A stretch of 64,000 nucleotides of DNA from NCBI GenBank assembly GCA_018402545.1, contig JAGYIL010000001.1, positions 2,542,001 to 2,606,000 of the forward strand, read 5' to 3'. Below are positions 1 through 64,000 of the stretch, in pieces (the first letter of the stretch is position 1; each line of letters starts with the position of its first letter). The notes under the pieces are model-generated. The model saw nothing but the letters and a program-made list of their open reading frames with translations, was not told the DNA's origin and did no database searches. A program made the translations under genes and the position numbers. The stretch is from Saccharospirillum sp. (lineage in GTDB: Bacteria > Pseudomonadota > Gammaproteobacteria > Pseudomonadales > Natronospirillaceae).

Positions 1-390
1 GCGCAGGACTTCGAGATCGAACTGAGCGGCCCGCTGGGGCAAGGTGCCGTTCAGATTAGCGGTGAACCGGGCGAAGTGACTCTAACGAAAGGGTCCGATC
101 AGGTGACCCGCAGCACCCTGCGCGAGCTAGCCTACGAAATTACCGAACTGGATCTGCCGCTCGACTACCTGCAATTCTGGGTGCGCGCCAAACCCTACCC
201 GGGCATAGAAGCTACCGTTAACCGGGATACGGAGAACGGGCAAGTACAAAGCATTTCTCAATCGGGCTGGCAAGTGGACTACCCGTTGTACTTCACTGAA
301 ACCGGAGAATCCCTGCCTCGAAGAATTGATTTCGCCCGCAATGGCAGCAGTGGCCGGCTGGTCATCCGTAACTGGGTCAGTGAGCTTTAG
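1..390 (+). CDS. lolB: Outer membrane lipoprotein LolB, C-terminal part (5' truncated by window edge)
   Basis: Frame 1 is open from base 1 (AQDFEIELSGPLGQGAVQISG...) into the 76..390 ORF; LolB-like SGPLGQGA and LDYLQFWVRAKPYPG motifs. Confidence 0.8.
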   Translation, partial: AQDFEIELSGPLGQGAVQISGEPGEVTLTKGSDQVTRSTLRELAYEITELDLPLDYLQFWVRAKPYPGIEATVNRDTENGQVQSISQSGWQVDYPLYFTETGESLPRRIDFARNGSSGRLVIRNWVSEL

Positions 391-554
391 AGGCCGCGCC
401 ATAGAAGGCCAGTGACGGTTGCCAGATAGGCTTATCCAGGGTGGTCCGCAGCAGGGAGCTGCGGTCCAGGCCCCATGGATGGGTTCACGCCGACCCTGGA
501 TAAGCCTATCTGGTGACCGGCACGGGTTATCGGCAACCTGTCAGCCGCGGCCTC
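390..554. repeat. Palindromic element family A, copy A1
   Basis: CCAGATAGGCTTATCCAGGGT (422-442) is the exact reverse complement of ACCCTGGATAAGCCTATCTGG (493-513); inner hairpin CCGCAGC/GCTGCGG; outer tips GAGGCCGCG (390-398)/CGCGGCCTC (546-554). Confidence 0.85.
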
Positions 555-587
555 CCAAGCGGGGGCTGCTTCCCCAAACGCCCGTCC

Positions 588-1760
588 CTATTGATCCTTG
601 GTATCGTCAGACTCTGGCGCAGCAGCATCCATTGCTGAGGTAAGTGCCGGCAAGCCCCGCTTCATTTGCACCGCATTCGCATACTGGCGCAGCATATAGG
701 GTTTCAACGTATCCCGCGTTGCCGCTACCCGTTCAGCCAACTTCACTGCATCCGCATTGGTCGGCTCGGTGTGGTCACCATGAAGAGTGGCGTGGGCCCA
801 TTCGTTTGATTCGTACACGCGGTAATGTTTGTGCACCTGGGCATCGATTGCCGCTGCGACTTCGGTGTCTCTTTCATAATCGCCGTTCAGTACTTCACCA
901 AAGGCCAGATGCACCCGACCTTTCCAGCCGGTCATGCCGCGGGCGATGGACTGTACGTCTTCGTGAGCCTTTTTCTTGTAACCGCCCTTGTGCTCCTGGG
1001 CATAAAGCTCTCGCGCCTTGGAAAGATCCAGCGGATCCACTTCATAACTGATGGTCACCGGCACGATGTTCAGTTCGCGAATGTAGCTGGCGTAGTCGCG
1101 GTCTTTGGGTTTGCTCAGGCTGAACATGCCAATGACCGCCGGGTTGGTTTTGTCGTAACCGTCTTTGGCCCGCCCCTCGCGCTGTGCAATCCAGACATTG
1201 GCCTGGTCGACGGTAATGCAGTGGTGAATGTAGCGCGACAGGATCTGTGCTTCTTTCAGTTTGGCTTTCATGCCCTTGACCGAACGCCGCACGATAAAAC
1301 TTTTGTTCAGCCGCATCAGATCGCTGACAAAGGGTTTGCTCAGCAGGTTGTCGCCAATGGCGATGCGCACGGTCTGGAAACCAGCATGGTAGAGCGTCCA
1401 GTTCACCATGGCCGGGTCCATGACGATGTCCCGGTGGTTGGAGACGAAGAGGTAGCCTTTGGTCGGGTCGAGCGACTCCAGCCCCGAGACAGTCAGGTCG
1501 GCGACGCTTTTGTCGAGAATGCGTTTCAGGTAACCGCGCAGCCGGGGTTGAAAATCCTCCACCCGGCGGATGCCGCGAAATTGCCAGGCCAGGCCAAGGC
1601 GAATCAGGGGGCGCAATAGCCAGGGGGTCTTGCGGTTCAAGCCGGGGGCTACCCAGGCACCAATGGCAGCGTGCATTTCCGGGTCGGCCAGCACACGTTT
1701 TAATACGAGCGGTACTTCGTCGTCGTTAAAAGGACGAATGTCGTCAAATTCAGCAGTCAT
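588..1760 (-). CDS. PlsC-like 1-acyl-glycerol-3-phosphate acyltransferase family protein
   Basis: 390 aa ORF; VSNHRDIVMDP acyltransferase HX4D-type motif. Confidence 0.75.
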   Translation of the reverse strand: MTAEFDDIRPFNDDEVPLVLKRVLADPEMHAAIGAWVAPGLNRKTPWLLRPLIRLGLAWQFRGIRRVEDFQPRLRGYLKRILDKSVADLTVSGLESLDPTKGYLFVSNHRDIVMDPAMVNWTLYHAGFQTVRIAIGDNLLSKPFVSDLMRLNKSFIVRRSVKGMKAKLKEAQILSRYIHHCITVDQANVWIAQREGRAKDGYDKTNPAVIGMFSLSKPKDRDYASYIRELNIVPVTISYEVDPLDLSKARELYAQEHKGGYKKKAHEDVQSIARGMTGWKGRVHLAFGEVLNGDYERDTEVAAAIDAQVHKHYRVYESNEWAHATLHGDHTEPTNADAVKLAERVAATRDTLKPYMLRQYANAVQMKRGLPALTSAMDAAAPESDDTKDQ

Positions 1761-1842
1761 ACAGCCCTACGAGACCAGTAAAAGGCGGCTACTGTACTCC
1801 AACCCGGCGCTAAAATCAGGCCTGGCGTTCAGAATACAGGCA

Positions 1843-2517
1843 TCAGGCTTCACCGGGCACCTTCAGGCCAATACCCTTGAGAATCACGTGCGTCAGCGTG
1901 CGTTCTGCCGCCTCGAAATCGGCTTCTGTCAGCCCGTCGCTGTCGAGCGCCCATTCGATCTGGGTGGCGAAGTCGGCGTAATGCTGGGTGCTGCCCCAGA
2001 TCATGAACATCAGGTGCAGTGGATCAATCGGGTCGATTTTGCCGGCATCGATCCAGGCTTTAAGCACCTCGGTGCGGCCCAGGGCCCAGTGGTGCATGTC
2101 CTGTGCCAGGTACTTTTTCAGGTGGGGGGCGCCCTGAATCACCTCGATGGCAAAGATCTTCGACGCCAGAGGGTGACTGCGGGAGTAGCGAATTTTTGAT
2201 CGAATGTAGGCGTAGATCGTTTCCGCCGGGTCTTCGTCGGCGGTGGTGGTGTTGAAGGCCTGGTTCCACATACCCAGTATGTCTGACAACACCGCGCCAT
2301 AGAGGCCGATCTTGCTCTGGAAATAATACAGGATATTGGATTTGGGCAGCCCCGCGCGTTCGGCAATGGCATTCAGCGAGGTGCCCTTGAAGCCGTGTTG
2401 CGCGAATTCAATTTCGGCGGCTTCAAGAATGATGGCTTCGTTCTGTTGCCGGATTCGCCCTGCCTTTTCCTTGGTCTGGAACTCTTCTTTCAAGCGTTTC
2501 TGGGCCTGATCGACCAT
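1843..2517 (-). CDS. TetR family regulator, RutR-like
   Basis: N-terminal HTH (AIAERAGLPKSNILYYFQSKIGLY) and RutR-type C-terminal domain; start chosen at MVDQAQKRL. Confidence 0.8.
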   Translation of the reverse strand: MVDQAQKRLKEEFQTKEKAGRIRQQNEAIILEAAEIEFAQHGFKGTSLNAIAERAGLPKSNILYYFQSKIGLYGAVLSDILGMWNQAFNTTTADEDPAETIYAYIRSKIRYSRSHPLASKIFAIEVIQGAPHLKKYLAQDMHHWALGRTEVLKAWIDAGKIDPIDPLHLMFMIWGSTQHYADFATQIEWALDSDGLTEADFEAAERTLTHVILKGIGLKVPGEA

Positions 2518-2659
2518 GATGACTTCCCGCACTGAGGTGATAGAGAGGGCGAAGCCAGTGGCTGACGACCCGCGCTCGCGCCGGTCTAACCCACTGATTC
2601 CGCGTACATTTCGAGCTTAAGCGGCTTCACAGTTCAATGCAACTGACAGCGGCGGCTGC

Positions 2660-4003
2660 CTAGGCGCTGTAACGGCGCTCTCCGGCCACCCAGGTAGCGC
2701 GCGTCAGACGTTCATCGCCCAGAATCAGGGTCGCGAACAGCGCTTCGTCGAGGGACTCTGCCTGCGCCAGACGCGCGCTGAGATTGGCGCTGCGAGTCGG
2801 GTCGAGCACCACCAGATCCGCCATTTTACCGCTGTCCAGGGTGCCGATTTCAGCCTGCAGATGCAGCGCCCGGGCATTGCCCGTGGTCATCTGGTACCAC
2901 AGCTGGTTGGCCGTCAGTTTGTAACCCTTCAACTGACCGACTTTATAGGCTTCTGCGGCCGAGACCAGTTGCGACAGCGAGGTACCACCGCCGACATCAC
3001 TGGCCAGGCCCAGCACAACGCCTTCCTGCTCTGCCCGGGCGAAATCGAAGAGTCCACTGCCCAGAAAGGTATTGGAGGTCGGGCAAACGGCAATGCGCGT
3101 CTGGTGCTCACGCAGGGCGGTCCATTCGCGGTCAGTCAGGTGCAGTCCGTGTGCCAGCACAGCCCGGTCGTGCAGCAGACCGTAGTGTTCATAGACATCT
3201 ACATAATCTCTGGCCTTCGGAAACAGCGACTGTACCCAACTGACTTCATCCGGGTTTTCCGAGACGTGGGTTTGCATGTACAGCCCGGCGGCCTCTTTGT
3301 GCAAGGCACCGGCACGTTCCAGTTGTGCTTCGGTCGAGGTCGGCGCGAAGCGGGGGGTGATGGCATAGTGCAGGCGGTCGGTGCCGTGCCAGCGCTCAAT
3401 CAGCCGGGCGCTGGCTTCAAACCCGCTGTCGGCTGTGTCGCTGAGGTAAACCGGGCAGTTGCGGTCCATCAGCACCTTGCCGGCAATCAGTGCCATGCCT
3501 CGCTCGCGGGCGGATTCGAACAGGGCATCGGTGCCCGCCTCGTGCACGGTGCCGAACACCATGGCGGTGGTAGTGCCATGCGCCAGCAGTGCATCCAGAA
3601 AGACATCGCTTTGCTGACGGGCGACCAGCGGGTCTTCAAAACGGCGCTCGGCCGGAAAGGTGTAGCGGTTCAGCCAGTCGAGCAATTGCTCGCCCCAGCT
3701 GGCCATCACCGGCATTTGGGCGGCGTGGACATGGGTGTCGATCAAACCGGGCAGAATCCAGGCATCGCCATAGTCTTCAACGCGGGCAAAAGCCTGCTGC
3801 GCCACCGGCAATTCCACGGCAGGTCCCTGCCAGGCAATGCGCCCCCGATGGATCACCAGGGCAGAGTTTGGGCGCTGGCGAATCGTGTCGGGCTCGGGGA
3901 AATCGATGCTGTGACCCAGTAGCAAGGTTGCCTGGGCAAGCTGTTCGGGCGTCAGAGTGGACACATCAAGTGTCGATGAGGTGTTCTGTACGGGGCTGAT
4001 CAT
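2660..4003 (-). CDS. guaD: Guanine deaminase (amidohydrolase family)
   Basis: 447 aa; LPGLIDTHVHAAQMP, THVSENPDEV, SDVGGGTSLS motifs. Confidence 0.88.
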   Translation of the reverse strand: MISPVQNTSSTLDVSTLTPEQLAQATLLLGHSIDFPEPDTIRQRPNSALVIHRGRIAWQGPAVELPVAQQAFARVEDYGDAWILPGLIDTHVHAAQMPVMASWGEQLLDWLNRYTFPAERRFEDPLVARQQSDVFLDALLAHGTTTAMVFGTVHEAGTDALFESARERGMALIAGKVLMDRNCPVYLSDTADSGFEASARLIERWHGTDRLHYAITPRFAPTSTEAQLERAGALHKEAAGLYMQTHVSENPDEVSWVQSLFPKARDYVDVYEHYGLLHDRAVLAHGLHLTDREWTALREHQTRIAVCPTSNTFLGSGLFDFARAEQEGVVLGLASDVGGGTSLSQLVSAAEAYKVGQLKGYKLTANQLWYQMTTGNARALHLQAEIGTLDSGKMADLVVLDPTRSANLSARLAQAESLDEALFATLILGDERLTRATWVAGERRYSA

Positions 4004-4077
4004 GGCGAGTCACGGGTAGTTCATACAGGGGGACTGTACCAAAGCTGACCAAAAGGTCAACTAGGAGCCTGCCGGAC

Positions 4078-4770
4078 TTAGGGTAGCCACAAGGTGAACA
4101 CGGCCCCGCCATGCTCGGGGTGATTGGTCAGTTTGATGTAGCCTTCGGCGTCTCCCTGGCGATGCAATTGAGCGATCTGCTGGCAGAAATACAACCCGAG
4201 GCCAGTGCTGCCGTTCTGAAAACTGAGTTCACCCTGATTCGGGGTTTCACTCATGAAATTCATCATTTTCGCGGGGTAGCCTTCACCGTTATCTGTGAGG
4301 GTAATGCACAGTCCGCCGTCCGCCATAAAGGCCCGGAAATCGAGCCGGTCTTTGGTGTAGCGAATGCTGTTGGTCAGAATGTTGGCCAGTACGCCTTCGA
4401 TCAGCACCGGGTCGATGACCCAGGCGATGTCCGGGTCTTCCAGTTCAATACCCAGATGAATGCCCAGTGATGCCAGCGTTTGCTGGTAACGGGAGGTCGC
4501 ATCGTGAATAACGTCTTCGATCAGGACCTCATCAAAATCTGGCCGGAAGGTATCGGTGTTCATCCGGTACAGGCCGAGCATGTGCACCAGATCGTTATTG
4601 ATTCGCCCTGCTTCCAGTCGCAGCCGGTTCAATTTCAGGGTACTTTCCGGCTCGCGCTCGTGAATGCTGTCGATGACTTCACGCAGTTCGTTATCGATCA
4701 GGCTGAGGGCATTTTTCACATCATGGACGGTGGCGGCCATGATGGTGTGCATATCAACTGGGTTGCTCAT
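4078..4770 (-). CDS. Cytosolic sensor histidine kinase (HATPase), no transmembrane segment evident
   Basis: HDVKNALSLI H-box-like, DNGEGYPAKM and STGLGLYFCQQIA ATPase motifs. Confidence 0.75.
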   Translation of the reverse strand: MSNPVDMHTIMAATVHDVKNALSLIDNELREVIDSIHEREPESTLKLNRLRLEAGRINNDLVHMLGLYRMNTDTFRPDFDEVLIEDVIHDATSRYQQTLASLGIHLGIELEDPDIAWVIDPVLIEGVLANILTNSIRYTKDRLDFRAFMADGGLCITLTDNGEGYPAKMMNFMSETPNQGELSFQNGSTGLGLYFCQQIAQLHRQGDAEGYIKLTNHPEHGGAVFTLWLP

Positions 4771-6406
4771 GTTTCACCTTGGAATGCAGCGCAATGACTT
4801 TGTCTCGAATGCTGGTATAGCGCTCGTACTGATAGTGGTCGGCAGGCAGATAATCCAACCGGTTGACGATATCGAGGCAGCGATCAAGCTGCGACAGAGA
4901 CACTCGGGTCTGCCCCATCAGCAGCAAACTCGACTGAACGAAATTCAGAATAATGCCCGGATGCCGGGGCGAGAACTTAAGGGCGTCTTCAAACAGTTTG
5001 GTCGCCGCCTGATAATCCTTCTGCTTGTACAATTCGATGCCTTCGGTATTCACCTTGTGGGCATGACGCCGGGCTTCCTGGGTGATGGGTTCGGCCTGTA
5101 ACTGGTTCAGCCGTTTTACAAAGTTACCGGACTCTTTATGATACTGGCGCAATTCCTCGACCAGGGCATCGGCTTCTTTCGACAGCCCTTTTTCATAAAG
5201 AATGTCGACGATATCCAGTGCGCTGTCTTCACCGAGCTCACCCATTTGTTCCCGCGCTGCCGCGGCGATCGATTCCAGAAACACCCGGTCGGTTGATTCC
5301 GCATCGCCTGCATCGGCCAGGTAAGCCCGATAGGCCTTGCTGAACAGTTCAGTATCCGGTTCATCCGGGTATTGTTTGGTCAGTTTCTTCAGCAGTGACT
5401 GGGCATCCTTCTGCAACCGGCGCTTGAGGGCTTCGTCATCCAGGCTTTGCAATTGCGTTCGGGTAGAGCGCAACACATCTTTATAACCACGGGATGATTC
5501 ATGCATGGTGCCATCGGCCAGGCTGACGATTTCCTTGTAGGCCCGGGTGGCAGCAACATGGTCGCCATTGTCGCTCGCCAGTCCGGCGAAAACACGCTGG
5601 CGGGCAATATTACGCGGCGACCGAACCAGTGCCTGTGACAGGGTTTCCTGTGCCTTTTCGGGCTGTTTGATCTGCATTTGCACTTCAGCCAGCAGGTCGT
5701 ACGCCTCGACCATATTGGGCTGCAGCATGATCAGCGTTTTCAGGCCGCGCTCAGCGGCCTCGAGTTTGCCTTCCTGCACGTCGATCCGGTGCCGTTCCAG
5801 CCGTGCCCAGGGTAGGTCCCGCTTGTCGAGCAGGGCTTGCAGAAAATGCGCAGCTTCGGTCAACTGACCCTGGTGGTACAACGCTTCCACATATTTTCGT
5901 TGCGCCCAGCCCCGGTATCTCGGTTTGGTTTCCATAACCTCACGCGCCGCCTTGGCCAGCGCCGGGTAATCTTTTTTATCCAGCGCCTGGTTAATCGGCC
6001 CCAGCGCCGACTGTCTATCCAGCCAGCGGTCCAGCCGGTTCTGGAGGGTATCCATGGCGAAGGGTTTGGCCAGGTAGTCATCGGGCTGAAATTCGAGGGC
6101 GCCCATCACAAAATCGCGCGAGGTCTCGGCGGTGATCATCACAAAGACGGTCTGGTAAGACAACCAGCCCCGGGTGCGCCACTCTTCCAGCAGCTGAGAC
6201 CCGTTTTTGCTTTTTCCGAGATTGTAGTCACAGAGAATGACATCGAACGTCTGATCACGAACGCTTTTGGTTGCCTCTGTTCCATTGGACGCCTCGGAGA
6301 CATGACTGACCCCCAGGGAATTCAGCATGCCCTTGACCGACTTGCGCACGTTGGAAAAATCGTCAATCAGCAAAAACTTTTTGTTCAAAGACTGGTTCAA
6401 TTCCAA
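4754..6406 (-). CDS. Response regulator receiver domain protein with TPR repeats
   Basis: N-terminal receiver (FLLIDDFSNVRKSV...ILCDYNLG...LAKPF) then TPR-rich region; 3' end overlaps kinase start by 17 nt. Confidence 0.82.
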   Translation of the reverse strand: MELNQSLNKKFLLIDDFSNVRKSVKGMLNSLGVSHVSEASNGTEATKSVRDQTFDVILCDYNLGKSKNGSQLLEEWRTRGWLSYQTVFVMITAETSRDFVMGALEFQPDDYLAKPFAMDTLQNRLDRWLDRQSALGPINQALDKKDYPALAKAAREVMETKPRYRGWAQRKYVEALYHQGQLTEAAHFLQALLDKRDLPWARLERHRIDVQEGKLEAAERGLKTLIMLQPNMVEAYDLLAEVQMQIKQPEKAQETLSQALVRSPRNIARQRVFAGLASDNGDHVAATRAYKEIVSLADGTMHESSRGYKDVLRSTRTQLQSLDDEALKRRLQKDAQSLLKKLTKQYPDEPDTELFSKAYRAYLADAGDAESTDRVFLESIAAAAREQMGELGEDSALDIVDILYEKGLSKEADALVEELRQYHKESGNFVKRLNQLQAEPITQEARRHAHKVNTEGIELYKQKDYQAATKLFEDALKFSPRHPGIILNFVQSSLLLMGQTRVSLSQLDRCLDIVNRLDYLPADHYQYERYTSIRDKVIALHSKVKHEQPS

Positions 6407-6689
6407 ATCACTGTTTCCTGTCGGTTTCTATTTTGCTCGGAAGCCACGGGTTTCCACCCGACCCCAATCGATTAACGACTCTGTCGTTTTGACCTCTGTT
6501 CAAATACCCCGCTGTTCTCAGGGTAGCCCCAATTTCGCTTTTTTGCCCGGGTCAGACTGCCAGAGCGATGACGTTTGGGGCTATACTGTCACCACTTTCG
6601 GTCAATTAAGTCTTTCGGCCGGGTTTACGCACACCGTTGGCGTCAGCGGCGGTGTAAAACCAACGGATTCACGGCGGAACCGCTGCATT

Positions 6690-8174
6690 ATGACTGTTGC
6701 TGCATTGTCCGAGTACCGGGTTTACACCCGACGACTGTTTACCCCCCTTTTCCGGCTTGGCGTTGGCCTCCTCACTGCCCTGTCGCTGACGACCGCCTTC
6801 GCGGAATCTGATTCGTCCGATTCTACTGATCCGGCAGCGCCTCAATCGACGCAAAGCAACGAACCCGGTGCAGAACCAACCGCACCTTTATCGGCCGATA
6901 ATGCCGACGAAGACACCGCCCTGGCAAAGTTCATTGCCATGGTCGACGCGCAAGATTGGCCCAACGCCCGGGTGATGGCCAGCGAGATTCTTGACCGTTT
7001 CGAGGGCACGCCGCGGTTTGATCTCTACTACGCCCGCGTGCTGATTCAGGAAGGCCGGGCGCAGGAGGCCATTTTCGCACTGGAGCGGGTGCTGTCTTTT
7101 GCACCCGAACGGCACAGGGTGCGGCTCGATCTGGCGCGAGCCTATTTCATCAATAACAATCTGGAACGGAGCCGAACGGAGTTTGAGCGGGTTCGGGCCA
7201 CCAACCCACCGGCCAATGTACGCAATAACATCAACGATTTTCTGGCGCGAATCGATGCTGCCCAGCGGGCCCAGATTCAGCAATTTCAGATGTTTGCCGG
7301 GCTTGATGTGGGGTACGACACCAACATCAACGGCGGCGCAACGCTGGATGAGCCACTGGCCCCCAACCTGCTGGGGCTGACCGATCTGAGCGAATCATCA
7401 AAAGCCATTGACAGCAGTTTTGGGCGTTTTCGACTGGGCAGCACCTGGGTGCGCCCCACTCACCTCCGGGCGGCAAACATCTATAGCCTGCAAGGCTTTA
7501 CCACCCTGTATCCCGGCAACAGTGGCTACAACCAATTGGGCCTGAACGGCCAGTGGCGGTATCAGAGCACCACTGACCGGTCGCGTCAGACGCTGGCCGT
7601 CAATGCCGGTCAGCTTTGGCTGGACAGCACTCCCTGGCAATTCAGTCTGAACCTGAGCGGCGAAGCAACCTACCCGGTTTGGGAGACCGTCTGGCTGGGG
7701 CCGGTAGCATCGACCAATATGGCCTTTGCCCAGCAGGATGGCCGCAGCAACAGTGTTCGGGATGCACTCGGTCTGGTTGCCACCGTGCAGGATGCGCCCC
7801 GCCGTCACCGCGTTAGCAGTCAGTATGTTCAATACAGCCGGGCCGGAACCGATAACGGCTACAGCGAATGGCGCGGGCTGGCACAACGCTATCAGCTCGA
7901 CTGGCGCTGGCCGAACCGGTTGACGTCGACCCTGGTGCTGGAGCACCAGTGGCACCGGTATCAGGCCGATGACCGTCTTTTTGTGGAACAGGGCACGACC
8001 GATAACAAGCGACGCTCTGATCAGCTGTTGTCGTTCGATGCCAGCCTGACCTGGGTTCCCGAGCCCTGGCTGACCAGCCGCAGCGGCCTGCGCTATGACT
8101 GGCTCGACAGCAACATTAATGCCTACAGCCGGGATCAGTGGGTGATTAGCCAGTCCCTGACCCTGACGTTTTAG
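6690..8174 (+). CDS. TPR plus outer-membrane beta-barrel protein, Slam/DUF560-like (surface lipoprotein assembly modifier family)
   Basis: Start taken at MTVAALSEYRVYTRR within ORF 6327..8174; RFDLYYARVLIQEGRAQEAIFALERVLSF...NPPANVRNNINDFLARID TPR region, then barrel-like C-terminus ending in Phe (SLTLTF). Confidence 0.72.
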   Translation: MTVAALSEYRVYTRRLFTPLFRLGVGLLTALSLTTAFAESDSSDSTDPAAPQSTQSNEPGAEPTAPLSADNADEDTALAKFIAMVDAQDWPNARVMASEILDRFEGTPRFDLYYARVLIQEGRAQEAIFALERVLSFAPERHRVRLDLARAYFINNNLERSRTEFERVRATNPPANVRNNINDFLARIDAAQRAQIQQFQMFAGLDVGYDTNINGGATLDEPLAPNLLGLTDLSESSKAIDSSFGRFRLGSTWVRPTHLRAANIYSLQGFTTLYPGNSGYNQLGLNGQWRYQSTTDRSRQTLAVNAGQLWLDSTPWQFSLNLSGEATYPVWETVWLGPVASTNMAFAQQDGRSNSVRDALGLVATVQDAPRRHRVSSQYVQYSRAGTDNGYSEWRGLAQRYQLDWRWPNRLTSTLVLEHQWHRYQADDRLFVEQGTTDNKRRSDQLLSFDASLTWVPEPWLTSRSGLRYDWLDSNINAYSRDQWVISQSLTLTF

Positions 8175-8185
8175 GAGCCCTGACC

Positions 8186-9907
8186 ATGCCGACATTACAC
8201 CTGTTCCACCATGCGGGCCTGGCTCGATTAACTCAGTTATTGCTGAGCCTGGTATTAATACTGCCGCTTGCCGCGCTGGCTTCGGCTGGCAAGGTAGTCA
8301 TCGCCCAGGGTGAAGTCTATGCCCTCGACGCCAATAACGAACAACGCACCCTCGCACGGCGTTCCGATGTGGACGAGGGCGATACCCTGGTAACCGGCGC
8401 CGATGGCCGCTTGCAGATTCGCTTTAACGACAACGCGGTATTGGCCCTGAGTCCGGACTCCCGGTTGAGAATCAGTGAATACCACAGCCGCGATGCCGGC
8501 AACGATGAGGAGCAGGTATTGATGGACCTGCTCGCCGGGGGTTTTCGGACCATTACCGGCAGTATTGGCAGCACTGACCGCGATGCGTACCAAGTACGTA
8601 CCCCCAACGCCAGCATTGGTATACGCGGCACCCACTACGAGGCCGTTCTGGCCGAATCCAGCCTGCTGCTGGGGGTTTATGATGGCGGCATTGTCGTCAG
8701 CAACGAAAGCGGCAGTCTGAATCTGGGTCTGGGCGGCAACTTTCTGTTTGCAGAGGTCGGTCCGGCCAGCGCGCCCCAGGGGCTTCTGGAGCCACCTGCC
8801 CGGTTGAACCAGTCCCCTGTGCCGGGGACAGGCCAACCCGGCCAACCGGCACCAGACGACGAGCCGGAAGCAAACCTTGAGGATGACGATGAAGATGGCC
8901 TCTCACTGGAAGAGGCCTTTGCCGGCGATGAACCACCGCCGACCATCCCTCAGTTAACAGACGAGCAGCAGGCTCAATTGCTGGCATTGCTGTCGGAGCT
9001 CGACGATGAACTGACCGACCTGGGAGAAGAGGCAGAAAACCTGCCCATAACAGCGGATGTCCGCCTGACAGAGGCACAGCAAACAGAACTGGCCAACGAC
9101 CCCGGCAAAGGCTTTATTGTATTGACCGACAGTGACGGCGATGCCGTGCACTTCGTATACCGGGTGGAAGGCGAAAATGGCCCGGTGTTTGTCAATTACC
9201 AGGGTGAAACCCTCACCGAGCTCGACAATGGCTATGTGTCGCCAGACCGAGTATACATAGGACCAACACAAACCAACCCACAAAGTCTGGTTACTCTCGA
9301 GCGGGGCGATCAGACGGTTGAATGGGGTATCTGGAACGCCAGCCCCAGCGACCCGGCGACCTTGCTGGAAAGCAGCACCTCGCTGTCTGAGTCCAGCCTG
9401 GATACCACGCCCTTCTTTTATGTGTTTGCCGAACCGGCGGATTTGACCTCGCTGACCGGCACCCGAAACCTGACCCTCTGCTCAAGTCTGGATTGCATCA
9501 ATGTCTCAGCGTCCAACGGTGAGTCGCTCTCGAGTGCGGACGGCTATATGGATGTGAATCTGGACGATCTGACCACCACCGCTGGCATGAATTTAAATAT
9601 GTCGGACGGTTCCTGGTGGAGCTTGTATTTCAGTGGTGAGGTTAAAAACTCGCTTTTGAATACCAATGACCTGTTTATCGACTATGGCCAGGGAGAGCAA
9701 GACGTAAGTAGCTATAACCCGGGCGATCAGTCTCCGCAGGCGACGGACCTGACCGGAGAGTTCCAGGGCCTGTTTATCAACAGCGAAGACCAGGGGCTGG
9801 AGTTTGTGGGCGGCTTTGGCGTCTCCAGCAACGAAGCTGACCAGTCCATTTCGGGGGTCTTTCTGATGTCCGGGTCTGGCAGCGAAGCGGACATAACCCC
9901 GCAATAA
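8186..9907 (+). CDS. FecR-domain secreted protein with C-terminal beta-barrel-like domain
   Basis: Signal peptide; FecR-like GKVVIAQGEVYAL...DVDEGDTLVTGADGRLQIRF...TPNASIGIRGTHYE; C-terminus LTGEFQGLFIN...GLEFVGGFGV...ISGVFLMSG. Confidence 0.75.
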   Translation: MPTLHLFHHAGLARLTQLLLSLVLILPLAALASAGKVVIAQGEVYALDANNEQRTLARRSDVDEGDTLVTGADGRLQIRFNDNAVLALSPDSRLRISEYHSRDAGNDEEQVLMDLLAGGFRTITGSIGSTDRDAYQVRTPNASIGIRGTHYEAVLAESSLLLGVYDGGIVVSNESGSLNLGLGGNFLFAEVGPASAPQGLLEPPARLNQSPVPGTGQPGQPAPDDEPEANLEDDDEDGLSLEEAFAGDEPPPTIPQLTDEQQAQLLALLSELDDELTDLGEEAENLPITADVRLTEAQQTELANDPGKGFIVLTDSDGDAVHFVYRVEGENGPVFVNYQGETLTELDNGYVSPDRVYIGPTQTNPQSLVTLERGDQTVEWGIWNASPSDPATLLESSTSLSESSLDTTPFFYVFAEPADLTSLTGTRNLTLCSSLDCINVSASNGESLSSADGYMDVNLDDLTTTAGMNLNMSDGSWWSLYFSGEVKNSLLNTNDLFIDYGQGEQDVSSYNPGDQSPQATDLTGEFQGLFINSEDQGLEFVGGFGVSSNEADQSISGVFLMSGSGSEADITPQ

Positions 9908-9916
9908 CCTATCCTG

Positions 9917-9957
9917 ACCAGGCAGTCAAAGACTGCCTGTCAGGGGTTCACCCCTGC
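9917..9957. terminator. Tandem hairpins 3' of FecR gene
   Basis: CAGGCAGTC-AAA-GACTGCCTG followed by CAGGGGTTCACCCCTG; no clear T-tract. Confidence 0.45.
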
Positions 9958-10206
9958 GCCCGCCTTCACTCACTTTTTCCCGCACAGCATGGAATAGCCG
10001 GGGGGATTCCAGTATTGTCAGGCACTATACGAGTTGTTTGGCACTGCAACGCCTCAAAAACAACATTGGGCATGAGCTACACTGGCACCAGCTCACAACC
10101 CATGGCGTTGCTTACATGAATGGTTTCACCCGCTGACAGGCTTATTGCTAGCAGCTCGAAGCTAATTACTTCTCACTCAAAATCAACTACACGGAATCCG
10201 ACAGTT

Positions 10207-10728
10207 ATGACAGATCGCCCTTCCTCCCTAGACAAAGCGGACCTGATCGAATGCGGTTACGGACGCATGTTCGGGCCGGGTAATGCCCAGCTGCCGGTCG
10301 ATAACATGCTGATGATGGACCGCATTGCCCTGATCACCGATGAAGGTGGCCAGTACGGCAAAGGCGAAATCATTGCCGAACTCGACATCAACCCGGACCT
10401 CTGGTTCTTCCAGTGCCACTTCCCTGGCGACCCGGTCATGCCCGGCTGCCTGGGCCTGGATGCCATGTGGCAACTGGTCGGCTTCTTCCTTGGCTGGCGC
10501 GGCAATGCTGGCAAAGGCCGTGCCCTGGGCGTTGGCGAACTGACCTTCAAAGGCCAGATCATGCCGGATGCCAAGAAAGTCGTGTACAAGCTGAACATCA
10601 AGCGTGTGATGGAATCCCGCCTGGTTATGGGCATTGCCGATGGCGTGGTTGAATGCGACGGCAAACCCATCTACTTTGCCAAGGACCTGAAAGTCGGTCT
10701 GTTCAAACCTGAACAAATGGGAGCCTGA
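10207..10728 (+). CDS. fabA: 3-hydroxydecanoyl-ACP dehydratase/isomerase FabA
   Basis: [23 protein letters not shown]...[24 protein letters not shown]; start trimmed from the 10120 ORF. Confidence 0.95.
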
Positions 10729-10730
10729 TC

Positions 10731-11948
10731 GTGAGAAGAGTCGTAGTTACCGGCCTTGGCATTGTCTCTTGCCTGGGCAACGATGCCGAGACCGTCACCG
10801 AGAGCCTGCGTGAAGGCAAATCGGGCATTCGTTTTAACCAGACATACGCCGATATGGGCATGCGCAGCCACGTCAGCGGCACGCCCGACATCAACCTGGC
10901 TGATCACATTGACCGTAAAGCCATCCGTTTTATGGGCAAGGCAGCGGGCTATGCCTACATTTCCATGGATCAGGCGATCAAAGATTCAGGCCTGGCGCCC
11001 GAGCAGGTCTCGAACATCCGCACCGGCCTGATCGCCGGTTCTGGCGGTGCCGATTCCGACAGCCAGACCGAAGCAGCCGATATTCTGCGCGAAAAAGGCC
11101 TGAAGCGTGTTGGCCCTTACCGCGTGACCCAGACCATGGGTTCTACGGTATCGGCCTGCCTGGCTACCCCGTTCCAGATCAAGGGTGTGAACTATTCGAT
11201 CACCTCGGCCTGCTCTACCAGTGCTCACTGCATTGGCAACGCGGCAGAACTGATTCAGCTTGGTAAACAAGACATCGTTTTCGCCGGTGGCGGCGAAGCC
11301 GAGCACTGGACCATGAGCTGTCTGTTCGACGCCATGGGTGCCCTCTCAACCCAGTACAACGATGAACCGGAACGCGCCAGCCGCGCTTACGACGCCAACC
11401 GCGATGGCTTCGTCATCGCCGGTGGCGGTGGCATGCTGGTACTGGAAGAGCTGGAACACGCCAAAGCCCGCGGTGCCAAAATATACGCGGAAGTCGTCGG
11501 CTACGGCGCCACCAGCGATGGCTACAACATGGTCGCACCGAGTGGCGAAGGCGCAGTGCGCTGCATGCAGATGGCGATGAGCACGGTCGAAGGCGACATC
11601 GATTACATCAACGCCCACGGTACTTCAACACCAGCCGGTGACGTTACTGAGCTGAAAGCCGTGCGCACCGTCTTCGGCGACAAAATGCCGCCCGTGGCGT
11701 CAACCAAGTCACTCTCCGGTCACAGCCTCGGCGCTGCCGGCGTGCAGGAAGCGATCTACTCCCTGCTGATGATGCAAAACAACTTCATCGCCGCCAGCAA
11801 AAACGTTGAAAATCTCGATCCGGAAGCCGGCGACGCCAATGTTGTAACCGAACGCAAAGACAACGTGACTCTAAACCGAGTCATGTCTAACAGCTTCGGT
11901 TTCGGTGGTACCAACGCGACTCTGGTAATGCAGCGGTATCAGGGCTAG
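10731..11948 (+). CDS. fabB: Beta-ketoacyl-ACP synthase I FabB
   Basis: 405 aa, GTG start; [37 protein letters not shown] motifs; 2 nt after fabA. Confidence 0.96.
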
Positions 11949-11966
11949 TTTGGTTGCCGGGAAATC

Positions 11967-12079
11967 GTGCGGGCCACCGGGTTAACCTGTACAGGGTCGG
12001 CGTAAACCCGTCCATGGGGCCTAGACCGCAGCTTCCTTGCTGCGGACTACCCCGGACAGGTTAACCCGGCAGCCCGCAC
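11967..12079. repeat. Palindromic element family A, copy A2 (inverted relative to A1)
   Basis: GTGCGGGCCACCGGGTTAACCTGT / ACAGGTTAACCCGGCAGCCCGCAC arms (22/24 paired); core CGGCGTAAACCCGTCCATGGGGCCTAGACCGCAGC...GCTGCGGACTACCCC. Confidence 0.85.
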
Positions 12080-12140
12080 TTGGTCCGTCGCAAACTAAAA
12101 ACTAGAGAAGTCGGCAAGTAAAATCTAGGCGACAACCTCC

Positions 12141-12899
12141 TCACTGCATACGTGTAGACTCCCTCATGAAATCACCAACATCACTATGAATTATTTTCCA
12201 ATCATAAAATTCAACATCATATACTGTCATGGAATACAGGACTCTAAATTCAGGAAAAATCCCCTTAATGTTACACACAGACAATTCATTGTAGCAAACA
12301 ACAAAATAAGCCGAGCCGTCTCTAGGAGTGTAGAGAGATACAGGCTTTCCAGAAGATAAAGATTGATACTCTTGATAATCCCCCCTATCCCTCAAAAACT
12401 CTCCATCACGTATATACCTACTTTTAAGGCTGCTTATCATCTCTATCGTTGGCCCAAATGAAAAAGCGACTCTCGCCTTAACCAGACCACCATCTTCTAC
12501 TGCATGATAATCACTATCTATCACTTCTATGGGAGGTATAAAGCCAGGCATAAACATTTCTAACTCGACACTTTTTTTTGAGCGTTCTCTCCTATTTAAG
12601 TAAGAGGCTATATCCATTTCCCTAGAATACAAACAATCCTCAGAATGACTGAAAGTCACCTTAAAATCTTGAAAGATTATGTCCTGATTTATAATACTGC
12701 CATCCAAACATCCTATTTCCTCAGAATATACCGGCTCACTAACCAAAGCTAAAAAAGCAACAAAACTGGAAAAAAAACCTTTTAAATTAAGCAAGCACCT
12801 ATAATTGGAAGTGTTCGCATGAGGTCGATAGGTAAATATCAAATTACTCGCTTCAAAGTTGGCTCGGATCTGAACGTGCGTAAAAAGATAATCCGGCAT
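12141..12899 (-). CDS. Secreted hypothetical protein, 4-Cys, paralog of 12922..13545 product
   Basis: Hydrophobic leader (LLNLKGFFSSFVAFLALVSEPVYS) then CLDGSI...DCLYSRE...VVCYNELSVC...FYDWKIIHSDVGDFM; true start may be an internal TTG near 12794. Confidence 0.6.
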   Translation of the reverse strand: MPDYLFTHVQIRANFEASNLIFTYRPHANTSNYRCLLNLKGFFSSFVAFLALVSEPVYSEEIGCLDGSIINQDIIFQDFKVTFSHSEDCLYSREMDIASYLNRRERSKKSVELEMFMPGFIPPIEVIDSDYHAVEDGGLVKARVAFSFGPTIEMISSLKSRYIRDGEFLRDRGDYQEYQSLSSGKPVSLYTPRDGSAYFVVCYNELSVCNIKGIFPEFRVLYSMTVYDVEFYDWKIIHSDVGDFMRESTRMQ

Positions 12900-12921
12900 T
12901 CCATTCTCCCTAAAATTTTAT

Positions 12922-13545
12922 CTATTCAATCAAAATATTTTCCACGAATCTTTCGACTTTAGAATATAGTAGCATCCAGTCAAAACTCTTTGGATCCTCA
13001 ACTTCTGAAACCAAGTACCCATACTGAATATTGCTATCAGAGACAAAAACATGAAAAGTACAATAAATCGTTACTCCTCGTTGCATAGCACAATCCACAT
13101 AGAAAGACGCATTATTAGCTGGCAACAATCGAGTTCTACCATTTTCGTACTCTGCTACCTTATATTTATAACCATTAACAGTCACCTCCGAAATATTTTC
13201 AGTACTTCTTTCCAAAAGAAGTGGCTCAGTTACACTCCGAAAGCTGTTACTTTCCAAGCTGTATAAAGTCAACCCTCTAGCATTCAGACCGCTACCAAAA
13301 ATATGCTGTTGCATTTCCTTACCTTGAAAAAGTGCAACTATTGGCACGTCTAGGACTACAGAACCTACTCCAATCCGTCGGCTAAAACATAATTCGTTTA
13401 TTAGAATAGAATATGCATAAACCTCTTCGCGCATGATGCTATATTCTTTAAGGTTTCCATCAAGACAAGATTCTGCACTCCCCAATGCTTCATTGGTAGA
13501 TAAAGTTACACATATCAATACAAGATAAAATATAGAATTCTTCAT
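12922..13545 (-). CDS. Secreted hypothetical protein, 4-Cys, paralog of 12141..12899 product
   Basis: Signal peptide MKNSIFYLVLICVTLSTNEALG; CLDGNL...ELCFSRR...DCAMQRGVTIYC...FDWMLLYSKVERFV. Confidence 0.65.
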   Translation of the reverse strand: MKNSIFYLVLICVTLSTNEALGSAESCLDGNLKEYSIMREEVYAYSILINELCFSRRIGVGSVVLDVPIVALFQGKEMQQHIFGSGLNARGLTLYSLESNSFRSVTEPLLLERSTENISEVTVNGYKYKVAEYENGRTRLLPANNASFYVDCAMQRGVTIYCTFHVFVSDSNIQYGYLVSEVEDPKSFDWMLLYSKVERFVENILIE

Positions 13546-13627
13546 TTCACATCCCTGACTTTCTTAGTATTCACCGAGGTATCGCTAGCTGAGTATCTAC
13601 TTGGAAAAAAATGCATTCCCGAACACT

Positions 13628-13765
13628 TTACCTATATCTATTCACCGTCCCTACTACCGCTACAGCATCAACTTCAGATATCATTCCAATAACAACAGTT
13701 GCAAAGTAAATAACAGAGATCCCTGCTGCAAATTTACCTAAAAATAATATCATGCGACCTTGCAT
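13628..13765 (-). CDS. Small membrane protein ORF, 45 aa (not in supplied ORF track)
   Basis: ATG..TAA read on minus strand: MQGRMILFLGKFAAGISVIYFATVVIGMISEVDAVAVVGTVNRYR; AGGGAAG upstream; one hydrophobic segment. Confidence 0.4.
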   Translation of the reverse strand: MQGRMILFLGKFAAGISVIYFATVVIGMISEVDAVAVVGTVNRYR

Positions 13766-14016
13766 CCATTTTCTTCCCTAGTGTATTTATCAAAAACTAA
13801 CTTTCGCTCAAGGCCTCATTACCCATGCGTCATTTGACCATGATAGAACTGTCGAAAATTTATAGTTAAAAACTAGACACAAGCAACTATCGCTTACTTT
13901 TGCGATCGACATCTCAAAAAATGTAATAGCAAAACTATCAGACCCTGAAGCTTAGATTCAACAACCAATAATTCGGTCTATTTTGGAAACCAATTACCCA
14001 AAGTCTCAATACAACT

Positions 14017-14045
14017 AAGGCCATACACAAGTATATGGCCTTTTA
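14017..14045. terminator. Hairpin downstream of galU
   Basis: AAGGCCATACACAAGTATATGGCCTTTT. Confidence 0.5.
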
Positions 14046-14104
14046 ATCTCAAACATGGTGCCAGGATTCAGTGCAACTCCATACTGCAACACCGAACATT
14101 ACAC

Positions 14105-14947
14105 TCAGTTCAAATTACCCTTTTTATACAACTCTCCAAAGCAATAATTCGTCGCTTCAACAAAGCCTTCAACCGAGCCACAGTCAAACCGGGTACCTTT
14201 GAACCGGTAGGCCATCACAACGCCATCCTGTGCCTGAGTCATCAATGCGTCGGTCAACTGAATTTCATTATTCTTGCCCGGGGGTGTGTCACGCAGAATG
14301 TCGAAAATATCCGGCGTTAAAATGTAGCGACCGATGACGGCCAGGTTACTGGGGGCGTCTTCTTTCTTCGGTTTTTCGACCATGCTTTTCACGCGGTAGA
14401 GACCGTCTTTCATCTCTTCGCCTTCAATAACACCGTATTTGTGAATCTCGTCTTCCGGTACTTCCATCACCGCGACGATGGAGCAGCGGAATTGTTTGAA
14501 TACCTTGACCATTTGCGCCATGACGTTGTCGCCATCGGCATCCGGAATGCACAGGTCATCAGCAAGTACAACGCCGAAGGGTTCGCTGCCGATCAGGGTT
14601 TCGCCGGCCAGGATGGCGTGGCCGAGGCCTTTCATTTCTTTCTGGCGGGTAAAAGAGAAGACGCCTTCATGCATGACGTGACGAATGGAGGTCAGATACT
14701 TTTCCTTGTCGGAGCCGTTGATCTGGTGTTCCAGCTCGTAGGAAATATCGAAGTGGTCGGCAATGGCGCGTTTGCCGCGGCCAGTTACAAAGCCAATTTC
14801 AAACAAGCCGGCTTCAATGGACTCTTCCACCCCGTATTGCACCAGGGGTTTGTTGACGATGGGCAGCATTTCTTTGGGGAGGGCTTTGGTGGCAGGTAGA
14901 AACCGGGTGCCATAGCCACCCACGGGAAACAAACATTTGCGGATCAT
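14105..14947 (-). CDS. galU: UTP-glucose-1-phosphate uridylyltransferase GalU
   Basis: KCLFPVGGYGTRFLPATKALPKEMLPIVNKPLVQYGVEE. Confidence 0.95.
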   Translation of the reverse strand: MIRKCLFPVGGYGTRFLPATKALPKEMLPIVNKPLVQYGVEESIEAGLFEIGFVTGRGKRAIADHFDISYELEHQINGSDKEKYLTSIRHVMHEGVFSFTRQKEMKGLGHAILAGETLIGSEPFGVVLADDLCIPDADGDNVMAQMVKVFKQFRCSIVAVMEVPEDEIHKYGVIEGEEMKDGLYRVKSMVEKPKKEDAPSNLAVIGRYILTPDIFDILRDTPPGKNNEIQLTDALMTQAQDGVVMAYRFKGTRFDCGSVEGFVEATNYCFGELYKKGNLN

Positions 14948-15280
14948 GTTACGTCCTCTTCCAGTGTGTTTAGCGCCACTGAGCTGACCGGTTCGGCTTG
15001 GTCTGGCTCAGCGAGTCTGTGTTCAGTCTTGCAATTCCCTGACCAGTAACATTTTTGGCGCGACCTTTGCGATGCAAAACAACAAGGTCACCTTCCCTAC
15101 AGCCCTTGTCGGGCGGGAGCGGTGCCCGGGTCAGCCAAAAGGAACGGCCAGCCCCTAAATCGGTCATCATTCTGCACCAAAATGGCCGGTAGCACCAATG
15201 CGGTGCACGCCGGCTCAAGCCGTGCCAAACTCAAGCCGAATTGTGACGCAAAAGTATAACCGTGAACAAGAGGACGCATT

Positions 15281-17026
15281 ATGACAAGCCAGGACGGTTC
15301 ACTGGACCGGTTGAAAATCTCAGCCCATACCCGGCTGGCCCGGTTGTATGGCGCCCACCGTGCGGAAGCGATTACCGACCAGTTGATGGGTCTGGTGCAG
15401 CGCTATCAGCCTGTCATCTACCATCACACCCGGGACCCGGGGCTGGATGAGACCGACACCCTACTGATTACCTACGGGGATGCCATTCGCCAGCGTGAAG
15501 AACCGGGGCTGATGCAGCTGGAGCGGTTTCTGGAAGATTTCTACCCCGACCTGATCACCAATATTCATCTACTGCCCTTTTACCCCTACAGCTCCGACGA
15601 CGGCTTTTCGGTCATCGATTTCAAGCAGGTTCGCCCCAGTGTTGGCCAATGGGACCACATTGATGCCCTGGCCCGCCGCTTCGGCATCATGTTCGATCTG
15701 GTTCTGAACCATTGCTCGCGCGAAAACCTCTGGTTCATCGAGTACATTCAGAATCAGGAACCCGGCTGCAATTACTTTATCGAGATGGACCCGCAGACCG
15801 ATGTCTCCGAGGTGGTAAGGCCACGTTCCAGCCCCTTGCTGGCTCCCATCCATACGCATAGGGGCACGCGTCATGTCTGGGCGACGTTCAGTGAAGACCA
15901 GATCGATCTGAACTACAGCAACCCCGATGTGTTGCTGGCGATGATGGATATTTTTCTATTCTACCTGTCAAAGGGCGCACGGCTGGTGCGACTCGATGCG
16001 GTGGCGTTTCTGTGGAAGGAACTCGGCACCTCCTGCATTCACCTGCCGCAGACCCACGAAGTGGTCAAACTCATGCGGGATCTGGTCGACGCTATTGCTC
16101 CCTGGGTGGAACTGGTCACTGAAACCAATGTGCCCCACCAGGAAAACCTGTCGTACTTTGGCCAGGGCGACGAAGCCGCCATGGTCTACCAGTTCGCCCT
16201 GCCCCCACTGATCCTCTACACCCTGAACCGGGGCAATGCCGACCTACTGACTAACTGGGCGCTGACACTGGCCCCGCCACCGGAGGGCGGTACCTATCTG
16301 AATTTCACCGCCAGCCACGATGGCGTAGGACTGCGCGCACTGGAGGGCATTCTGCCACCCTACGAAATTCAGAGCCTGCTCGACTGCATGCACCAGTTCG
16401 GTGGCTACGTCAGCATGAAAGCCAACCCGCGCGGGCCGGACAGCCCCTACGAAATCAACATCAGCTATTTCGACGCGCTCAAGGGCACCCGCACCGGCCC
16501 GGATCAATGGCAGATCGAACGCTTCCTCTGCTCCCAGACGCTGATGATGACGCTTCAGGGTGTGCCGGCTTTTTATCTGCAATCACTGATCGCCACGCCC
16601 AATGACATTGCCGGGGTTGAACGCACCGGCCGACTGCGTTCCATCAATCGCAAGATCTGGGATTGGGGACCGCTTGCCGAAGCCATGAAAGATGCAAGGC
16701 ACCCTTCCCATCTGGTCAGCCAGGAGCTGGCGCACCGGCTTCGTCTGCGTAAAGGCAGCAAGGCTTTCCACCCGGCCAGCCGCCAGCGGGTACAGGATCT
16801 GGGCTCAAATCTGTTCGTGGTGATACGCGACAGCGAACAACAGCGGGTTTACGGCGTCTTCAACGTCACTTCAGTCACCCAAACGCTGGCACTGATGCGA
16901 CTGGTACCAAAAAACGAGGATCACCAATACCGAGATCTGATCAGCGAAGCGGTTTACAGCGAAGAAGATGATTTGGTACTGCAGCCCTACCAGTGCCTTT
17001 GGCTAGTTGCCGCCGACAAACCGTAA
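15281..17026 (+). CDS. GH13_18 sucrose phosphorylase-family enzyme (possibly glucosylglycerate phosphorylase type)
   Basis: 581 aa; HLLPFYPYSSDDGFSVIDF, FDLVLNHCS, ARLVRLDAVAFLWKELGTSC, VTETNVPHQENLSYFG, FTASHDGVG. Confidence 0.8.
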   Translation: MTSQDGSLDRLKISAHTRLARLYGAHRAEAITDQLMGLVQRYQPVIYHHTRDPGLDETDTLLITYGDAIRQREEPGLMQLERFLEDFYPDLITNIHLLPFYPYSSDDGFSVIDFKQVRPSVGQWDHIDALARRFGIMFDLVLNHCSRENLWFIEYIQNQEPGCNYFIEMDPQTDVSEVVRPRSSPLLAPIHTHRGTRHVWATFSEDQIDLNYSNPDVLLAMMDIFLFYLSKGARLVRLDAVAFLWKELGTSCIHLPQTHEVVKLMRDLVDAIAPWVELVTETNVPHQENLSYFGQGDEAAMVYQFALPPLILYTLNRGNADLLTNWALTLAPPPEGGTYLNFTASHDGVGLRALEGILPPYEIQSLLDCMHQFGGYVSMKANPRGPDSPYEINISYFDALKGTRTGPDQWQIERFLCSQTLMMTLQGVPAFYLQSLIATPNDIAGVERTGRLRSINRKIWDWGPLAEAMKDARHPSHLVSQELAHRLRLRKGSKAFHPASRQRVQDLGSNLFVVIRDSEQQRVYGVFNVTSVTQTLALMRLVPKNEDHQYRDLISEAVYSEEDDLVLQPYQCLWLVAADKP

Positions 17027-17027
17027 A

Positions 17028-17060
17028 AAAATCCTCGCGCGACGAGGGAGGATTTCGCCG
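17028..17060 (-). terminator. Rho-independent terminator for the LysE gene
   Basis: Minus strand reads GAAATCCTCCCTCGTCGCGCGAGGATTTTTTTAC. Confidence 0.6.
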
Positions 17061-17090
17061 GCGAGGGTTGGGCAACTTGTTTGCCAGGCA

Positions 17091-17696
17091 CTACATCAGG
17101 ATAAAAACCACACACAGGGCAGTCAGAATGCCCAGCGCCATATTGAACATCCGCAGCCGTGCCGGCTCTTCCAGCCAGCGGCGTAACTGGGAGCCAAGTA
17201 CTGCCCAGACGCAACTGCAGGGGTAGGTCATCAGCGCGAACATAAAGGCCACGGTCAGTGCACTCGGCCAATAAGCATCACCCGGTAAACTGAAAGCGGC
17301 TATGCCGGTAATCGCCATGGCCCAGGCTTTGGGGTTCACGACCTGAAACAGGGCCGCATGCCACCAGCGCATCGGGCGAGCCTCGCCGTCGACCCGGGCC
17401 ATGCCGCCCGCCGTGGCAATGTTCCAGGCAAGCCATAGCAGGTATATCGACCCGATGATTTTCAACGCCCAGTGCAGTTGCGGCACGGCTAGCAAAAGCG
17501 CGCCTATGCCACTGGCGACAACTAAGTTAAGAGTCAGAAACCCGATGCAAATCCCGGTAATGTGCGGCATGGTGCGGCGCAAACCAAAGTTCATGCCGGA
17601 GGCTGTTACCATTATCACATTGGGCCCCGGTGTTATCGTTGTACTGAAGGTATAAACCACGATCGGAAGTAAAAACCCGAGGGTTAAAGCGTCCAT
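17091..17696 (-). CDS. LysE family amino-acid exporter
   Basis: TITPGPNVIMVTASGMNFGLRRTMPHITGI. Confidence 0.88.
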   Translation of the reverse strand: MDALTLGFLLPIVVYTFSTTITPGPNVIMVTASGMNFGLRRTMPHITGICIGFLTLNLVVASGIGALLLAVPQLHWALKIIGSIYLLWLAWNIATAGGMARVDGEARPMRWWHAALFQVVNPKAWAMAITGIAAFSLPGDAYWPSALTVAFMFALMTYPCSCVWAVLGSQLRRWLEEPARLRMFNMALGILTALCVVFILM

Positions 17697-17743
17697 TTAG
17701 TCAGGCCTCTCAGGCTGCAACCGCAGCCCCGGTTTAAGAAGGG

Positions 17744-18457
17744 TCAGTCGACCAGTTCGATATTGATCCGTTTATTTTGCTTGCCTTTGCTTTTGATACT
17801 GGGAATTCGCACCTGCCCAATTTCAGCAATATTATTCACATGAGTGCCACCGCAGGGCTGATAATCGAGCCCTTCAACCCGCACCATTCGAATGGCGCCG
17901 TGACCACGCGGTGGTTGCACGCTCATGGTCCGCACCAGTTCCGGCTGTTCATCCAAAATCGATTCGGGTAACCACTCGGTCGACACCAAAGCACCCTCGG
18001 CAATGGTGGCGTTCAACCGTGCTTCCAATTCGGCTTTATCGAGTGGTTCCGACAAATCAAACTCAGCCCGGCTTAAATCGGTACCCACGTTACCACCGGT
18101 CACCGGGTCTTTGATCAGGTGACACAGCAAATGCAGACAACTGTGCATACGCATATGACGATGGCGGCGTTCCCAGTTCAGGGTGATCGTTACCGCATCG
18201 CCTTCGCTTAGGCCAAGCCCTTCGCACGCGGCTTCATCCAAATAATGTTCAATGACCGACCGGTCCTGACTGTAGCGGGTGTCCACAACAGCAATGCGCT
18301 GGTCACCGACGATCAGTTCACCGCTATCGCCCGGCTGACCACCGCCATGCGGATAAAAAATCGTATCGGCCAACACCAGGCGATTACCCTCTAGGCGAAC
18401 AACCTGAGTATCAAGTTCGGTTTGATAGGCATCCTGATAAAAACGATAAGGGTTCAT
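17744..18457 (-). CDS. Alanyl-tRNA editing protein (AlaX-like)
   Basis: FYPHGGGQPGDSGEL, HMRMHSCLHLLCHL, QPCGGTHVNN; start set at MNPYRFYQDAY. Confidence 0.88.
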   Translation of the reverse strand: MNPYRFYQDAYQTELDTQVVRLEGNRLVLADTIFYPHGGGQPGDSGELIVGDQRIAVVDTRYSQDRSVIEHYLDEAACEGLGLSEGDAVTITLNWERRHRHMRMHSCLHLLCHLIKDPVTGGNVGTDLSRAEFDLSEPLDKAELEARLNATIAEGALVSTEWLPESILDEQPELVRTMSVQPPRGHGAIRMVRVEGLDYQPCGGTHVNNIAEIGQVRIPSIKSKGKQNKRINIELVD

Positions 18458-18467
18458 AAACCTTCCT

Positions 18468-18481
18468 TTGTATCGATACAA
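18468..18481. promoter_or_regulatory. 14-bp perfect palindrome TTGTATCGATACAA upstream of alaX
   Basis: Direct reading of sequence. Confidence 0.4.
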
Positions 18482-18492
18482 TATTCAAAGCT

Positions 18493-18677
18493 CAAGTTTT
18501 CGGAGTTCGTTAGCAAAGGATTAGCACCGGATGCCAGGTAGGGCTATCTAGGGTGGTCCGCAGCAAGGATGCTGCGGTCCAGGCCCCATGGACGGGTTTA
18601 CGCCGACCCTCGATAGCCCTACCTGGTGGCCGGTGCGAGCGACTGGCAACAAAACCAACCGCGAACTCCGAAACTTG
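18493..18677. repeat. Palindromic element family A, copy A3
   Basis: Outer tips CAAGTTTTCGGAGTTCG / CGAACTCCGAAACTTG; arms GCACCGGATGCCAGGTAGGGCTATCTAGGGT / ACCCTCGATAGCCCTACCTGGTGGCCGGTGC; core as A1. Confidence 0.87.
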
Positions 18678-18717
18678 CAACAATGAATCCGTATTTGTGT
18701 TCGACAAAAGCAAACAA

Positions 18718-18749
18718 TTGCAGTGTAATACGACGACAATTCACTGCAA
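18718..18749. promoter_or_regulatory. Inverted repeat TTGCAGTG-N16-CACTGCAA upstream of MocR gene
   Basis: Perfect 8+8 dyad ending 16 bp before the ATG at 18766. Confidence 0.45.
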
Positions 18750-18765
18750 GCAGTTCTTTGTCACC

Positions 18766-20157
18766 ATGACAATCCTAACACTGACCGGTCAAACCGGCCC
18801 CAAATACAAGGCATTGGCCAACAGCATCGAGCGTGCCGTTCACGATGGCGAACTCAAGCCCGGCGACCGTCTGCCAACGCACCGGCAATTGGCCGAGGAA
18901 TTGGGTGTAACTGTTGGCACCGTCACCCGCGCCTATGCCGAGGCAGAGCGTCGCCGTTTGATCGAAGCCCGGGTCGGCAGCGGCACTTTCATTCGCGGTT
19001 TGAACCCCGGCACCGCCAGCTTCAAAGTGACCGACTCCACGGTCGATACCGGCATCGACCTGGGCTTCAGCATTGCTTTGGAGATGGATCAGTCTGAACA
19101 GTTAACCCGAACTCTGGCCACACTGCAGCACTCTGATGTGTTGCCTCACCTGTTGCGCTACCAGTCTGAATTTGGCCTTGCACATCACCGTGAAGCAGGC
19201 CGTCGATGGCTGCTAAAAACAGGCCTGGGCGACTTCAACAGTGACGACCTGCTGGTCACCCTGGGCGGCCAGCACGGGTTCTACGTTGCGCTCAATGCCC
19301 TGCTGCAGCCCGGCGATGGCCTGGCCTGTGAAGGGCTGACCTACCCGGGGCTGGTCGCGGCAGCCACGCAGCAGAACCTGCGACTGATGCCGCTGGCGAT
19401 CGACGACCAGGGTTTGACCCCCGAAGCGCTGGAAAGCCAGTGCCTGCGTCACCCGCCACGTGTACTGTATCTAATGACCCGGATGCAGAACCCAACCGGC
19501 GGTTCGATGTCGCAACAGCGTATTGATGAGCTGGCGCTCATTTGCCGACAGTATCAAATCACCGTTGTTGAAGACGACGTACAGGGTTGTCTGGGCGATC
19601 CGGCCCAGCCCTCCTTCAGCCTGCGCCACCCGGACATCACCGTCACCATCGCCAGCCTGTCCAAGGCGTTGTGCGGTGGCTTGCATGTCGGTTTTATGCG
19701 CGCTCCGGAAGAATGGGTTAATGCCATCGGCGCAGCTTTTCGCGCCACCTGCTGGATGGCCATTCCGCTGACCACCGAAGTTGCCTGCGACTGGCTGAAC
19801 AACGGCTATGCCGATCAATTGCTGGCCCATCAGCAAGCCGAGATCGACTGGCGTCAGAATGCTGTGTGCGAACGGTTACGACAGGCCGGCTTCACCCCGC
19901 GCGGCGGCGGCTTCAACGTCTGGCTGGATTTACCCGCCCCCTGGCGTGCGGTCAATCTGGTAGCGCGCGCTGCCGAGCATCGCATTCAGCTGAAACCGGC
20001 AGAAGTGTTTGCGGCGGGGCAATTCGCTGCCCCCCAGGCGGTACGCATCTGCATCGGTGGCCGACTGAAACGCGATACGCTGCTCAGCGCCATCGACACC
20101 CTGATCGACCTGATCCGGAACCCGGGCAACGCCCAGGATTCACTGACCAACATTTGA
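18766..20157 (+). CDS. MocR-type PLP-dependent aminotransferase-like GntR regulator
   Basis: wHTH LPTHRQLAEELGVTVGTVTRAYAEAERR plus aminotransferase-like domain (ASLSKALCGGLHVGF); ORF 18553 start rejected because it runs through repeat A3. Confidence 0.88.
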   Translation: MTILTLTGQTGPKYKALANSIERAVHDGELKPGDRLPTHRQLAEELGVTVGTVTRAYAEAERRRLIEARVGSGTFIRGLNPGTASFKVTDSTVDTGIDLGFSIALEMDQSEQLTRTLATLQHSDVLPHLLRYQSEFGLAHHREAGRRWLLKTGLGDFNSDDLLVTLGGQHGFYVALNALLQPGDGLACEGLTYPGLVAAATQQNLRLMPLAIDDQGLTPEALESQCLRHPPRVLYLMTRMQNPTGGSMSQQRIDELALICRQYQITVVEDDVQGCLGDPAQPSFSLRHPDITVTIASLSKALCGGLHVGFMRAPEEWVNAIGAAFRATCWMAIPLTTEVACDWLNNGYADQLLAHQQAEIDWRQNAVCERLRQAGFTPRGGGFNVWLDLPAPWRAVNLVARAAEHRIQLKPAEVFAAGQFAAPQAVRICIGGRLKRDTLLSAIDTLIDLIRNPGNAQDSLTNI

Positions 20158-20164
20158 GGCAGCT

Positions 20165-21094
20165 ATGATATCCGCAACGCGCAGCGGCGCTTTTTACGCA
20201 CTGACCGCCTACATTCTGTGGTCAGTAGCCCCCATCTATTTCAAGGTTATGGGCGACGTCGCAGCAGCGGAACTGTTGTCGCACCGCATCATCTGGTCGT
20301 TTCTGTTAACGCTGGGTTTGATATTCCTGTTTCGCAAACGCGATGCGCTGATGACCGCGCTGCGCTCATCACGAACCCGCTGGAATTTGCTCGCCTCGAC
20401 GATACTGATCGGGTTTAACTGGGGGTTGTTCATCTGGGCGGTGCAAAGCAATTACATGCTCAGCGCCAGCCTCGGTTATTACATCAACCCACTGATGAAC
20501 ATTTTGCTCGGCATGATCTTTTTCCGGGACCGGCTCGACCGGGTGCGCACCATCGCCGCTTTGTTGTGTGTCGCCGCTGTTGCCTTCGAGCTGATTCAGT
20601 TCGGTCGCCTGCCCTGGGTTGCCTTGCTGCTGGCCACCAGCTTTGCGCTGTATGGTCTGGTGCGTAAAAAAATCGGCGTCGACAGCTTCACCGGCATGGC
20701 ACTGGAAACCGGTTTACTCCTGCCCGTTGCCGCAGGTTATTTATTGTTGACCACCAGCCCGACCAGCAATCTGATCGAAAACACCGGGTCAATAAACCTG
20801 CTGCTGTTTGCCGCTGGCCCGGTCACCATGGTGCCATTAATGTGCTTTGCGGCAGCGGCCAATCGCATCAGTCTGACCGCACTCGGTTTCTTTCAATACA
20901 TTGCCCCGAGCGGCATGTTTCTGCTGGCGGTGTTTGTTTATGGAGAAACCCTGAGCCCCGGCAAGCTGGTGACCTTTGGCCTGATCTGGGCGGCTTTGTT
21001 GCTGTTAACGCTCGATTCGTTGCGCACACTGGGCCGCAATCAGTCTGCCAAGCGTGCGCTCAAAGCATCCAACGCTGCCACCAGTCCCAAATAA
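20165..21094 (+). CDS. rarD: EamA/RarD family transporter
   Basis: YILWSVAPIYFKVMGDVAAAELLSHRIIWSF. Confidence 0.85.
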   Translation: MISATRSGAFYALTAYILWSVAPIYFKVMGDVAAAELLSHRIIWSFLLTLGLIFLFRKRDALMTALRSSRTRWNLLASTILIGFNWGLFIWAVQSNYMLSASLGYYINPLMNILLGMIFFRDRLDRVRTIAALLCVAAVAFELIQFGRLPWVALLLATSFALYGLVRKKIGVDSFTGMALETGLLLPVAAGYLLLTTSPTSNLIENTGSINLLLFAAGPVTMVPLMCFAAAANRISLTALGFFQYIAPSGMFLLAVFVYGETLSPGKLVTFGLIWAALLLLTLDSLRTLGRNQSAKRALKASNAATSPK

Positions 21095-21686
21095 ACAGCA
21101 GAGACAAGGCAATAAAAATCACCCCGGCGCCCCGGTCGATCCAGTGGCGCCGGTTTAAAAACCGGCGCTGCAATACCGGTTGCGACAACACCCAACCAAC
21201 CAGACCAAACCACAGACTGGTCACCACAAACACATAACCGACAAGGGCAGACTGCATCCACCCGTTCAGGCCCTCCACCAACTGCAGCAGAATGGCCGAG
21301 AAAAATAGCAGCGCTTTCGGGTTCAGCACGTTGGTCAGAAACCCCTGCCAGAAATCCCCCCGGTCGCTGACCGTGGCGGAACTGTCGAGCGGTTGCCCCG
21401 GCGGTGTCGGTTGCGCACTCAACCCACCCCAGCCGAGATACAGCAGATACCCTATCCCCAGCCAGGGCAATGTCATCGCCAGCCAGTGGCTCGACTGCAC
21501 CAGGGCCGACACACCCAACACAGCAACCAACGTATGAAGGGTAACCCCCAAACCGATGCCCAGGGCATTCAGCGTGCTGGCACGCTTTCCCCGAGTAAGC
21601 GCCGATTTAACCACCAGCGCAAAATCCGGTCCCGGGCTGATTACTGCGGCGGTATACACCAGTACGAACGGCCACCAGGCGGGCAT
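21060..21686 (-). CDS. LysE family exporter
   Basis: TAAVISPGPDFALVVKSALTRGKRAS; start set at MPAWWPF. Confidence 0.83.
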   Translation of the reverse strand: MPAWWPFVLVYTAAVISPGPDFALVVKSALTRGKRASTLNALGIGLGVTLHTLVAVLGVSALVQSSHWLAMTLPWLGIGYLLYLGWGGLSAQPTPPGQPLDSSATVSDRGDFWQGFLTNVLNPKALLFFSAILLQLVEGLNGWMQSALVGYVFVVTSLWFGLVGWVLSQPVLQRRFLNRRHWIDRGAGVIFIALSLLFIWDWWQRWML

Positions 21687-21824
21687 AAAAATCTCCAACA
21701 CAACGAGTAAACAACGTTCGAAGACTACCAGAAGCCACAACAGAATGGCGAGCGCGGCCGGGTATTCGCCAAACTGGGAGCTTGCCCTTTATACTGCCGA
21801 TACGACCTTGCTGAGACTCGTGCC

Positions 21825-22895
21825 ATGCATACCCGCCCGATCCAGGACCGCATCGACTGGCTGCTCGACCTGAGCCGCACCCACTCGGAACGATTTTGCG
21901 ACCCGGAGAATCACCTGGCGCGACAACGTTACCAGGCTGAACACAGCACTGAGATCATCGCTCTGAAGTGCATGGACGGACGCATTCACTTGCCCCACGC
22001 CACCCAGACCCCGCTGGGCATTATTCGCCCATTTCGAAACCTCGGTGGCATATTCGACCTTGGCTGGCCTTATTTGGGTGACCTTCTGGCGGATATGGTC
22101 AGTGACTCGATCGGTCAGGGCCGACGCGTACTGATGATCATCACCTATCACTTTTCCAGAGGCGATACCGCGCGTGGCTGTGCGGGGTTTAATTGTGATG
22201 ACAAAGCGGCACTGGCGCATGCGCAAGGCATTAAAGCGCAAGTCGAGGCGATTTTCGGGGCTGGCCATCAAAGCGTTTACCCACTGGTCTGTGGCTTTGA
22301 GACCGATGAAGATGCCCTTATCCTGCACAACGAGGCCGGTACCCGACTCGACCTCTCAACCCTGGCGTCTGACCAAAACCCGGATTTGTCCGCCCGCCTG
22401 GAAGCCATGTTCACCGATATGCCCGGCCAGGTGCGGCACGACCTGATGCCCCTATTGGAAGGCAACATTCGCCATATCGCCGAGATTCGCAGCAGCAACC
22501 GTGAACTGGCTGTTGAGCACCGGGAATGGACCCTGTGCGTGGGTCGCGGCTTTGATTTTCTGCACGTTCCCAACATCGCGCTGATCATCGGCCCTTTCAG
22601 CCCGGATTTATCGCACCCCATTCAAAAAGCGGCGGGCATTATTCAGGGCAATATGGATAAGGGCCGCATCCCCGATGACGGCTTTCTGCTACTCTCGTCG
22701 GCCCCCTATCAGGAGCCCGGCCCCGATCGGGCACGAGCTGAAATGAAAGCGCGCTTTATGGCCGACTTTACCGCCACAGTGATTCGTAATTGCCAGCCAC
22801 AGTTGGCAGAAAAAATGATCAGCCGTACCGCCATTCTGAACTGGCCAACCCGACGGCTCGAAGTATTTGAATCAGCCGTTGCTGGCTCAGTCTAA
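21825..22895 (+). CDS. CsoSCA-like carbonic anhydrase family protein
   Basis: CMDGR (CxDxR) and ITYHFSRGDTARGCAGF...FETDEDALILHNEAG resemble the catalytic half of carboxysomal carbonic anhydrase CsoSCA. Confidence 0.68.
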   Translation: MHTRPIQDRIDWLLDLSRTHSERFCDPENHLARQRYQAEHSTEIIALKCMDGRIHLPHATQTPLGIIRPFRNLGGIFDLGWPYLGDLLADMVSDSIGQGRRVLMIITYHFSRGDTARGCAGFNCDDKAALAHAQGIKAQVEAIFGAGHQSVYPLVCGFETDEDALILHNEAGTRLDLSTLASDQNPDLSARLEAMFTDMPGQVRHDLMPLLEGNIRHIAEIRSSNRELAVEHREWTLCVGRGFDFLHVPNIALIIGPFSPDLSHPIQKAAGIIQGNMDKGRIPDDGFLLLSSAPYQEPGPDRARAEMKARFMADFTATVIRNCQPQLAEKMISRTAILNWPTRRLEVFESAVAGSV

Positions 22896-22902
22896 GCTCA
22901 GG

Positions 22903-24999
22903 TTACTGCGTATCACGGGCCAGCATGCTGGCAAAATCCGCTGCCGGCATCGGGTGACCCAGGAAATAACCCTGGCCAAAATTGCACTGCAACCGGGTCA
23001 GTGTTTGTTGTTGCGCCCGTGTTTCCAGCCCTTCGGCAACACTCTGTATTCCCAGGCTGGACGCCAGTTGAATGATACTAGTCACTATGTCCATCGCACT
23101 GGGATGTTCGTCAATGCCACTGATAAAGGAGCGGTCAATTTTCAACTGATCGACCGGAAAACGATGCAGGTAAGACAACGAGGAATAGCCTGTTCCAAAA
23201 TCATCCAGTGACAACTGCACGCCCAGCCGTTTGAGCTGATGCATGATGGCAATAATGCTGTCGGAATGATGCAGCAAGACCGTCTCGGTAAACTCCAGCA
23301 ACAACTGGTTGGCCACCAGGCCCGAGGTGGCCAGAGCCGTTTTTACCGATTGCAGTACATTGCCTCGGTAGAACTGGTCTGCCGCAAGGTTCACCGAAAC
23401 CCGACACAGCAACCCCTGCTGTTGCCAGTACGCCGCTTCAGCGCAGGCCGTTTGCAACACCCAGTGTCCAACGTCGACCATCAGCCCATGCTCTTCGAGC
23501 AGGTACATGAACTCGCCGGGCGCCAGTACGCCACGGTCGGGATGGTTCCAGCGCAGCAAGGCTTCGGCACCGGTCAGGCGGTTGTCTGATAGGCGATAAA
23601 GGGGCTGATAATACAATTCAAATTCATCGTTCCGAATGGCATGCTGCAACTGCGATAACAACACCAGGTGTTCATGGGCTGCCTCATTCAGTTCACGGGT
23701 AAAATAACAATACTGACCCCGCCCGCTCTTTTTCGCCGAGTACATGGCGGTATCAGAGGTACGCAACAAATCGTGTGCGCTGTCACCGTCTTCCGGGTAG
23801 AGGCTTATGCCGATGCTTGCGCCGAGTTTGAGCGGTTGATTCCTGACGAAAAACGGGGCTTCCAGCTCGTGCATAACCTTGGCAGCCACCGTTGAAGCGG
23901 TTGTGTCAAAACCGATATCCGGCAGGCAGATGACAAACTCGTCGCCACCCAGGCGGGCTATGGTATCGCTGCTGCGAACACAGCGCTGAAGCCGCCCGGC
24001 TACCTCCTTGAGCAACACATCACCGGTCTGATGACCCAGGGAGTCGTTCACGTGTTTGAACCGGTCGAGGTCAATCATCAACACCGCGGTGCGTGACTGA
24101 CGGCGATTTGCCGATTCGATGGCTCCGTCAATTCGGTCCTGCAACAGCGACCGGTTGGGCAAACCGGTCAGTTCATCGTGATGCGCCATGTACTGAATCC
24201 GGGCCTCGGCCCGGGCCCGATCAATCGCAATGCCGGCCAGATGAACGGCCGACGCTATCAGTGCCCGCTGTTGTTCACTGGGGCCTCGCACTTGCCGGTA
24301 ATAAATAGCGAATGATCCCAACACCTGATTTGACTGGGTAGTGATGGGGGTCGACCAGCACGCCTTAAGCCCTACGCCAAGCGCAAGCTCACGATAGTCA
24401 TCCCAGAGCGGGTCGGTCGCGATGTCAGTGACCTCAATGGTCTGGTTCAAGTACATGGCAGTACCACAGGAACCCGCCCTGGGCCCAATGTCGACACCAA
24501 TCAGCGCACGGCTGTAATCTTCCGGCAAGCTCGGAGCGATACACTGGCCAATGGCTTTGCCGCTGTCGTCGAGCAGCAGGATCGACGCCAGCCCAACATG
24601 CCCCTGGGCTTCAACCCAGTGCGCCAATTGACGCAAAATGGATTCCAGAGGCGCGTGGGCCGCAATGAGCTCGAGAATGTCATACTGACCGGTGCGCATC
24701 GCTTCTGCCCGCTTGCGCTGATCGATTTCCGCTTTCAAATCCCGAGTCAGCCGGTAGAGATTTTCAGTAATGTGTTCGTTGTATTCCAGCGCTCGCGCCA
24801 GTTCCCGGGTGCGCTGCTGCACCGTTGCTTCCAGTGTCAGCGCCGTCTGAAATAGCCCGAAATCAGACCCCTGTTGCGACATGCTGCGTTCGGACCGGTC
24901 CATAAGGGCGTCAATGATTTTGTTGAGCCGGCGAATCTCGGCTTCCGGCCCGGGCGAACCGGCCTCTGCCGCAAGGCCTGCCGGCGACCTGGACTTCAT
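22903..24999 (-). CDS. GAF-GGDEF-EAL cyclic-di-GMP protein
   Basis: RLGGDEFVICLPD, GAEALLRWNHP, DDFGTGYSSLSYLHRFPVDQLKIDRSF all intact. Confidence 0.93.
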   Translation of the reverse strand: MKSRSPAGLAAEAGSPGPEAEIRRLNKIIDALMDRSERSMSQQGSDFGLFQTALTLEATVQQRTRELARALEYNEHITENLYRLTRDLKAEIDQRKRAEAMRTGQYDILELIAAHAPLESILRQLAHWVEAQGHVGLASILLLDDSGKAIGQCIAPSLPEDYSRALIGVDIGPRAGSCGTAMYLNQTIEVTDIATDPLWDDYRELALGVGLKACWSTPITTQSNQVLGSFAIYYRQVRGPSEQQRALIASAVHLAGIAIDRARAEARIQYMAHHDELTGLPNRSLLQDRIDGAIESANRRQSRTAVLMIDLDRFKHVNDSLGHQTGDVLLKEVAGRLQRCVRSSDTIARLGGDEFVICLPDIGFDTTASTVAAKVMHELEAPFFVRNQPLKLGASIGISLYPEDGDSAHDLLRTSDTAMYSAKKSGRGQYCYFTRELNEAAHEHLVLLSQLQHAIRNDEFELYYQPLYRLSDNRLTGAEALLRWNHPDRGVLAPGEFMYLLEEHGLMVDVGHWVLQTACAEAAYWQQQGLLCRVSVNLAADQFYRGNVLQSVKTALATSGLVANQLLLEFTETVLLHHSDSIIAIMHQLKRLGVQLSLDDFGTGYSSLSYLHRFPVDQLKIDRSFISGIDEHPSAMDIVTSIIQLASSLGIQSVAEGLETRAQQQTLTRLQCNFGQGYFLGHPMPAADFASMLARDTQ

Positions 25000-26186
25000 G
25001 GTTGCACCCCCTCCGGATACCCGATCGCCAGGCCGGTAAAGGTCTGGTTTACGTGCACACCGCCGAACTGCTCTCCATAGGAATTAAAGCCAAGGGTATT
25101 GCAGGCCTGCGTCAGCGCACCCGCCCGGGCAGTATCGTCGTTTTGCCCCATCTCGAGCTTGCGCAGCACACAATCAAACGCCAGCAACACTTGCGGTGAA
25201 CCCAGGGTCTGTCGAACAGATTCCAGAGAAAGCCGCAGGTTTTCAATCAGATCCACGCCCCGGGCAACCCGGAACACCAGGCCGGCTTCAATGGCGCAGT
25301 AGAAAGTCAGGCTGCCATCCGGGTTGGCCTGGCGAATCGACCGTACGTATTCCTTGCCCTCTATCATCACCACAACCGGTGAATCGGCAAACCGCATCAG
25401 ATTCAAATCATCAACATCAACACCGGTCAGGCGTGCGTATTCGGCAGCAGCCGGCAATCCGTTGATTTCAGTGACCAGGCGCCGCTCCGGATCTGCAGCC
25501 GTAATCACCAGACGCTGATCGGTCGCAACAAAGTGCTGGGTCTTCACCGGCGCAATGGAACACCGGGTCGACATCAGCAACATCAGAGCGCTGTTGGTGT
25601 GAAACTGGCCCTGATGAAACACCCAGGTATTCTCGAACATCAGGTCATCGCCTGTCGACCCACCCACAATGGGAATGGTGGGCAGGCTGTTAAACAGCGT
25701 TCGGGTTACAGCGTCTTCGCGCTGGGAGACGCCATCGATCAGTAACATGGCAAAGGTATTGGGTAACTCGCCTTTTTTATTCTCATGGCGCAGCACCAGA
25801 CTGTGAGCAAAGGTTTGCAAGCGGCTGACTTCCGCTGACTTCAGACTGTCGAGCCGCGCCACAGACGCCACAAAATGATCGGCCGGAAAGCTGGCCCCGC
25901 TGATACTGTGATCACAATACCCCTCAGGCCCTATTTCTCCGGCGGTGGTGCAGCCGATAACGGGTGTCTCGCCAAACAGCTGATTAATCGTATTGGCCAG
26001 ACTCGTCAGGTCATACCGGCTCGAACAAAAAAAGACCACCAGACTGGTGTCAGGCTGACTGATTTGCTGATGCAAGTCCCGAACGGCCGCCTCGGGATCG
26101 GACAGAGTAGATTGGCCAAGCTTCACACAACGCGTCAATTGAAACCCTCCGATCACTGGCAGACGTCCAACCCGGACGACAAACAA
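24996..26186 (-). CDS. FIST domain protein (NosP-like)
   Basis: VVFFCSSRYDLTSLANTINQLFGETPVIGCTTAGEIGPEGY; ATGA overlap with GGDEF gene; start uncertain. Confidence 0.8.
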   Translation of the reverse strand: MFVVRVGRLPVIGGFQLTRCVKLGQSTLSDPEAAVRDLHQQISQPDTSLVVFFCSSRYDLTSLANTINQLFGETPVIGCTTAGEIGPEGYCDHSISGASFPADHFVASVARLDSLKSAEVSRLQTFAHSLVLRHENKKGELPNTFAMLLIDGVSQREDAVTRTLFNSLPTIPIVGGSTGDDLMFENTWVFHQGQFHTNSALMLLMSTRCSIAPVKTQHFVATDQRLVITAADPERRLVTEINGLPAAAEYARLTGVDVDDLNLMRFADSPVVVMIEGKEYVRSIRQANPDGSLTFYCAIEAGLVFRVARGVDLIENLRLSLESVRQTLGSPQVLLAFDCVLRKLEMGQNDDTARAGALTQACNTLGFNSYGEQFGGVHVNQTFTGLAIGYPEGVQP

Positions 26187-26361
26187 CCTGCCTGATCAAA
26201 AGCCTAGTCCAGAAGCGGCTGCTCAGCCAGACAACCGTATAGGTCGCGCATTCACAAAGTGACGGCGTGCTGCTGATAACCGCTGTGAGCACAGCTCAGT
26301 AGACTGCCTGCATCGTCTGGTTTGACCACCAGGCCAACCCTTTTACTCGCTGGAGACTTAG

Positions 26362-27171
26362 ATGAAGATCGACGCGTTTTTTGACAACCTGTGGCAGGAC
26401 TACATCAACATGACCCCTCAGGCAGAGGCCATTGCCAATGCCCTCACCGCCCGGGGTGAAGTGGTTCAGAACGACCACGTTGCCTTTCGCACCTTCAATA
26501 TTGGCCCCATCCAGCTGAAACACCTTGAGCCCTTCATTCTCGACATGGGCTACAGCCGGTACGAACCCTACCATTTTCCCTCGAAGAAGCTGGATGCGTA
26601 CGGCTATATTCCCCCGAGCCCCGACCTGCCGCGCATTTTTCTCAGTGAGCTGCGCGTAGAGGAACTGACCGACACCGCCCAGACCATCGTTCGACGCCTG
26701 GTCGACCAGATCAACCCGGATGACGTCGCCGATGCCTCCATCTTCTGGCGCGGGCCGTTGTGGCAAACGCCGTCTTATGAAGACTACGAACAACTGGCCA
26801 GTGAATCCGAGTACGCGGCCTGGCTGAGCGTGATTGGCCTGCGCTGCAACCACTTCACCATCAATGTGAATGCTCTCAATGGCATCAATGACATTGAACA
26901 GATGAACCAGATGATTGAAGAGCTGGGGTTCAGCATAAATGAGGCAGGCGGGCGGGTTAAAGGATCGCCAGCGGTGCTGCTGGAACAGGGTTCAACCAAA
27001 GCCAGCGTGCAGCCTTTTACCTTTGCCGATGGCAAGCAACACGACGTCACCACCTGCTACTACGAGTTTGCCAAGCGCTACCATGACGACGAAGGCAACC
27101 TCTACCAGGGCTTTGTAGCCGCCAGCGCCGACAAGATTTTCGAATCGACCGACATGCGCAAGGACGCCTGA
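26362..27171 (+). CDS. DUF1338 family protein (2-oxoadipate dioxygenase/decarboxylase superfamily)
   Basis: DHVAFRTFNIGPIQLKHLEPFILDMGYSRYEPYHFPSKKLDAYGY. Confidence 0.75.
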   Translation: MKIDAFFDNLWQDYINMTPQAEAIANALTARGEVVQNDHVAFRTFNIGPIQLKHLEPFILDMGYSRYEPYHFPSKKLDAYGYIPPSPDLPRIFLSELRVEELTDTAQTIVRRLVDQINPDDVADASIFWRGPLWQTPSYEDYEQLASESEYAAWLSVIGLRCNHFTINVNALNGINDIEQMNQMIEELGFSINEAGGRVKGSPAVLLEQGSTKASVQPFTFADGKQHDVTTCYYEFAKRYHDDEGNLYQGFVAASADKIFESTDMRKDA

Positions 27172-27310
27172 CACTGACCGCCCTGCCGGTGGCCTGAACC
27201 CATGTGCGGGCCACCGGTTCCTCCCGTCACTTTCGGGCGCGGAATCTTGGTGCTAGACTGGTTGGGTTGTAGACAGGCTCAGCACTTACTCAAACAGGTC
27301 AGGTACAGGG

Positions 27311-27499
27311 ATGAAAGGTTCAACACTGTTCACACTTACCGTGGTTACACTTGCCATTACGGCCCTGTATATGGCACTCGGGCAGCCCGAGGTGACACCC
27401 GGCTATTTCATGAGAAACCCGGTCAGTGCCGACGCAGGCGGTCAACACCCGCTGACCTGGATCGACCAGATCCAACAGACCCTGGCTTCCTGGTTGTAA
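27311..27499 (+). CDS. Small secreted or single-TM hypothetical protein (62 aa)
   Basis: MKGSTLFTLTVVTLAITALYMALG leader; purine-rich upstream AGGTACAGGG. Confidence 0.45.
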   Translation: MKGSTLFTLTVVTLAITALYMALGQPEVTPGYFMRNPVSADAGGQHPLTWIDQIQQTLASWL

Positions 27500-27580
27500 G
27501 CCCGCTTGTCTCATTTACCGATCGGGTGCTGTCGTTTTAATTAACGCCCTGTCTTCCGTAACTGGTCTGGTTTACCCCTC

Positions 27581-27964
27581 ATGCCCCCACTGATTCGCTC
27601 AAACCCTCTCGTCTGGCTGGACATTCCCGTTGTGGATCTCGACCGGGCCATCGCCTTTTACCAGCCAGTACTCGACTGGACACTCGACGACCAGCGCCCC
27701 CAGGCCGATATGGCCGTGTTCCGGCACAGCCGGGGAGAGGTCGCCGTTGCACTCATACGGCAATCGTCAGCGCCCGGCGGGGTGGGCCCACTGCCCTACC
27801 TTAACTGCCATGGGCGGCTGAAACTGGCGATGGAGCAGGTTGAAACCCGGGGCGGCATCATCGAACAACCCATCCATTCCCTGGCGCCCTTTGGTTTCCG
27901 TGCCGTCATTCGTGACAGCGAAGGCAACCGGGTGGCACTGCACAGCATGGTGATGAACGAATAA
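27581..27964 (+). CDS. VOC/glyoxalase family protein
   Basis: PLVWLDIPVVDLDRAIAFYQPVLDW; FRAVIRDSEGNRVALHS. Confidence 0.85.
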   Translation: MPPLIRSNPLVWLDIPVVDLDRAIAFYQPVLDWTLDDQRPQADMAVFRHSRGEVAVALIRQSSAPGGVGPLPYLNCHGRLKLAMEQVETRGGIIEQPIHSLAPFGFRAVIRDSEGNRVALHSMVMNE

Positions 27965-28761
27965 TGTGTCTTTGCGTAGTGAATTACCGACCCGGGCAAG
28001 ACTGGCCCCTGTTGCTGACCGCCAACCGCGATGAATTTCTGGACCGGCCAGCCGAAGCCATGCACTGGTGGGAGCCTTCTGTGCCGCACGATACGCCTGT
28101 GCTGGCCGGGCGGGACCTTAAAGCCGGAGGCACCTGGCTGGCGGTAGACGCCCAAGGCCGAATCGCCATGCTGACCAACATTCGCCCGGGGTATCTGGGT
28201 AAGTCGGGCCAGCGTAGTCGGGGCGAACTGCCGCTGGCGTTTTTGCGGCAATCGCACGACATCAGCACCTTTCACCAGTCCCTGCTCCCCGACATCGATC
28301 AGTACGCCGGCTTCAACCTGGTGTTATTTGATGCAACCGGCCTGTTCTGGTTCAGTTCCGACCATCCGAATGGTCAATGGCTGGCGCCGGGCATTCACGG
28401 GCTCAGCAACGATGCCCTCAACACGCCCTGGCCCAAGGTCGAGCTGGCCCGCGCACAGATGGCTGCGCACCATGCCCGACTGGAGGTCATGCCGTGGCAA
28501 CCGGCAGACCTGGCTAATTTGCCGATACTGGCGGATCCGCAGACCCAGCCCGATGAACAATTGCCGGATACCGGCGTTCCCAAAGACTGGGAACGCACCC
28601 TGTCTGCCCAGACCATCACCTCGGAGCGTTATGCCAGCCGGTGTCGCACCTGGATTGCCCTGCATCGCAGCGGCCAGCTACAGGTCAGCGAAGCACAACT
28701 GAGCCCGGAAGGCGCCATCGATGAACCCCGGTTGTTTTCCTGGCAGGTACAGAGCAACTAG
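27964..28761 (+). CDS. NRDE (TANGO2-like) family protein
   Basis: MCLCVVNYRPGQDWPLLLTANRDEFLDRP. Confidence 0.9.
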   Translation: MCLCVVNYRPGQDWPLLLTANRDEFLDRPAEAMHWWEPSVPHDTPVLAGRDLKAGGTWLAVDAQGRIAMLTNIRPGYLGKSGQRSRGELPLAFLRQSHDISTFHQSLLPDIDQYAGFNLVLFDATGLFWFSSDHPNGQWLAPGIHGLSNDALNTPWPKVELARAQMAAHHARLEVMPWQPADLANLPILADPQTQPDEQLPDTGVPKDWERTLSAQTITSERYASRCRTWIALHRSGQLQVSEAQLSPEGAIDEPRLFSWQVQSN

Positions 28762-29561
28762 AGCCTGCGATGCTCCTGCGTGGGCATCTTCAGCCGCACG
28801 GACTCAACCCGCCCAAGGTCGGTCGTCAGGGTAACCCCCTGCTCGCCTTCACCGATGCTTTCAACCTCACCCCAGGGGTCAACCATCAGGCTGTGGCCCC
28901 AGGTGTGGCGTTTTTCATCGTGTTTTCCACCCTGATTGGCGGCGACCACATAGCACGCATTTTCGATGGCCCGGGCACGGCACAGCACCTCCCAGTGCGC
29001 TTGCCCGGTGGACCAGGTGAAGGCCGATGGCACCACAAAGGTATCCACGCCCCGGTTGCGTTGCAGCCGGTATAACTCTGGGAAGCGCAGGTCGTAACAC
29101 ACACTCAGGCCCCAGTGGCCCCAGGGAGTTTCCAGGGTAACGACCTCACTGCCGGGCTGGTAGTGGTCGGATTCACGATAGCGGCCCTGGGCATCACTCA
29201 CGGCGGCATCGAAGAGGTGGATTTTATCGTAGTGGGCCCGCAACTCGCCCTGATCATCGACCACATGCATGCGCGCCCGGGGTTTAGCCTCGTTCGTGGC
29301 ATAGACCGGCAGTGTTCCGGCCACAATCCAGACTTTGTAACGGCGGGCGGCGTCACGCAGGTATTGCCCGACCGGCCCGGTAAACTCACCTTCGCTGGCG
29401 GCCAGCTCCTTCGCAACACCGCCGCCGAACACCGCAAACATTTCAGGCAGTTGCACCGCATCGGCACCTGTCTCGGCGGCGGCCGCCAAATGCCGGTCAA
29501 CCGTATCGAGATTTTCCTGCAGGTACCGCGAACTGATCATCTGGGCCAGATACCATTTCAT
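28758..29561 (-). CDS. Carbon-nitrogen hydrolase (nitrilase superfamily)
   Basis: AVQLPEMFAVFG, YDKIHLFDA, GLSVCYDLRFPELY catalytic E-K-C motifs. Confidence 0.9.
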   Translation of the reverse strand: MKWYLAQMISSRYLQENLDTVDRHLAAAAETGADAVQLPEMFAVFGGGVAKELAASEGEFTGPVGQYLRDAARRYKVWIVAGTLPVYATNEAKPRARMHVVDDQGELRAHYDKIHLFDAAVSDAQGRYRESDHYQPGSEVVTLETPWGHWGLSVCYDLRFPELYRLQRNRGVDTFVVPSAFTWSTGQAHWEVLCRARAIENACYVVAANQGGKHDEKRHTWGHSLMVDPWGEVESIGEGEQGVTLTTDLGRVESVRLKMPTQEHRRL

Positions 29562-29601
29562 GTGTCGCTCTCCTGGTTGGGTTCACACCAACGCGCAGCC
29601 T

Positions 29602-32600
29602 TCAGGGTGAACCCGGACTGCCCGGGTTCGTGGGCACCACATTACGCAACCGGTCACCTACACTGGGGTTCAATGAACTGCCGCTGTTATTATCGAACAC
29701 ACGATAGAAGCGCAGTTCGGGCTCCTCAAGCGAGCCGGTCACGTGCATGCGGGCCGAACTCAGACGCTCCAGTTCGTTGTTAAACACCCGTTCGGTCACG
29801 TAAATGGCTGCCGCTGCCTGAGGCGTCACCCCGGCCAACAGGGCGACCAGCGGGAAGGTGCTCGACAGCGGGACTGTCATCACCATATCAACATCGAGCA
29901 CATCCCGCACCAGATCGGCATCGCCACTGAAACGGAACTTGGTCGACGGCCCGTCAATCAGCAGCCGGTCGCCTACCCGGGCAAAGCCCCGGTCAAACAA
30001 CAGCTCCCCTTCGATCACATCGTAGCTGATGCCGTCGCGAATCAGGTCGGAAAAATCGAGGGCAAGACGGCGCAGCACCCGGGTAAAGTTGAGCAGCCCC
30101 ACCAGTTTCACACCTTCGTATTCATCAAGTTCCAGAATCGAGCCATTGGTCAGGCGCAGTTCGATCCGGCCGCGCAATCGTTCGTAGTCGAAATAGGCGG
30201 GCGTGCCCGGCCATTCAAAATCCAGATCAAACTGCCCGGAGCGGCTTTCGAGTACCGGGGCGTAATCCCAGCTTTGCAGTACACGAAGTATGTTTCCGGT
30301 CCTGACCTGCCCTTTGAACGCCGTGCGGTGTTCGTTATTGAGATAGCGCCAGGTCAGTTCCCCATCCAGCCGAGCCTCAGGCATTTCGACTCTCAGGTTG
30401 CGCAGAACGGCGCTGTCACCGTCACGACGAATCTCCGCCCGCCAACTGCCCATATCGCGACCGTCGATCGACAACCGGGCGATCTGTAAATTTGCATCCG
30501 GCAGTTCATCCGGCCGCAGCATGGCCATCGGGTCTGGCGCAGGCGCATCGTCAGCCACCGCAGTTGCTGTGTCGGCAGCTTGTGGCATTGTTCGGTTGAT
30601 GTTCACAAAATCAAAGTCAGCGAAATGCGGATCGCCGTTGAAGGGAATCAATACCCGGCCGCTGAGCTCCCGGGCTTCCAGAGTTGCCAGCCAGCCTTCA
30701 TCACTGCTGAGTATCTGAATGCGAGGTTGAGTCCAGTTCAACCCCTGGCCGCGCCACAGTGCACCGCGCAGATTCACTTCGCGAATCGGTTGTGTACTCG
30801 CTTCGGCCCCGAGCTCAACCAGGGGAGACCCGGCTTCCCGGTAGACATCACTGACGGCTTGCAAGGCGTCGCGCCATTGATCGATATCCGCCTCGGGCAG
30901 AAGTGCATCGACATAAATCCCGTTTTGAATCCGCCGCTCCAGCGGCGTGTTCAACGCCACGGTTCCCGCCTCAAACTGGTTATCAGGTGAGACGTCGAAT
31001 GCCCATTGCACCACCTCGTTGTAATGACCGGAGATACCCAGCCCCTCGCCATCGGTAAACACCAGGTCCAGCGCGAGCGGTCGGGCCGTCTCTGCTGTTT
31101 TACCCAGAGCCGCCGGTAACGAAAGCGGCAGGTTGACCAGATCCGACGTCAGTGCAATGCGGGTCTGACCAGGCAAAAAGTCCAGTTGTGCATCCGTAGC
31201 AATGCGATAGGGCTGGTCTGCCAGCCAGGGGTCTTCAAGCCATCGGCCCCAGGCATCCAGCGGCGTTTCACCGGAAACCGCCAGGCTGACCCGGGTATTT
31301 GCCCCGGTCAGGTCGGACGTCAGTTGCGCCTGGTGCCGGGCGCCGAAGAGTTCACCATCAAGGCGGTTCGAGTAGAGCCCTCGCCGGCTGTTATAGCCAA
31401 TGTCACCACCGAGAGCCGACAGAGTCAGATCCAGTTCGGTCAGTTCAAGCGTGCCATTGCTGAGCTGACTGGTCAGCGCAATGTCGAGTGGCTCGTCGCT
31501 CAACGGCACCCTAAGATCCAGTTCAGCCCGGGTGTCACCAGTCAGCGTCCAGTCACTGACGACATCGGCTGCCAGAAACTCAAGCGGCCCGTCCTGCTTG
31601 AAGAGCGCCAGGGCGTTGCCCGCGGCTGAACTCACATCGAGGTCGATTAGCAGTTGCCGCTCTGCAAATGGCAATTGCAATTGGCCGCTATTGAGCGTTA
31701 TCCCGGCCAGATTGCCCTGTTGCGCTTCAACGCGCAGGTCATCGAGGGTTAACTGAACCTGGCCAGCCCCCCCGGTAATGGCAGGCCAGGCGTCATTGAA
31801 GCGGACCACGGCGTCGTCGAAATCGGTCACCAGCGCGAGCCCGCTATCGGTCATCTGACCCTTGCGAAAGCCAGAAACAAAGGAGAAATCCAGATCCGAA
31901 AACCGGCCCGACTGAATGTTATCTACGATCCAGGGTTTGACCTGGTCGGGCAAACGATTGTCCGGCGTCAGCCGCTTGGCCCAGCTGGCATTGGTCGCGT
32001 CTGTTGCCACCGCCAGCCGAAACCCGATTTCGCGCTGATCGGACGCCAGGTCGCCGCCATTGACCAGATCCACCCGCCAGTGGCCGGTTAGCGGCTGTGC
32101 CGACTCACCCTGGGATTGTTGCGTTGCATCGGGGGCAATGGCCGCCCGATGCTGCCCTTCCAGTTGCACACCGGCACCGGCCGACCAGCGAGCATCCAGA
32201 ACTCCTCCGATTCGCTCGAACAAGAACGGCTGGTCATAAATGGCGGGTAACTGGAAGTCGACGCCGGTATTGTCGAAATTCAACCGCGCCCTTGACCCTT
32301 CCGCCCTAAGCTCGCCACTGACACCGCTCAGGCCCGGGATACCCGCGTAAGGTTGCATCCGTACATCCCTGACGCTGGCTGTCACGCGCAATGAATCATC
32401 CTGACCGATGCGGTAAGACAGTTTACCCTGGTCAATACTGGCTTGTGGAAAGGCCTGCTCCCAATAACCACTGCCATCATTAATAGCCAGAAAGGCGCTG
32501 ATCGGCGCAAGAGGCAACTGATCCCACTGTATCTGCCACTGAGTCTGACGCTGGCTGGCCCGGGCCACGAACTCACCCTGAACCTCGGGTTCCGCGGCTG

Positions 32601-33549
32601 TGGATCGCTCCAGTTCATGGGAAAAATGGTGCAACCAGACATTCATGCCCCCGGCACTTCGCTCGGCAAACAACTCCATATCCAGATTGCGCAGGGCCAT
32701 TGCACTGCGGCTGCCGCTGAACCGGGTCGCCGGGCTCTGCAGGCGAGCCTGGATCGACTGCCACTGATCGCGGGTCAGGCTCACCCAGTACTCGCCCGCT
32801 ACAGCGGCCTGACGCACATCCGGCAGCCACTCCTGCAGCCAGGGTGCCATATCAAAAGCCCCGTGCCGGGCATACAGATCCACTTCGTATTGATCGTCGC
32901 GCCGGCTGCTTTCAAGCTGCAGTTCAATGGGCACCGACAGGCCATCGTAATTGACACTGGCTTCAGCCCGCATCCAGTTGTCGTTACCCGACCCGGTCAG
33001 TTGCGCCGATTCCATCGCTACGGTCATTCCCGGCAACAACAGCGGCTCAATGTGCAATGCCATATCGGTAAAGCGCACATCACGTTGCTGGCGGATCAGA
33101 GCGATAACCCGCTCCAGCGACATATCCGGCGTATTGGCTGCGCCAGAGCCGGCGTTAACGCCGGCAAAGCTCCAGCCCTCATCGGTTTGCTCCAGGTTGG
33201 CTTCAAACCCGGTCAGTTCAAACCGCTTGAACACCGGCGACAGCGTTATCAGCGACTGCATCAGCGCCGGCTCCAGTAGCATTCGGTCGACACTGAGGGT
33301 AGAGCTGATTTGCACGTCTTCGGCAATCAGGATGGGGTTGAACTGACGCCACTCTCCGGTGAGACGGCCAATGGAGACCGAGGCATTGAGACGGTCGCTA
33401 AGCAGCAACGCCAGTTCAGCGTTATAGCGTTCGACCTGAGGGAAGAACTGTCGGCCAAGCGCGAGATAGGCGGCTACCAGCAGTATCCAGAACGCGCCTA
33501 TCTTGAGCAACACGGTGCCCAGGGATTTTAGAATGCGATAACGGGCCAT
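29602..33549 (-). CDS. yhdP: YhdP family (AsmA-like/DUF3971) envelope protein
   Basis: 1315 aa, N-terminal TM, long repetitive beta-rich sequence; placed downstream of rng as is common. Confidence 0.85.
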   Translation of the reverse strand: MARYRILKSLGTVLLKIGAFWILLVAAYLALGRQFFPQVERYNAELALLLSDRLNASVSIGRLTGEWRQFNPILIAEDVQISSTLSVDRMLLEPALMQSLITLSPVFKRFELTGFEANLEQTDEGWSFAGVNAGSGAANTPDMSLERVIALIRQQRDVRFTDMALHIEPLLLPGMTVAMESAQLTGSGNDNWMRAEASVNYDGLSVPIELQLESSRRDDQYEVDLYARHGAFDMAPWLQEWLPDVRQAAVAGEYWVSLTRDQWQSIQARLQSPATRFSGSRSAMALRNLDMELFAERSAGGMNVWLHHFSHELERSTAAEPEVQGEFVARASQRQTQWQIQWDQLPLAPISAFLAINDGSGYWEQAFPQASIDQGKLSYRIGQDDSLRVTASVRDVRMQPYAGIPGLSGVSGELRAEGSRARLNFDNTGVDFQLPAIYDQPFLFERIGGVLDARWSAGAGVQLEGQHRAAIAPDATQQSQGESAQPLTGHWRVDLVNGGDLASDQREIGFRLAVATDATNASWAKRLTPDNRLPDQVKPWIVDNIQSGRFSDLDFSFVSGFRKGQMTDSGLALVTDFDDAVVRFNDAWPAITGGAGQVQLTLDDLRVEAQQGNLAGITLNSGQLQLPFAERQLLIDLDVSSAAGNALALFKQDGPLEFLAADVVSDWTLTGDTRAELDLRVPLSDEPLDIALTSQLSNGTLELTELDLTLSALGGDIGYNSRRGLYSNRLDGELFGARHQAQLTSDLTGANTRVSLAVSGETPLDAWGRWLEDPWLADQPYRIATDAQLDFLPGQTRIALTSDLVNLPLSLPAALGKTAETARPLALDLVFTDGEGLGISGHYNEVVQWAFDVSPDNQFEAGTVALNTPLERRIQNGIYVDALLPEADIDQWRDALQAVSDVYREAGSPLVELGAEASTQPIREVNLRGALWRGQGLNWTQPRIQILSSDEGWLATLEARELSGRVLIPFNGDPHFADFDFVNINRTMPQAADTATAVADDAPAPDPMAMLRPDELPDANLQIARLSIDGRDMGSWRAEIRRDGDSAVLRNLRVEMPEARLDGELTWRYLNNEHRTAFKGQVRTGNILRVLQSWDYAPVLESRSGQFDLDFEWPGTPAYFDYERLRGRIELRLTNGSILELDEYEGVKLVGLLNFTRVLRRLALDFSDLIRDGISYDVIEGELLFDRGFARVGDRLLIDGPSTKFRFSGDADLVRDVLDVDMVMTVPLSSTFPLVALLAGVTPQAAAAIYVTERVFNNELERLSSARMHVTGSLEEPELRFYRVFDNNSGSSLNPSVGDRLRNVVPTNPGSPGSP

Positions 33550-33625
33550 GGGTCAGCGCTTCAGTGTCATGGCGGCGATACCGCCGCTGCCAACGCCGGT
33601 GATGAAGGTCAGACCGCGCCAACGC

Positions 33626-35086
33626 CTACTGCAAAATGACATCAAACTGTTCCTGGCTGTACATGGGTTCAACCTGAAACCGAATCGGTTTGCCAATAAA
33701 TTCCTCAAGGTCGGCCAGATTGGATGATTCTTCATCCAGCAGTCGATCGACGACTTCCTGCGATGCCAGCACCAGATACTGGTCGTTATTGTAGGCACGC
33801 TCTTCGCGCAGTATCTCGCGAAACACTTCATAGCAAACGGTTTGGGGCGTTTTAACACGACCGCGACCGTTACAGACCTTGCAGGTCTCGGTCATCATGT
33901 GTTCCAGGCTTTCGCGCGTTCGTTTGCGCGTCATTTCCACCAGCCCGAGGTCGGAGACGCCGGTCAGCTTGCTTTTCGCATGGTCTTTTTCCAGGTACTT
34001 CTCCAGCATGCGCAACACCTGGCGCTGATGCTCGGGGTCGTCCATGTCGATAAAGTCGATGATGATGATACCGCCCAGATTACGCAGACGCAGCTGGCGC
34101 ACGATGGTGGTCACTGCTTCCAGATTGGTCTTGAAGATCGTCTCTTCCAGGTTGCGGTGACCGACAAAAGCGCCCGTGTTGACATCAACGGTGGTCATCG
34201 CTTCGGTCTGATCAATGATCAGATAGCCGCCCGACTTCAGTTCGACCTTGCGCCCCAACGCCCGGCGAATTTCATCTTCAACCGCAAACAGATCGAAAAT
34301 CGGCCGCTCACCCGGGTAGTACTCAAATACCGGCTCGACTTCGGGCGTGTACTTGCGTACGAAATCAATCACCTTGGTGTAGGTCTCTTTCGAGTCAATG
34401 CGTATTTTTTCGACGTCGGCACGCACCAGATCCCGGGCTACGCGCAAATAAAGCGGCAGGTCCTCGTAAATAGTGGCCGGCCCCGGGGTCTCAACGATGC
34501 GCTCGCCCAGCACCCGGAACACGCGTTTCAGATAGTTCAGATCCGACTGGATTTCAGCCTCGCCGATGCCTTCCGCAGCCGTACGGAGGATGTACCCCCC
34601 CTTTTCGATGCCTTCATCAGCCTTGACCTTAACCACCAGAGCGCGCAGGCGTTCACGCTCCTCTTCACCGTCAATGCGCTGGGATACGCCAATATGATTG
34701 GAATCCGGCATGTACACCAGGTAGCGCGAGGGGATTGATAAGTGGGTCGTCAGACGAGCGCCTTTGGTGCCAATGGGGTCTTTAATGACCTGTACCGTGA
34801 TCGACTCGCCCTCACGCACCAGTGCCTGAATGGACTTTTGCGCTTCGCCTTCCCGTTTGGGCTGATCAAAATCCGAGGCATGAATAAACGCCGCCCGCTC
34901 CAGACCAATATCAACAAAGGCCGCCTGCATGCCCGGCAAAACCCGAACTACCTTGCCCCGGTAAATGTTGCCGACGATGCCGCGCGTTTGCTCCCGCTCG
35001 ATGAATATCTCCTGGACGGCGCCGTTTTCAACAACAGCAACCCGGGTTTCCATCGGCGTTACGTTTACCAATATTTCTGAATTCAT
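33626..35086 (-). CDS. rng: Ribonuclease G
   Basis: MNSEILVNVTPMETRVAVVENGAVQEIFIER; CKVCNGRGRVKT; DVNTGAFVG. Confidence 0.95.
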   Translation of the reverse strand: MNSEILVNVTPMETRVAVVENGAVQEIFIEREQTRGIVGNIYRGKVVRVLPGMQAAFVDIGLERAAFIHASDFDQPKREGEAQKSIQALVREGESITVQVIKDPIGTKGARLTTHLSIPSRYLVYMPDSNHIGVSQRIDGEEERERLRALVVKVKADEGIEKGGYILRTAAEGIGEAEIQSDLNYLKRVFRVLGERIVETPGPATIYEDLPLYLRVARDLVRADVEKIRIDSKETYTKVIDFVRKYTPEVEPVFEYYPGERPIFDLFAVEDEIRRALGRKVELKSGGYLIIDQTEAMTTVDVNTGAFVGHRNLEETIFKTNLEAVTTIVRQLRLRNLGGIIIIDFIDMDDPEHQRQVLRMLEKYLEKDHAKSKLTGVSDLGLVEMTRKRTRESLEHMMTETCKVCNGRGRVKTPQTVCYEVFREILREERAYNNDQYLVLASQEVVDRLLDEESSNLADLEEFIGKPIRFQVEPMYSQEQFDVILQ

Positions 35087-35182
35087 AACTGAGCCTGTTC
35101 GTACCTGTCGATTCAAGCGCTGGCGCACTGCTAATACCCCAGGCTCACACTGTCTGGTCGCTCTACTGTAGCCACCACCCGG

Positions 35183-35785
35183 TTAGACTGACACCAGGGC
35201 TCCATCCCAGACCGTAACACCGCGCCGGGTCAGCAACTGGGCCGTTTCGCGCAGTGGTAGACCTACAATAGCAGAATAGCTGCCTTCAATCCGTTTGATA
35301 AACACCGAGGCCAACCCCTGTACCGCATAGCCTCCGGCTTTATCACAGGGTTCCTGCGTATCCCAGTAGGCACGGGCCTGTTCCGGCATCAGCTCGGCGA
35401 AGACGACCCGGGAGGTCACCACCTCAACGTCCACCTGATCGTGGCTGGCAAGCGCAACGGCGGTCATCACATCGTGCGCCCGACCGGAGAGCCGTTCCAT
35501 CATATCGAGAAAATCGTCCCGGTCGCGCGGTTTGCCGAGAATATCCCGGTCGACCACAACGGCCGTATCAGAACCCAGCACCAGTGCTCCGGATTCGCCC
35601 CGGCCGGCTACAACCGCCAATCCGGCGGCCGCCTTTTCGCGGGCCAGTCGGCTGACGTAATCGGCTGCACTTTCCAGCGACTGCATACGCTCATCAATGT
35701 CGATGGGCAAAATGGAAAACTCGACCCCCAGGCCGCTCAGTAATTCACGTCGGCGGGGAGACTGTGAAGCCAGGTACAGGGACAT
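35183..35785 (-). CDS. maf: Maf family nucleotide pyrophosphatase
   Basis: LYLASQSPRRRELLSGLG; LGSDTAVVVD; KAGGYAVQG. Confidence 0.93.
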   Translation of the reverse strand: MSLYLASQSPRRRELLSGLGVEFSILPIDIDERMQSLESAADYVSRLAREKAAAGLAVVAGRGESGALVLGSDTAVVVDRDILGKPRDRDDFLDMMERLSGRAHDVMTAVALASHDQVDVEVVTSRVVFAELMPEQARAYWDTQEPCDKAGGYAVQGLASVFIKRIEGSYSAIVGLPLRETAQLLTRRGVTVWDGALVSV

Positions 35786-35871
35786 GAAGACTCCTTCCAA
35801 TAAAAACGAGGTCAAAAATCGGCCGGCCGGTCAAAGATTGCAGCGACGGCACAGAGCGCAAGCAGCAACGC

Positions 35872-36360
35872 CTACTGAACCCGGAACCGCAATTGCAAGG
35901 CCCGCAAAATTACATACACCCAGGGCCACAGCAAAGCGCTGACCAGCGACGGTAACAAATGCATTTCGCCGGTGATGCCTGATCCCAGAAAATCACGACA
36001 CCATTGCACCAGCAACTGACTGACCGCAATAATCAGAAACACGACCAGTGCTTGCTGCAAGATCGGGTACATCCTCAGCCGCTGGTGCAACAGCAGCACC
36101 AGATACACCAACCCGCTGTACGACAGGGCAAATACCCCGAGATAGGTTCCCAGCACCACGTCTTGCAGCAAGCCCACGCAAAAACCAACGGCAATGCCAA
36201 CCCGGTCGGGCAATACCAGGACCCAGAAAATCAGAAACAGGCCAACCCAGTCGGGCCTGGCCAGCGCTATCATCTGTGGCAGCGGAACCGCGGCGAGCAA
36301 ATAGGCGATAAAGAAACTGAGGGCAATAACCCACAAGCCCTTGGCGGGTTTGGCTTTCAT
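35872..36360 (-). CDS. mreD: Rod shape-determining protein MreD
   Basis: Polytopic 162 aa protein; ATGA overlap with mreC. Confidence 0.88.
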   Translation of the reverse strand: MKAKPAKGLWVIALSFFIAYLLAAVPLPQMIALARPDWVGLFLIFWVLVLPDRVGIAVGFCVGLLQDVVLGTYLGVFALSYSGLVYLVLLLHQRLRMYPILQQALVVFLIIAVSQLLVQWCRDFLGSGITGEMHLLPSLVSALLWPWVYVILRALQLRFRVQ

Positions 36361-37184
36361 TCCGACTCCCGCTTGAAGATGAGCAGTAAATTTCGACTGC
36401 GTGACAGTTCAGCCAGTGGCCTGGCGCGAATGGTCGCAAAGGGTTCGCCGGTATCGTATTCAATGGCCTGCACTTCAGCGACCGGATAACCTTCCGGGAA
36501 TCGCCCGGCCAGACCGGAAGTAATCAGCAGGTCGCCGATCTGCACATCGGCCGTGCTGGGCACAAACTCCATTTCCAGCACGTTCAGATCACCGGTACCT
36601 ACCACGATGCTGCGCATGCCGTTGCGGTTAATTTGCACCGGAACCGCGTGGTTGGCGTCCGCCACCATCAAAACCCGGGACGTAAGAGAGTTGACCTGAA
36701 TCACCTGGCCAAACAACCCGGTGGCGTCGAGCACCGCCTGGCCAACGTAGACACCATCCTGGGCGCCGCGGTTAATAATCACCTGATGAGTGAAAGGGTC
36801 GGGGTCGACACTGAGCATTTCTGCGGTCAGGTAGTCGGCTTCGAAGCGAGGGGTGGCATCGAGCAAACGGCGGAGGCGCTCGTTTTCGGCTTCCAGTACG
36901 GCCAGCCGTTGCGCCTGCTGCCGGAGCACCAGCACCTGATTGTTCAGCGAACGGTTGTCCTCGATCAGCTCATCGCGCTCGGCGAAGGTGCGGCTCGACC
37001 ACTCCACCATATCGGTGGGCAGGCTGATCAGGGATTGTACGGGAGATACCAGATAAGACAGGGTCTGTCGCAGATAATCGACCTGGGTGTAGCGGGCATC
37101 CAGAGCCATCAGCGCGACAGAGACCACCACGGCTACCAATAGACGATAACCGTGCTGTGGGCCGGCAGAAAACAGCGCTTTGAT
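36357..37184 (-). CDS. mreC: Rod shape-determining protein MreC (proposed non-canonical ATC start)
   Basis: Coiled coil plus DQVxINRGAQDGVYVGQAVLD-type core; N-terminus IKALFSAGPQHGYRLL extends upstream of the listed TTG start and matches MreC N-termini. Confidence 0.9.
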   Translation of the reverse strand: MKALFSAGPQHGYRLLVAVVVSVALMALDARYTQVDYLRQTLSYLVSPVQSLISLPTDMVEWSSRTFAERDELIEDNRSLNNQVLVLRQQAQRLAVLEAENERLRRLLDATPRFEADYLTAEMLSVDPDPFTHQVIINRGAQDGVYVGQAVLDATGLFGQVIQVNSLTSRVLMVADANHAVPVQINRNGMRSIVVGTGDLNVLEMEFVPSTADVQIGDLLITSGLAGRFPEGYPVAEVQAIEYDTGEPFATIRARPLAELSRSRNLLLIFKRESE

Positions 37185-37265
37185 GACAGACTCTCCTATG
37201 AAATGCGGGTCGCAAGAACAATGCAGTCAGGCCGGCTTCAGGCCGGCACTGGCTGCAGGCGACCA

Positions 37266-38354
<1,089 letters not shown>

Positions 38355-38727
38355 CTACAGGATTTCCTGATGACAACCCAATAAATCCACACTATTAAAG
38401 CCATGACACAGCCCGGCAATGTATCAATGGCAGGGATTTTGGGCAAGCTGTAAATATGATAACTTATGCCTCATCAATGATTTATTGGGTAGAGTTAAAG
38501 CGTTAATACATCCGGATGTGAATTGAACACCGGTGCAGATTCACAGGTTTGAATCACGCCCGTCATCAATTCAGGTTGGGAAGCCAAGCGCCAGGCTCGG
38601 CCCGTGAAAATGCACTCGATTTGTCATCCACCCGCCCGATGCCGCAAGAAGCCATGTGTAAAGCCTGCTTCAACAGCATTGACCGGCGTGGTTTGGCCCC
38701 TAACTTAGCCCCAGGAGATCCACAACC

Positions 38728-39015
38728 ATGAGCCTAGACCGCTCCCAGGTGGAAAATGTTGCCCAACTGGCTCGTTTGCAAGTCACGGAGGACGCCATGG
38801 CCGCCACCGTGACCAGTCTGTCGAGCATTCTCGATCTCGCCGACCAGTTACAAAAGATCGATACCGAGGGCGTTGAGCCGCTGTCGAACCCCTTGGATGC
38901 CACCGCGCGGCTGCGCCCCGATGAAGTCACCGAGCACAATCAGCGCGATGCCTACCAGGCGATTGCACCGAGCGCGGCCGATGGCCTGTACCTTGTCCCC
39001 AAAGTCATAGAGTGA
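38728..39015 (+). CDS. gatC: Asp/Glu-tRNA amidotransferase subunit C
   Basis: [16 protein letters not shown]; upstream of gatA. Confidence 0.94.
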
Positions 39016-39027
39016 GCCAGACCCGAC

Positions 39028-40476
39028 ATGTTAGATAAAACACTGACCCAGCTTGCCGCCGGTCTGGCCCGGGGCGATTTCAGCAGCGTGGAGCTGACAC
39101 AGGCCTACCTGGAGCGCATCCGGCTGCACAATACCGACCTTAACGCCTACATTACCGTCACCGACGACATAGCCCTGGCACAGGCGGCCACGGCCGATGA
39201 ACACCGCGCCGCGGGCAATGCCGGGCCGCTGACCGGGCTGCCAATCGCTCACAAGGACATTTTTTGCACCCAGGGCGTACGCACCAGCTGTGGCTCACGC
39301 ATGCTGGACAACTTCATCGCGCCCTATGAGTCGACGGTAACCGCTCGCCTCGCCGGTGCCGGTGCAGTGATGCTCGGTAAAACCAACCTCGATGAATTCG
39401 CAATGGGGTCTTCCACCGAATCCAGCTACTACGGCCCGACCCGCAATCCCTGGAACCGGGATACCGTGCCCGGCGGCTCCTCGGGCGGCTCGGCAACGGC
39501 CGTGGCAGCGCGCCTGGCAGCAGCAGCCACGGGTACCGATACCGGTGGCTCAATACGCCAGCCAGCCGCCTTTACCGGCATTACCGGCCTGAAACCCACC
39601 TACGGCCGGGTATCACGCTGGGGCATGGTCGCCTACGGCTCATCGCTCGATTGCGGCGGCCCGATGACCCAAACCGCCGAAGACGCCGCCCTGATGCTGA
39701 ACGCTGTCGCCGGCTTTGACCCGAAAGACTCAACCAGCATGGACCGGCAGGTCGATGATTATCAGGCTCGCCTGAATGAACCACTGGCTGGTCTGCGCAT
39801 TGGCTTGCCAAAAGAGTATTTCGGCGACGGCCTCAACGAAGGCATTCGTTCGGCAGTGATGGCGGCAGTCAGCGAGTTGGAAAAACTCGGGGCAACGGTT
39901 AAAGAGATCTCACTGCCACGCACCGAGCTGTCGATTCCAGCCTATTACATCATCGCCCCGGCTGAAGCATCGACCAACCTGTCGCGCTACGATGGCGTCC
40001 GCTACGGCTACCGCTGCAAAGACCCGGTGGATCTGGAAGACCTGTACAAGCGCAGCCGCGCCGAAGGCTTTGGCGCGGAAGTTCAGCGCCGCATTCTGGT
40101 CGGTACCTACGCGCTGTCAGCCGGCTACTACGATGCCTACTACAAGAAAGCCCAGCAACTGCGCCGCCTGATCCGCGACGATTTCCAGACGGGCTTTCAG
40201 GAGGTCGACGTCATCCTCGCCCCCACTACGCCCTCACCGGCCTGGACGCTGGGTGAGAAAAGCAACGACCCGGTGGCCATGTACCTGGAAGACATCTATA
40301 CGCTGTCGACCAACCTGGCTGGCTTGCCCGCCCTGGCCCTGCCCTGTGGCCAGGTCGGTGGACTACCGGTGGGCCTGCAGCTGATCGGCAATTATTTCGA
40401 GGAGAGTCATTTGCTGAATATCGGCCACCAGTACCAGCAGGTGACCGACTGGCATCAGCAGGCACCGGCACTCTGA
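39028..40476 (+). CDS. gatA: Asp/Glu-tRNA amidotransferase subunit A
   Basis: [36 protein letters not shown] amidase signature. Confidence 0.96.
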
Positions 40477-40572
40477 GACCGGTTGTTGAGCCAATTGAAC
40501 GACACGCACGCATCCGTTAATCGCACGTGAGCAGTGGGCCCCAGCGCCCGCTGCCAGCAGAGGACCCAAAAC

Positions 40573-42006
40573 ATGGAATGGGAAACCGTAATCGGGCTGG
40601 AAATACACGTTCAGCTTTCGACCCGATCCAAAATATTCTCCGGCTCCAGCACCCAGTATGGCGCCGAACCGAACACCCAGGCGAGCCTGGTCGATCTGGC
40701 CATGCCCGGCGCCTTGCCGGTGTTCAACGAGAACGCCTTGCGCAAGGCCGTCGCCTTTGGCCTGGCCATCGATGCGCACATAGGCAAACGTTCGGTGTTC
40801 GACCGCAAGAACTACTTTTATCCCGACCTGCCCAAAGGCTATCAGATCACCCAGATGGATGACCCCATCGTCGGGCTGGGCGAAGTCGAGATCGTGCTCG
40901 ACGACGGCAGCACCCGCACCATCGGCGTGACCCGGGCACACTTGGAAGAAGATGCCGGTAAATCCCTGCATGAAGACTTCGAGGGCATGACCGGCATCGA
41001 CCTGAACCGGGCCGGTACGCCGCTGCTGGAAATCGTCTCCGAACCGGACATGCGCTCGGCCAAGGAGGCCGTGGCCTACCTGAAGAAGATTCACAGCATC
41101 GTCACCTACATCGGCATTTCCGACGGCAATATGGCTGAAGGCAGCCTGCGCTGCGACGCCAACGTCTCGGTTCGGCCCAAAGGCCAGACCGAATTCGGCA
41201 CACGGACCGAAATCAAGAACATCAACTCCTTCAAGTTTGTTGAAAAAGCGATCAACGTTGAGGTTCAGCGCCATATCGATGTCATCGAGGACGGCGGCAC
41301 GGTTACCCAGGAAACCCGGCTCTACGATGCCGACAAGAACGAAACACGCAGCATGCGCTCGAAAGAGTTCGCCAACGATTATCGCTATTTCCCCGAACCC
41401 GACCTGCTGCCGGTCGAGATCGACGACGCCTACATTCAGGACGTAAAAGACCACCTGCCGGAACTGCCGGATGCCAAAATCCAGCGGTTCAAGGCCGACT
41501 ATGGCCTTTCTGACTACGATGCCACGGTATTGGCCGCCAGCCGCGCCATGGCCGATTATTTCGAAGCCGTGGTCGACGTCACCAAAGACGCCAAGCTGGC
41601 CGCCAACTGGTGCATGGGTGAACTGGCCGGCCAGTTGAACCGCCATGAACAGGACATCGCCGACAGCCCGGTATCGGCGGCAGATCTTGGCCTGCTGATA
41701 CAGCGCATTCAGGACAACACCGTTTCCAACAAGATCGCCAAAACCGTGTTCGAAGCCATGTTCCGGGGCGAAGGGTCGGCCGATGAGATCATCGAGGCAC
41801 AGGGCCTTAAGCAAGTCAGCGATTCCGGCGCCATCGAGGCGATGATCGACGAAGTGATCGCCAACAACCCCGCCCAGGTGGCCGATTATCGCAGCGGCAA
41901 AGACAAGCTGTTCGGCTTCTTTGTCGGCCAGGTGATGAAAGCCTCCAAAGGCCAGGCCAACCCGGCCCAGGTGAACGATATACTGAAAAGCAAGCTTCAA
42001 GGCTGA
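40573..42006 (+). CDS. gatB: Asp/Glu-tRNA amidotransferase subunit B
   Basis: [40 protein letters not shown]. Confidence 0.96.
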
Positions 42007-42014
42007 TCGGCCAG

Positions 42015-42047
42015 CGCCGGATCACCCCGATAGGGATTGATCCGGCG
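42015..42047 (+). terminator. Hairpin 3' of gatB
   Basis: CGCCGGATCA / TGATCCGGCG perfect 10-bp stem; no T-tract. Confidence 0.4.
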
Positions 42048-42261
42048 TACTGTTAATCAATGCCCACTGAATTTGATACCCTTAATGCCCATCGCCCCTA
42101 AACCCTCGCGCGACCTTGCCGATAATCTTCTTTACCAGGTCAACAAAATTGTCACAGAACAATAACTGACCAATCGATCAAATAACGGCATAATCACAGT
42201 TTTCCCACATGTTCAACGGTGTCCGGTTATGGCCGGCCCTGTCAGGTTTTGGATCAACACT

Positions 42262-44265
42262 ATGAAGCTGTCCCTGATTGCCCGGGTTATTGCCGGTTTT
42301 ACCACTCTGCTGATCTTGTTTTCGATGATTACGCTCTACTCCCTGGTCGTTGAAAACCGTCTGGCCGGACAACTGGAGCTGACGTCAGGTCAGTTGGGCC
42401 CCTTGCTGGATGATACCAACCGGCTGCGCAACACCCTCCAGGAGGCCAACCGGGCAGTCATACTGCACGCCAATGCCGAAGATGCGGAGCGCAGAACGCT
42501 GCTGGAAAACCAGTTCAGTTACGCGCGCAGCGGCTACGACAGCCTGTTTCAGAGCCTGATGCAACGGCTCGAAGCCTATCCGGACATTCGTGATCAACTG
42601 GCTGCCAGCCGGTCCCTGGCAGACTCGCTCTTTGCAACCGGCGCCGACCATCTGGCACTGCAGAATCAGCGGGTGCAGACTCGCCTTAACGCCCTGGAGC
42701 AAGCCCAGCAATTTGACGATGAATGGATATTCTTTACCGGGGACCTGAATTCCATTGGTTCCCGGGCCACGTCCCAGGGGGATTCGGGTCTGCAGTGGGA
42801 AATCGACTTCATCGTTTCTCAGGCAGAAGGCGCCCAGGCCTATTTGCAGCGGGCGCTGGCAATCAATTCTTCCGAGCGCATGGGCGAAATCGAGTCCCAG
42901 CTAACCACAACGCTGGAGCAACTGAACGCCAAGGCGGAATCGATCGAATCGAATTTTGCCCGCTATGCCGCCGACACCAATGACTATATCGATCTGTTAC
43001 GCACCGCCATTGCCGGCGAATCGGGATTGTTTCAAAGCCACAAACGCTATGTTGAACTGAACGAGCAAAGCACCCTGGTTCTGCTCGAGCTGAACGACAC
43101 CATGGATTCCAACCTCACCGCACTGGACAGCCTGGTGGGCACGACGCGCAGTGTGTCGGCGCGGGCCACCCAGGAAGGCAATGCCATGGCCACCCGGGCC
43201 ATTGCCATCACCCTGGGCTTGCTGGTGATGGCACTGCTCATTTCGGTGCTTATCGGGTTTTCCATCGTCCGGTCCATTCGCAAGCCGATGGCCGAAACCC
43301 TGGCCGTGCTGGATCAGTTGGCACAGGGCCAACTGGGCGAACGCATCAAACACACCTCCAGTGACGAAATAGGACAGATTGCCCGCAACGTAAATACCCT
43401 GGCCGACCGGCTCAGCGATGTCATTCGCGACATTCGCACATCTTCCGAACAGGTGGCTGAATTGTCGGCCAGCACGTCGGAAGTCAGCGCAACCACGCGC
43501 GCCAGTGTCGAGCAACAGCAAGAACAGACCCAGTCAGTAGCCACGGCCATCACCGAAATGGAAAGCGCCATTCAGGAAGTCGCCGCCAATGCAGAGCGCA
43601 CACGCACCGAAGTGTCTGAAGTGACGGAGTCGGCCGAGCAGAATATGGCCAGCATGGCGCAAAATATTGAGTCTGCGCGGCAATTGAACGACTCCCAGGC
43701 GCACGCCAAAACCGTGATTGAGACCCTGCGTGATGAAAGCCAGCAGGTGGCCACCATACTCGATGTCATCCAGTCCATCGCCGAGCAAACCAATCTGCTG
43801 GCTCTGAATGCCGCGATTGAAGCCGCCCGAGCCGGTGAACAGGGACGGGGCTTCGCCGTGGTGGCCGACGAAGTCCGCACCCTGGCGACGCGGTCGCAAC
43901 AGTCGGCGAACGACATTCGCGTGATGATCGACCGGTTGCAGCAGCAATCAGAACAGGCGGTAGCCATCATGTCGAGCAATCAGACACTGGCGCAAACCTC
44001 GGCCAACCAGTCTCAACAGACCGGCGACTCACTGGCGGTGATGGTCAAACGCCTGGCCGACATCAACGACATGAGCCATTCGATCGCGACGGCGTCGGAA
44101 GAGCAAAGCGCCGTGGCCCGTGAAGTGACTGAAAACGTGGTGCATATTTCCGATATGGCGGAATCCCTGGCCGAAACCGCCCGCCAGGCGGCCAGCAACA
44201 GTCAGCAATTGCGCGAGCTGGCCAGCAACCAAACCGCACTGGTGGGCCGGTTTCAGTTAGCCTGA
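42262..44265 (+). CDS. Methyl-accepting chemotaxis protein
   Basis: [37 protein letters not shown] hairpin; start set at MKLSLIARV. Confidence 0.93.
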
Positions 44266-44344
44266 TCCACGCACACACCGGTGCAACTGAACCAAAGCGT
44301 GACCGGTGTCCGTATCAAAGAGCCACGTTTCACAGGAAGGCTGC

Positions 44345-45376
44345 ATGCAATTACTGTCGTTCGGAGTACCTGCTCCGGCCCGCACTCTGACAACCCTGAC
44401 CATCACACTGCTGGCATCCGCACCGGTTATTGCGGTTGACAGCGACGCACTCAGATCCGGGCTGCAAACCGCAACCGGGTCGCTTTCCACCCTGAAAACC
44501 ATCCACATCGCCCATCAGGGAGAGGTGATTTGGGCCGAGACCTATAACGGGGCCAGCCTGTCAGCCTCCACCAATATCAAGTCGGCTTCGAAGACATTGG
44601 TCGCTACGCTGGTCGGCATTGCCATCGACAAGGGCATTCTCGACGGCGTCGATCAACCCATCGCCCCCCTGCTGCAAGACCAGCTTCCCGAGAATCCGGA
44701 CCCGCGGTTAAACGACATTACCATTGGCCATTTACTGTCGATGCAGGCCGGACTGGAGCGAACCTCCGGGCGTAATTACGGCGCCTGGGTAGTCAGCGAT
44801 AACTGGGTGAAAAATGCCCTCGCCCGCCCGTTCGAGGAAGAACCCGGGGGCGATATGCAATACTCCACCGGCAGTACCCATCTGTTGTCGGCCATTCTGA
44901 TGCGTGAAGCCGGAGAGTCCACACACAGCCTGGCCAACCGCTGGCTGGCGCCCGCCGGTATACGCGTCGACAGCTGGCTGAAAGACCCCCAGGGCATTCC
45001 CATGGGTGGCAATCAGGTGGGCATGACTCCGGAATCCCTGCTGGCACTGGGTGAACTCTTTCGCCGGAACGGGCAGACGGAAGGCGGCGAACAACTGCTG
45101 TCGCAAGACTGGATTGACGCAAGCTGGGAACGACGTACCCGGTCCCGGTTTCATGGCGGTGGATACGGCTATGGCTGGTTTATCCAAACCTTCTCCGGCG
45201 TCGACGGTTACTATGGTTGGGGATACGGGGGTCAAATGATCTATGTATTGCCCGAGCTGGAGCTGACCATCGCCATCACCTCCGAGGAAAACGAACCTTC
45301 AGGCCGAAGTGGGTATCGCGACCGGTTGCATCGTCTGGTCAGTCAGCACATTGTGCCGGCGGTCCGCGATTCCTGA
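44345..45376 (+). CDS. Serine hydrolase, beta-lactamase/class C family
   Basis: SASKTLVATLVG (SxxK), YSTGSTHLL (YxT/N), signal-peptide-like N-terminus. Confidence 0.82.
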   Translation: MQLLSFGVPAPARTLTTLTITLLASAPVIAVDSDALRSGLQTATGSLSTLKTIHIAHQGEVIWAETYNGASLSASTNIKSASKTLVATLVGIAIDKGILDGVDQPIAPLLQDQLPENPDPRLNDITIGHLLSMQAGLERTSGRNYGAWVVSDNWVKNALARPFEEEPGGDMQYSTGSTHLLSAILMREAGESTHSLANRWLAPAGIRVDSWLKDPQGIPMGGNQVGMTPESLLALGELFRRNGQTEGGEQLLSQDWIDASWERRTRSRFHGGGYGYGWFIQTFSGVDGYYGWGYGGQMIYVLPELELTIAITSEENEPSGRSGYRDRLHRLVSQHIVPAVRDS

Positions 45377-45385
45377 GCTGCTATC

Positions 45386-45416
45386 AAAAAAAAAGCGGCT
45401 GCCCTCACGGACAGCC
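45386..45416 (-). terminator. Rho-independent terminator for MCP gene 45442..47130
   Basis: Minus strand GCGGCTGTCCGTGAGGGCAGCCGCTTTTTTTTT. Confidence 0.85.
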
Positions 45417-45441
45417 GCTGCTTCCTTTATGTACTATCGCT

Positions 45442-47130
45442 CTATCGTGCCCTTTTAGCAGACCGATTGTCTACCGGCACCTGAAACACCTCGACTTCCC
45501 CTTCCAGTTCGGCCGCCAGCCCGTTTAGAGTGTTGACCGCATTCTGATTCGCCTTCAGGGCGGTAATCGATTTACCCGAACTCTCGGTAACACCTTCCAT
45601 CGACGCGACCAACTCATTGATGTCACCAACCTGCACGCGAATCACTTCGACAATCTGCCGAACTTTTTTCAGCGAATCATTCGCCTGATTATCGATGGTT
45701 GTCAGCACCTCATTGGACGATTCACTCAACGACAACCCATGTTCGATTTGCGGCAATGTTGATTCCATGGCAGTCACCGATGCCTGAGTTTCCTGACGAA
45801 TCTGTCCCAGCATCGATTCGATCTGGCCGGTGGCATCGCCGGTGCGCTGCGCCAGGGTGCGTACTTCATCGGCCACCACCGCAAAACCTCGGCCGGATTC
45901 GCCAGCGCGGGCGGCTTCGATGGCCGCGTTCAGCGCCAGTAAATTGGTTTGCTCGGAAATACCGTTGATCACACCGGCTATGTTGGCGATCTCGCCGGTT
46001 CGCGCTTCCAGTTGACGAATCTGATCAACCGCCGCATGCACCACATCCGACACCTTGCGAATTTCAATCGCCGTCTCGGCAATCAACCGACGACCGGATT
46101 CAGACTGTTCAACCGTCTTCGATGAGTTTTCTTCCGTATCTTCAAGCAATTCAGCGGTATGCAGCACACTCTGGCGCATGGTTTCCAGGCGATTGGCGGC
46201 ATCGGTCGTCGACTCGCCCTGCTGCTCTGCCATCGTCAGCGCATCACTGGATTCCCGCGACAACACCACCGCTTCTTTACCCAATTGCTGTGAGGCATTC
46301 ACAATATTGGTTACCACTTCACCCAGCCGATTCTGCATCAGTTGCACCGAATGCAGCACACTGCCTTCAGGTGACGTACGAATGGACTGGCTCAGATCGC
46401 CTTCCTGAACCCTCGACAGAATATCGGCCACTTCGCGCGGTTCACCGCCCAGCGAGACTTTCAGGCTGCGTTCAATCAATATCGCCAGCACAATCCCGAA
46501 CAGAATGGCGAGCCCGGTCAGCAACAGCATAAAGGCCGTAAACCCGGCCGCGCCTTCTCGGATGTCGTCGGTAATGGCCTGACTCTGAGCTTCCTGATAG
46601 TCAATAAAGGCGTTAATCGATGCCAGCCAGTCGATGAAAGCAGGCTTGGCTTCAGCGAGCATAAGTTGTTCGGCTGCCTCGCGCTGGCCAGCCTGCCGCA
46701 GGTCAATAACCTCAGAAATCAGCGGTTCTGTACGTTGTTCAACGGCTTGAATGCGGCTGAGCAGTTGCCGCTCACTGGCGGACACATCGCCACCATTGTT
46801 CAGCAACCGGTTCAGCGGGCCGGCACTCTCCTGATAAAAGCGTTCCAGCCGCTCGATGATCGCAATCTCTTCATTCAAAGCGGCCGTATCAGGCGCCAGA
46901 ACCACATCGCGTATGGCGATAGCACGGTCGTGTACACTGCCCCTAAAATTAATGGCGTAGCGTTGTTTCACCGAGTTCTGATCAGTGATGGCCGTTAGCC
47001 CCTGATCAATGGTTTGTACATTACGCACACCGATCACGGTAATCGCGAGCATGACCGCCAATACCAACCCGAACCCAATGACCAAACGCCTTCGTACCGA
47101 CATCTGGGAAAACAGCTTAATCAATCCCAT
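45442..47130 (-). CDS. Methyl-accepting chemotaxis protein
   Basis: [40 protein letters not shown]; start set at [16 protein letters not shown]. Confidence 0.92.
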
Positions 47131-47833
47131 TTCCACCACCTCATTGTTTACCGCACCGCGCCAACGGCGCTCTTTTTCATCCCGGACCATATGCGTGATC
47201 TGGCTCACAAAACAGCAACTTTACCTGTAAGCCTGCGAACTCCGCTCCGCCTGCCTCATTTTCTTTTCAGTGACCCACGACCGGCTTCAATTGATGAATA
47301 TTTAACCAGCAATGCGTCAAAACCGTCAGCTGCCCAACAGAAACAGTCGAAAAGTATTGTCAATCATTTGACGAGCCTTATGATTCACCAAAGTTCGACA
47401 GAGACTGAGACAATCTATACGCACCTGACTGACAAGCCGACCACCCCCGGTTTCAGTATTTTTTTGAACAAGGTGTTCACAACCCCTCACCAAGTGCCTG
47501 GGAACTACCTGCGAGCGCGTTATTGGCGCCAGAACAACGAGCGGTTTTTGTTCATCATCCATACAGCCTGTACGCCCTAGAATCACTGGCATATATCGAC
47601 GGTAAAACGATTGCCCTCGGGCAATTCACAGAGAGAAAACAGAGTGAACCTACTTTCTACGTTGCGCTGGTAACTGACTGTCGCCGTAATCATCCCCGGC
47701 ATGACGCTGGCAGACTTGGCCTGGAAAATTCGCATTGATCCGCTCATGGCGGTTGCGGACCTCCCCAATCTCGAAGAGCTCGGAGCGGACCCTTAGGTTT
47801 TTTAACACCCACCTGGGTTGGCTGGTAAAATCA

Positions 47834-48142
47834 TCACATCAGGTAGCGCCACCCGGCGGCTACCGCAATGCCGGCTGCGATGGCCGGCATAGGCCGACGC
47901 ATGACCAGCATGACCACGGCCGTTGCGAGCAAGGCCATGCGCGCGGCCAGATCACCTTCAACAGCAACGGGCACCAGAACGGCGACCAGCACCGAAGCGG
48001 ACATGGCATTAATAAAACTCTCAACGCGCTGATTGATCGGCACGACCGCCATTACCAGCACACCGCCGAATCGGGCCAGCAAGCTGACCGCTGCCATCAG
48101 CGCAATAACGATCAAACCGTTCATTCCGTCGGTGGCCATCAT
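47834..48142 (-). CDS. azlD: AzlD-type branched-chain amino acid transport subunit
   Basis: Small 4-TM-like protein overlapping azlC by ATGA. Confidence 0.8.
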   Translation of the reverse strand: MMATDGMNGLIVIALMAAVSLLARFGGVLVMAVVPINQRVESFINAMSASVLVAVLVPVAVEGDLAARMALLATAVVMLVMRRPMPAIAAGIAVAAGWRYLM

Positions 48143-48876
48143 GCCTCGTTCTCCATGGCCCGGGCAGCGGGTTTGCGTTCAAGCCAGAACAGGCCCACCA
48201 GACCACCACCAACAGCTCCGGCAACGACATGGGTATTGTCGGGTAAATACCGGTAGGCCAGCCAACCGGTGAGTGCGGCAACACACCAGATAAGCACCAG
48301 GCGCCAGCTTCTGCGGCCACCAAACACCATCGATAACAGAAAACAGCCCATTACCATATCCAGCCCGAAACGGGTTGGATCGGCGATGAGGTTGCCGAAG
48401 GTCATGCCCAGAATGGTGCCGCCCATCCAGGTCAGCCAGATGGCGATGCCCCCGCCGACCAGCATGCCCAGATTGGGCTTACCATTCTGACAATCGTTCA
48501 GAGTCATTGCCCAGTTGGCATCGGATAACACCAGCAAAGACCCATACCGCTGCGTTGCGGGTACCTGTTTCAGCCAGGGGTACAGGCTGGCCCCCATGAG
48601 CAAATGTCGGGCATTGATCGCGAAGGTGGTTATAAGCAGAGGCACGATGGGTATTTGCGGCCCCCAGAGTTCCAGAGCGGCGAACTGCGCCGTTCCGGCA
48701 AAGACGGTCAAACTCATGAAAACGGTTTGCACCGGCGTTAGCCCGGTCTGAACCGCCGCCAGGCCATAAGCGAGTCCAAAAACGATGACAAACAACGATA
48801 ACGGCAACAGGCGCCAGAAGCCTTGTCCGATACCTGCCAGTGTGAGGCCGGGCATGACAGAGACGGCGGTGGACAT
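48139..48876 (-). CDS. azlC: AzlC family branched-chain amino acid exporter subunit
   Basis: FGLAYGLAAVQTGLTPVQTVFMSLTVFAGTAQFAALELW. Confidence 0.88.
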   Translation of the reverse strand: MSTAVSVMPGLTLAGIGQGFWRLLPLSLFVIVFGLAYGLAAVQTGLTPVQTVFMSLTVFAGTAQFAALELWGPQIPIVPLLITTFAINARHLLMGASLYPWLKQVPATQRYGSLLVLSDANWAMTLNDCQNGKPNLGMLVGGGIAIWLTWMGGTILGMTFGNLIADPTRFGLDMVMGCFLLSMVFGGRRSWRLVLIWCVAALTGWLAYRYLPDNTHVVAGAVGGGLVGLFWLERKPAARAMENEA

Positions 48877-48988
48877 GACAACTCCGAAGGGTAGGGATTA
48901 ATTCAGCATTGAACCAGCTTGACCGGGAACGGCCAAGCCTAACACAGAACAGGGGTCAATCAGGGTTGTAAAGGTATATGGTCAGACG

Positions 48989-49567
48989 TCAGGCCTGACC
49001 ACCACTGTCACTGAGAAAGGTTTTATCGATGCCCAACCTTCGCAATGCGGCGTCGTATCGGGTTTCCAGACCTTCATCAAAGATCAGGGCCAGATCCCCT
49101 GGCACGGTGAGCCAGGCATTGCCTTTCAGCTCGCCTTCGAGTTGACCGGGTGACCAGCCGGAACACCCCAGGCACACCAGGTAGTCGTCAGGTCCGGCGC
49201 CACGGGCAATGGCCTGAAGGATATCCGGACTGGTGGTGATGCTCAGGTGGCCATTGTTGACCGTACTGCTCCAGGGCCCTTCGTTGGAGCGATGAATGAT
49301 AAAACCGTGCTCGGGCATCACTGGCCCGCCTGAATACACCGGACGATCCAGCAAATCAGCGTTATCGCACTCAATGTTGAGTGATTCAAAGACTTCGCCC
49401 AGGGTCATGGACGTCAGCCGGTTGATCACCAGCCCCATGCAGCCTTCATCGTCATGCTGGAACAGGTAGGAAACGGTGCCGGTAAACCAGGGGTCGTTCA
49501 TATCGGGCATGGCCACGATGAACTGATGGCTCAAACCGGTGTCATTATGAAAGAGGGTGTCCATCAT
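48989..49567 (-). CDS. algH: YqgE/AlgH family protein (UPF0301)
   Basis: HQFIVAMPDMNDPWFTGTVSYLFQHDDEGCMGLVINRL. Confidence 0.92.
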   Translation of the reverse strand: MMDTLFHNDTGLSHQFIVAMPDMNDPWFTGTVSYLFQHDDEGCMGLVINRLTSMTLGEVFESLNIECDNADLLDRPVYSGGPVMPEHGFIIHRSNEGPWSSTVNNGHLSITTSPDILQAIARGAGPDDYLVCLGCSGWSPGQLEGELKGNAWLTVPGDLALIFDEGLETRYDAALRRLGIDKTFLSDSGGQA

Positions 49568-49644
49568 GGTACTCCTGTAGCGCTGAAACGATCGACTAAC
49601 GACTCAATACCGCCGACCGTTCAGGTCGGGGATGCCAACCGGTC

Positions 49645-49668
49645 ACCCTGCGTTCAGCCGCAGGGTGC
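49645..49668. other. Perfect 9-bp stem hairpin in algH/moeB spacer
   Basis: CACCCTGCG-TTCAGC-CGCAGGGTG; no T-tract. Confidence 0.45.
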
Positions 49669-49736
49669 GGTGGCGGAGGGAAACCTCACATACCCGGTAG
49701 TAACCCATAGAATAGTAAGATATCAGTGTGCATGCA

Positions 49737-50504
49737 CTAACGTTGCTGACAAACCGGGCAATCAGGCTGACGTTTGAACTGGAACCGTTGCCAGCTCAGA
49801 TCGGTGGCATCTAGTGTCAGCAGGGTTCCGACCAGGGGTTCGCCAAACTGCGCCAGTATCTTAAGGGTTTCAACCGCCTGCACTGACCCGACGACACCCA
49901 CCACCGGCCCCAGCACGCCTGCGGTGGCGCAACTGACATCGTCGTCCTGACCGTCGGGAAACAGGCAGCTGTAACAGGGGCTGTCCTCACGACGAAAATC
50001 AAAGACGCTGAGTTGCCCCGATAAACCGATTGCCGCCCCCGATATAAGCGGTATACCAAGAGCCATACAAGCCCGATTGGCGGCATAACGGCTGCTGAAA
50101 CTGTCGGTGCCGATAACCACGGCATCACAGCCCCGGGCCCAGGCGAGCATGCTGGCCTCATCGAGGTGGCTATCGATCTCGGTAACCTTTACGTCTGGGT
50201 TCAGTTCCGCCAGCGTGGCTCGGGCGCTCGAGGTTTTCTTTTCATCCACGGCCCGGGTGCGGTGCACAATCTGACGTTGTAGATTGGTCTCATCGACCCG
50301 GTCGCCATCGGCAATCAGCAGTTCACCAACGCCTGCCGCAGCAAGGTACAACAAGATTGGGCTGCCCAATCCACCAGCGCCGAGCACGAGCACCCGGCTG
50401 TTAACAATGCGTTGCTGCCCCACAATATCCACCTGTGGCAACAGGATGTGCCGGCTATAGCGCAGCAATTGGTGATCGGTGAGTGCTTCGGGCGGCTGAG
50501 TCAT
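49737..50504 (-). CDS. moeB: MoeB/ThiF family adenylyltransferase
   Basis: LRYSRHILLPQVDIVGQQRI; VLGAGGLGSPILLYLAAAGVG; CPVC zinc motif. Confidence 0.9.
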   Translation of the reverse strand: MTQPPEALTDHQLLRYSRHILLPQVDIVGQQRIVNSRVLVLGAGGLGSPILLYLAAAGVGELLIADGDRVDETNLQRQIVHRTRAVDEKKTSSARATLAELNPDVKVTEIDSHLDEASMLAWARGCDAVVIGTDSFSSRYAANRACMALGIPLISGAAIGLSGQLSVFDFRREDSPCYSCLFPDGQDDDVSCATAGVLGPVVGVVGSVQAVETLKILAQFGEPLVGTLLTLDATDLSWQRFQFKRQPDCPVCQQR

Positions 50505-50610
50505 GGCAGGGGCCTTGTTAGGCAGATCAAAACCCGATTTCTTGCACTGAAACGGGCCAGATCAGCGGGCAACCCTGTCGGTCACCCACTGGCAGTTCAG
50601 ACTGAGCCGA

Positions 50611-50940
50611 TCAGGCTTCTTCGTCGGGCACAACTTCGTCGATCAGGGTTTTAAGCTCACCCTTCTGATGCATATCGGTAATGATGTCGCATCCACCAAT
50701 AAGTTCACCGTTGACCCAAAGTTGCGGAAAGGTCGGCCAGTTGGCGTATTTCGGCAATTCGGCACGAATGTCGGGGTTGGACAGCACATCAACATAGGCA
50801 AACTTTTTGCCGCAGCTCATAACGGCCTGCACCGTCTGTGCAGAAAAGCCGCACATGGGCTGGTTCGGGTTGCCTTTCATATACAGCAATACCGGGTTGG
50901 ATTCGATTTGCTCTTTGATGTTCGCCAGGGTGTCGGTCAT
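50611..50940 (-). CDS. grxD: Monothiol glutaredoxin Grx4
   Basis: VLYMKGNPNQPMCGFSAQTVQA; FPQLWVNGELIGGCDI. Confidence 0.95.
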   Translation of the reverse strand: MTDTLANIKEQIESNPVLLYMKGNPNQPMCGFSAQTVQAVMSCGKKFAYVDVLSNPDIRAELPKYANWPTFPQLWVNGELIGGCDIITDMHQKGELKTLIDEVVPDEEA

Positions 50941-51129
50941 GGTTTCATCCCACAGGTTGCTTCAGATGTCGCTATTGTACGCCAATCCTGCTGAATCGAC
51001 AGGGGATGACAGTGGCAATAACTGCTTGCCCTGTTAGTTAGGGTTTAATTGCCCATTTTCAATTGTGCTTTCTCAATCTTCACCCCTTAAACAGACTACG
51101 GCTTGGGCCTAGTTTTTAGCCAAAGGCCC

Positions 51130-51327
51130 GTGTTGGGGATCGGGTAGGCCTGCACGGGTGGTGCGACACTCGCTCGGCGTAAATCCGTCCATGGAGCCTA
51201 GACCACATGATATGAATCCCCTCCATGGGATTCACCCTTCGGGCTCGCTGCGCTCATGCTAAAACGCTCCTGGCGTTTTAGTCCATGTTGCGGACTACCC
51301 CGGACAGACCCACCCGATCCCCAGCAC
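51130..51327. repeat. Palindromic element family A, copy A4, carrying nested module C
   Basis: Arms GTGTTGGGGATCGGGTAGGCCTGCACGGGT / ACCCCGGACAGACCCACCCGATCCCCAGCAC; core CGGCGTAAATCCGTCCATGGAGCCTAGACC...TGCGGACTACCCC interrupted by 75-bp module. Confidence 0.82.
51210..51284. repeat. Nested 75-bp module C (copy 1)
   Basis: 71/75 identical by manual alignment to reverse complement of 52515..52589; contains GAATCCC/GGGATTC and CTAAAACGC/GCGTTTTAG hairpins. Confidence 0.9.
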
Positions 51328-51496
51328 TTGATCAGCACCTTAATCCAATTTCCACAAAACCCGCAAAACCCGCAAAACATCACTGCAGATATCGCAGACG
51401 GCTTGCAATTGCTCTGCACTAGCCGCTTCAGTAAACTTAACGGTTTTCCCCGCCATGCTGCGTGGACCATAAACCCCAGAACGGAGTCACCCACCC

Positions 51497-52405
51497 ATGT
51501 CCGTCAGGCACTTTTTGACCCTGAATGATCTCACCCCGGATGAATTGCGGTTCCTGATTCAGCGCTCAGGTGAACTGAAAAGCCTGTTCAAGCGCGGCGA
51601 AGTGTTTGAACCCCTAAAAAACCGGGTGCTGGGCATGATTTTCGAGAAATCCTCGACGCGGACGCGGGTCTCGTTCGAGGCGGGCATGATGCAACTGGGC
51701 GGTGGCGCGATCTTTCTGTCGCCCCGGGATACCCAGCTTGGGCGGGGCGAACCCATTGAAGACAGCGCCCGGGTGCTGTCTCAAATGGTCGACGCGGTGA
51801 TGATCCGTACCTTCGAGCATGAAAAAATCGAAACCTTTGCCGAGTATTCAACGGTGCCGGTGATTAATGCCCTGACCGATGACTACCACCCCTGCCAGCT
51901 ACTGGCCGATATGCAGGCGTACCAGGAAGCGCGCGGCTCCATTCAAGGCAAAACCGTTACCTGGATCGGCGATGGCAACAACATGTGCAATTCCTACATC
52001 AACGCCGCCATGCTGTACGATTTCAAACTGAACATCGCCTGCCCAGAAGGCTTTGAACCCATGGCTGAACTGCTGACCAAGGCCGGTGACCGGGTAAAAA
52101 TCATGCGTGATCCGGTGGAAGCAGTGGAAAACTCACATCTGGTCACAACAGATGTCTGGGCCAGCATGGGTCAGGAAGAGGAAGCCGACGACCGGATTCG
52201 GGTGTTTGAATCCCTGCAAGTCTCCCCGGCGTTGATGGACAAAGCCCACAAAGACGCTGTCTTTATGCATTGCCTGCCCGCCCACCGCGGCGAGGAAGTC
52301 AGCATGGATATGCTCGACGACCCTCGTTCTGTGGTCTGGGAACAAGCTGGAAACCGTTTGCATGCGCAGAAAGCGTTGTTGGAATTTTTGCTTTGTAGTG
52401 AGTGA
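51497..52405 (+). CDS. argF: Ornithine carbamoyltransferase
   Basis: [39 protein letters not shown]. Confidence 0.96.
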
Positions 52406-52471
52406 GTAACACCAACTTTTCTGTACGATGTAATTTGCAGTATTCGTATGTCCGAGTTTGCACGAAACTGA

Positions 52472-52657
52472 GCGCCGGTGGGCAGGGATGCTCTTGCGGG
52501 GGTATCTGAGGCAGGGACTAAAACGCCGGGAGCGTTTTAGCATGAGCGCAGCGAGCCCGCAGGGTGAAGCCCATGGATGGGATTCATATCCCGAAATTAA
52601 GCTTACATGGATGTATCTATAGCGCCCCCGCAAGAGTGTCCCTGCCCTCCGGTGCGG
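52472..52657. repeat. Palindromic element family B, copy B5, carrying nested module C
   Basis: Arms GCGCCGGTGGGCAGGGATGCTCTTGCGGGGG / CCCCCGCAAGAGTGTCCCTGCCCTCCGGTGCG. Confidence 0.85.
52515..52589. repeat. Nested 75-bp module C (copy 2, opposite orientation)
   Basis: See 51210..51284. Confidence 0.9.
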
Positions 52658-52684
52658 GCTCATGGCGATACATCCCAAATTGAC

Positions 52685-53566
52685 TCAGGGCGTCACACTG
52701 CCCTGCCGTACTGGCAGTTTGGCCCGCTTGCGTTCCTTCAGGCCAATCAGAATCAGCGGTACCACGATCATGCTCGACCCGATGATGAACCAGAGATCGG
52801 GCGCCTCGTCGAAGAACACCCAGCCTCCCAGCAAGGCCCACAGCAAGCCGGTGTATTCCGCACTGGTGACTTCATTGGCCGCAACCCAGCGGTAGGCCAT
52901 CAACACCGTGAAGTTGTAGCACAGGATAAAAAACGCCGAGCCAAAGGCCGTGAACAGAATCGTCCAGTCGAACGGCTCGCTCTCCCACATCATTAATAAA
53001 AAGGCGGCCGGCAGCATGAGCAGGTGAGTCAGTTGCAGTGTATGCACCATCGACTGACCACCCGGCAATTTGCGAATCAACACGATGTTGATCGCCAGTG
53101 AGCACGCAACCCCAATCGCGCTGAGGCTGCTCCAGCTGAACGCTACCGGACGCAAGATAACCAGAATGCCGAAAAAGCCACTGATGACCGCAAACAGACT
53201 CAGCGGCGTCAGCTTTTCGTTAAAAAACACCACCGCGATGACCATCACCAGAATGGGCGCCGCATAGAACAGCGCATTCGCCGTGGCGAGAGGCAGAGTA
53301 CCCAGCGCCACCACCATGCAGGCAATGCCCATCAGGCTGATGTGCGCGCGTATCAGATGCATGCGCCAGCCCGCAAACAACCGCTGGCGATCGATCATCG
53401 ACATCAGTGGCAACAGGATGGCCATGGCGCAGAGGGTACGGACAAAAATGAACTGAAATATCGGAACTTCGTTACCCTGCCACTTGATCAGCGCATCGGA
53501 CACCAGCGCCAGCGCATTGCCGATGACCAGCAACCAGATTGCGCTGTTGATGGTTCTGCCCGGCAT
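52685..53566 (-). CDS. EamA/DMT family transporter
   Basis: Ten hydrophobic segments; FQFIFVRTLCAMAILLPL; start set at MPGRTINSAI. Confidence 0.86.
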   Translation of the reverse strand: MPGRTINSAIWLLVIGNALALVSDALIKWQGNEVPIFQFIFVRTLCAMAILLPLMSMIDRQRLFAGWRMHLIRAHISLMGIACMVVALGTLPLATANALFYAAPILVMVIAVVFFNEKLTPLSLFAVISGFFGILVILRPVAFSWSSLSAIGVACSLAINIVLIRKLPGGQSMVHTLQLTHLLMLPAAFLLMMWESEPFDWTILFTAFGSAFFILCYNFTVLMAYRWVAANEVTSAEYTGLLWALLGGWVFFDEAPDLWFIIGSSMIVVPLILIGLKERKRAKLPVRQGSVTP

Positions 53567-53723
53567 GACGCTACACTCCCGTTTGAATATCCCGACTACT
53601 GAGAGCACGCCAATCGGCCTGATCCCAATCCATGCCAGGAGTTTACTGCCGCCCAAGTATTGAGAAAAATGATATTTTCTTTATGGTATTAGTATTTTAG
53701 ATACATAGCAGGAGCCTCTGCCG

Positions 53724-54680
53724 ATGAAATTGCCACCGCTAAAAGCCCTGCCCGTATTCGAAGCCGTGGCCCGGCTCAACAGCTTCAGCCGGGCGGCCGA
53801 TGAACTGGCCGTCAGCCAGAGTGCTGTCAGCCATCAAATCCGCTTGCTGGAAAGCTATTTGGGGGAAGATCTGTTCACCCGCCAGGGGCGATACCTGGCG
53901 CTAACCGAGCCCGGCCGGCACTACCTCGAAGGGGTGACCAATGCCCTGCTGCAAATCGAACGAGCCAGTGAGCAGTTGCAGGGCAAGCCGGATACCCAAC
54001 TGCGCATGGCCCTGTTCAGCTCGTTCGCGGTTCGCTGGCTCATCCCCAACCTCCCCTACCTGCAACGCCAGCACCCCGAGATCGACCTGCAACTGGAAAT
54101 GATGAACGAGTCGCCGCAGCTCTCAGACCGGGTCGCCGACTGCTTTATCACCCTGCACGACGATCAGCGCGGCTTTACCACCGACCTGCTCTACACCGAG
54201 CGGCTGTTCCCTATTTGCAGCCGGACCTACTGGCAGCAACTGTGCAGCGATCTGTATCAGGAAGGGCTGATTGACACACCGGAACCGACCACCATAGACC
54301 CGCTATTACTGATGCGCTGCCCGCTTCTGTCGACTTACTCCATCTTCGGAGAGCAGAAAGACGACTGGCGACGCTGGCTGGCCGAAGGCGGCTTAAGCCT
54401 GCCTGCAAACGCCCGGTATCAACACTTCAGTCACATGCTGCTGGCTCTGGAGGCAGCCCGGCACCACCAGGGCCTGGCCTTAACCAACGACTACATGTAC
54501 AACGCCAGTGAAGACCCGGACCTGATTCGTTTGCCCTGCCATACCCTGATCACCGGTGACCGCTTCTACTTTGCGTACAAAACCAGCCGTCGTCAGGAAG
54601 CTGGCATTCAGAGGGTGCGCCAGTGGATTCGCCAGCGGGCAGCCAGTACCGGCTTGCTGGATGCGATTCGGGAAAACTAA
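53724..54680 (+). CDS. LysR family regulator (GcvA-like)
   Basis: LPPLKALPVFEAVARLNSFSRAADELAVSQSAVSHQIRLLE. Confidence 0.92.
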   Translation: MKLPPLKALPVFEAVARLNSFSRAADELAVSQSAVSHQIRLLESYLGEDLFTRQGRYLALTEPGRHYLEGVTNALLQIERASEQLQGKPDTQLRMALFSSFAVRWLIPNLPYLQRQHPEIDLQLEMMNESPQLSDRVADCFITLHDDQRGFTTDLLYTERLFPICSRTYWQQLCSDLYQEGLIDTPEPTTIDPLLLMRCPLLSTYSIFGEQKDDWRRWLAEGGLSLPANARYQHFSHMLLALEAARHHQGLALTNDYMYNASEDPDLIRLPCHTLITGDRFYFAYKTSRRQEAGIQRVRQWIRQRAASTGLLDAIREN

Positions 54681-54699
54681 TGTTGCAGGCAAAAAGAAG

Positions 54700-54737
54700 C
54701 CCGCGAAAAGGGGAAGGAAACGCGGGCTGGGAGCAGT
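54700..54737 (+). terminator. Hairpin 3' of LysR gene
   Basis: AGCCCGCG...CGCGGGCT 8-bp stem. Confidence 0.4.
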
Positions 54738-54810
54738 TGGAGCAGGGTCGACCCAGCGGGTAACCCCCGGGACTTCCCCTGCTCTCTTACTCTGAAGACT
54801 GTCTGTTCAC

Positions 54811-56223
54811 TTACTCTGATGTCTGCTTTTCTGCCTTACCAAAACTACGAAAGAAACTCACCACAGGATGTTTCAAAATGTTATCCAGAAACACCTGCTG
54901 ACTCAGCTGACGCAAGCTGTCTGCATAAGTAGGATAAGGATGGATCACTTTCTGCAATTTGCCAAAATTTAGATTCAGGGTTTTCATAACCTGCACCTCG
55001 GCAATCAGCTCACCGGCCCGTTCGCCAATAATGTGCGCCCCGAGCACCTTGCCCCGTTTGCTGACAATCAGCTTGATCAGGCCGACATCGCCGGCTTTGG
55101 TCTTGGCCCTGTCCAGCTTGGCAAAGTCGTAGCGGTAGACGCGAATGCTGTCGCCGTGCAGCTCCCGTGCTTCCTGCTCGGTCAGTCCGGCACGGGCAAA
55201 TTCCGGGTCAGTAAAGGTGGCCCAGGCAACGTGGCTGTAATCAACGGAGCGGTTGATCGGCAGAATGGCGTTCATGGCAGCAATCTTGCCTTGAAAGTTG
55301 GCCATGTGACTGAGCAGATAAGGCCCTGCCACATCACCGCAGGCGTAGATGTTTTTAACGCTGGTTTGCAGATGCTGATTAACCTTCACCCCCTTGTCGA
55401 CATCGACACCGATGTCTTCCAGGCCCATGCCGTTCACATTCGGGGCCCGACCAATAGCCACCAGCAGATTGTCCGCTTCCAGGGCACCGGATTCAGAGCC
55501 TTTTTCGGTGTTCAGCCGCACGCCAGCAGGTGTTTTTTCAACGCCAACCGCCTTGGTGCCCACTTCAAACCGAACCCCTTCGGCTGCCAGGCGCTGACGA
55601 ATCAGTGCCGAAAACTCCGGCTCTTCGCGTGACAGTATTTCCGGCATCATCTCTACCAGCGTAACCTTCACACCCAGTCGGTTCATGGCCTGGGCCAGCT
55701 CCATACCGATAGGTCCGCCCCCCAACACGATGACCGATTCAGGCAAGGTCGCTTGCTGGAAAAAGTTCTCATTGGTCAGGTAATCGACCTGGTCCAACCC
55801 CGGTATGGGTGGCACAAAAGGCGAGCTGCCCGTTGCCAGCACAAACTTTTTACCCTCGTAAGTCTTGTCACCCACCTCAATTCTCGTCGGGCTGATAAAG
55901 CGGGCAAAGCCATTCACATAGTCAGCCCCGGCTTTTTGCAGGACCTCGGGGGTTTCCTCTTCGTAGACATGCTCGCTAACGGCTCGTACTCGCTCAAGAA
56001 TGGCGCCAGAATCAACGGTTATGGTCGCGAACTTGCGGGCAATGTGGACCTCTTTGGCCTGATTGATCAGCGCCTTGCTTGGCACACAGCCCGACCAGGT
56101 GCACTCGCCACCCGGCCGGTCTTTCTCAACAATCAGTACCCGTTTGCCAAAACCCAGGGCGGTAAAAGCCGCCGTCAGGCCACCGGCCCCGCTGCCGATT
56201 ACAATCAGATCATAAGGTTTCAT
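54811..56223 (-). CDS. Dihydrolipoamide dehydrogenase/mercuric-reductase-like flavoprotein disulfide reductase
   Basis: IGSGAGGLTAAFTALGFGKRVLIVEKDRPGGECTWSGCVPSKALI; VILGGGPIGMELAQAMNRLG. Confidence 0.9.
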   Translation of the reverse strand: MKPYDLIVIGSGAGGLTAAFTALGFGKRVLIVEKDRPGGECTWSGCVPSKALINQAKEVHIARKFATITVDSGAILERVRAVSEHVYEEETPEVLQKAGADYVNGFARFISPTRIEVGDKTYEGKKFVLATGSSPFVPPIPGLDQVDYLTNENFFQQATLPESVIVLGGGPIGMELAQAMNRLGVKVTLVEMMPEILSREEPEFSALIRQRLAAEGVRFEVGTKAVGVEKTPAGVRLNTEKGSESGALEADNLLVAIGRAPNVNGMGLEDIGVDVDKGVKVNQHLQTSVKNIYACGDVAGPYLLSHMANFQGKIAAMNAILPINRSVDYSHVAWATFTDPEFARAGLTEQEARELHGDSIRVYRYDFAKLDRAKTKAGDVGLIKLIVSKRGKVLGAHIIGERAGELIAEVQVMKTLNLNFGKLQKVIHPYPTYADSLRQLSQQVFLDNILKHPVVSFFRSFGKAEKQTSE

Positions 56224-56240
56224 AACCATCCTACTGTCAG

Positions 56241-56696
56241 TTAGTCCTGAATTTGCTGGTACAGCGTTGTCAGTTTTTCATGGCGCTGACGATTCAGTCC
56301 CCGATCGGAATAGCCTGCCCGGCTGGACGAGCGGAAATGCACTTCCCGGGCATCGGCATCGAGGTAGAACTCGGCATCGTCGTGGAACTTCATCAGGTCG
56401 GTGGTGAAGACGACATAAAGATAGTCGGCTTCCTGTTTTACGACTTCCGCCCCGCCATAGCCTTTCACTGCGGTGAGGATAGCGGCCATCGTCGCTTCCT
56501 GATCGGCCTTGAATGGCCAGGGGGCAACTCTTTTGGCGACGTCTTCTGCCTGGGTTGAGACCGCATTCGGTTTTGATGACAGTGGTTTAAGCCGCCCCTG
56601 GTTATGACCCAGAGCAGGTGCCCGGCTGTTCTGCACATAAATCATGATAAAAGCCAGCACGATCAGGGCGGCCAGAATGATAAAAAAGGTTTTCAT
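56241..56696 (-). CDS. DUF1499 family protein
   Basis: N-terminal TM; LYVVFTTDLMKFHDDAEFYLDADAREVHFRSSSRAGYSDRGLNRQR. Confidence 0.8.
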   Translation of the reverse strand: MKTFFIILAALIVLAFIMIYVQNSRAPALGHNQGRLKPLSSKPNAVSTQAEDVAKRVAPWPFKADQEATMAAILTAVKGYGGAEVVKQEADYLYVVFTTDLMKFHDDAEFYLDADAREVHFRSSSRAGYSDRGLNRQRHEKLTTLYQQIQD

Positions 56697-56781
56697 GGTT
56701 ACTTCCCTTGTTTGCAGTGAATTGGTCGGAGCATCGGCTCAAAACTTACAGTGACGACGCTTTATCTTGCATACAACTATC

Positions 56782-56835
56782 TTGTGCACAAAATAATAGA
56801 GGGTATGCCTTGACCCGTCAATACCTTGTGCGCAA
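56782..56835. promoter_or_regulatory. Two OhrR/MarR-like operator palindromes
   Basis: TTGTGCACAA (56782-56791) and TTGTGCGCAA (56826-56835) in the divergent promoter region. Confidence 0.6.
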
Positions 56836-56868
56836 ACTATAAGCCTAATGACCACGACGGATGCCTAA

Positions 56869-57324
56869 GTGACTGACAACGCCGACGCCCTGCCCCAATT
56901 GAAGCTGACAAATCAGATTTGTCACGCGCTCTATTCTGCCACCAACGCCCTTATTCGCGCCTACCGGCCGCTACTGGAGCCACTGGACCTGACCTATCCG
57001 CAATACCTGGTAATGCTGTCACTCTGGGAAGAAGACGGCGTTCCGATTCGCAATCTGGTGCACCATACCCGGCTCGATTCGGGCACTCTGACCCCTATTT
57101 TGAAACGACTGGAACAGAAGGGCCTGCTGATTCGCGGCCGCGCAGCGACCGATGAGCGTAGCAAGACCATCACGCTGACCGATGCTGGGTTGGCCTTGAA
57201 ACAGCAAGCGGCGGATGTGCCAGCCGCACTGGTATGTCAGACCGACATGACCGCCGACCAGGCACTGGAACTGAAAGCGCTGGCTGAAACGCTCTACCAG
57301 CAGTTGCAGAAAGCGCCAAGGTAG
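56869..57324 (+). CDS. MarR family regulator, OhrR-like (GTG start)
   Basis: LTNQICHALYSATNALIRAYRPLLEPLDLTYPQYLVMLSLWE; N-terminal Cys at the OhrR sensing position. Confidence 0.85.
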   Translation: MTDNADALPQLKLTNQICHALYSATNALIRAYRPLLEPLDLTYPQYLVMLSLWEEDGVPIRNLVHHTRLDSGTLTPILKRLEQKGLLIRGRAATDERSKTITLTDAGLALKQQAADVPAALVCQTDMTADQALELKALAETLYQQLQKAPR

Positions 57325-57404
57325 ATAACGGTATAAATAGTGAATTTGAGATTAACAGTAAGATTGAGATCCCTGGCTTCCAGAGTTGGCTGGCCGGCCT
57401 GAGT

Positions 57405-58283
57405 TCAGGCCACTGCTCGCCGGGCGCGACGGTGGGTTTGCCACAAGCCCGCCATAAAGAAACCCATGGCGATCCAGATCAGCACGAAGGTCAGTAGTCG
57501 CTGCGGTGGGTAGGCTTCATCGAGAATGAACACCGCCGAGAGAAATTGCAGTGTGGGGTTCAGGTACATGATGAATCCGACTACGATCAGATCCAGCCGA
57601 CGGGCAGCAGCGGCAAATAGCAACAAAGGCACGGCCGTTACCGCACCCGCTGCAATCAGCAGAAGGGTATCGCTCAGCGATTGCGCAAACATCATTTGGC
57701 CCGCCGACCAAAGCCAGGCAAGGTATAATAATGCAACCGGCACGACGACCATGGTTTCAACCTGTAAACCGTTCAGACTGTCGACCGGCTGCATCTTGCG
57801 CACCAGTCCATACAACCCGAAACTGCTGGCCAGCACCAGGGAGACCCAGGGCAAACGACCAATGGCAATCAGTTCGAACAGAACGGCCATCAGAGCAATC
57901 ACCCCAGCCACCACCTGCCACCGGTTCATGGACTCTTTCAGTAACAAGCGGCCCAGAAACAAACTGACCAGGGGCGTAATGAAATAGCCCAGGCTCGATT
58001 CCAATACCCGCCCCGCCGACACCGCCCAGATAAACACCAGCCAGTTAATAGAAATCAGCGCGGCCGATAACGACAACCAGGCCAAAGCGCGGCGATTGGC
58101 AATCAGGGCGGCCAGTTGCTTGCGTCTACCCAGCGCCAGGATGACCAGACCCGTAAAAAAATAGGCCCAGACGATGCGGTGCGCCAGCACTTCGAACGCC
58201 GACACATTGGCCAGCAAACTGAAAAATAAAGGAAAGCAGCCCCAGATACCGTAAGCACTGATGGCCAGTAACAAGCCCCGCAT
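57405..58283 (-). CDS. rarD: EamA/RarD family transporter
   Basis: ISAYGIWGCFPLFFSLLANVSAFEVLAHRIVWAYFF. Confidence 0.87.
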   Translation of the reverse strand: MRGLLLAISAYGIWGCFPLFFSLLANVSAFEVLAHRIVWAYFFTGLVILALGRRKQLAALIANRRALAWLSLSAALISINWLVFIWAVSAGRVLESSLGYFITPLVSLFLGRLLLKESMNRWQVVAGVIALMAVLFELIAIGRLPWVSLVLASSFGLYGLVRKMQPVDSLNGLQVETMVVVPVALLYLAWLWSAGQMMFAQSLSDTLLLIAAGAVTAVPLLLFAAAARRLDLIVVGFIMYLNPTLQFLSAVFILDEAYPPQRLLTFVLIWIAMGFFMAGLWQTHRRARRAVA

Positions 58284-58367
58284 ATTCACCCTCCGCAATC
58301 GACGAGCGGACAGTGTACGGGGTTTGTCAGGAGCCTGCCTTAGCGGAGCACAATAAAACGCAGTGTT

Positions 58368-59525
58368 TCAACCCAGGTTGCCCAACAACCCGCGGTAAAG
58401 CTGATCGTCGCCAATCACTTTGAGTGAGCGGTCGTCGCACTCTACCAGCACGACAAACCCCGTCCGGTGGCGAATTTCCAACGCATCATGAAAACTTGCA
58501 CTGGCACTGACGAGTGTCGGAGCCTCTTTCAAGTCAGCCATCGAGTCACCTTCCTGCCAGCGTTGCACCGTTATTGTTTGGTGCTGACACTGTGCTGCAC
58601 CGGTGTCGGCATTGAACCAGCAATCCTGTTTTGTATCGATACAATAGTGGTCGTCTTTTGCTGGCAGCGTCGTTAGCGGGTCGGCAATGTCGCCGCACAA
58701 TAAAACGTGCAAAGGGTTGGTGTGCGCCACAAAATCTTCAACGTACTGAGTCGCCGGGTTCAGCACAATATCCTGCGGGTTGCCCTGCTGTACAATGCAC
58801 CCGTCTTTCATGATGGCAATGGTATTGCCGAGCTTGAGTGCTTCATCCAGATCGTGGCTGACGAACACAATGGTCTTTTGCAGGCGCGATTGCAGTTGCA
58901 GCAGCTCTTCCTGCAATTGCTGGCGAATCAGCGGGTCTAGCGCAGAAAAAGGTTCGTCCATCAGCAGAATATCAGACTCGGTCGCCAGTGCCCTGGCCAA
59001 ACCAACCCGCTGTTGCATACCGCCGGACAACGCACTGGGTTTGTGGTTGCGCCACTCGGTCAGCCCAACCAGTTCCAGCTGGGCATCAACCCGGCGGGCA
59101 ATTTCTTCTTTTGACAGCCCCTGAACATCGAGAGCGAAGCCAATGTTTTCGGCCACCGTCAACCAGGGCATCAGTGCAAATTTCTGAAACACCATTGAGA
59201 TGCGTTTCATCCGAATTTCACGCTGGGTCTGGTGATCGGCATCGAAGAAATTCAACACCTCACCTTTATGCTCAATCAGCACTTCACCCCGGGTAACCGG
59301 GTTCAACCCGTTTACGCAACGCAGCAAGCTCGACTTTCCCGACCCGGAAAGGCCCATCAACACACAAATCTCACCCTTGTTCACTTTCAGATTCGCCTGG
59401 CTGACCCCAAGTACGAGCCCGGTTTCACTTTGCAACCGATCGCGATCATAACCCTGGTCGAGCAAGGGCAGCGCCCGTTCCGGGTTCTTGCCAAACACCA
59501 GGTCGACGTTTTTAAATTCAATCAT
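58368..59525 (-). CDS. choV: Choline ABC transporter ATP-binding protein
   Basis: LMGLSGSGKSSLLRCVNGL, LSGGMQQRVGLARALA, LLMDEPFSALDP. Confidence 0.9.
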   Translation of the reverse strand: MIEFKNVDLVFGKNPERALPLLDQGYDRDRLQSETGLVLGVSQANLKVNKGEICVLMGLSGSGKSSLLRCVNGLNPVTRGEVLIEHKGEVLNFFDADHQTQREIRMKRISMVFQKFALMPWLTVAENIGFALDVQGLSKEEIARRVDAQLELVGLTEWRNHKPSALSGGMQQRVGLARALATESDILLMDEPFSALDPLIRQQLQEELLQLQSRLQKTIVFVSHDLDEALKLGNTIAIMKDGCIVQQGNPQDIVLNPATQYVEDFVAHTNPLHVLLCGDIADPLTTLPAKDDHYCIDTKQDCWFNADTGAAQCQHQTITVQRWQEGDSMADLKEAPTLVSASASFHDALEIRHRTGFVVLVECDDRSLKVIGDDQLYRGLLGNLG

Positions 59526-60355
59526 CAGCTCACCTCGTGTTTTTGTTTCAGCAGACGGTCCAGAACAATGGCCAGCAATACAATGGCAAGGCCCGCTTCA
59601 AACCCGCTGGCGATGTCTACGGTGTTTAGCGCTCGAACGACGGGTCGACCCAGACCGTTGGCACCCACCAGTGCAGAAATCACCACCATCGACAACGACA
59701 GCATGATGCACTGGGTAATGCCGGCGGCAATGCTTGAAGCCGCTGCAGGCAGTTCAATGCGCCACAGCAATTGGCGATTGGAGCACCCAAAGGATTTTCC
59801 AGCTTCCACCAACTCTTTGGGCACCTGAAAAATGCCCAGGTAGGTCAAGCGAATCGGCGCAGCGATGGAAAAGACTATGGTGGCAATCAGCCCGGGCACC
59901 ACACCCAAACCAAAGAGTGTCAGCGTCGGAATCAAATAAACAAAAGTGGGTACGGTCTGCATCAGATCCAATACCGGGCGCAACAGGGTATACAACAAAG
60001 GCCGGTGAGCAGCGGCAATACCAATCGGTACGCCAATCAACACACAAAGGCTGGTTGCACACACCACCATCACCAGTGTTTCAATTGTCGCTTCCCAGTA
60101 ACCCAGATTCCAGATCAGTAGAAAGGACAAAACGGTAAAGACCGTGAGCCCGGTGTTGCGACGCAACCACTGGGCCATCACACCCGTAATGGCAATGAAC
60201 AGCCAGGGTGGCAGCAAAAGCAGGTTGTCGGTTGCGCCGTCTATTAACCATTCCAGAGCAATCGCCAGGCTATCAAAAAACCAGGCACCGGAATCGACCA
60301 GCCAATCGACAAAGCGCTCCATGGTTCTACCCAGGGGCAGTTTATAAGCTTCCAT
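59525..60355 (-). CDS. choW: Choline ABC transporter permease
   Basis: Polytopic; PVLDLMQTVPTFVYLIPTLTLFGLGVVPGLIATI; start set at MEAYKLPLG. Confidence 0.88.
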   Translation of the reverse strand: MEAYKLPLGRTMERFVDWLVDSGAWFFDSLAIALEWLIDGATDNLLLLPPWLFIAITGVMAQWLRRNTGLTVFTVLSFLLIWNLGYWEATIETLVMVVCATSLCVLIGVPIGIAAAHRPLLYTLLRPVLDLMQTVPTFVYLIPTLTLFGLGVVPGLIATIVFSIAAPIRLTYLGIFQVPKELVEAGKSFGCSNRQLLWRIELPAAASSIAAGITQCIMLSLSMVVISALVGANGLGRPVVRALNTVDIASGFEAGLAIVLLAIVLDRLLKQKHEVS

Positions 60356-60379
60356 AGTTAGTCTCAGTCTCGTTGAAAG

Positions 60380-60401
60380 GAGCGGCCACAATGGGCCGCT
60401 C
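60380..60401 (-). other. Intercistronic hairpin between choX and choW
   Basis: GAGCGGCC-ACAATG-GGCCGCTC perfect 8-bp stem. Confidence 0.55.
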
Positions 60402-60419
60402 GGTCATCGGGAGGGGGAA

Positions 60420-61355
60420 TTACTGCAGCGCGGCTTTTGCCACTGGTGCAGCGGCTTCACCGTCCAGGGTGGTTACACCGTCGAGCCAGACGTCGAGCAC
60501 GTCGGAATTGGCAGAAAGCCATTGGGTGGCGGCATCATTCGGGCGCATGCCTTCATCCAGAATCAGCGCCATTACTTCGTTCTCCATGGCCAGCGTAAAG
60601 GTCTGGTTGGTGAGCAGGCGACCCACATTGGCACACTCTTCAGCGTACCCTTTGCGAACGTTGGTGTGGACGGTAGCACCACCGTAGTTCGGGCCGAAGA
60701 AGTCGTCGCCACCATCGAGGTAGGCCAAATCAAAATTGGCGTTCATCGGGTGCGGTTCCCAGCCCAGGAACACGATCCAGTTGTCGCGACGATCGGCGCG
60801 GCTAACCTGAGACAACATGCCCGATTCACTCGATTCAACCACTTCAAAATCACCAAGACCAAACGCATCCTGATCGATCATGCTCTGGATCAGGCGGTTA
60901 CCATCGTTGCCGGGTTCGATGCCGTAGATCTGGTTGTCAAATTCGTCGGCATATTCGGCGATGTCTGCGAAGGATTGAACACCCGCGTCATACACATACT
61001 GCGGCACGGCCAGAGTATACTTGGCGCCTTCCAGGTTGGTGCCCAGAATGTCGATGGTGCCGGCATCCCGGTAGGGTGCGATGTCTGCTTCCATGGTAGG
61101 CATCCAGTTACCCAGAAACACGTCGATGTCACCGTTTTCCAGTGAACGGTAGGTAACGGGGACTGACAACAACTGGCTTTCAGTTTCATAGCCAATGCTT
61201 TCCAATACTACGGAGGTCAGCGCTGTGGTTGCGGTAATATCCGTCCAGCCTACGTCGGCAAAACGCACTTCTTCACAGCTATTGGCCATGGCAATGCCAG
61301 CGGTGCCCGTCAGGGCGATGGCAACGGTGAGTTTCTTTGCGATTGAAACAGTCAT
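60420..61355 (-). CDS. choX: Choline ABC transporter substrate-binding protein
   Basis: Signal peptide; SCEEVRFADVGWTDITATTALTSVVLESIGYETE; VFLGNWMPTME. Confidence 0.9.
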   Translation of the reverse strand: MTVSIAKKLTVAIALTGTAGIAMANSCEEVRFADVGWTDITATTALTSVVLESIGYETESQLLSVPVTYRSLENGDIDVFLGNWMPTMEADIAPYRDAGTIDILGTNLEGAKYTLAVPQYVYDAGVQSFADIAEYADEFDNQIYGIEPGNDGNRLIQSMIDQDAFGLGDFEVVESSESGMLSQVSRADRRDNWIVFLGWEPHPMNANFDLAYLDGGDDFFGPNYGGATVHTNVRKGYAEECANVGRLLTNQTFTLAMENEVMALILDEGMRPNDAATQWLSANSDVLDVWLDGVTTLDGEAAAPVAKAALQ

Positions 61356-61494
61356 CTTTTCTATCCTCTTTTTACTCGGTTAATGTCTTCTATGACGATC
61401 CTGAGGGTCAGGCATCCCTTGTTGCCAGCCTGACAAGTTGTCTTGCTGGCCTGACCCTGCACTTCTCTTTACCTCATCGTACGAACGTCGCTAC

Positions 61495-61675
61495 TCAAGA
61501 TTCGGAGCTCAAATTGGCTGCATCGCCTTGAGCCCGCGACGGATGGCAGGGCTACTCCTGCGGGGGCGCCGTGAAAACATCCGTGTTGGCTTAACTTCGG
61601 CATCCATGCCTCAGATACCCCCGCATGAGCAGCCCTGCCACCCGTCGCTTACCTATTGCTAACTTCTAATCTTGA
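61495..61675. repeat. Palindromic element family B, copy B6
   Basis: Arms GCGACGGATGGCAGGG / CCCTGCCACCCGTCGC; outer tips TCAAGATT/AATCTTGA; shares CAAATTGGCTGCATCGCCTTGAGCCCGC flank with reverse complement of B5 3' flank. Confidence 0.82.
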
Positions 61676-61731
61676 ACTCATTAAATCGTTTTCTTTTACG
61701 CTATTGCTCTTTAGCCAAGCGAAAAAGCGCA

Positions 61732-63405
61732 CTAGCGCTGTGCCGTTTTCCAGTCTGGGTGCTCCCATACCGCCGCTGTCGACGGTGTAATTGGCGTACG
61801 GCCACGAATATGGTCTGAACATTTCTCGGCCAGCATTATGGTCGGTGCGTTCAGGTTACCGCTGACGACACTGGGCATGATGGACGCATCGACAACGCGC
61901 AGGTTATTAACCCCGTAGACGCGTGCCTCGCTGTCCACCACCGCCATGGGGTCATCTGCCGCACCCATCTTGCAGGTACAGGACGGGTGATAGGCGCTGT
62001 CGGCTTTCTCACGCACGAAAGCATCAATTTCTTCATCGCTTTGCACATTTGGGCCCGGCTGCAGTTCTTCACCGCGAAATGGCTCAAACGCCGGTTGCGC
62101 CAGAATTTCCCGGGTCAGTTTTACCGCCTGACGCATCTCCCAGCGATCACGTTCGGTGCTGAGCAAGTTGGGCTGAATGATTGGGTGGTCGGCCGGGTTC
62201 GCGGATTTCAGTTTCAAGTAGCCGCGGCTGGTCTGGCGCATCGGGCCGACGTGGCACTGGTAAGCATGCACTTGTGGATCAACCCGGCCATGGTCAATAA
62301 CCTGGGAAGGCAGAAAATGAAACTGGAGGTCCGGGTGACGAACACCGGCTTCGGACCGAATGAAGCCACCGGCTTCAAGGTGGGCTGTACGGCAGGCGCC
62401 CTTGTCGTTGTTGATGAACCAGGTGACACCGGCGATGGTCTTGTGTGGCTGATGGGTGTATTTATACAGCGTCAGCGGTTGTGTGCAGGCTTGCTGTACA
62501 TACAGTTCCAGATGGTCCTGCAGGTTTTGTCCAACGCCCGGGCGGTGTGCGACCACGTCTATGCCGAGCGCTTTAAGATCGGTTTCATCGCCAATGCCGG
62601 AGAGCATTAACAATTGCGGTGAATTAATGGCGCCGCCGCTAAGAATGACTTCCCGCTCTGCTTTGACGCGTACGGTTTTCTTGTTCTGAATGTACTCGAC
62701 ACCCACGGCGGTATCGCCTTCAAACAGAATTCGCTGCACCATGGCACCGGTTTCCGCACGCAGATTGGGGCGGTCGAGTACCGGGCGCAAGTAGGCCTGG
62801 GCGGTGTTCCAGCGTTTACCCTGCTTGATGGTCATGTCCATGACCCCGAAGCCTTCCTGCTGATAGCCATTCATATCGCTGGTGTGCGGGTACCCGGCTT
62901 GCTGACCGGCTTCTATAAAGGCATCGAACAGGGGGTTGGGCTGATCACCGGTATGAACGTTCAACGGGCCGTCGCCACCGCGATAATCATCTGCGCCTAC
63001 TTCTCGGGTTTCCGCTTTACGAAAATAGGGCAATACATCAGCGTAAGACCAGCCCTCGGCGCCCTCTTCCTGCCAGCGATCGTAGTCATAGGCGTGGCCA
63101 CGAATATAAACCATGGCATTCAACGAGGAACCGCCTCCCCAGACTTTGCCTCGCGGCCAATACAGCTTGCGGTTGTTCATGTGGGCTTGCGGCTCGGTGT
63201 GGTAATACCAGTTGTATTTATCATCGCCGAGGTTGTAGGTCAGCGCTGCGGGCATGTGTATTTTCCAGGTGTCGTCCTTGCGGCCGGCCTCCAGCACCAG
63301 TACCTCAACATCGCTGTCTTCCGACAGTCGATTGGCCAGCACGCAACCCGCTGAGCCTGTCCCCACAATGATGTAATCCGTTGTCTGATCGAACGAAACA
63401 GTCAT
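61732..63405 (-). CDS. betA: Choline dehydrogenase
   Basis: YIIVGTGSAGCVLANRLSEDSDVEVLVLEAG; GGGSSLNAMVYIRGHAYDYDRW. Confidence 0.95.
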   Translation of the reverse strand: MTVSFDQTTDYIIVGTGSAGCVLANRLSEDSDVEVLVLEAGRKDDTWKIHMPAALTYNLGDDKYNWYYHTEPQAHMNNRKLYWPRGKVWGGGSSLNAMVYIRGHAYDYDRWQEEGAEGWSYADVLPYFRKAETREVGADDYRGGDGPLNVHTGDQPNPLFDAFIEAGQQAGYPHTSDMNGYQQEGFGVMDMTIKQGKRWNTAQAYLRPVLDRPNLRAETGAMVQRILFEGDTAVGVEYIQNKKTVRVKAEREVILSGGAINSPQLLMLSGIGDETDLKALGIDVVAHRPGVGQNLQDHLELYVQQACTQPLTLYKYTHQPHKTIAGVTWFINNDKGACRTAHLEAGGFIRSEAGVRHPDLQFHFLPSQVIDHGRVDPQVHAYQCHVGPMRQTSRGYLKLKSANPADHPIIQPNLLSTERDRWEMRQAVKLTREILAQPAFEPFRGEELQPGPNVQSDEEIDAFVREKADSAYHPSCTCKMGAADDPMAVVDSEARVYGVNNLRVVDASIMPSVVSGNLNAPTIMLAEKCSDHIRGRTPITPSTAAVWEHPDWKTAQR

Positions 63406-63459
63406 ATCCAATAAATACCCACTCAATTCATATCATGCAGCGCGCTGGCGCGGTGCTGT

Positions 63460-64000
63460 TTAAAACGGCGACTCGACCGGTCCCATACCCACGTAGACCG
63501 ATTTGATCTGGGTATAGTGGTTCAACGTTGCCAGGCCGTTTTCACGACCAATGCCCGAATGTTTGTAACCGCCCACCGGCATCTCGGCTGGGGAATTGCC
63601 GTAGGCATTGATCCAGCAAATACCTGCCTGCAATTGGCCAACGACCCGATGCGCGCATTGAATATTGCTGGTGAAGACTCCGGCCGCCAGGCCGTAGTCG
63701 GTCTTGTTGGCGCGCGCTATTACTTCGGTTTCGTCTTCAAATTTCAAAACAGACATCACCGGGCCAAATATTTCATCGCGCACCTGTGGCATGTCGTCGG
63801 TGCAGTCGGCAAACACCGTGGGGCGTACGAAATAGCCCTGTTCAAAGCCTTCGGGGTGAACGGCATCGCCGCCAGTCACCAAACGGGCACCGGACTCGAT
63901 ACCTGCCTTGATGGCGGCCAGCACCTTGGCCTGATGGTCTGCGGAAATCAGCGCACCCATGTTGGTATCCGGATGCATTGGGTCGCCGAAGACGACATTG
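63460..64000 (-). CDS. betB: Betaine aldehyde dehydrogenase, C-terminal part (continues past window end)
   Basis: [31 protein letters not shown]; frame stays open to base 64000 ([15 protein letters not shown]). Confidence 0.93.

Follow-up and report, generated by a model that had tools for sequence, protein, structure and literature searches.

The gene at positions 21825-22895 (+) of the window (the whole stretch of Saccharospirillum sp. DNA analyzed, 64,000 nucleotides) probably encodes a compact, free-standing CsoSCA2, i.e., a deeply divergent β-type zinc carbonic anhydrase (CA) of the cytosol, as judged from its sequence and modelled structure. The open reading frame (ORF) is intact, with an ATG start and 356 codons followed by a stop codon, and it was annotated as csoSCA2-like on the basis of the ORF itself and of profile, PDB and fold matches. 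CsoSCA2 proteins, known from autotrophs as well as heterotrophs, are CsoSCA homologues whose genes lie outside carboxysome loci; they have complete active sites and were described in 2022 as yet unstudied (PMC9164163). The gene is a further member of this family, and the novelty implied by the original prediction was lost with that earlier publication. No assay of any CsoSCA2 was found in the literature searched.

Assignment to the CsoSCA family

The motifs from which a likeness to CsoSCA had been proposed (CMDGR, FGAGHQSV, FETDEDALILH and others) were all present in the ORF, and this likeness was confirmed by a profile match, by PDB matches to CsoSCA and by an intact active site. The Pfam model CsoSCA_cat (PF20686) matched residues 91-169 of the protein with 30.3 bits (E 3.7e-7), above its gathering score of 21.5, and 31 of the 32 aligned family members matched the same model. 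The original prediction had named PF08936 for the profile search, and with this model, the C-terminal domain of CsoSCA, no match was obtained in the protein or in its own genome, so that only PF20686 gave the expected hit. The N-terminal domain PF20687 (CsoSCA_N) was not matched in the protein either. Unlike this protein, the Ectothiorhodospira carboxysomal CsoSCA matched both PF20687 and PF08936; overall identity between the two was about 24%. The protein scored 39 bits with the NCBIfam carboxysomal equivalog TIGR02701, far under the cut-off of 241, and had no Pfam match to the canonical β-CA family PF00484. A PF20686 search of its own genome gave no match, although the protein itself matches this model; the miss was due to the limited sensitivity of that search, since the gene itself is present.

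When the protein was used as a single sequence to search the PDB, CsoSCA chains were retrieved at E 3.8e-5. With the family profile, CsoSCA was found at E 2.9e-7 and the next entry, carbonic anhydrase 3las, followed at E 0.077; only CsoSCA structures were convincing matches of this profile.

Predicted structure

An AlphaFold2 model of the protein, for which 32 family members served as input, had a mean pLDDT of 90.1 and a pTM of 0.88 and consisted of two β-CA-like halves in succession. The best PDB fold matches were the CsoSCA structures 2FGY, 9G4T and 8THM (E 1.5e-15 to 1.7e-14, query TM 0.68-0.70). Among these, 2FGY was the top match (E 1.5e-15). The CsoSCA structures were followed by the tandem-domain β-CA 1DDZ and then by CcaA (5SWC, E 4e-4).

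Residues 1-40 (21825-21944, +) are predicted to form a short N-terminal segment that replaces CsoSCA_N, as indicated by the AlphaFold secondary structure, with helices at 6-25 and 27-39 and the first strand at 43, and by the missing CsoSCA_N match. A hydrophobic N-terminal signal was not visible in the protein sequence. The catalytic β-CA-fold domain would span about residues 41-176 (21945-22352, +), considering the position of the CsoSCA_cat match and the modelled strands and helices. A second, apparently non-catalytic β-CA-like domain was delimited from the model and the fold match at about residues 188-348 (22386-22868, +), where PF08936 was not matched. According to the model, the protein is composed of an active and a defunct domain, as described for CsoSCA2 (PMC9164163). 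The same description includes a more truncated variant, in which the N-terminus consists of 40 residues with two helices and the loops are shortened. The protein studied here resembles this variant in being stand-alone and in having a complete active site, as well as in its predicted active and defunct domains, its predicted two-helix N-terminus of about 40 residues and its predicted shorter loops.

Active site

The active-site residues of CsoSCA are C173, D175, R177, H242, C253, H397 and E399 (PMC9164163, Table 2), of which C173, H242 and C253 are the zinc ligands (PMC12646314). Residues were mapped by alignment with two Ectothiorhodospira carboxysomal CsoSCA, and the Halothiobacillus numbering was transferred through the PDB alignment. 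Equivalents of all seven residues were found (C49, D51, R53, H109, C119, H232 and E234), and they were invariant among the window protein, 78 relatives and the two carboxysomal CsoSCA. According to the alignment and the published residues (PMC9164163, PMC12646314), the stretch C49-M-D51-G-R53 (21969-21983, +) would provide a zinc ligand and the Asp-Arg dyad (C173, D175 and R177 in HnCsoSCA), and H109 (22149-22151, +) and C119 (22179-22181, +) are the other two predicted zinc ligands (H242 and C253, respectively). H232-R-E234 (22518-22526, +), aligned with H397 and E399 of HnCsoSCA, represent putative active-site residues located past the catalytic domain (PMC9164163). Strong family-specific conservation was also observed outside the CA site, at K48, at M50 and in the RN-GG and GPxSP stretches.

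The protein thus shares with HnCsoSCA (CsoS3 of Halothiobacillus neapolitanus, 2FGY) the catalytic domain, the zinc-ligand residues, the Asp-Arg dyad, the equivalents of H397 and E399 and the tandem-domain fold, whereas it differs from carboxysomal CsoSCA in having shorter loops and in having no CsoSCA_N, PF08936 match or carboxysome. The fold and the type of zinc site are also those of canonical β-CAs (PF00484; CcaA, E. coli Can). However, the protein has no PF00484 match and a weaker fold match to these enzymes, which are mostly single-domain.

Genomic setting

The csoSCA2-like gene stands alone between a divergent gene for a LysE-family exporter upstream (21060-21740, -) and a convergent GAF-GGDEF-EAL gene downstream (22903-24999, -), beyond which a FIST gene is located (24996-26186, -). 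The LysE exporter and signalling genes reported as neighbours in the original prediction were thus found. The FIST sensor gene and the GAF-GGDEF-EAL gene overlap by 4 bases (22903-26186, -) and likely form one c-di-GMP signalling operon. In the gap between the LysE and csoSCA2-like genes, a consensus scan gave a weak sigma-70-like promoter candidate (21766-21795, +); such candidates numbered three in the region against 0.7 expected.

Two LysE/RhtB-like exporters (17091-17696, - and 21060-21740, -) lie on either side of an EamA-family transporter (20165-21094) and an aminotransferase-like regulator of the GntR/MocR type, which has an uncertain start (18553-20157). The first of these exporters and the regulator were identified from sequence only.

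The GC content of the csoSCA2-like gene was 57.5%, near that of its neighbours (56-58%), and this test for foreign composition gave no signal of recent import. The gene was single-copy in the host genome (4.25 Mb in 11 contigs, rated 95% complete), which also encodes one ordinary β-CA (Pro_CA) elsewhere, at position 2490184 of contig C1. The genome was checked for a cso operon: neither a RuBisCO large subunit nor a BMC shell protein was matched in the host assembly, while the positive controls were detected. The RuBisCO and shell genes that accompany carboxysomal CsoSCA thus appear to be absent from this genome, although, with 11 contigs and 95% completeness, there is a small chance that such a locus was missed. 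The neighbours and the genome searches place the gene outside a carboxysome locus, as is characteristic of CsoSCA2, and together with the profile match, active site and fold these searches upheld the proposal of a free-standing CsoSCA-type enzyme without a carboxysome.

Distribution and evolution of the relatives

A scan of one genome per species detected relatives in 131 stretches; the best 80 of these were used. The 80 stretches came from Halomonadaceae, Marinobacter, Nitrincola and Ectothiorhodospira, from bacteria related to Zoogloea and Dechloromonas, from deltaproteobacterial lineages and from Falkow-, Magasanik- and Moranbacteria. Identity of the compared relatives to the window protein was 57-82%, and proteobacterial and candidate-phylum members were 57-62% identical. 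Gamma- and betaproteobacteria as well as Falkow-, Magasanik- and Moranbacteria harbour both these relatives and published CsoSCA2, whereas Saccharospirillum, Halomonas and Marinobacter, represented here, are not named in the main text of PMC9164163. A profile search of 399 genomes revealed one tight class of relatives and no intermediate class. The gene probably belongs to the published CsoSCA2 clade, judging from the description, the phyla and the missing intermediate class.

The presence of the gene was patchy: it was found in 4 of the 7 genomes in the genus, 5 of the 23 in the family, 12 of the 196 in the order and 12 of the 399 in the phylum. The count for the order includes a 37% weak match (L093) that was taken as a chance one, considering the Trk-type transporter ORF there. 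ORFs conserved near the gene in at least three genera across the 80 loci were mostly the gene itself and its own antisense frames, and none was widespread. There were two exceptions: an ABC-type ATP-binding ORF was present in 4 loci, where its position varied, and a ThiI-like ORF recurred in 6 loci belonging to Halomonadaceae, Nitrincola and an Oceanospirillales bin. Such a patchy and non-syntenic occurrence is consistent with a self-sufficient enzyme that was spread horizontally and lost.

In Saccharospirillum impatiens, the neighbourhood was syntenic with the window. Comparison of the two csoSCA2-like genes gave pN 0.114 and pS 0.675; therefore, the gene is under purifying selection. The encoded proteins were 82% identical and those of the neighbours 87-96%, which indicates faster change of the csoSCA2-like protein.

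In the tree, a very long branch lay between the csoSCA2-type clade and carboxysomal CsoSCA. The tree was rooted only on CsoSCA and no direction of descent can be read from it; the base of the clade is poorly placed. L110 was left out, and the placements of L106 and L108 were disregarded as artefacts of a wrong reading frame.

In eight genomes (L003, L026, L029, L036, L046, L061, L072 and L078), csoSCA2 was accompanied by a RuBisCO or RuBisCO-like large subunit. PF08936 was not matched in any of these eight, i.e., no carboxysomal CsoSCA was detectable in them.

Ectothiorhodospira loci

Both csoSCA and csoSCA2 are reported in members of Ectothiorhodospira, and PMC9164163 says no more on this point. 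In E. lacustris (L045:986-9050), we found cbbS, csoS2, csoSCA, two small genes, BMC-type shell genes, a Pterin_4a-domain gene and a LysR regulator; the first of the two small genes matched EutN_CcmL. A gene of the csoSCA2 type was located about 110 bases past the LysR regulator on the same strand. In E. shaposhnikovii (L034:640-9050 and L037:607-9050), csoSCA and the csoSCA2-type gene shared a contig and were arranged in the same way. Thus, in two Ectothiorhodospira species, the free-standing and carboxysomal types of CsoSCA gene adjoin, the csoSCA2 type being downstream of the cso operon and LysR.

A third CsoSCA-like paralogue of about 490 amino acids was also present in the same Ectothiorhodospira genomes (L097:403-1878, +; L098:400-1878, +; L099:1471-2934, -), on a contig other than that of the cso operon and with arginine at the H397 equivalent. 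In the copy tested (L099), the N-terminal, catalytic and C-terminal CsoSCA Pfam domains were all matched.

Proposed function and alternatives

Because the active site is unchanged, an ordinary carbonic anhydrase is the default reading. In β-CAs, zinc-held water, activated with the help of an Asp-Arg dyad, attacks CO2. In the protein studied here, the first domain would hold the catalytic zinc by C49, H109 and C119, the D51-R53 dyad would orient and help to activate the zinc-bound water, and the resulting zinc hydroxide would attack CO2 to give bicarbonate in a reversible reaction. The second domain, probably a degenerate copy, would contribute H232 and E234 and structural support but no second active site. 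Since the protein has no RuBisCO-binding N-terminus and no shell partner, it is most likely cytosolic, and it would supplement the ordinary β-CA as an additional carbonic anhydrase. For example, it may retain CO2 from respiration as bicarbonate, for use by carboxylases, and contribute to pH balance.

With regard to origin, CsoSCA2 could be the ancestral form that was recruited as carboxysomal CsoSCA, which is compatible with the function proposed above. The argument for this in PMC9164163 is that CsoSCA2 spans a wider range of phyla, and we regard such an origin as possible though doubtful: with 57-62% identity between phyla, the clade is shallow, and it is also patchy, so its spread looks recent, and a CsoSCA-rooted tree cannot show direction. 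Our results are neutral with regard to the suggestion in PMC9164163 that CsoSCA arose from CsoSCA2.

It is also conceivable, though rather improbable, that a mobile, self-sufficient CsoSCA2 repeatedly joined autotroph and heterotroph genomes and in Ectothiorhodospira was captured beside the cso operon and its LysR regulator as a second, extra-carboxysomal CA of the CO2-concentrating system, or that the substrate of CsoSCA2 is not CO2.

COS and CS2 hydrolases are known from other β-CA-fold lineages, and the fold would be compatible with a substrate switch to such a reaction or to the hydrolysis of another small molecule; the conservation of K48, M50, RN-GG and GPxSP could mark another partner or substrate. 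Nevertheless, a substrate-switched enzyme appears quite unlikely, considering that all published CsoSCA active-site residues are retained and that no neighbour gene recurs widely. Repurposing, raised in the original prediction, gained no positive evidence; the unchanged active site speaks against it, while it is still compatible with another substrate.

Despite the homology to csoSCA and the csoSCA2-type gene after the cso operon in Ectothiorhodospira, it is very improbable that the gene is left over from an alpha-carboxysome operon that the host lineage has lost, given the very long branch separating the clade from carboxysomal CsoSCA, the occurrence of both types side by side in Ectothiorhodospira, the absence of any cso gene recurring next to other relatives and the absence of RuBisCO or shell traces in the host genome.

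Stand-alone relatives of CsoSCA bear on the origin and requirements of the carboxysomal carbonic anhydrase, a general point that was already made in 2022. The compact, shell-free form found here in a heterotroph genome offers a practical protein for studying activity, oligomeric state and the role of the second domain.
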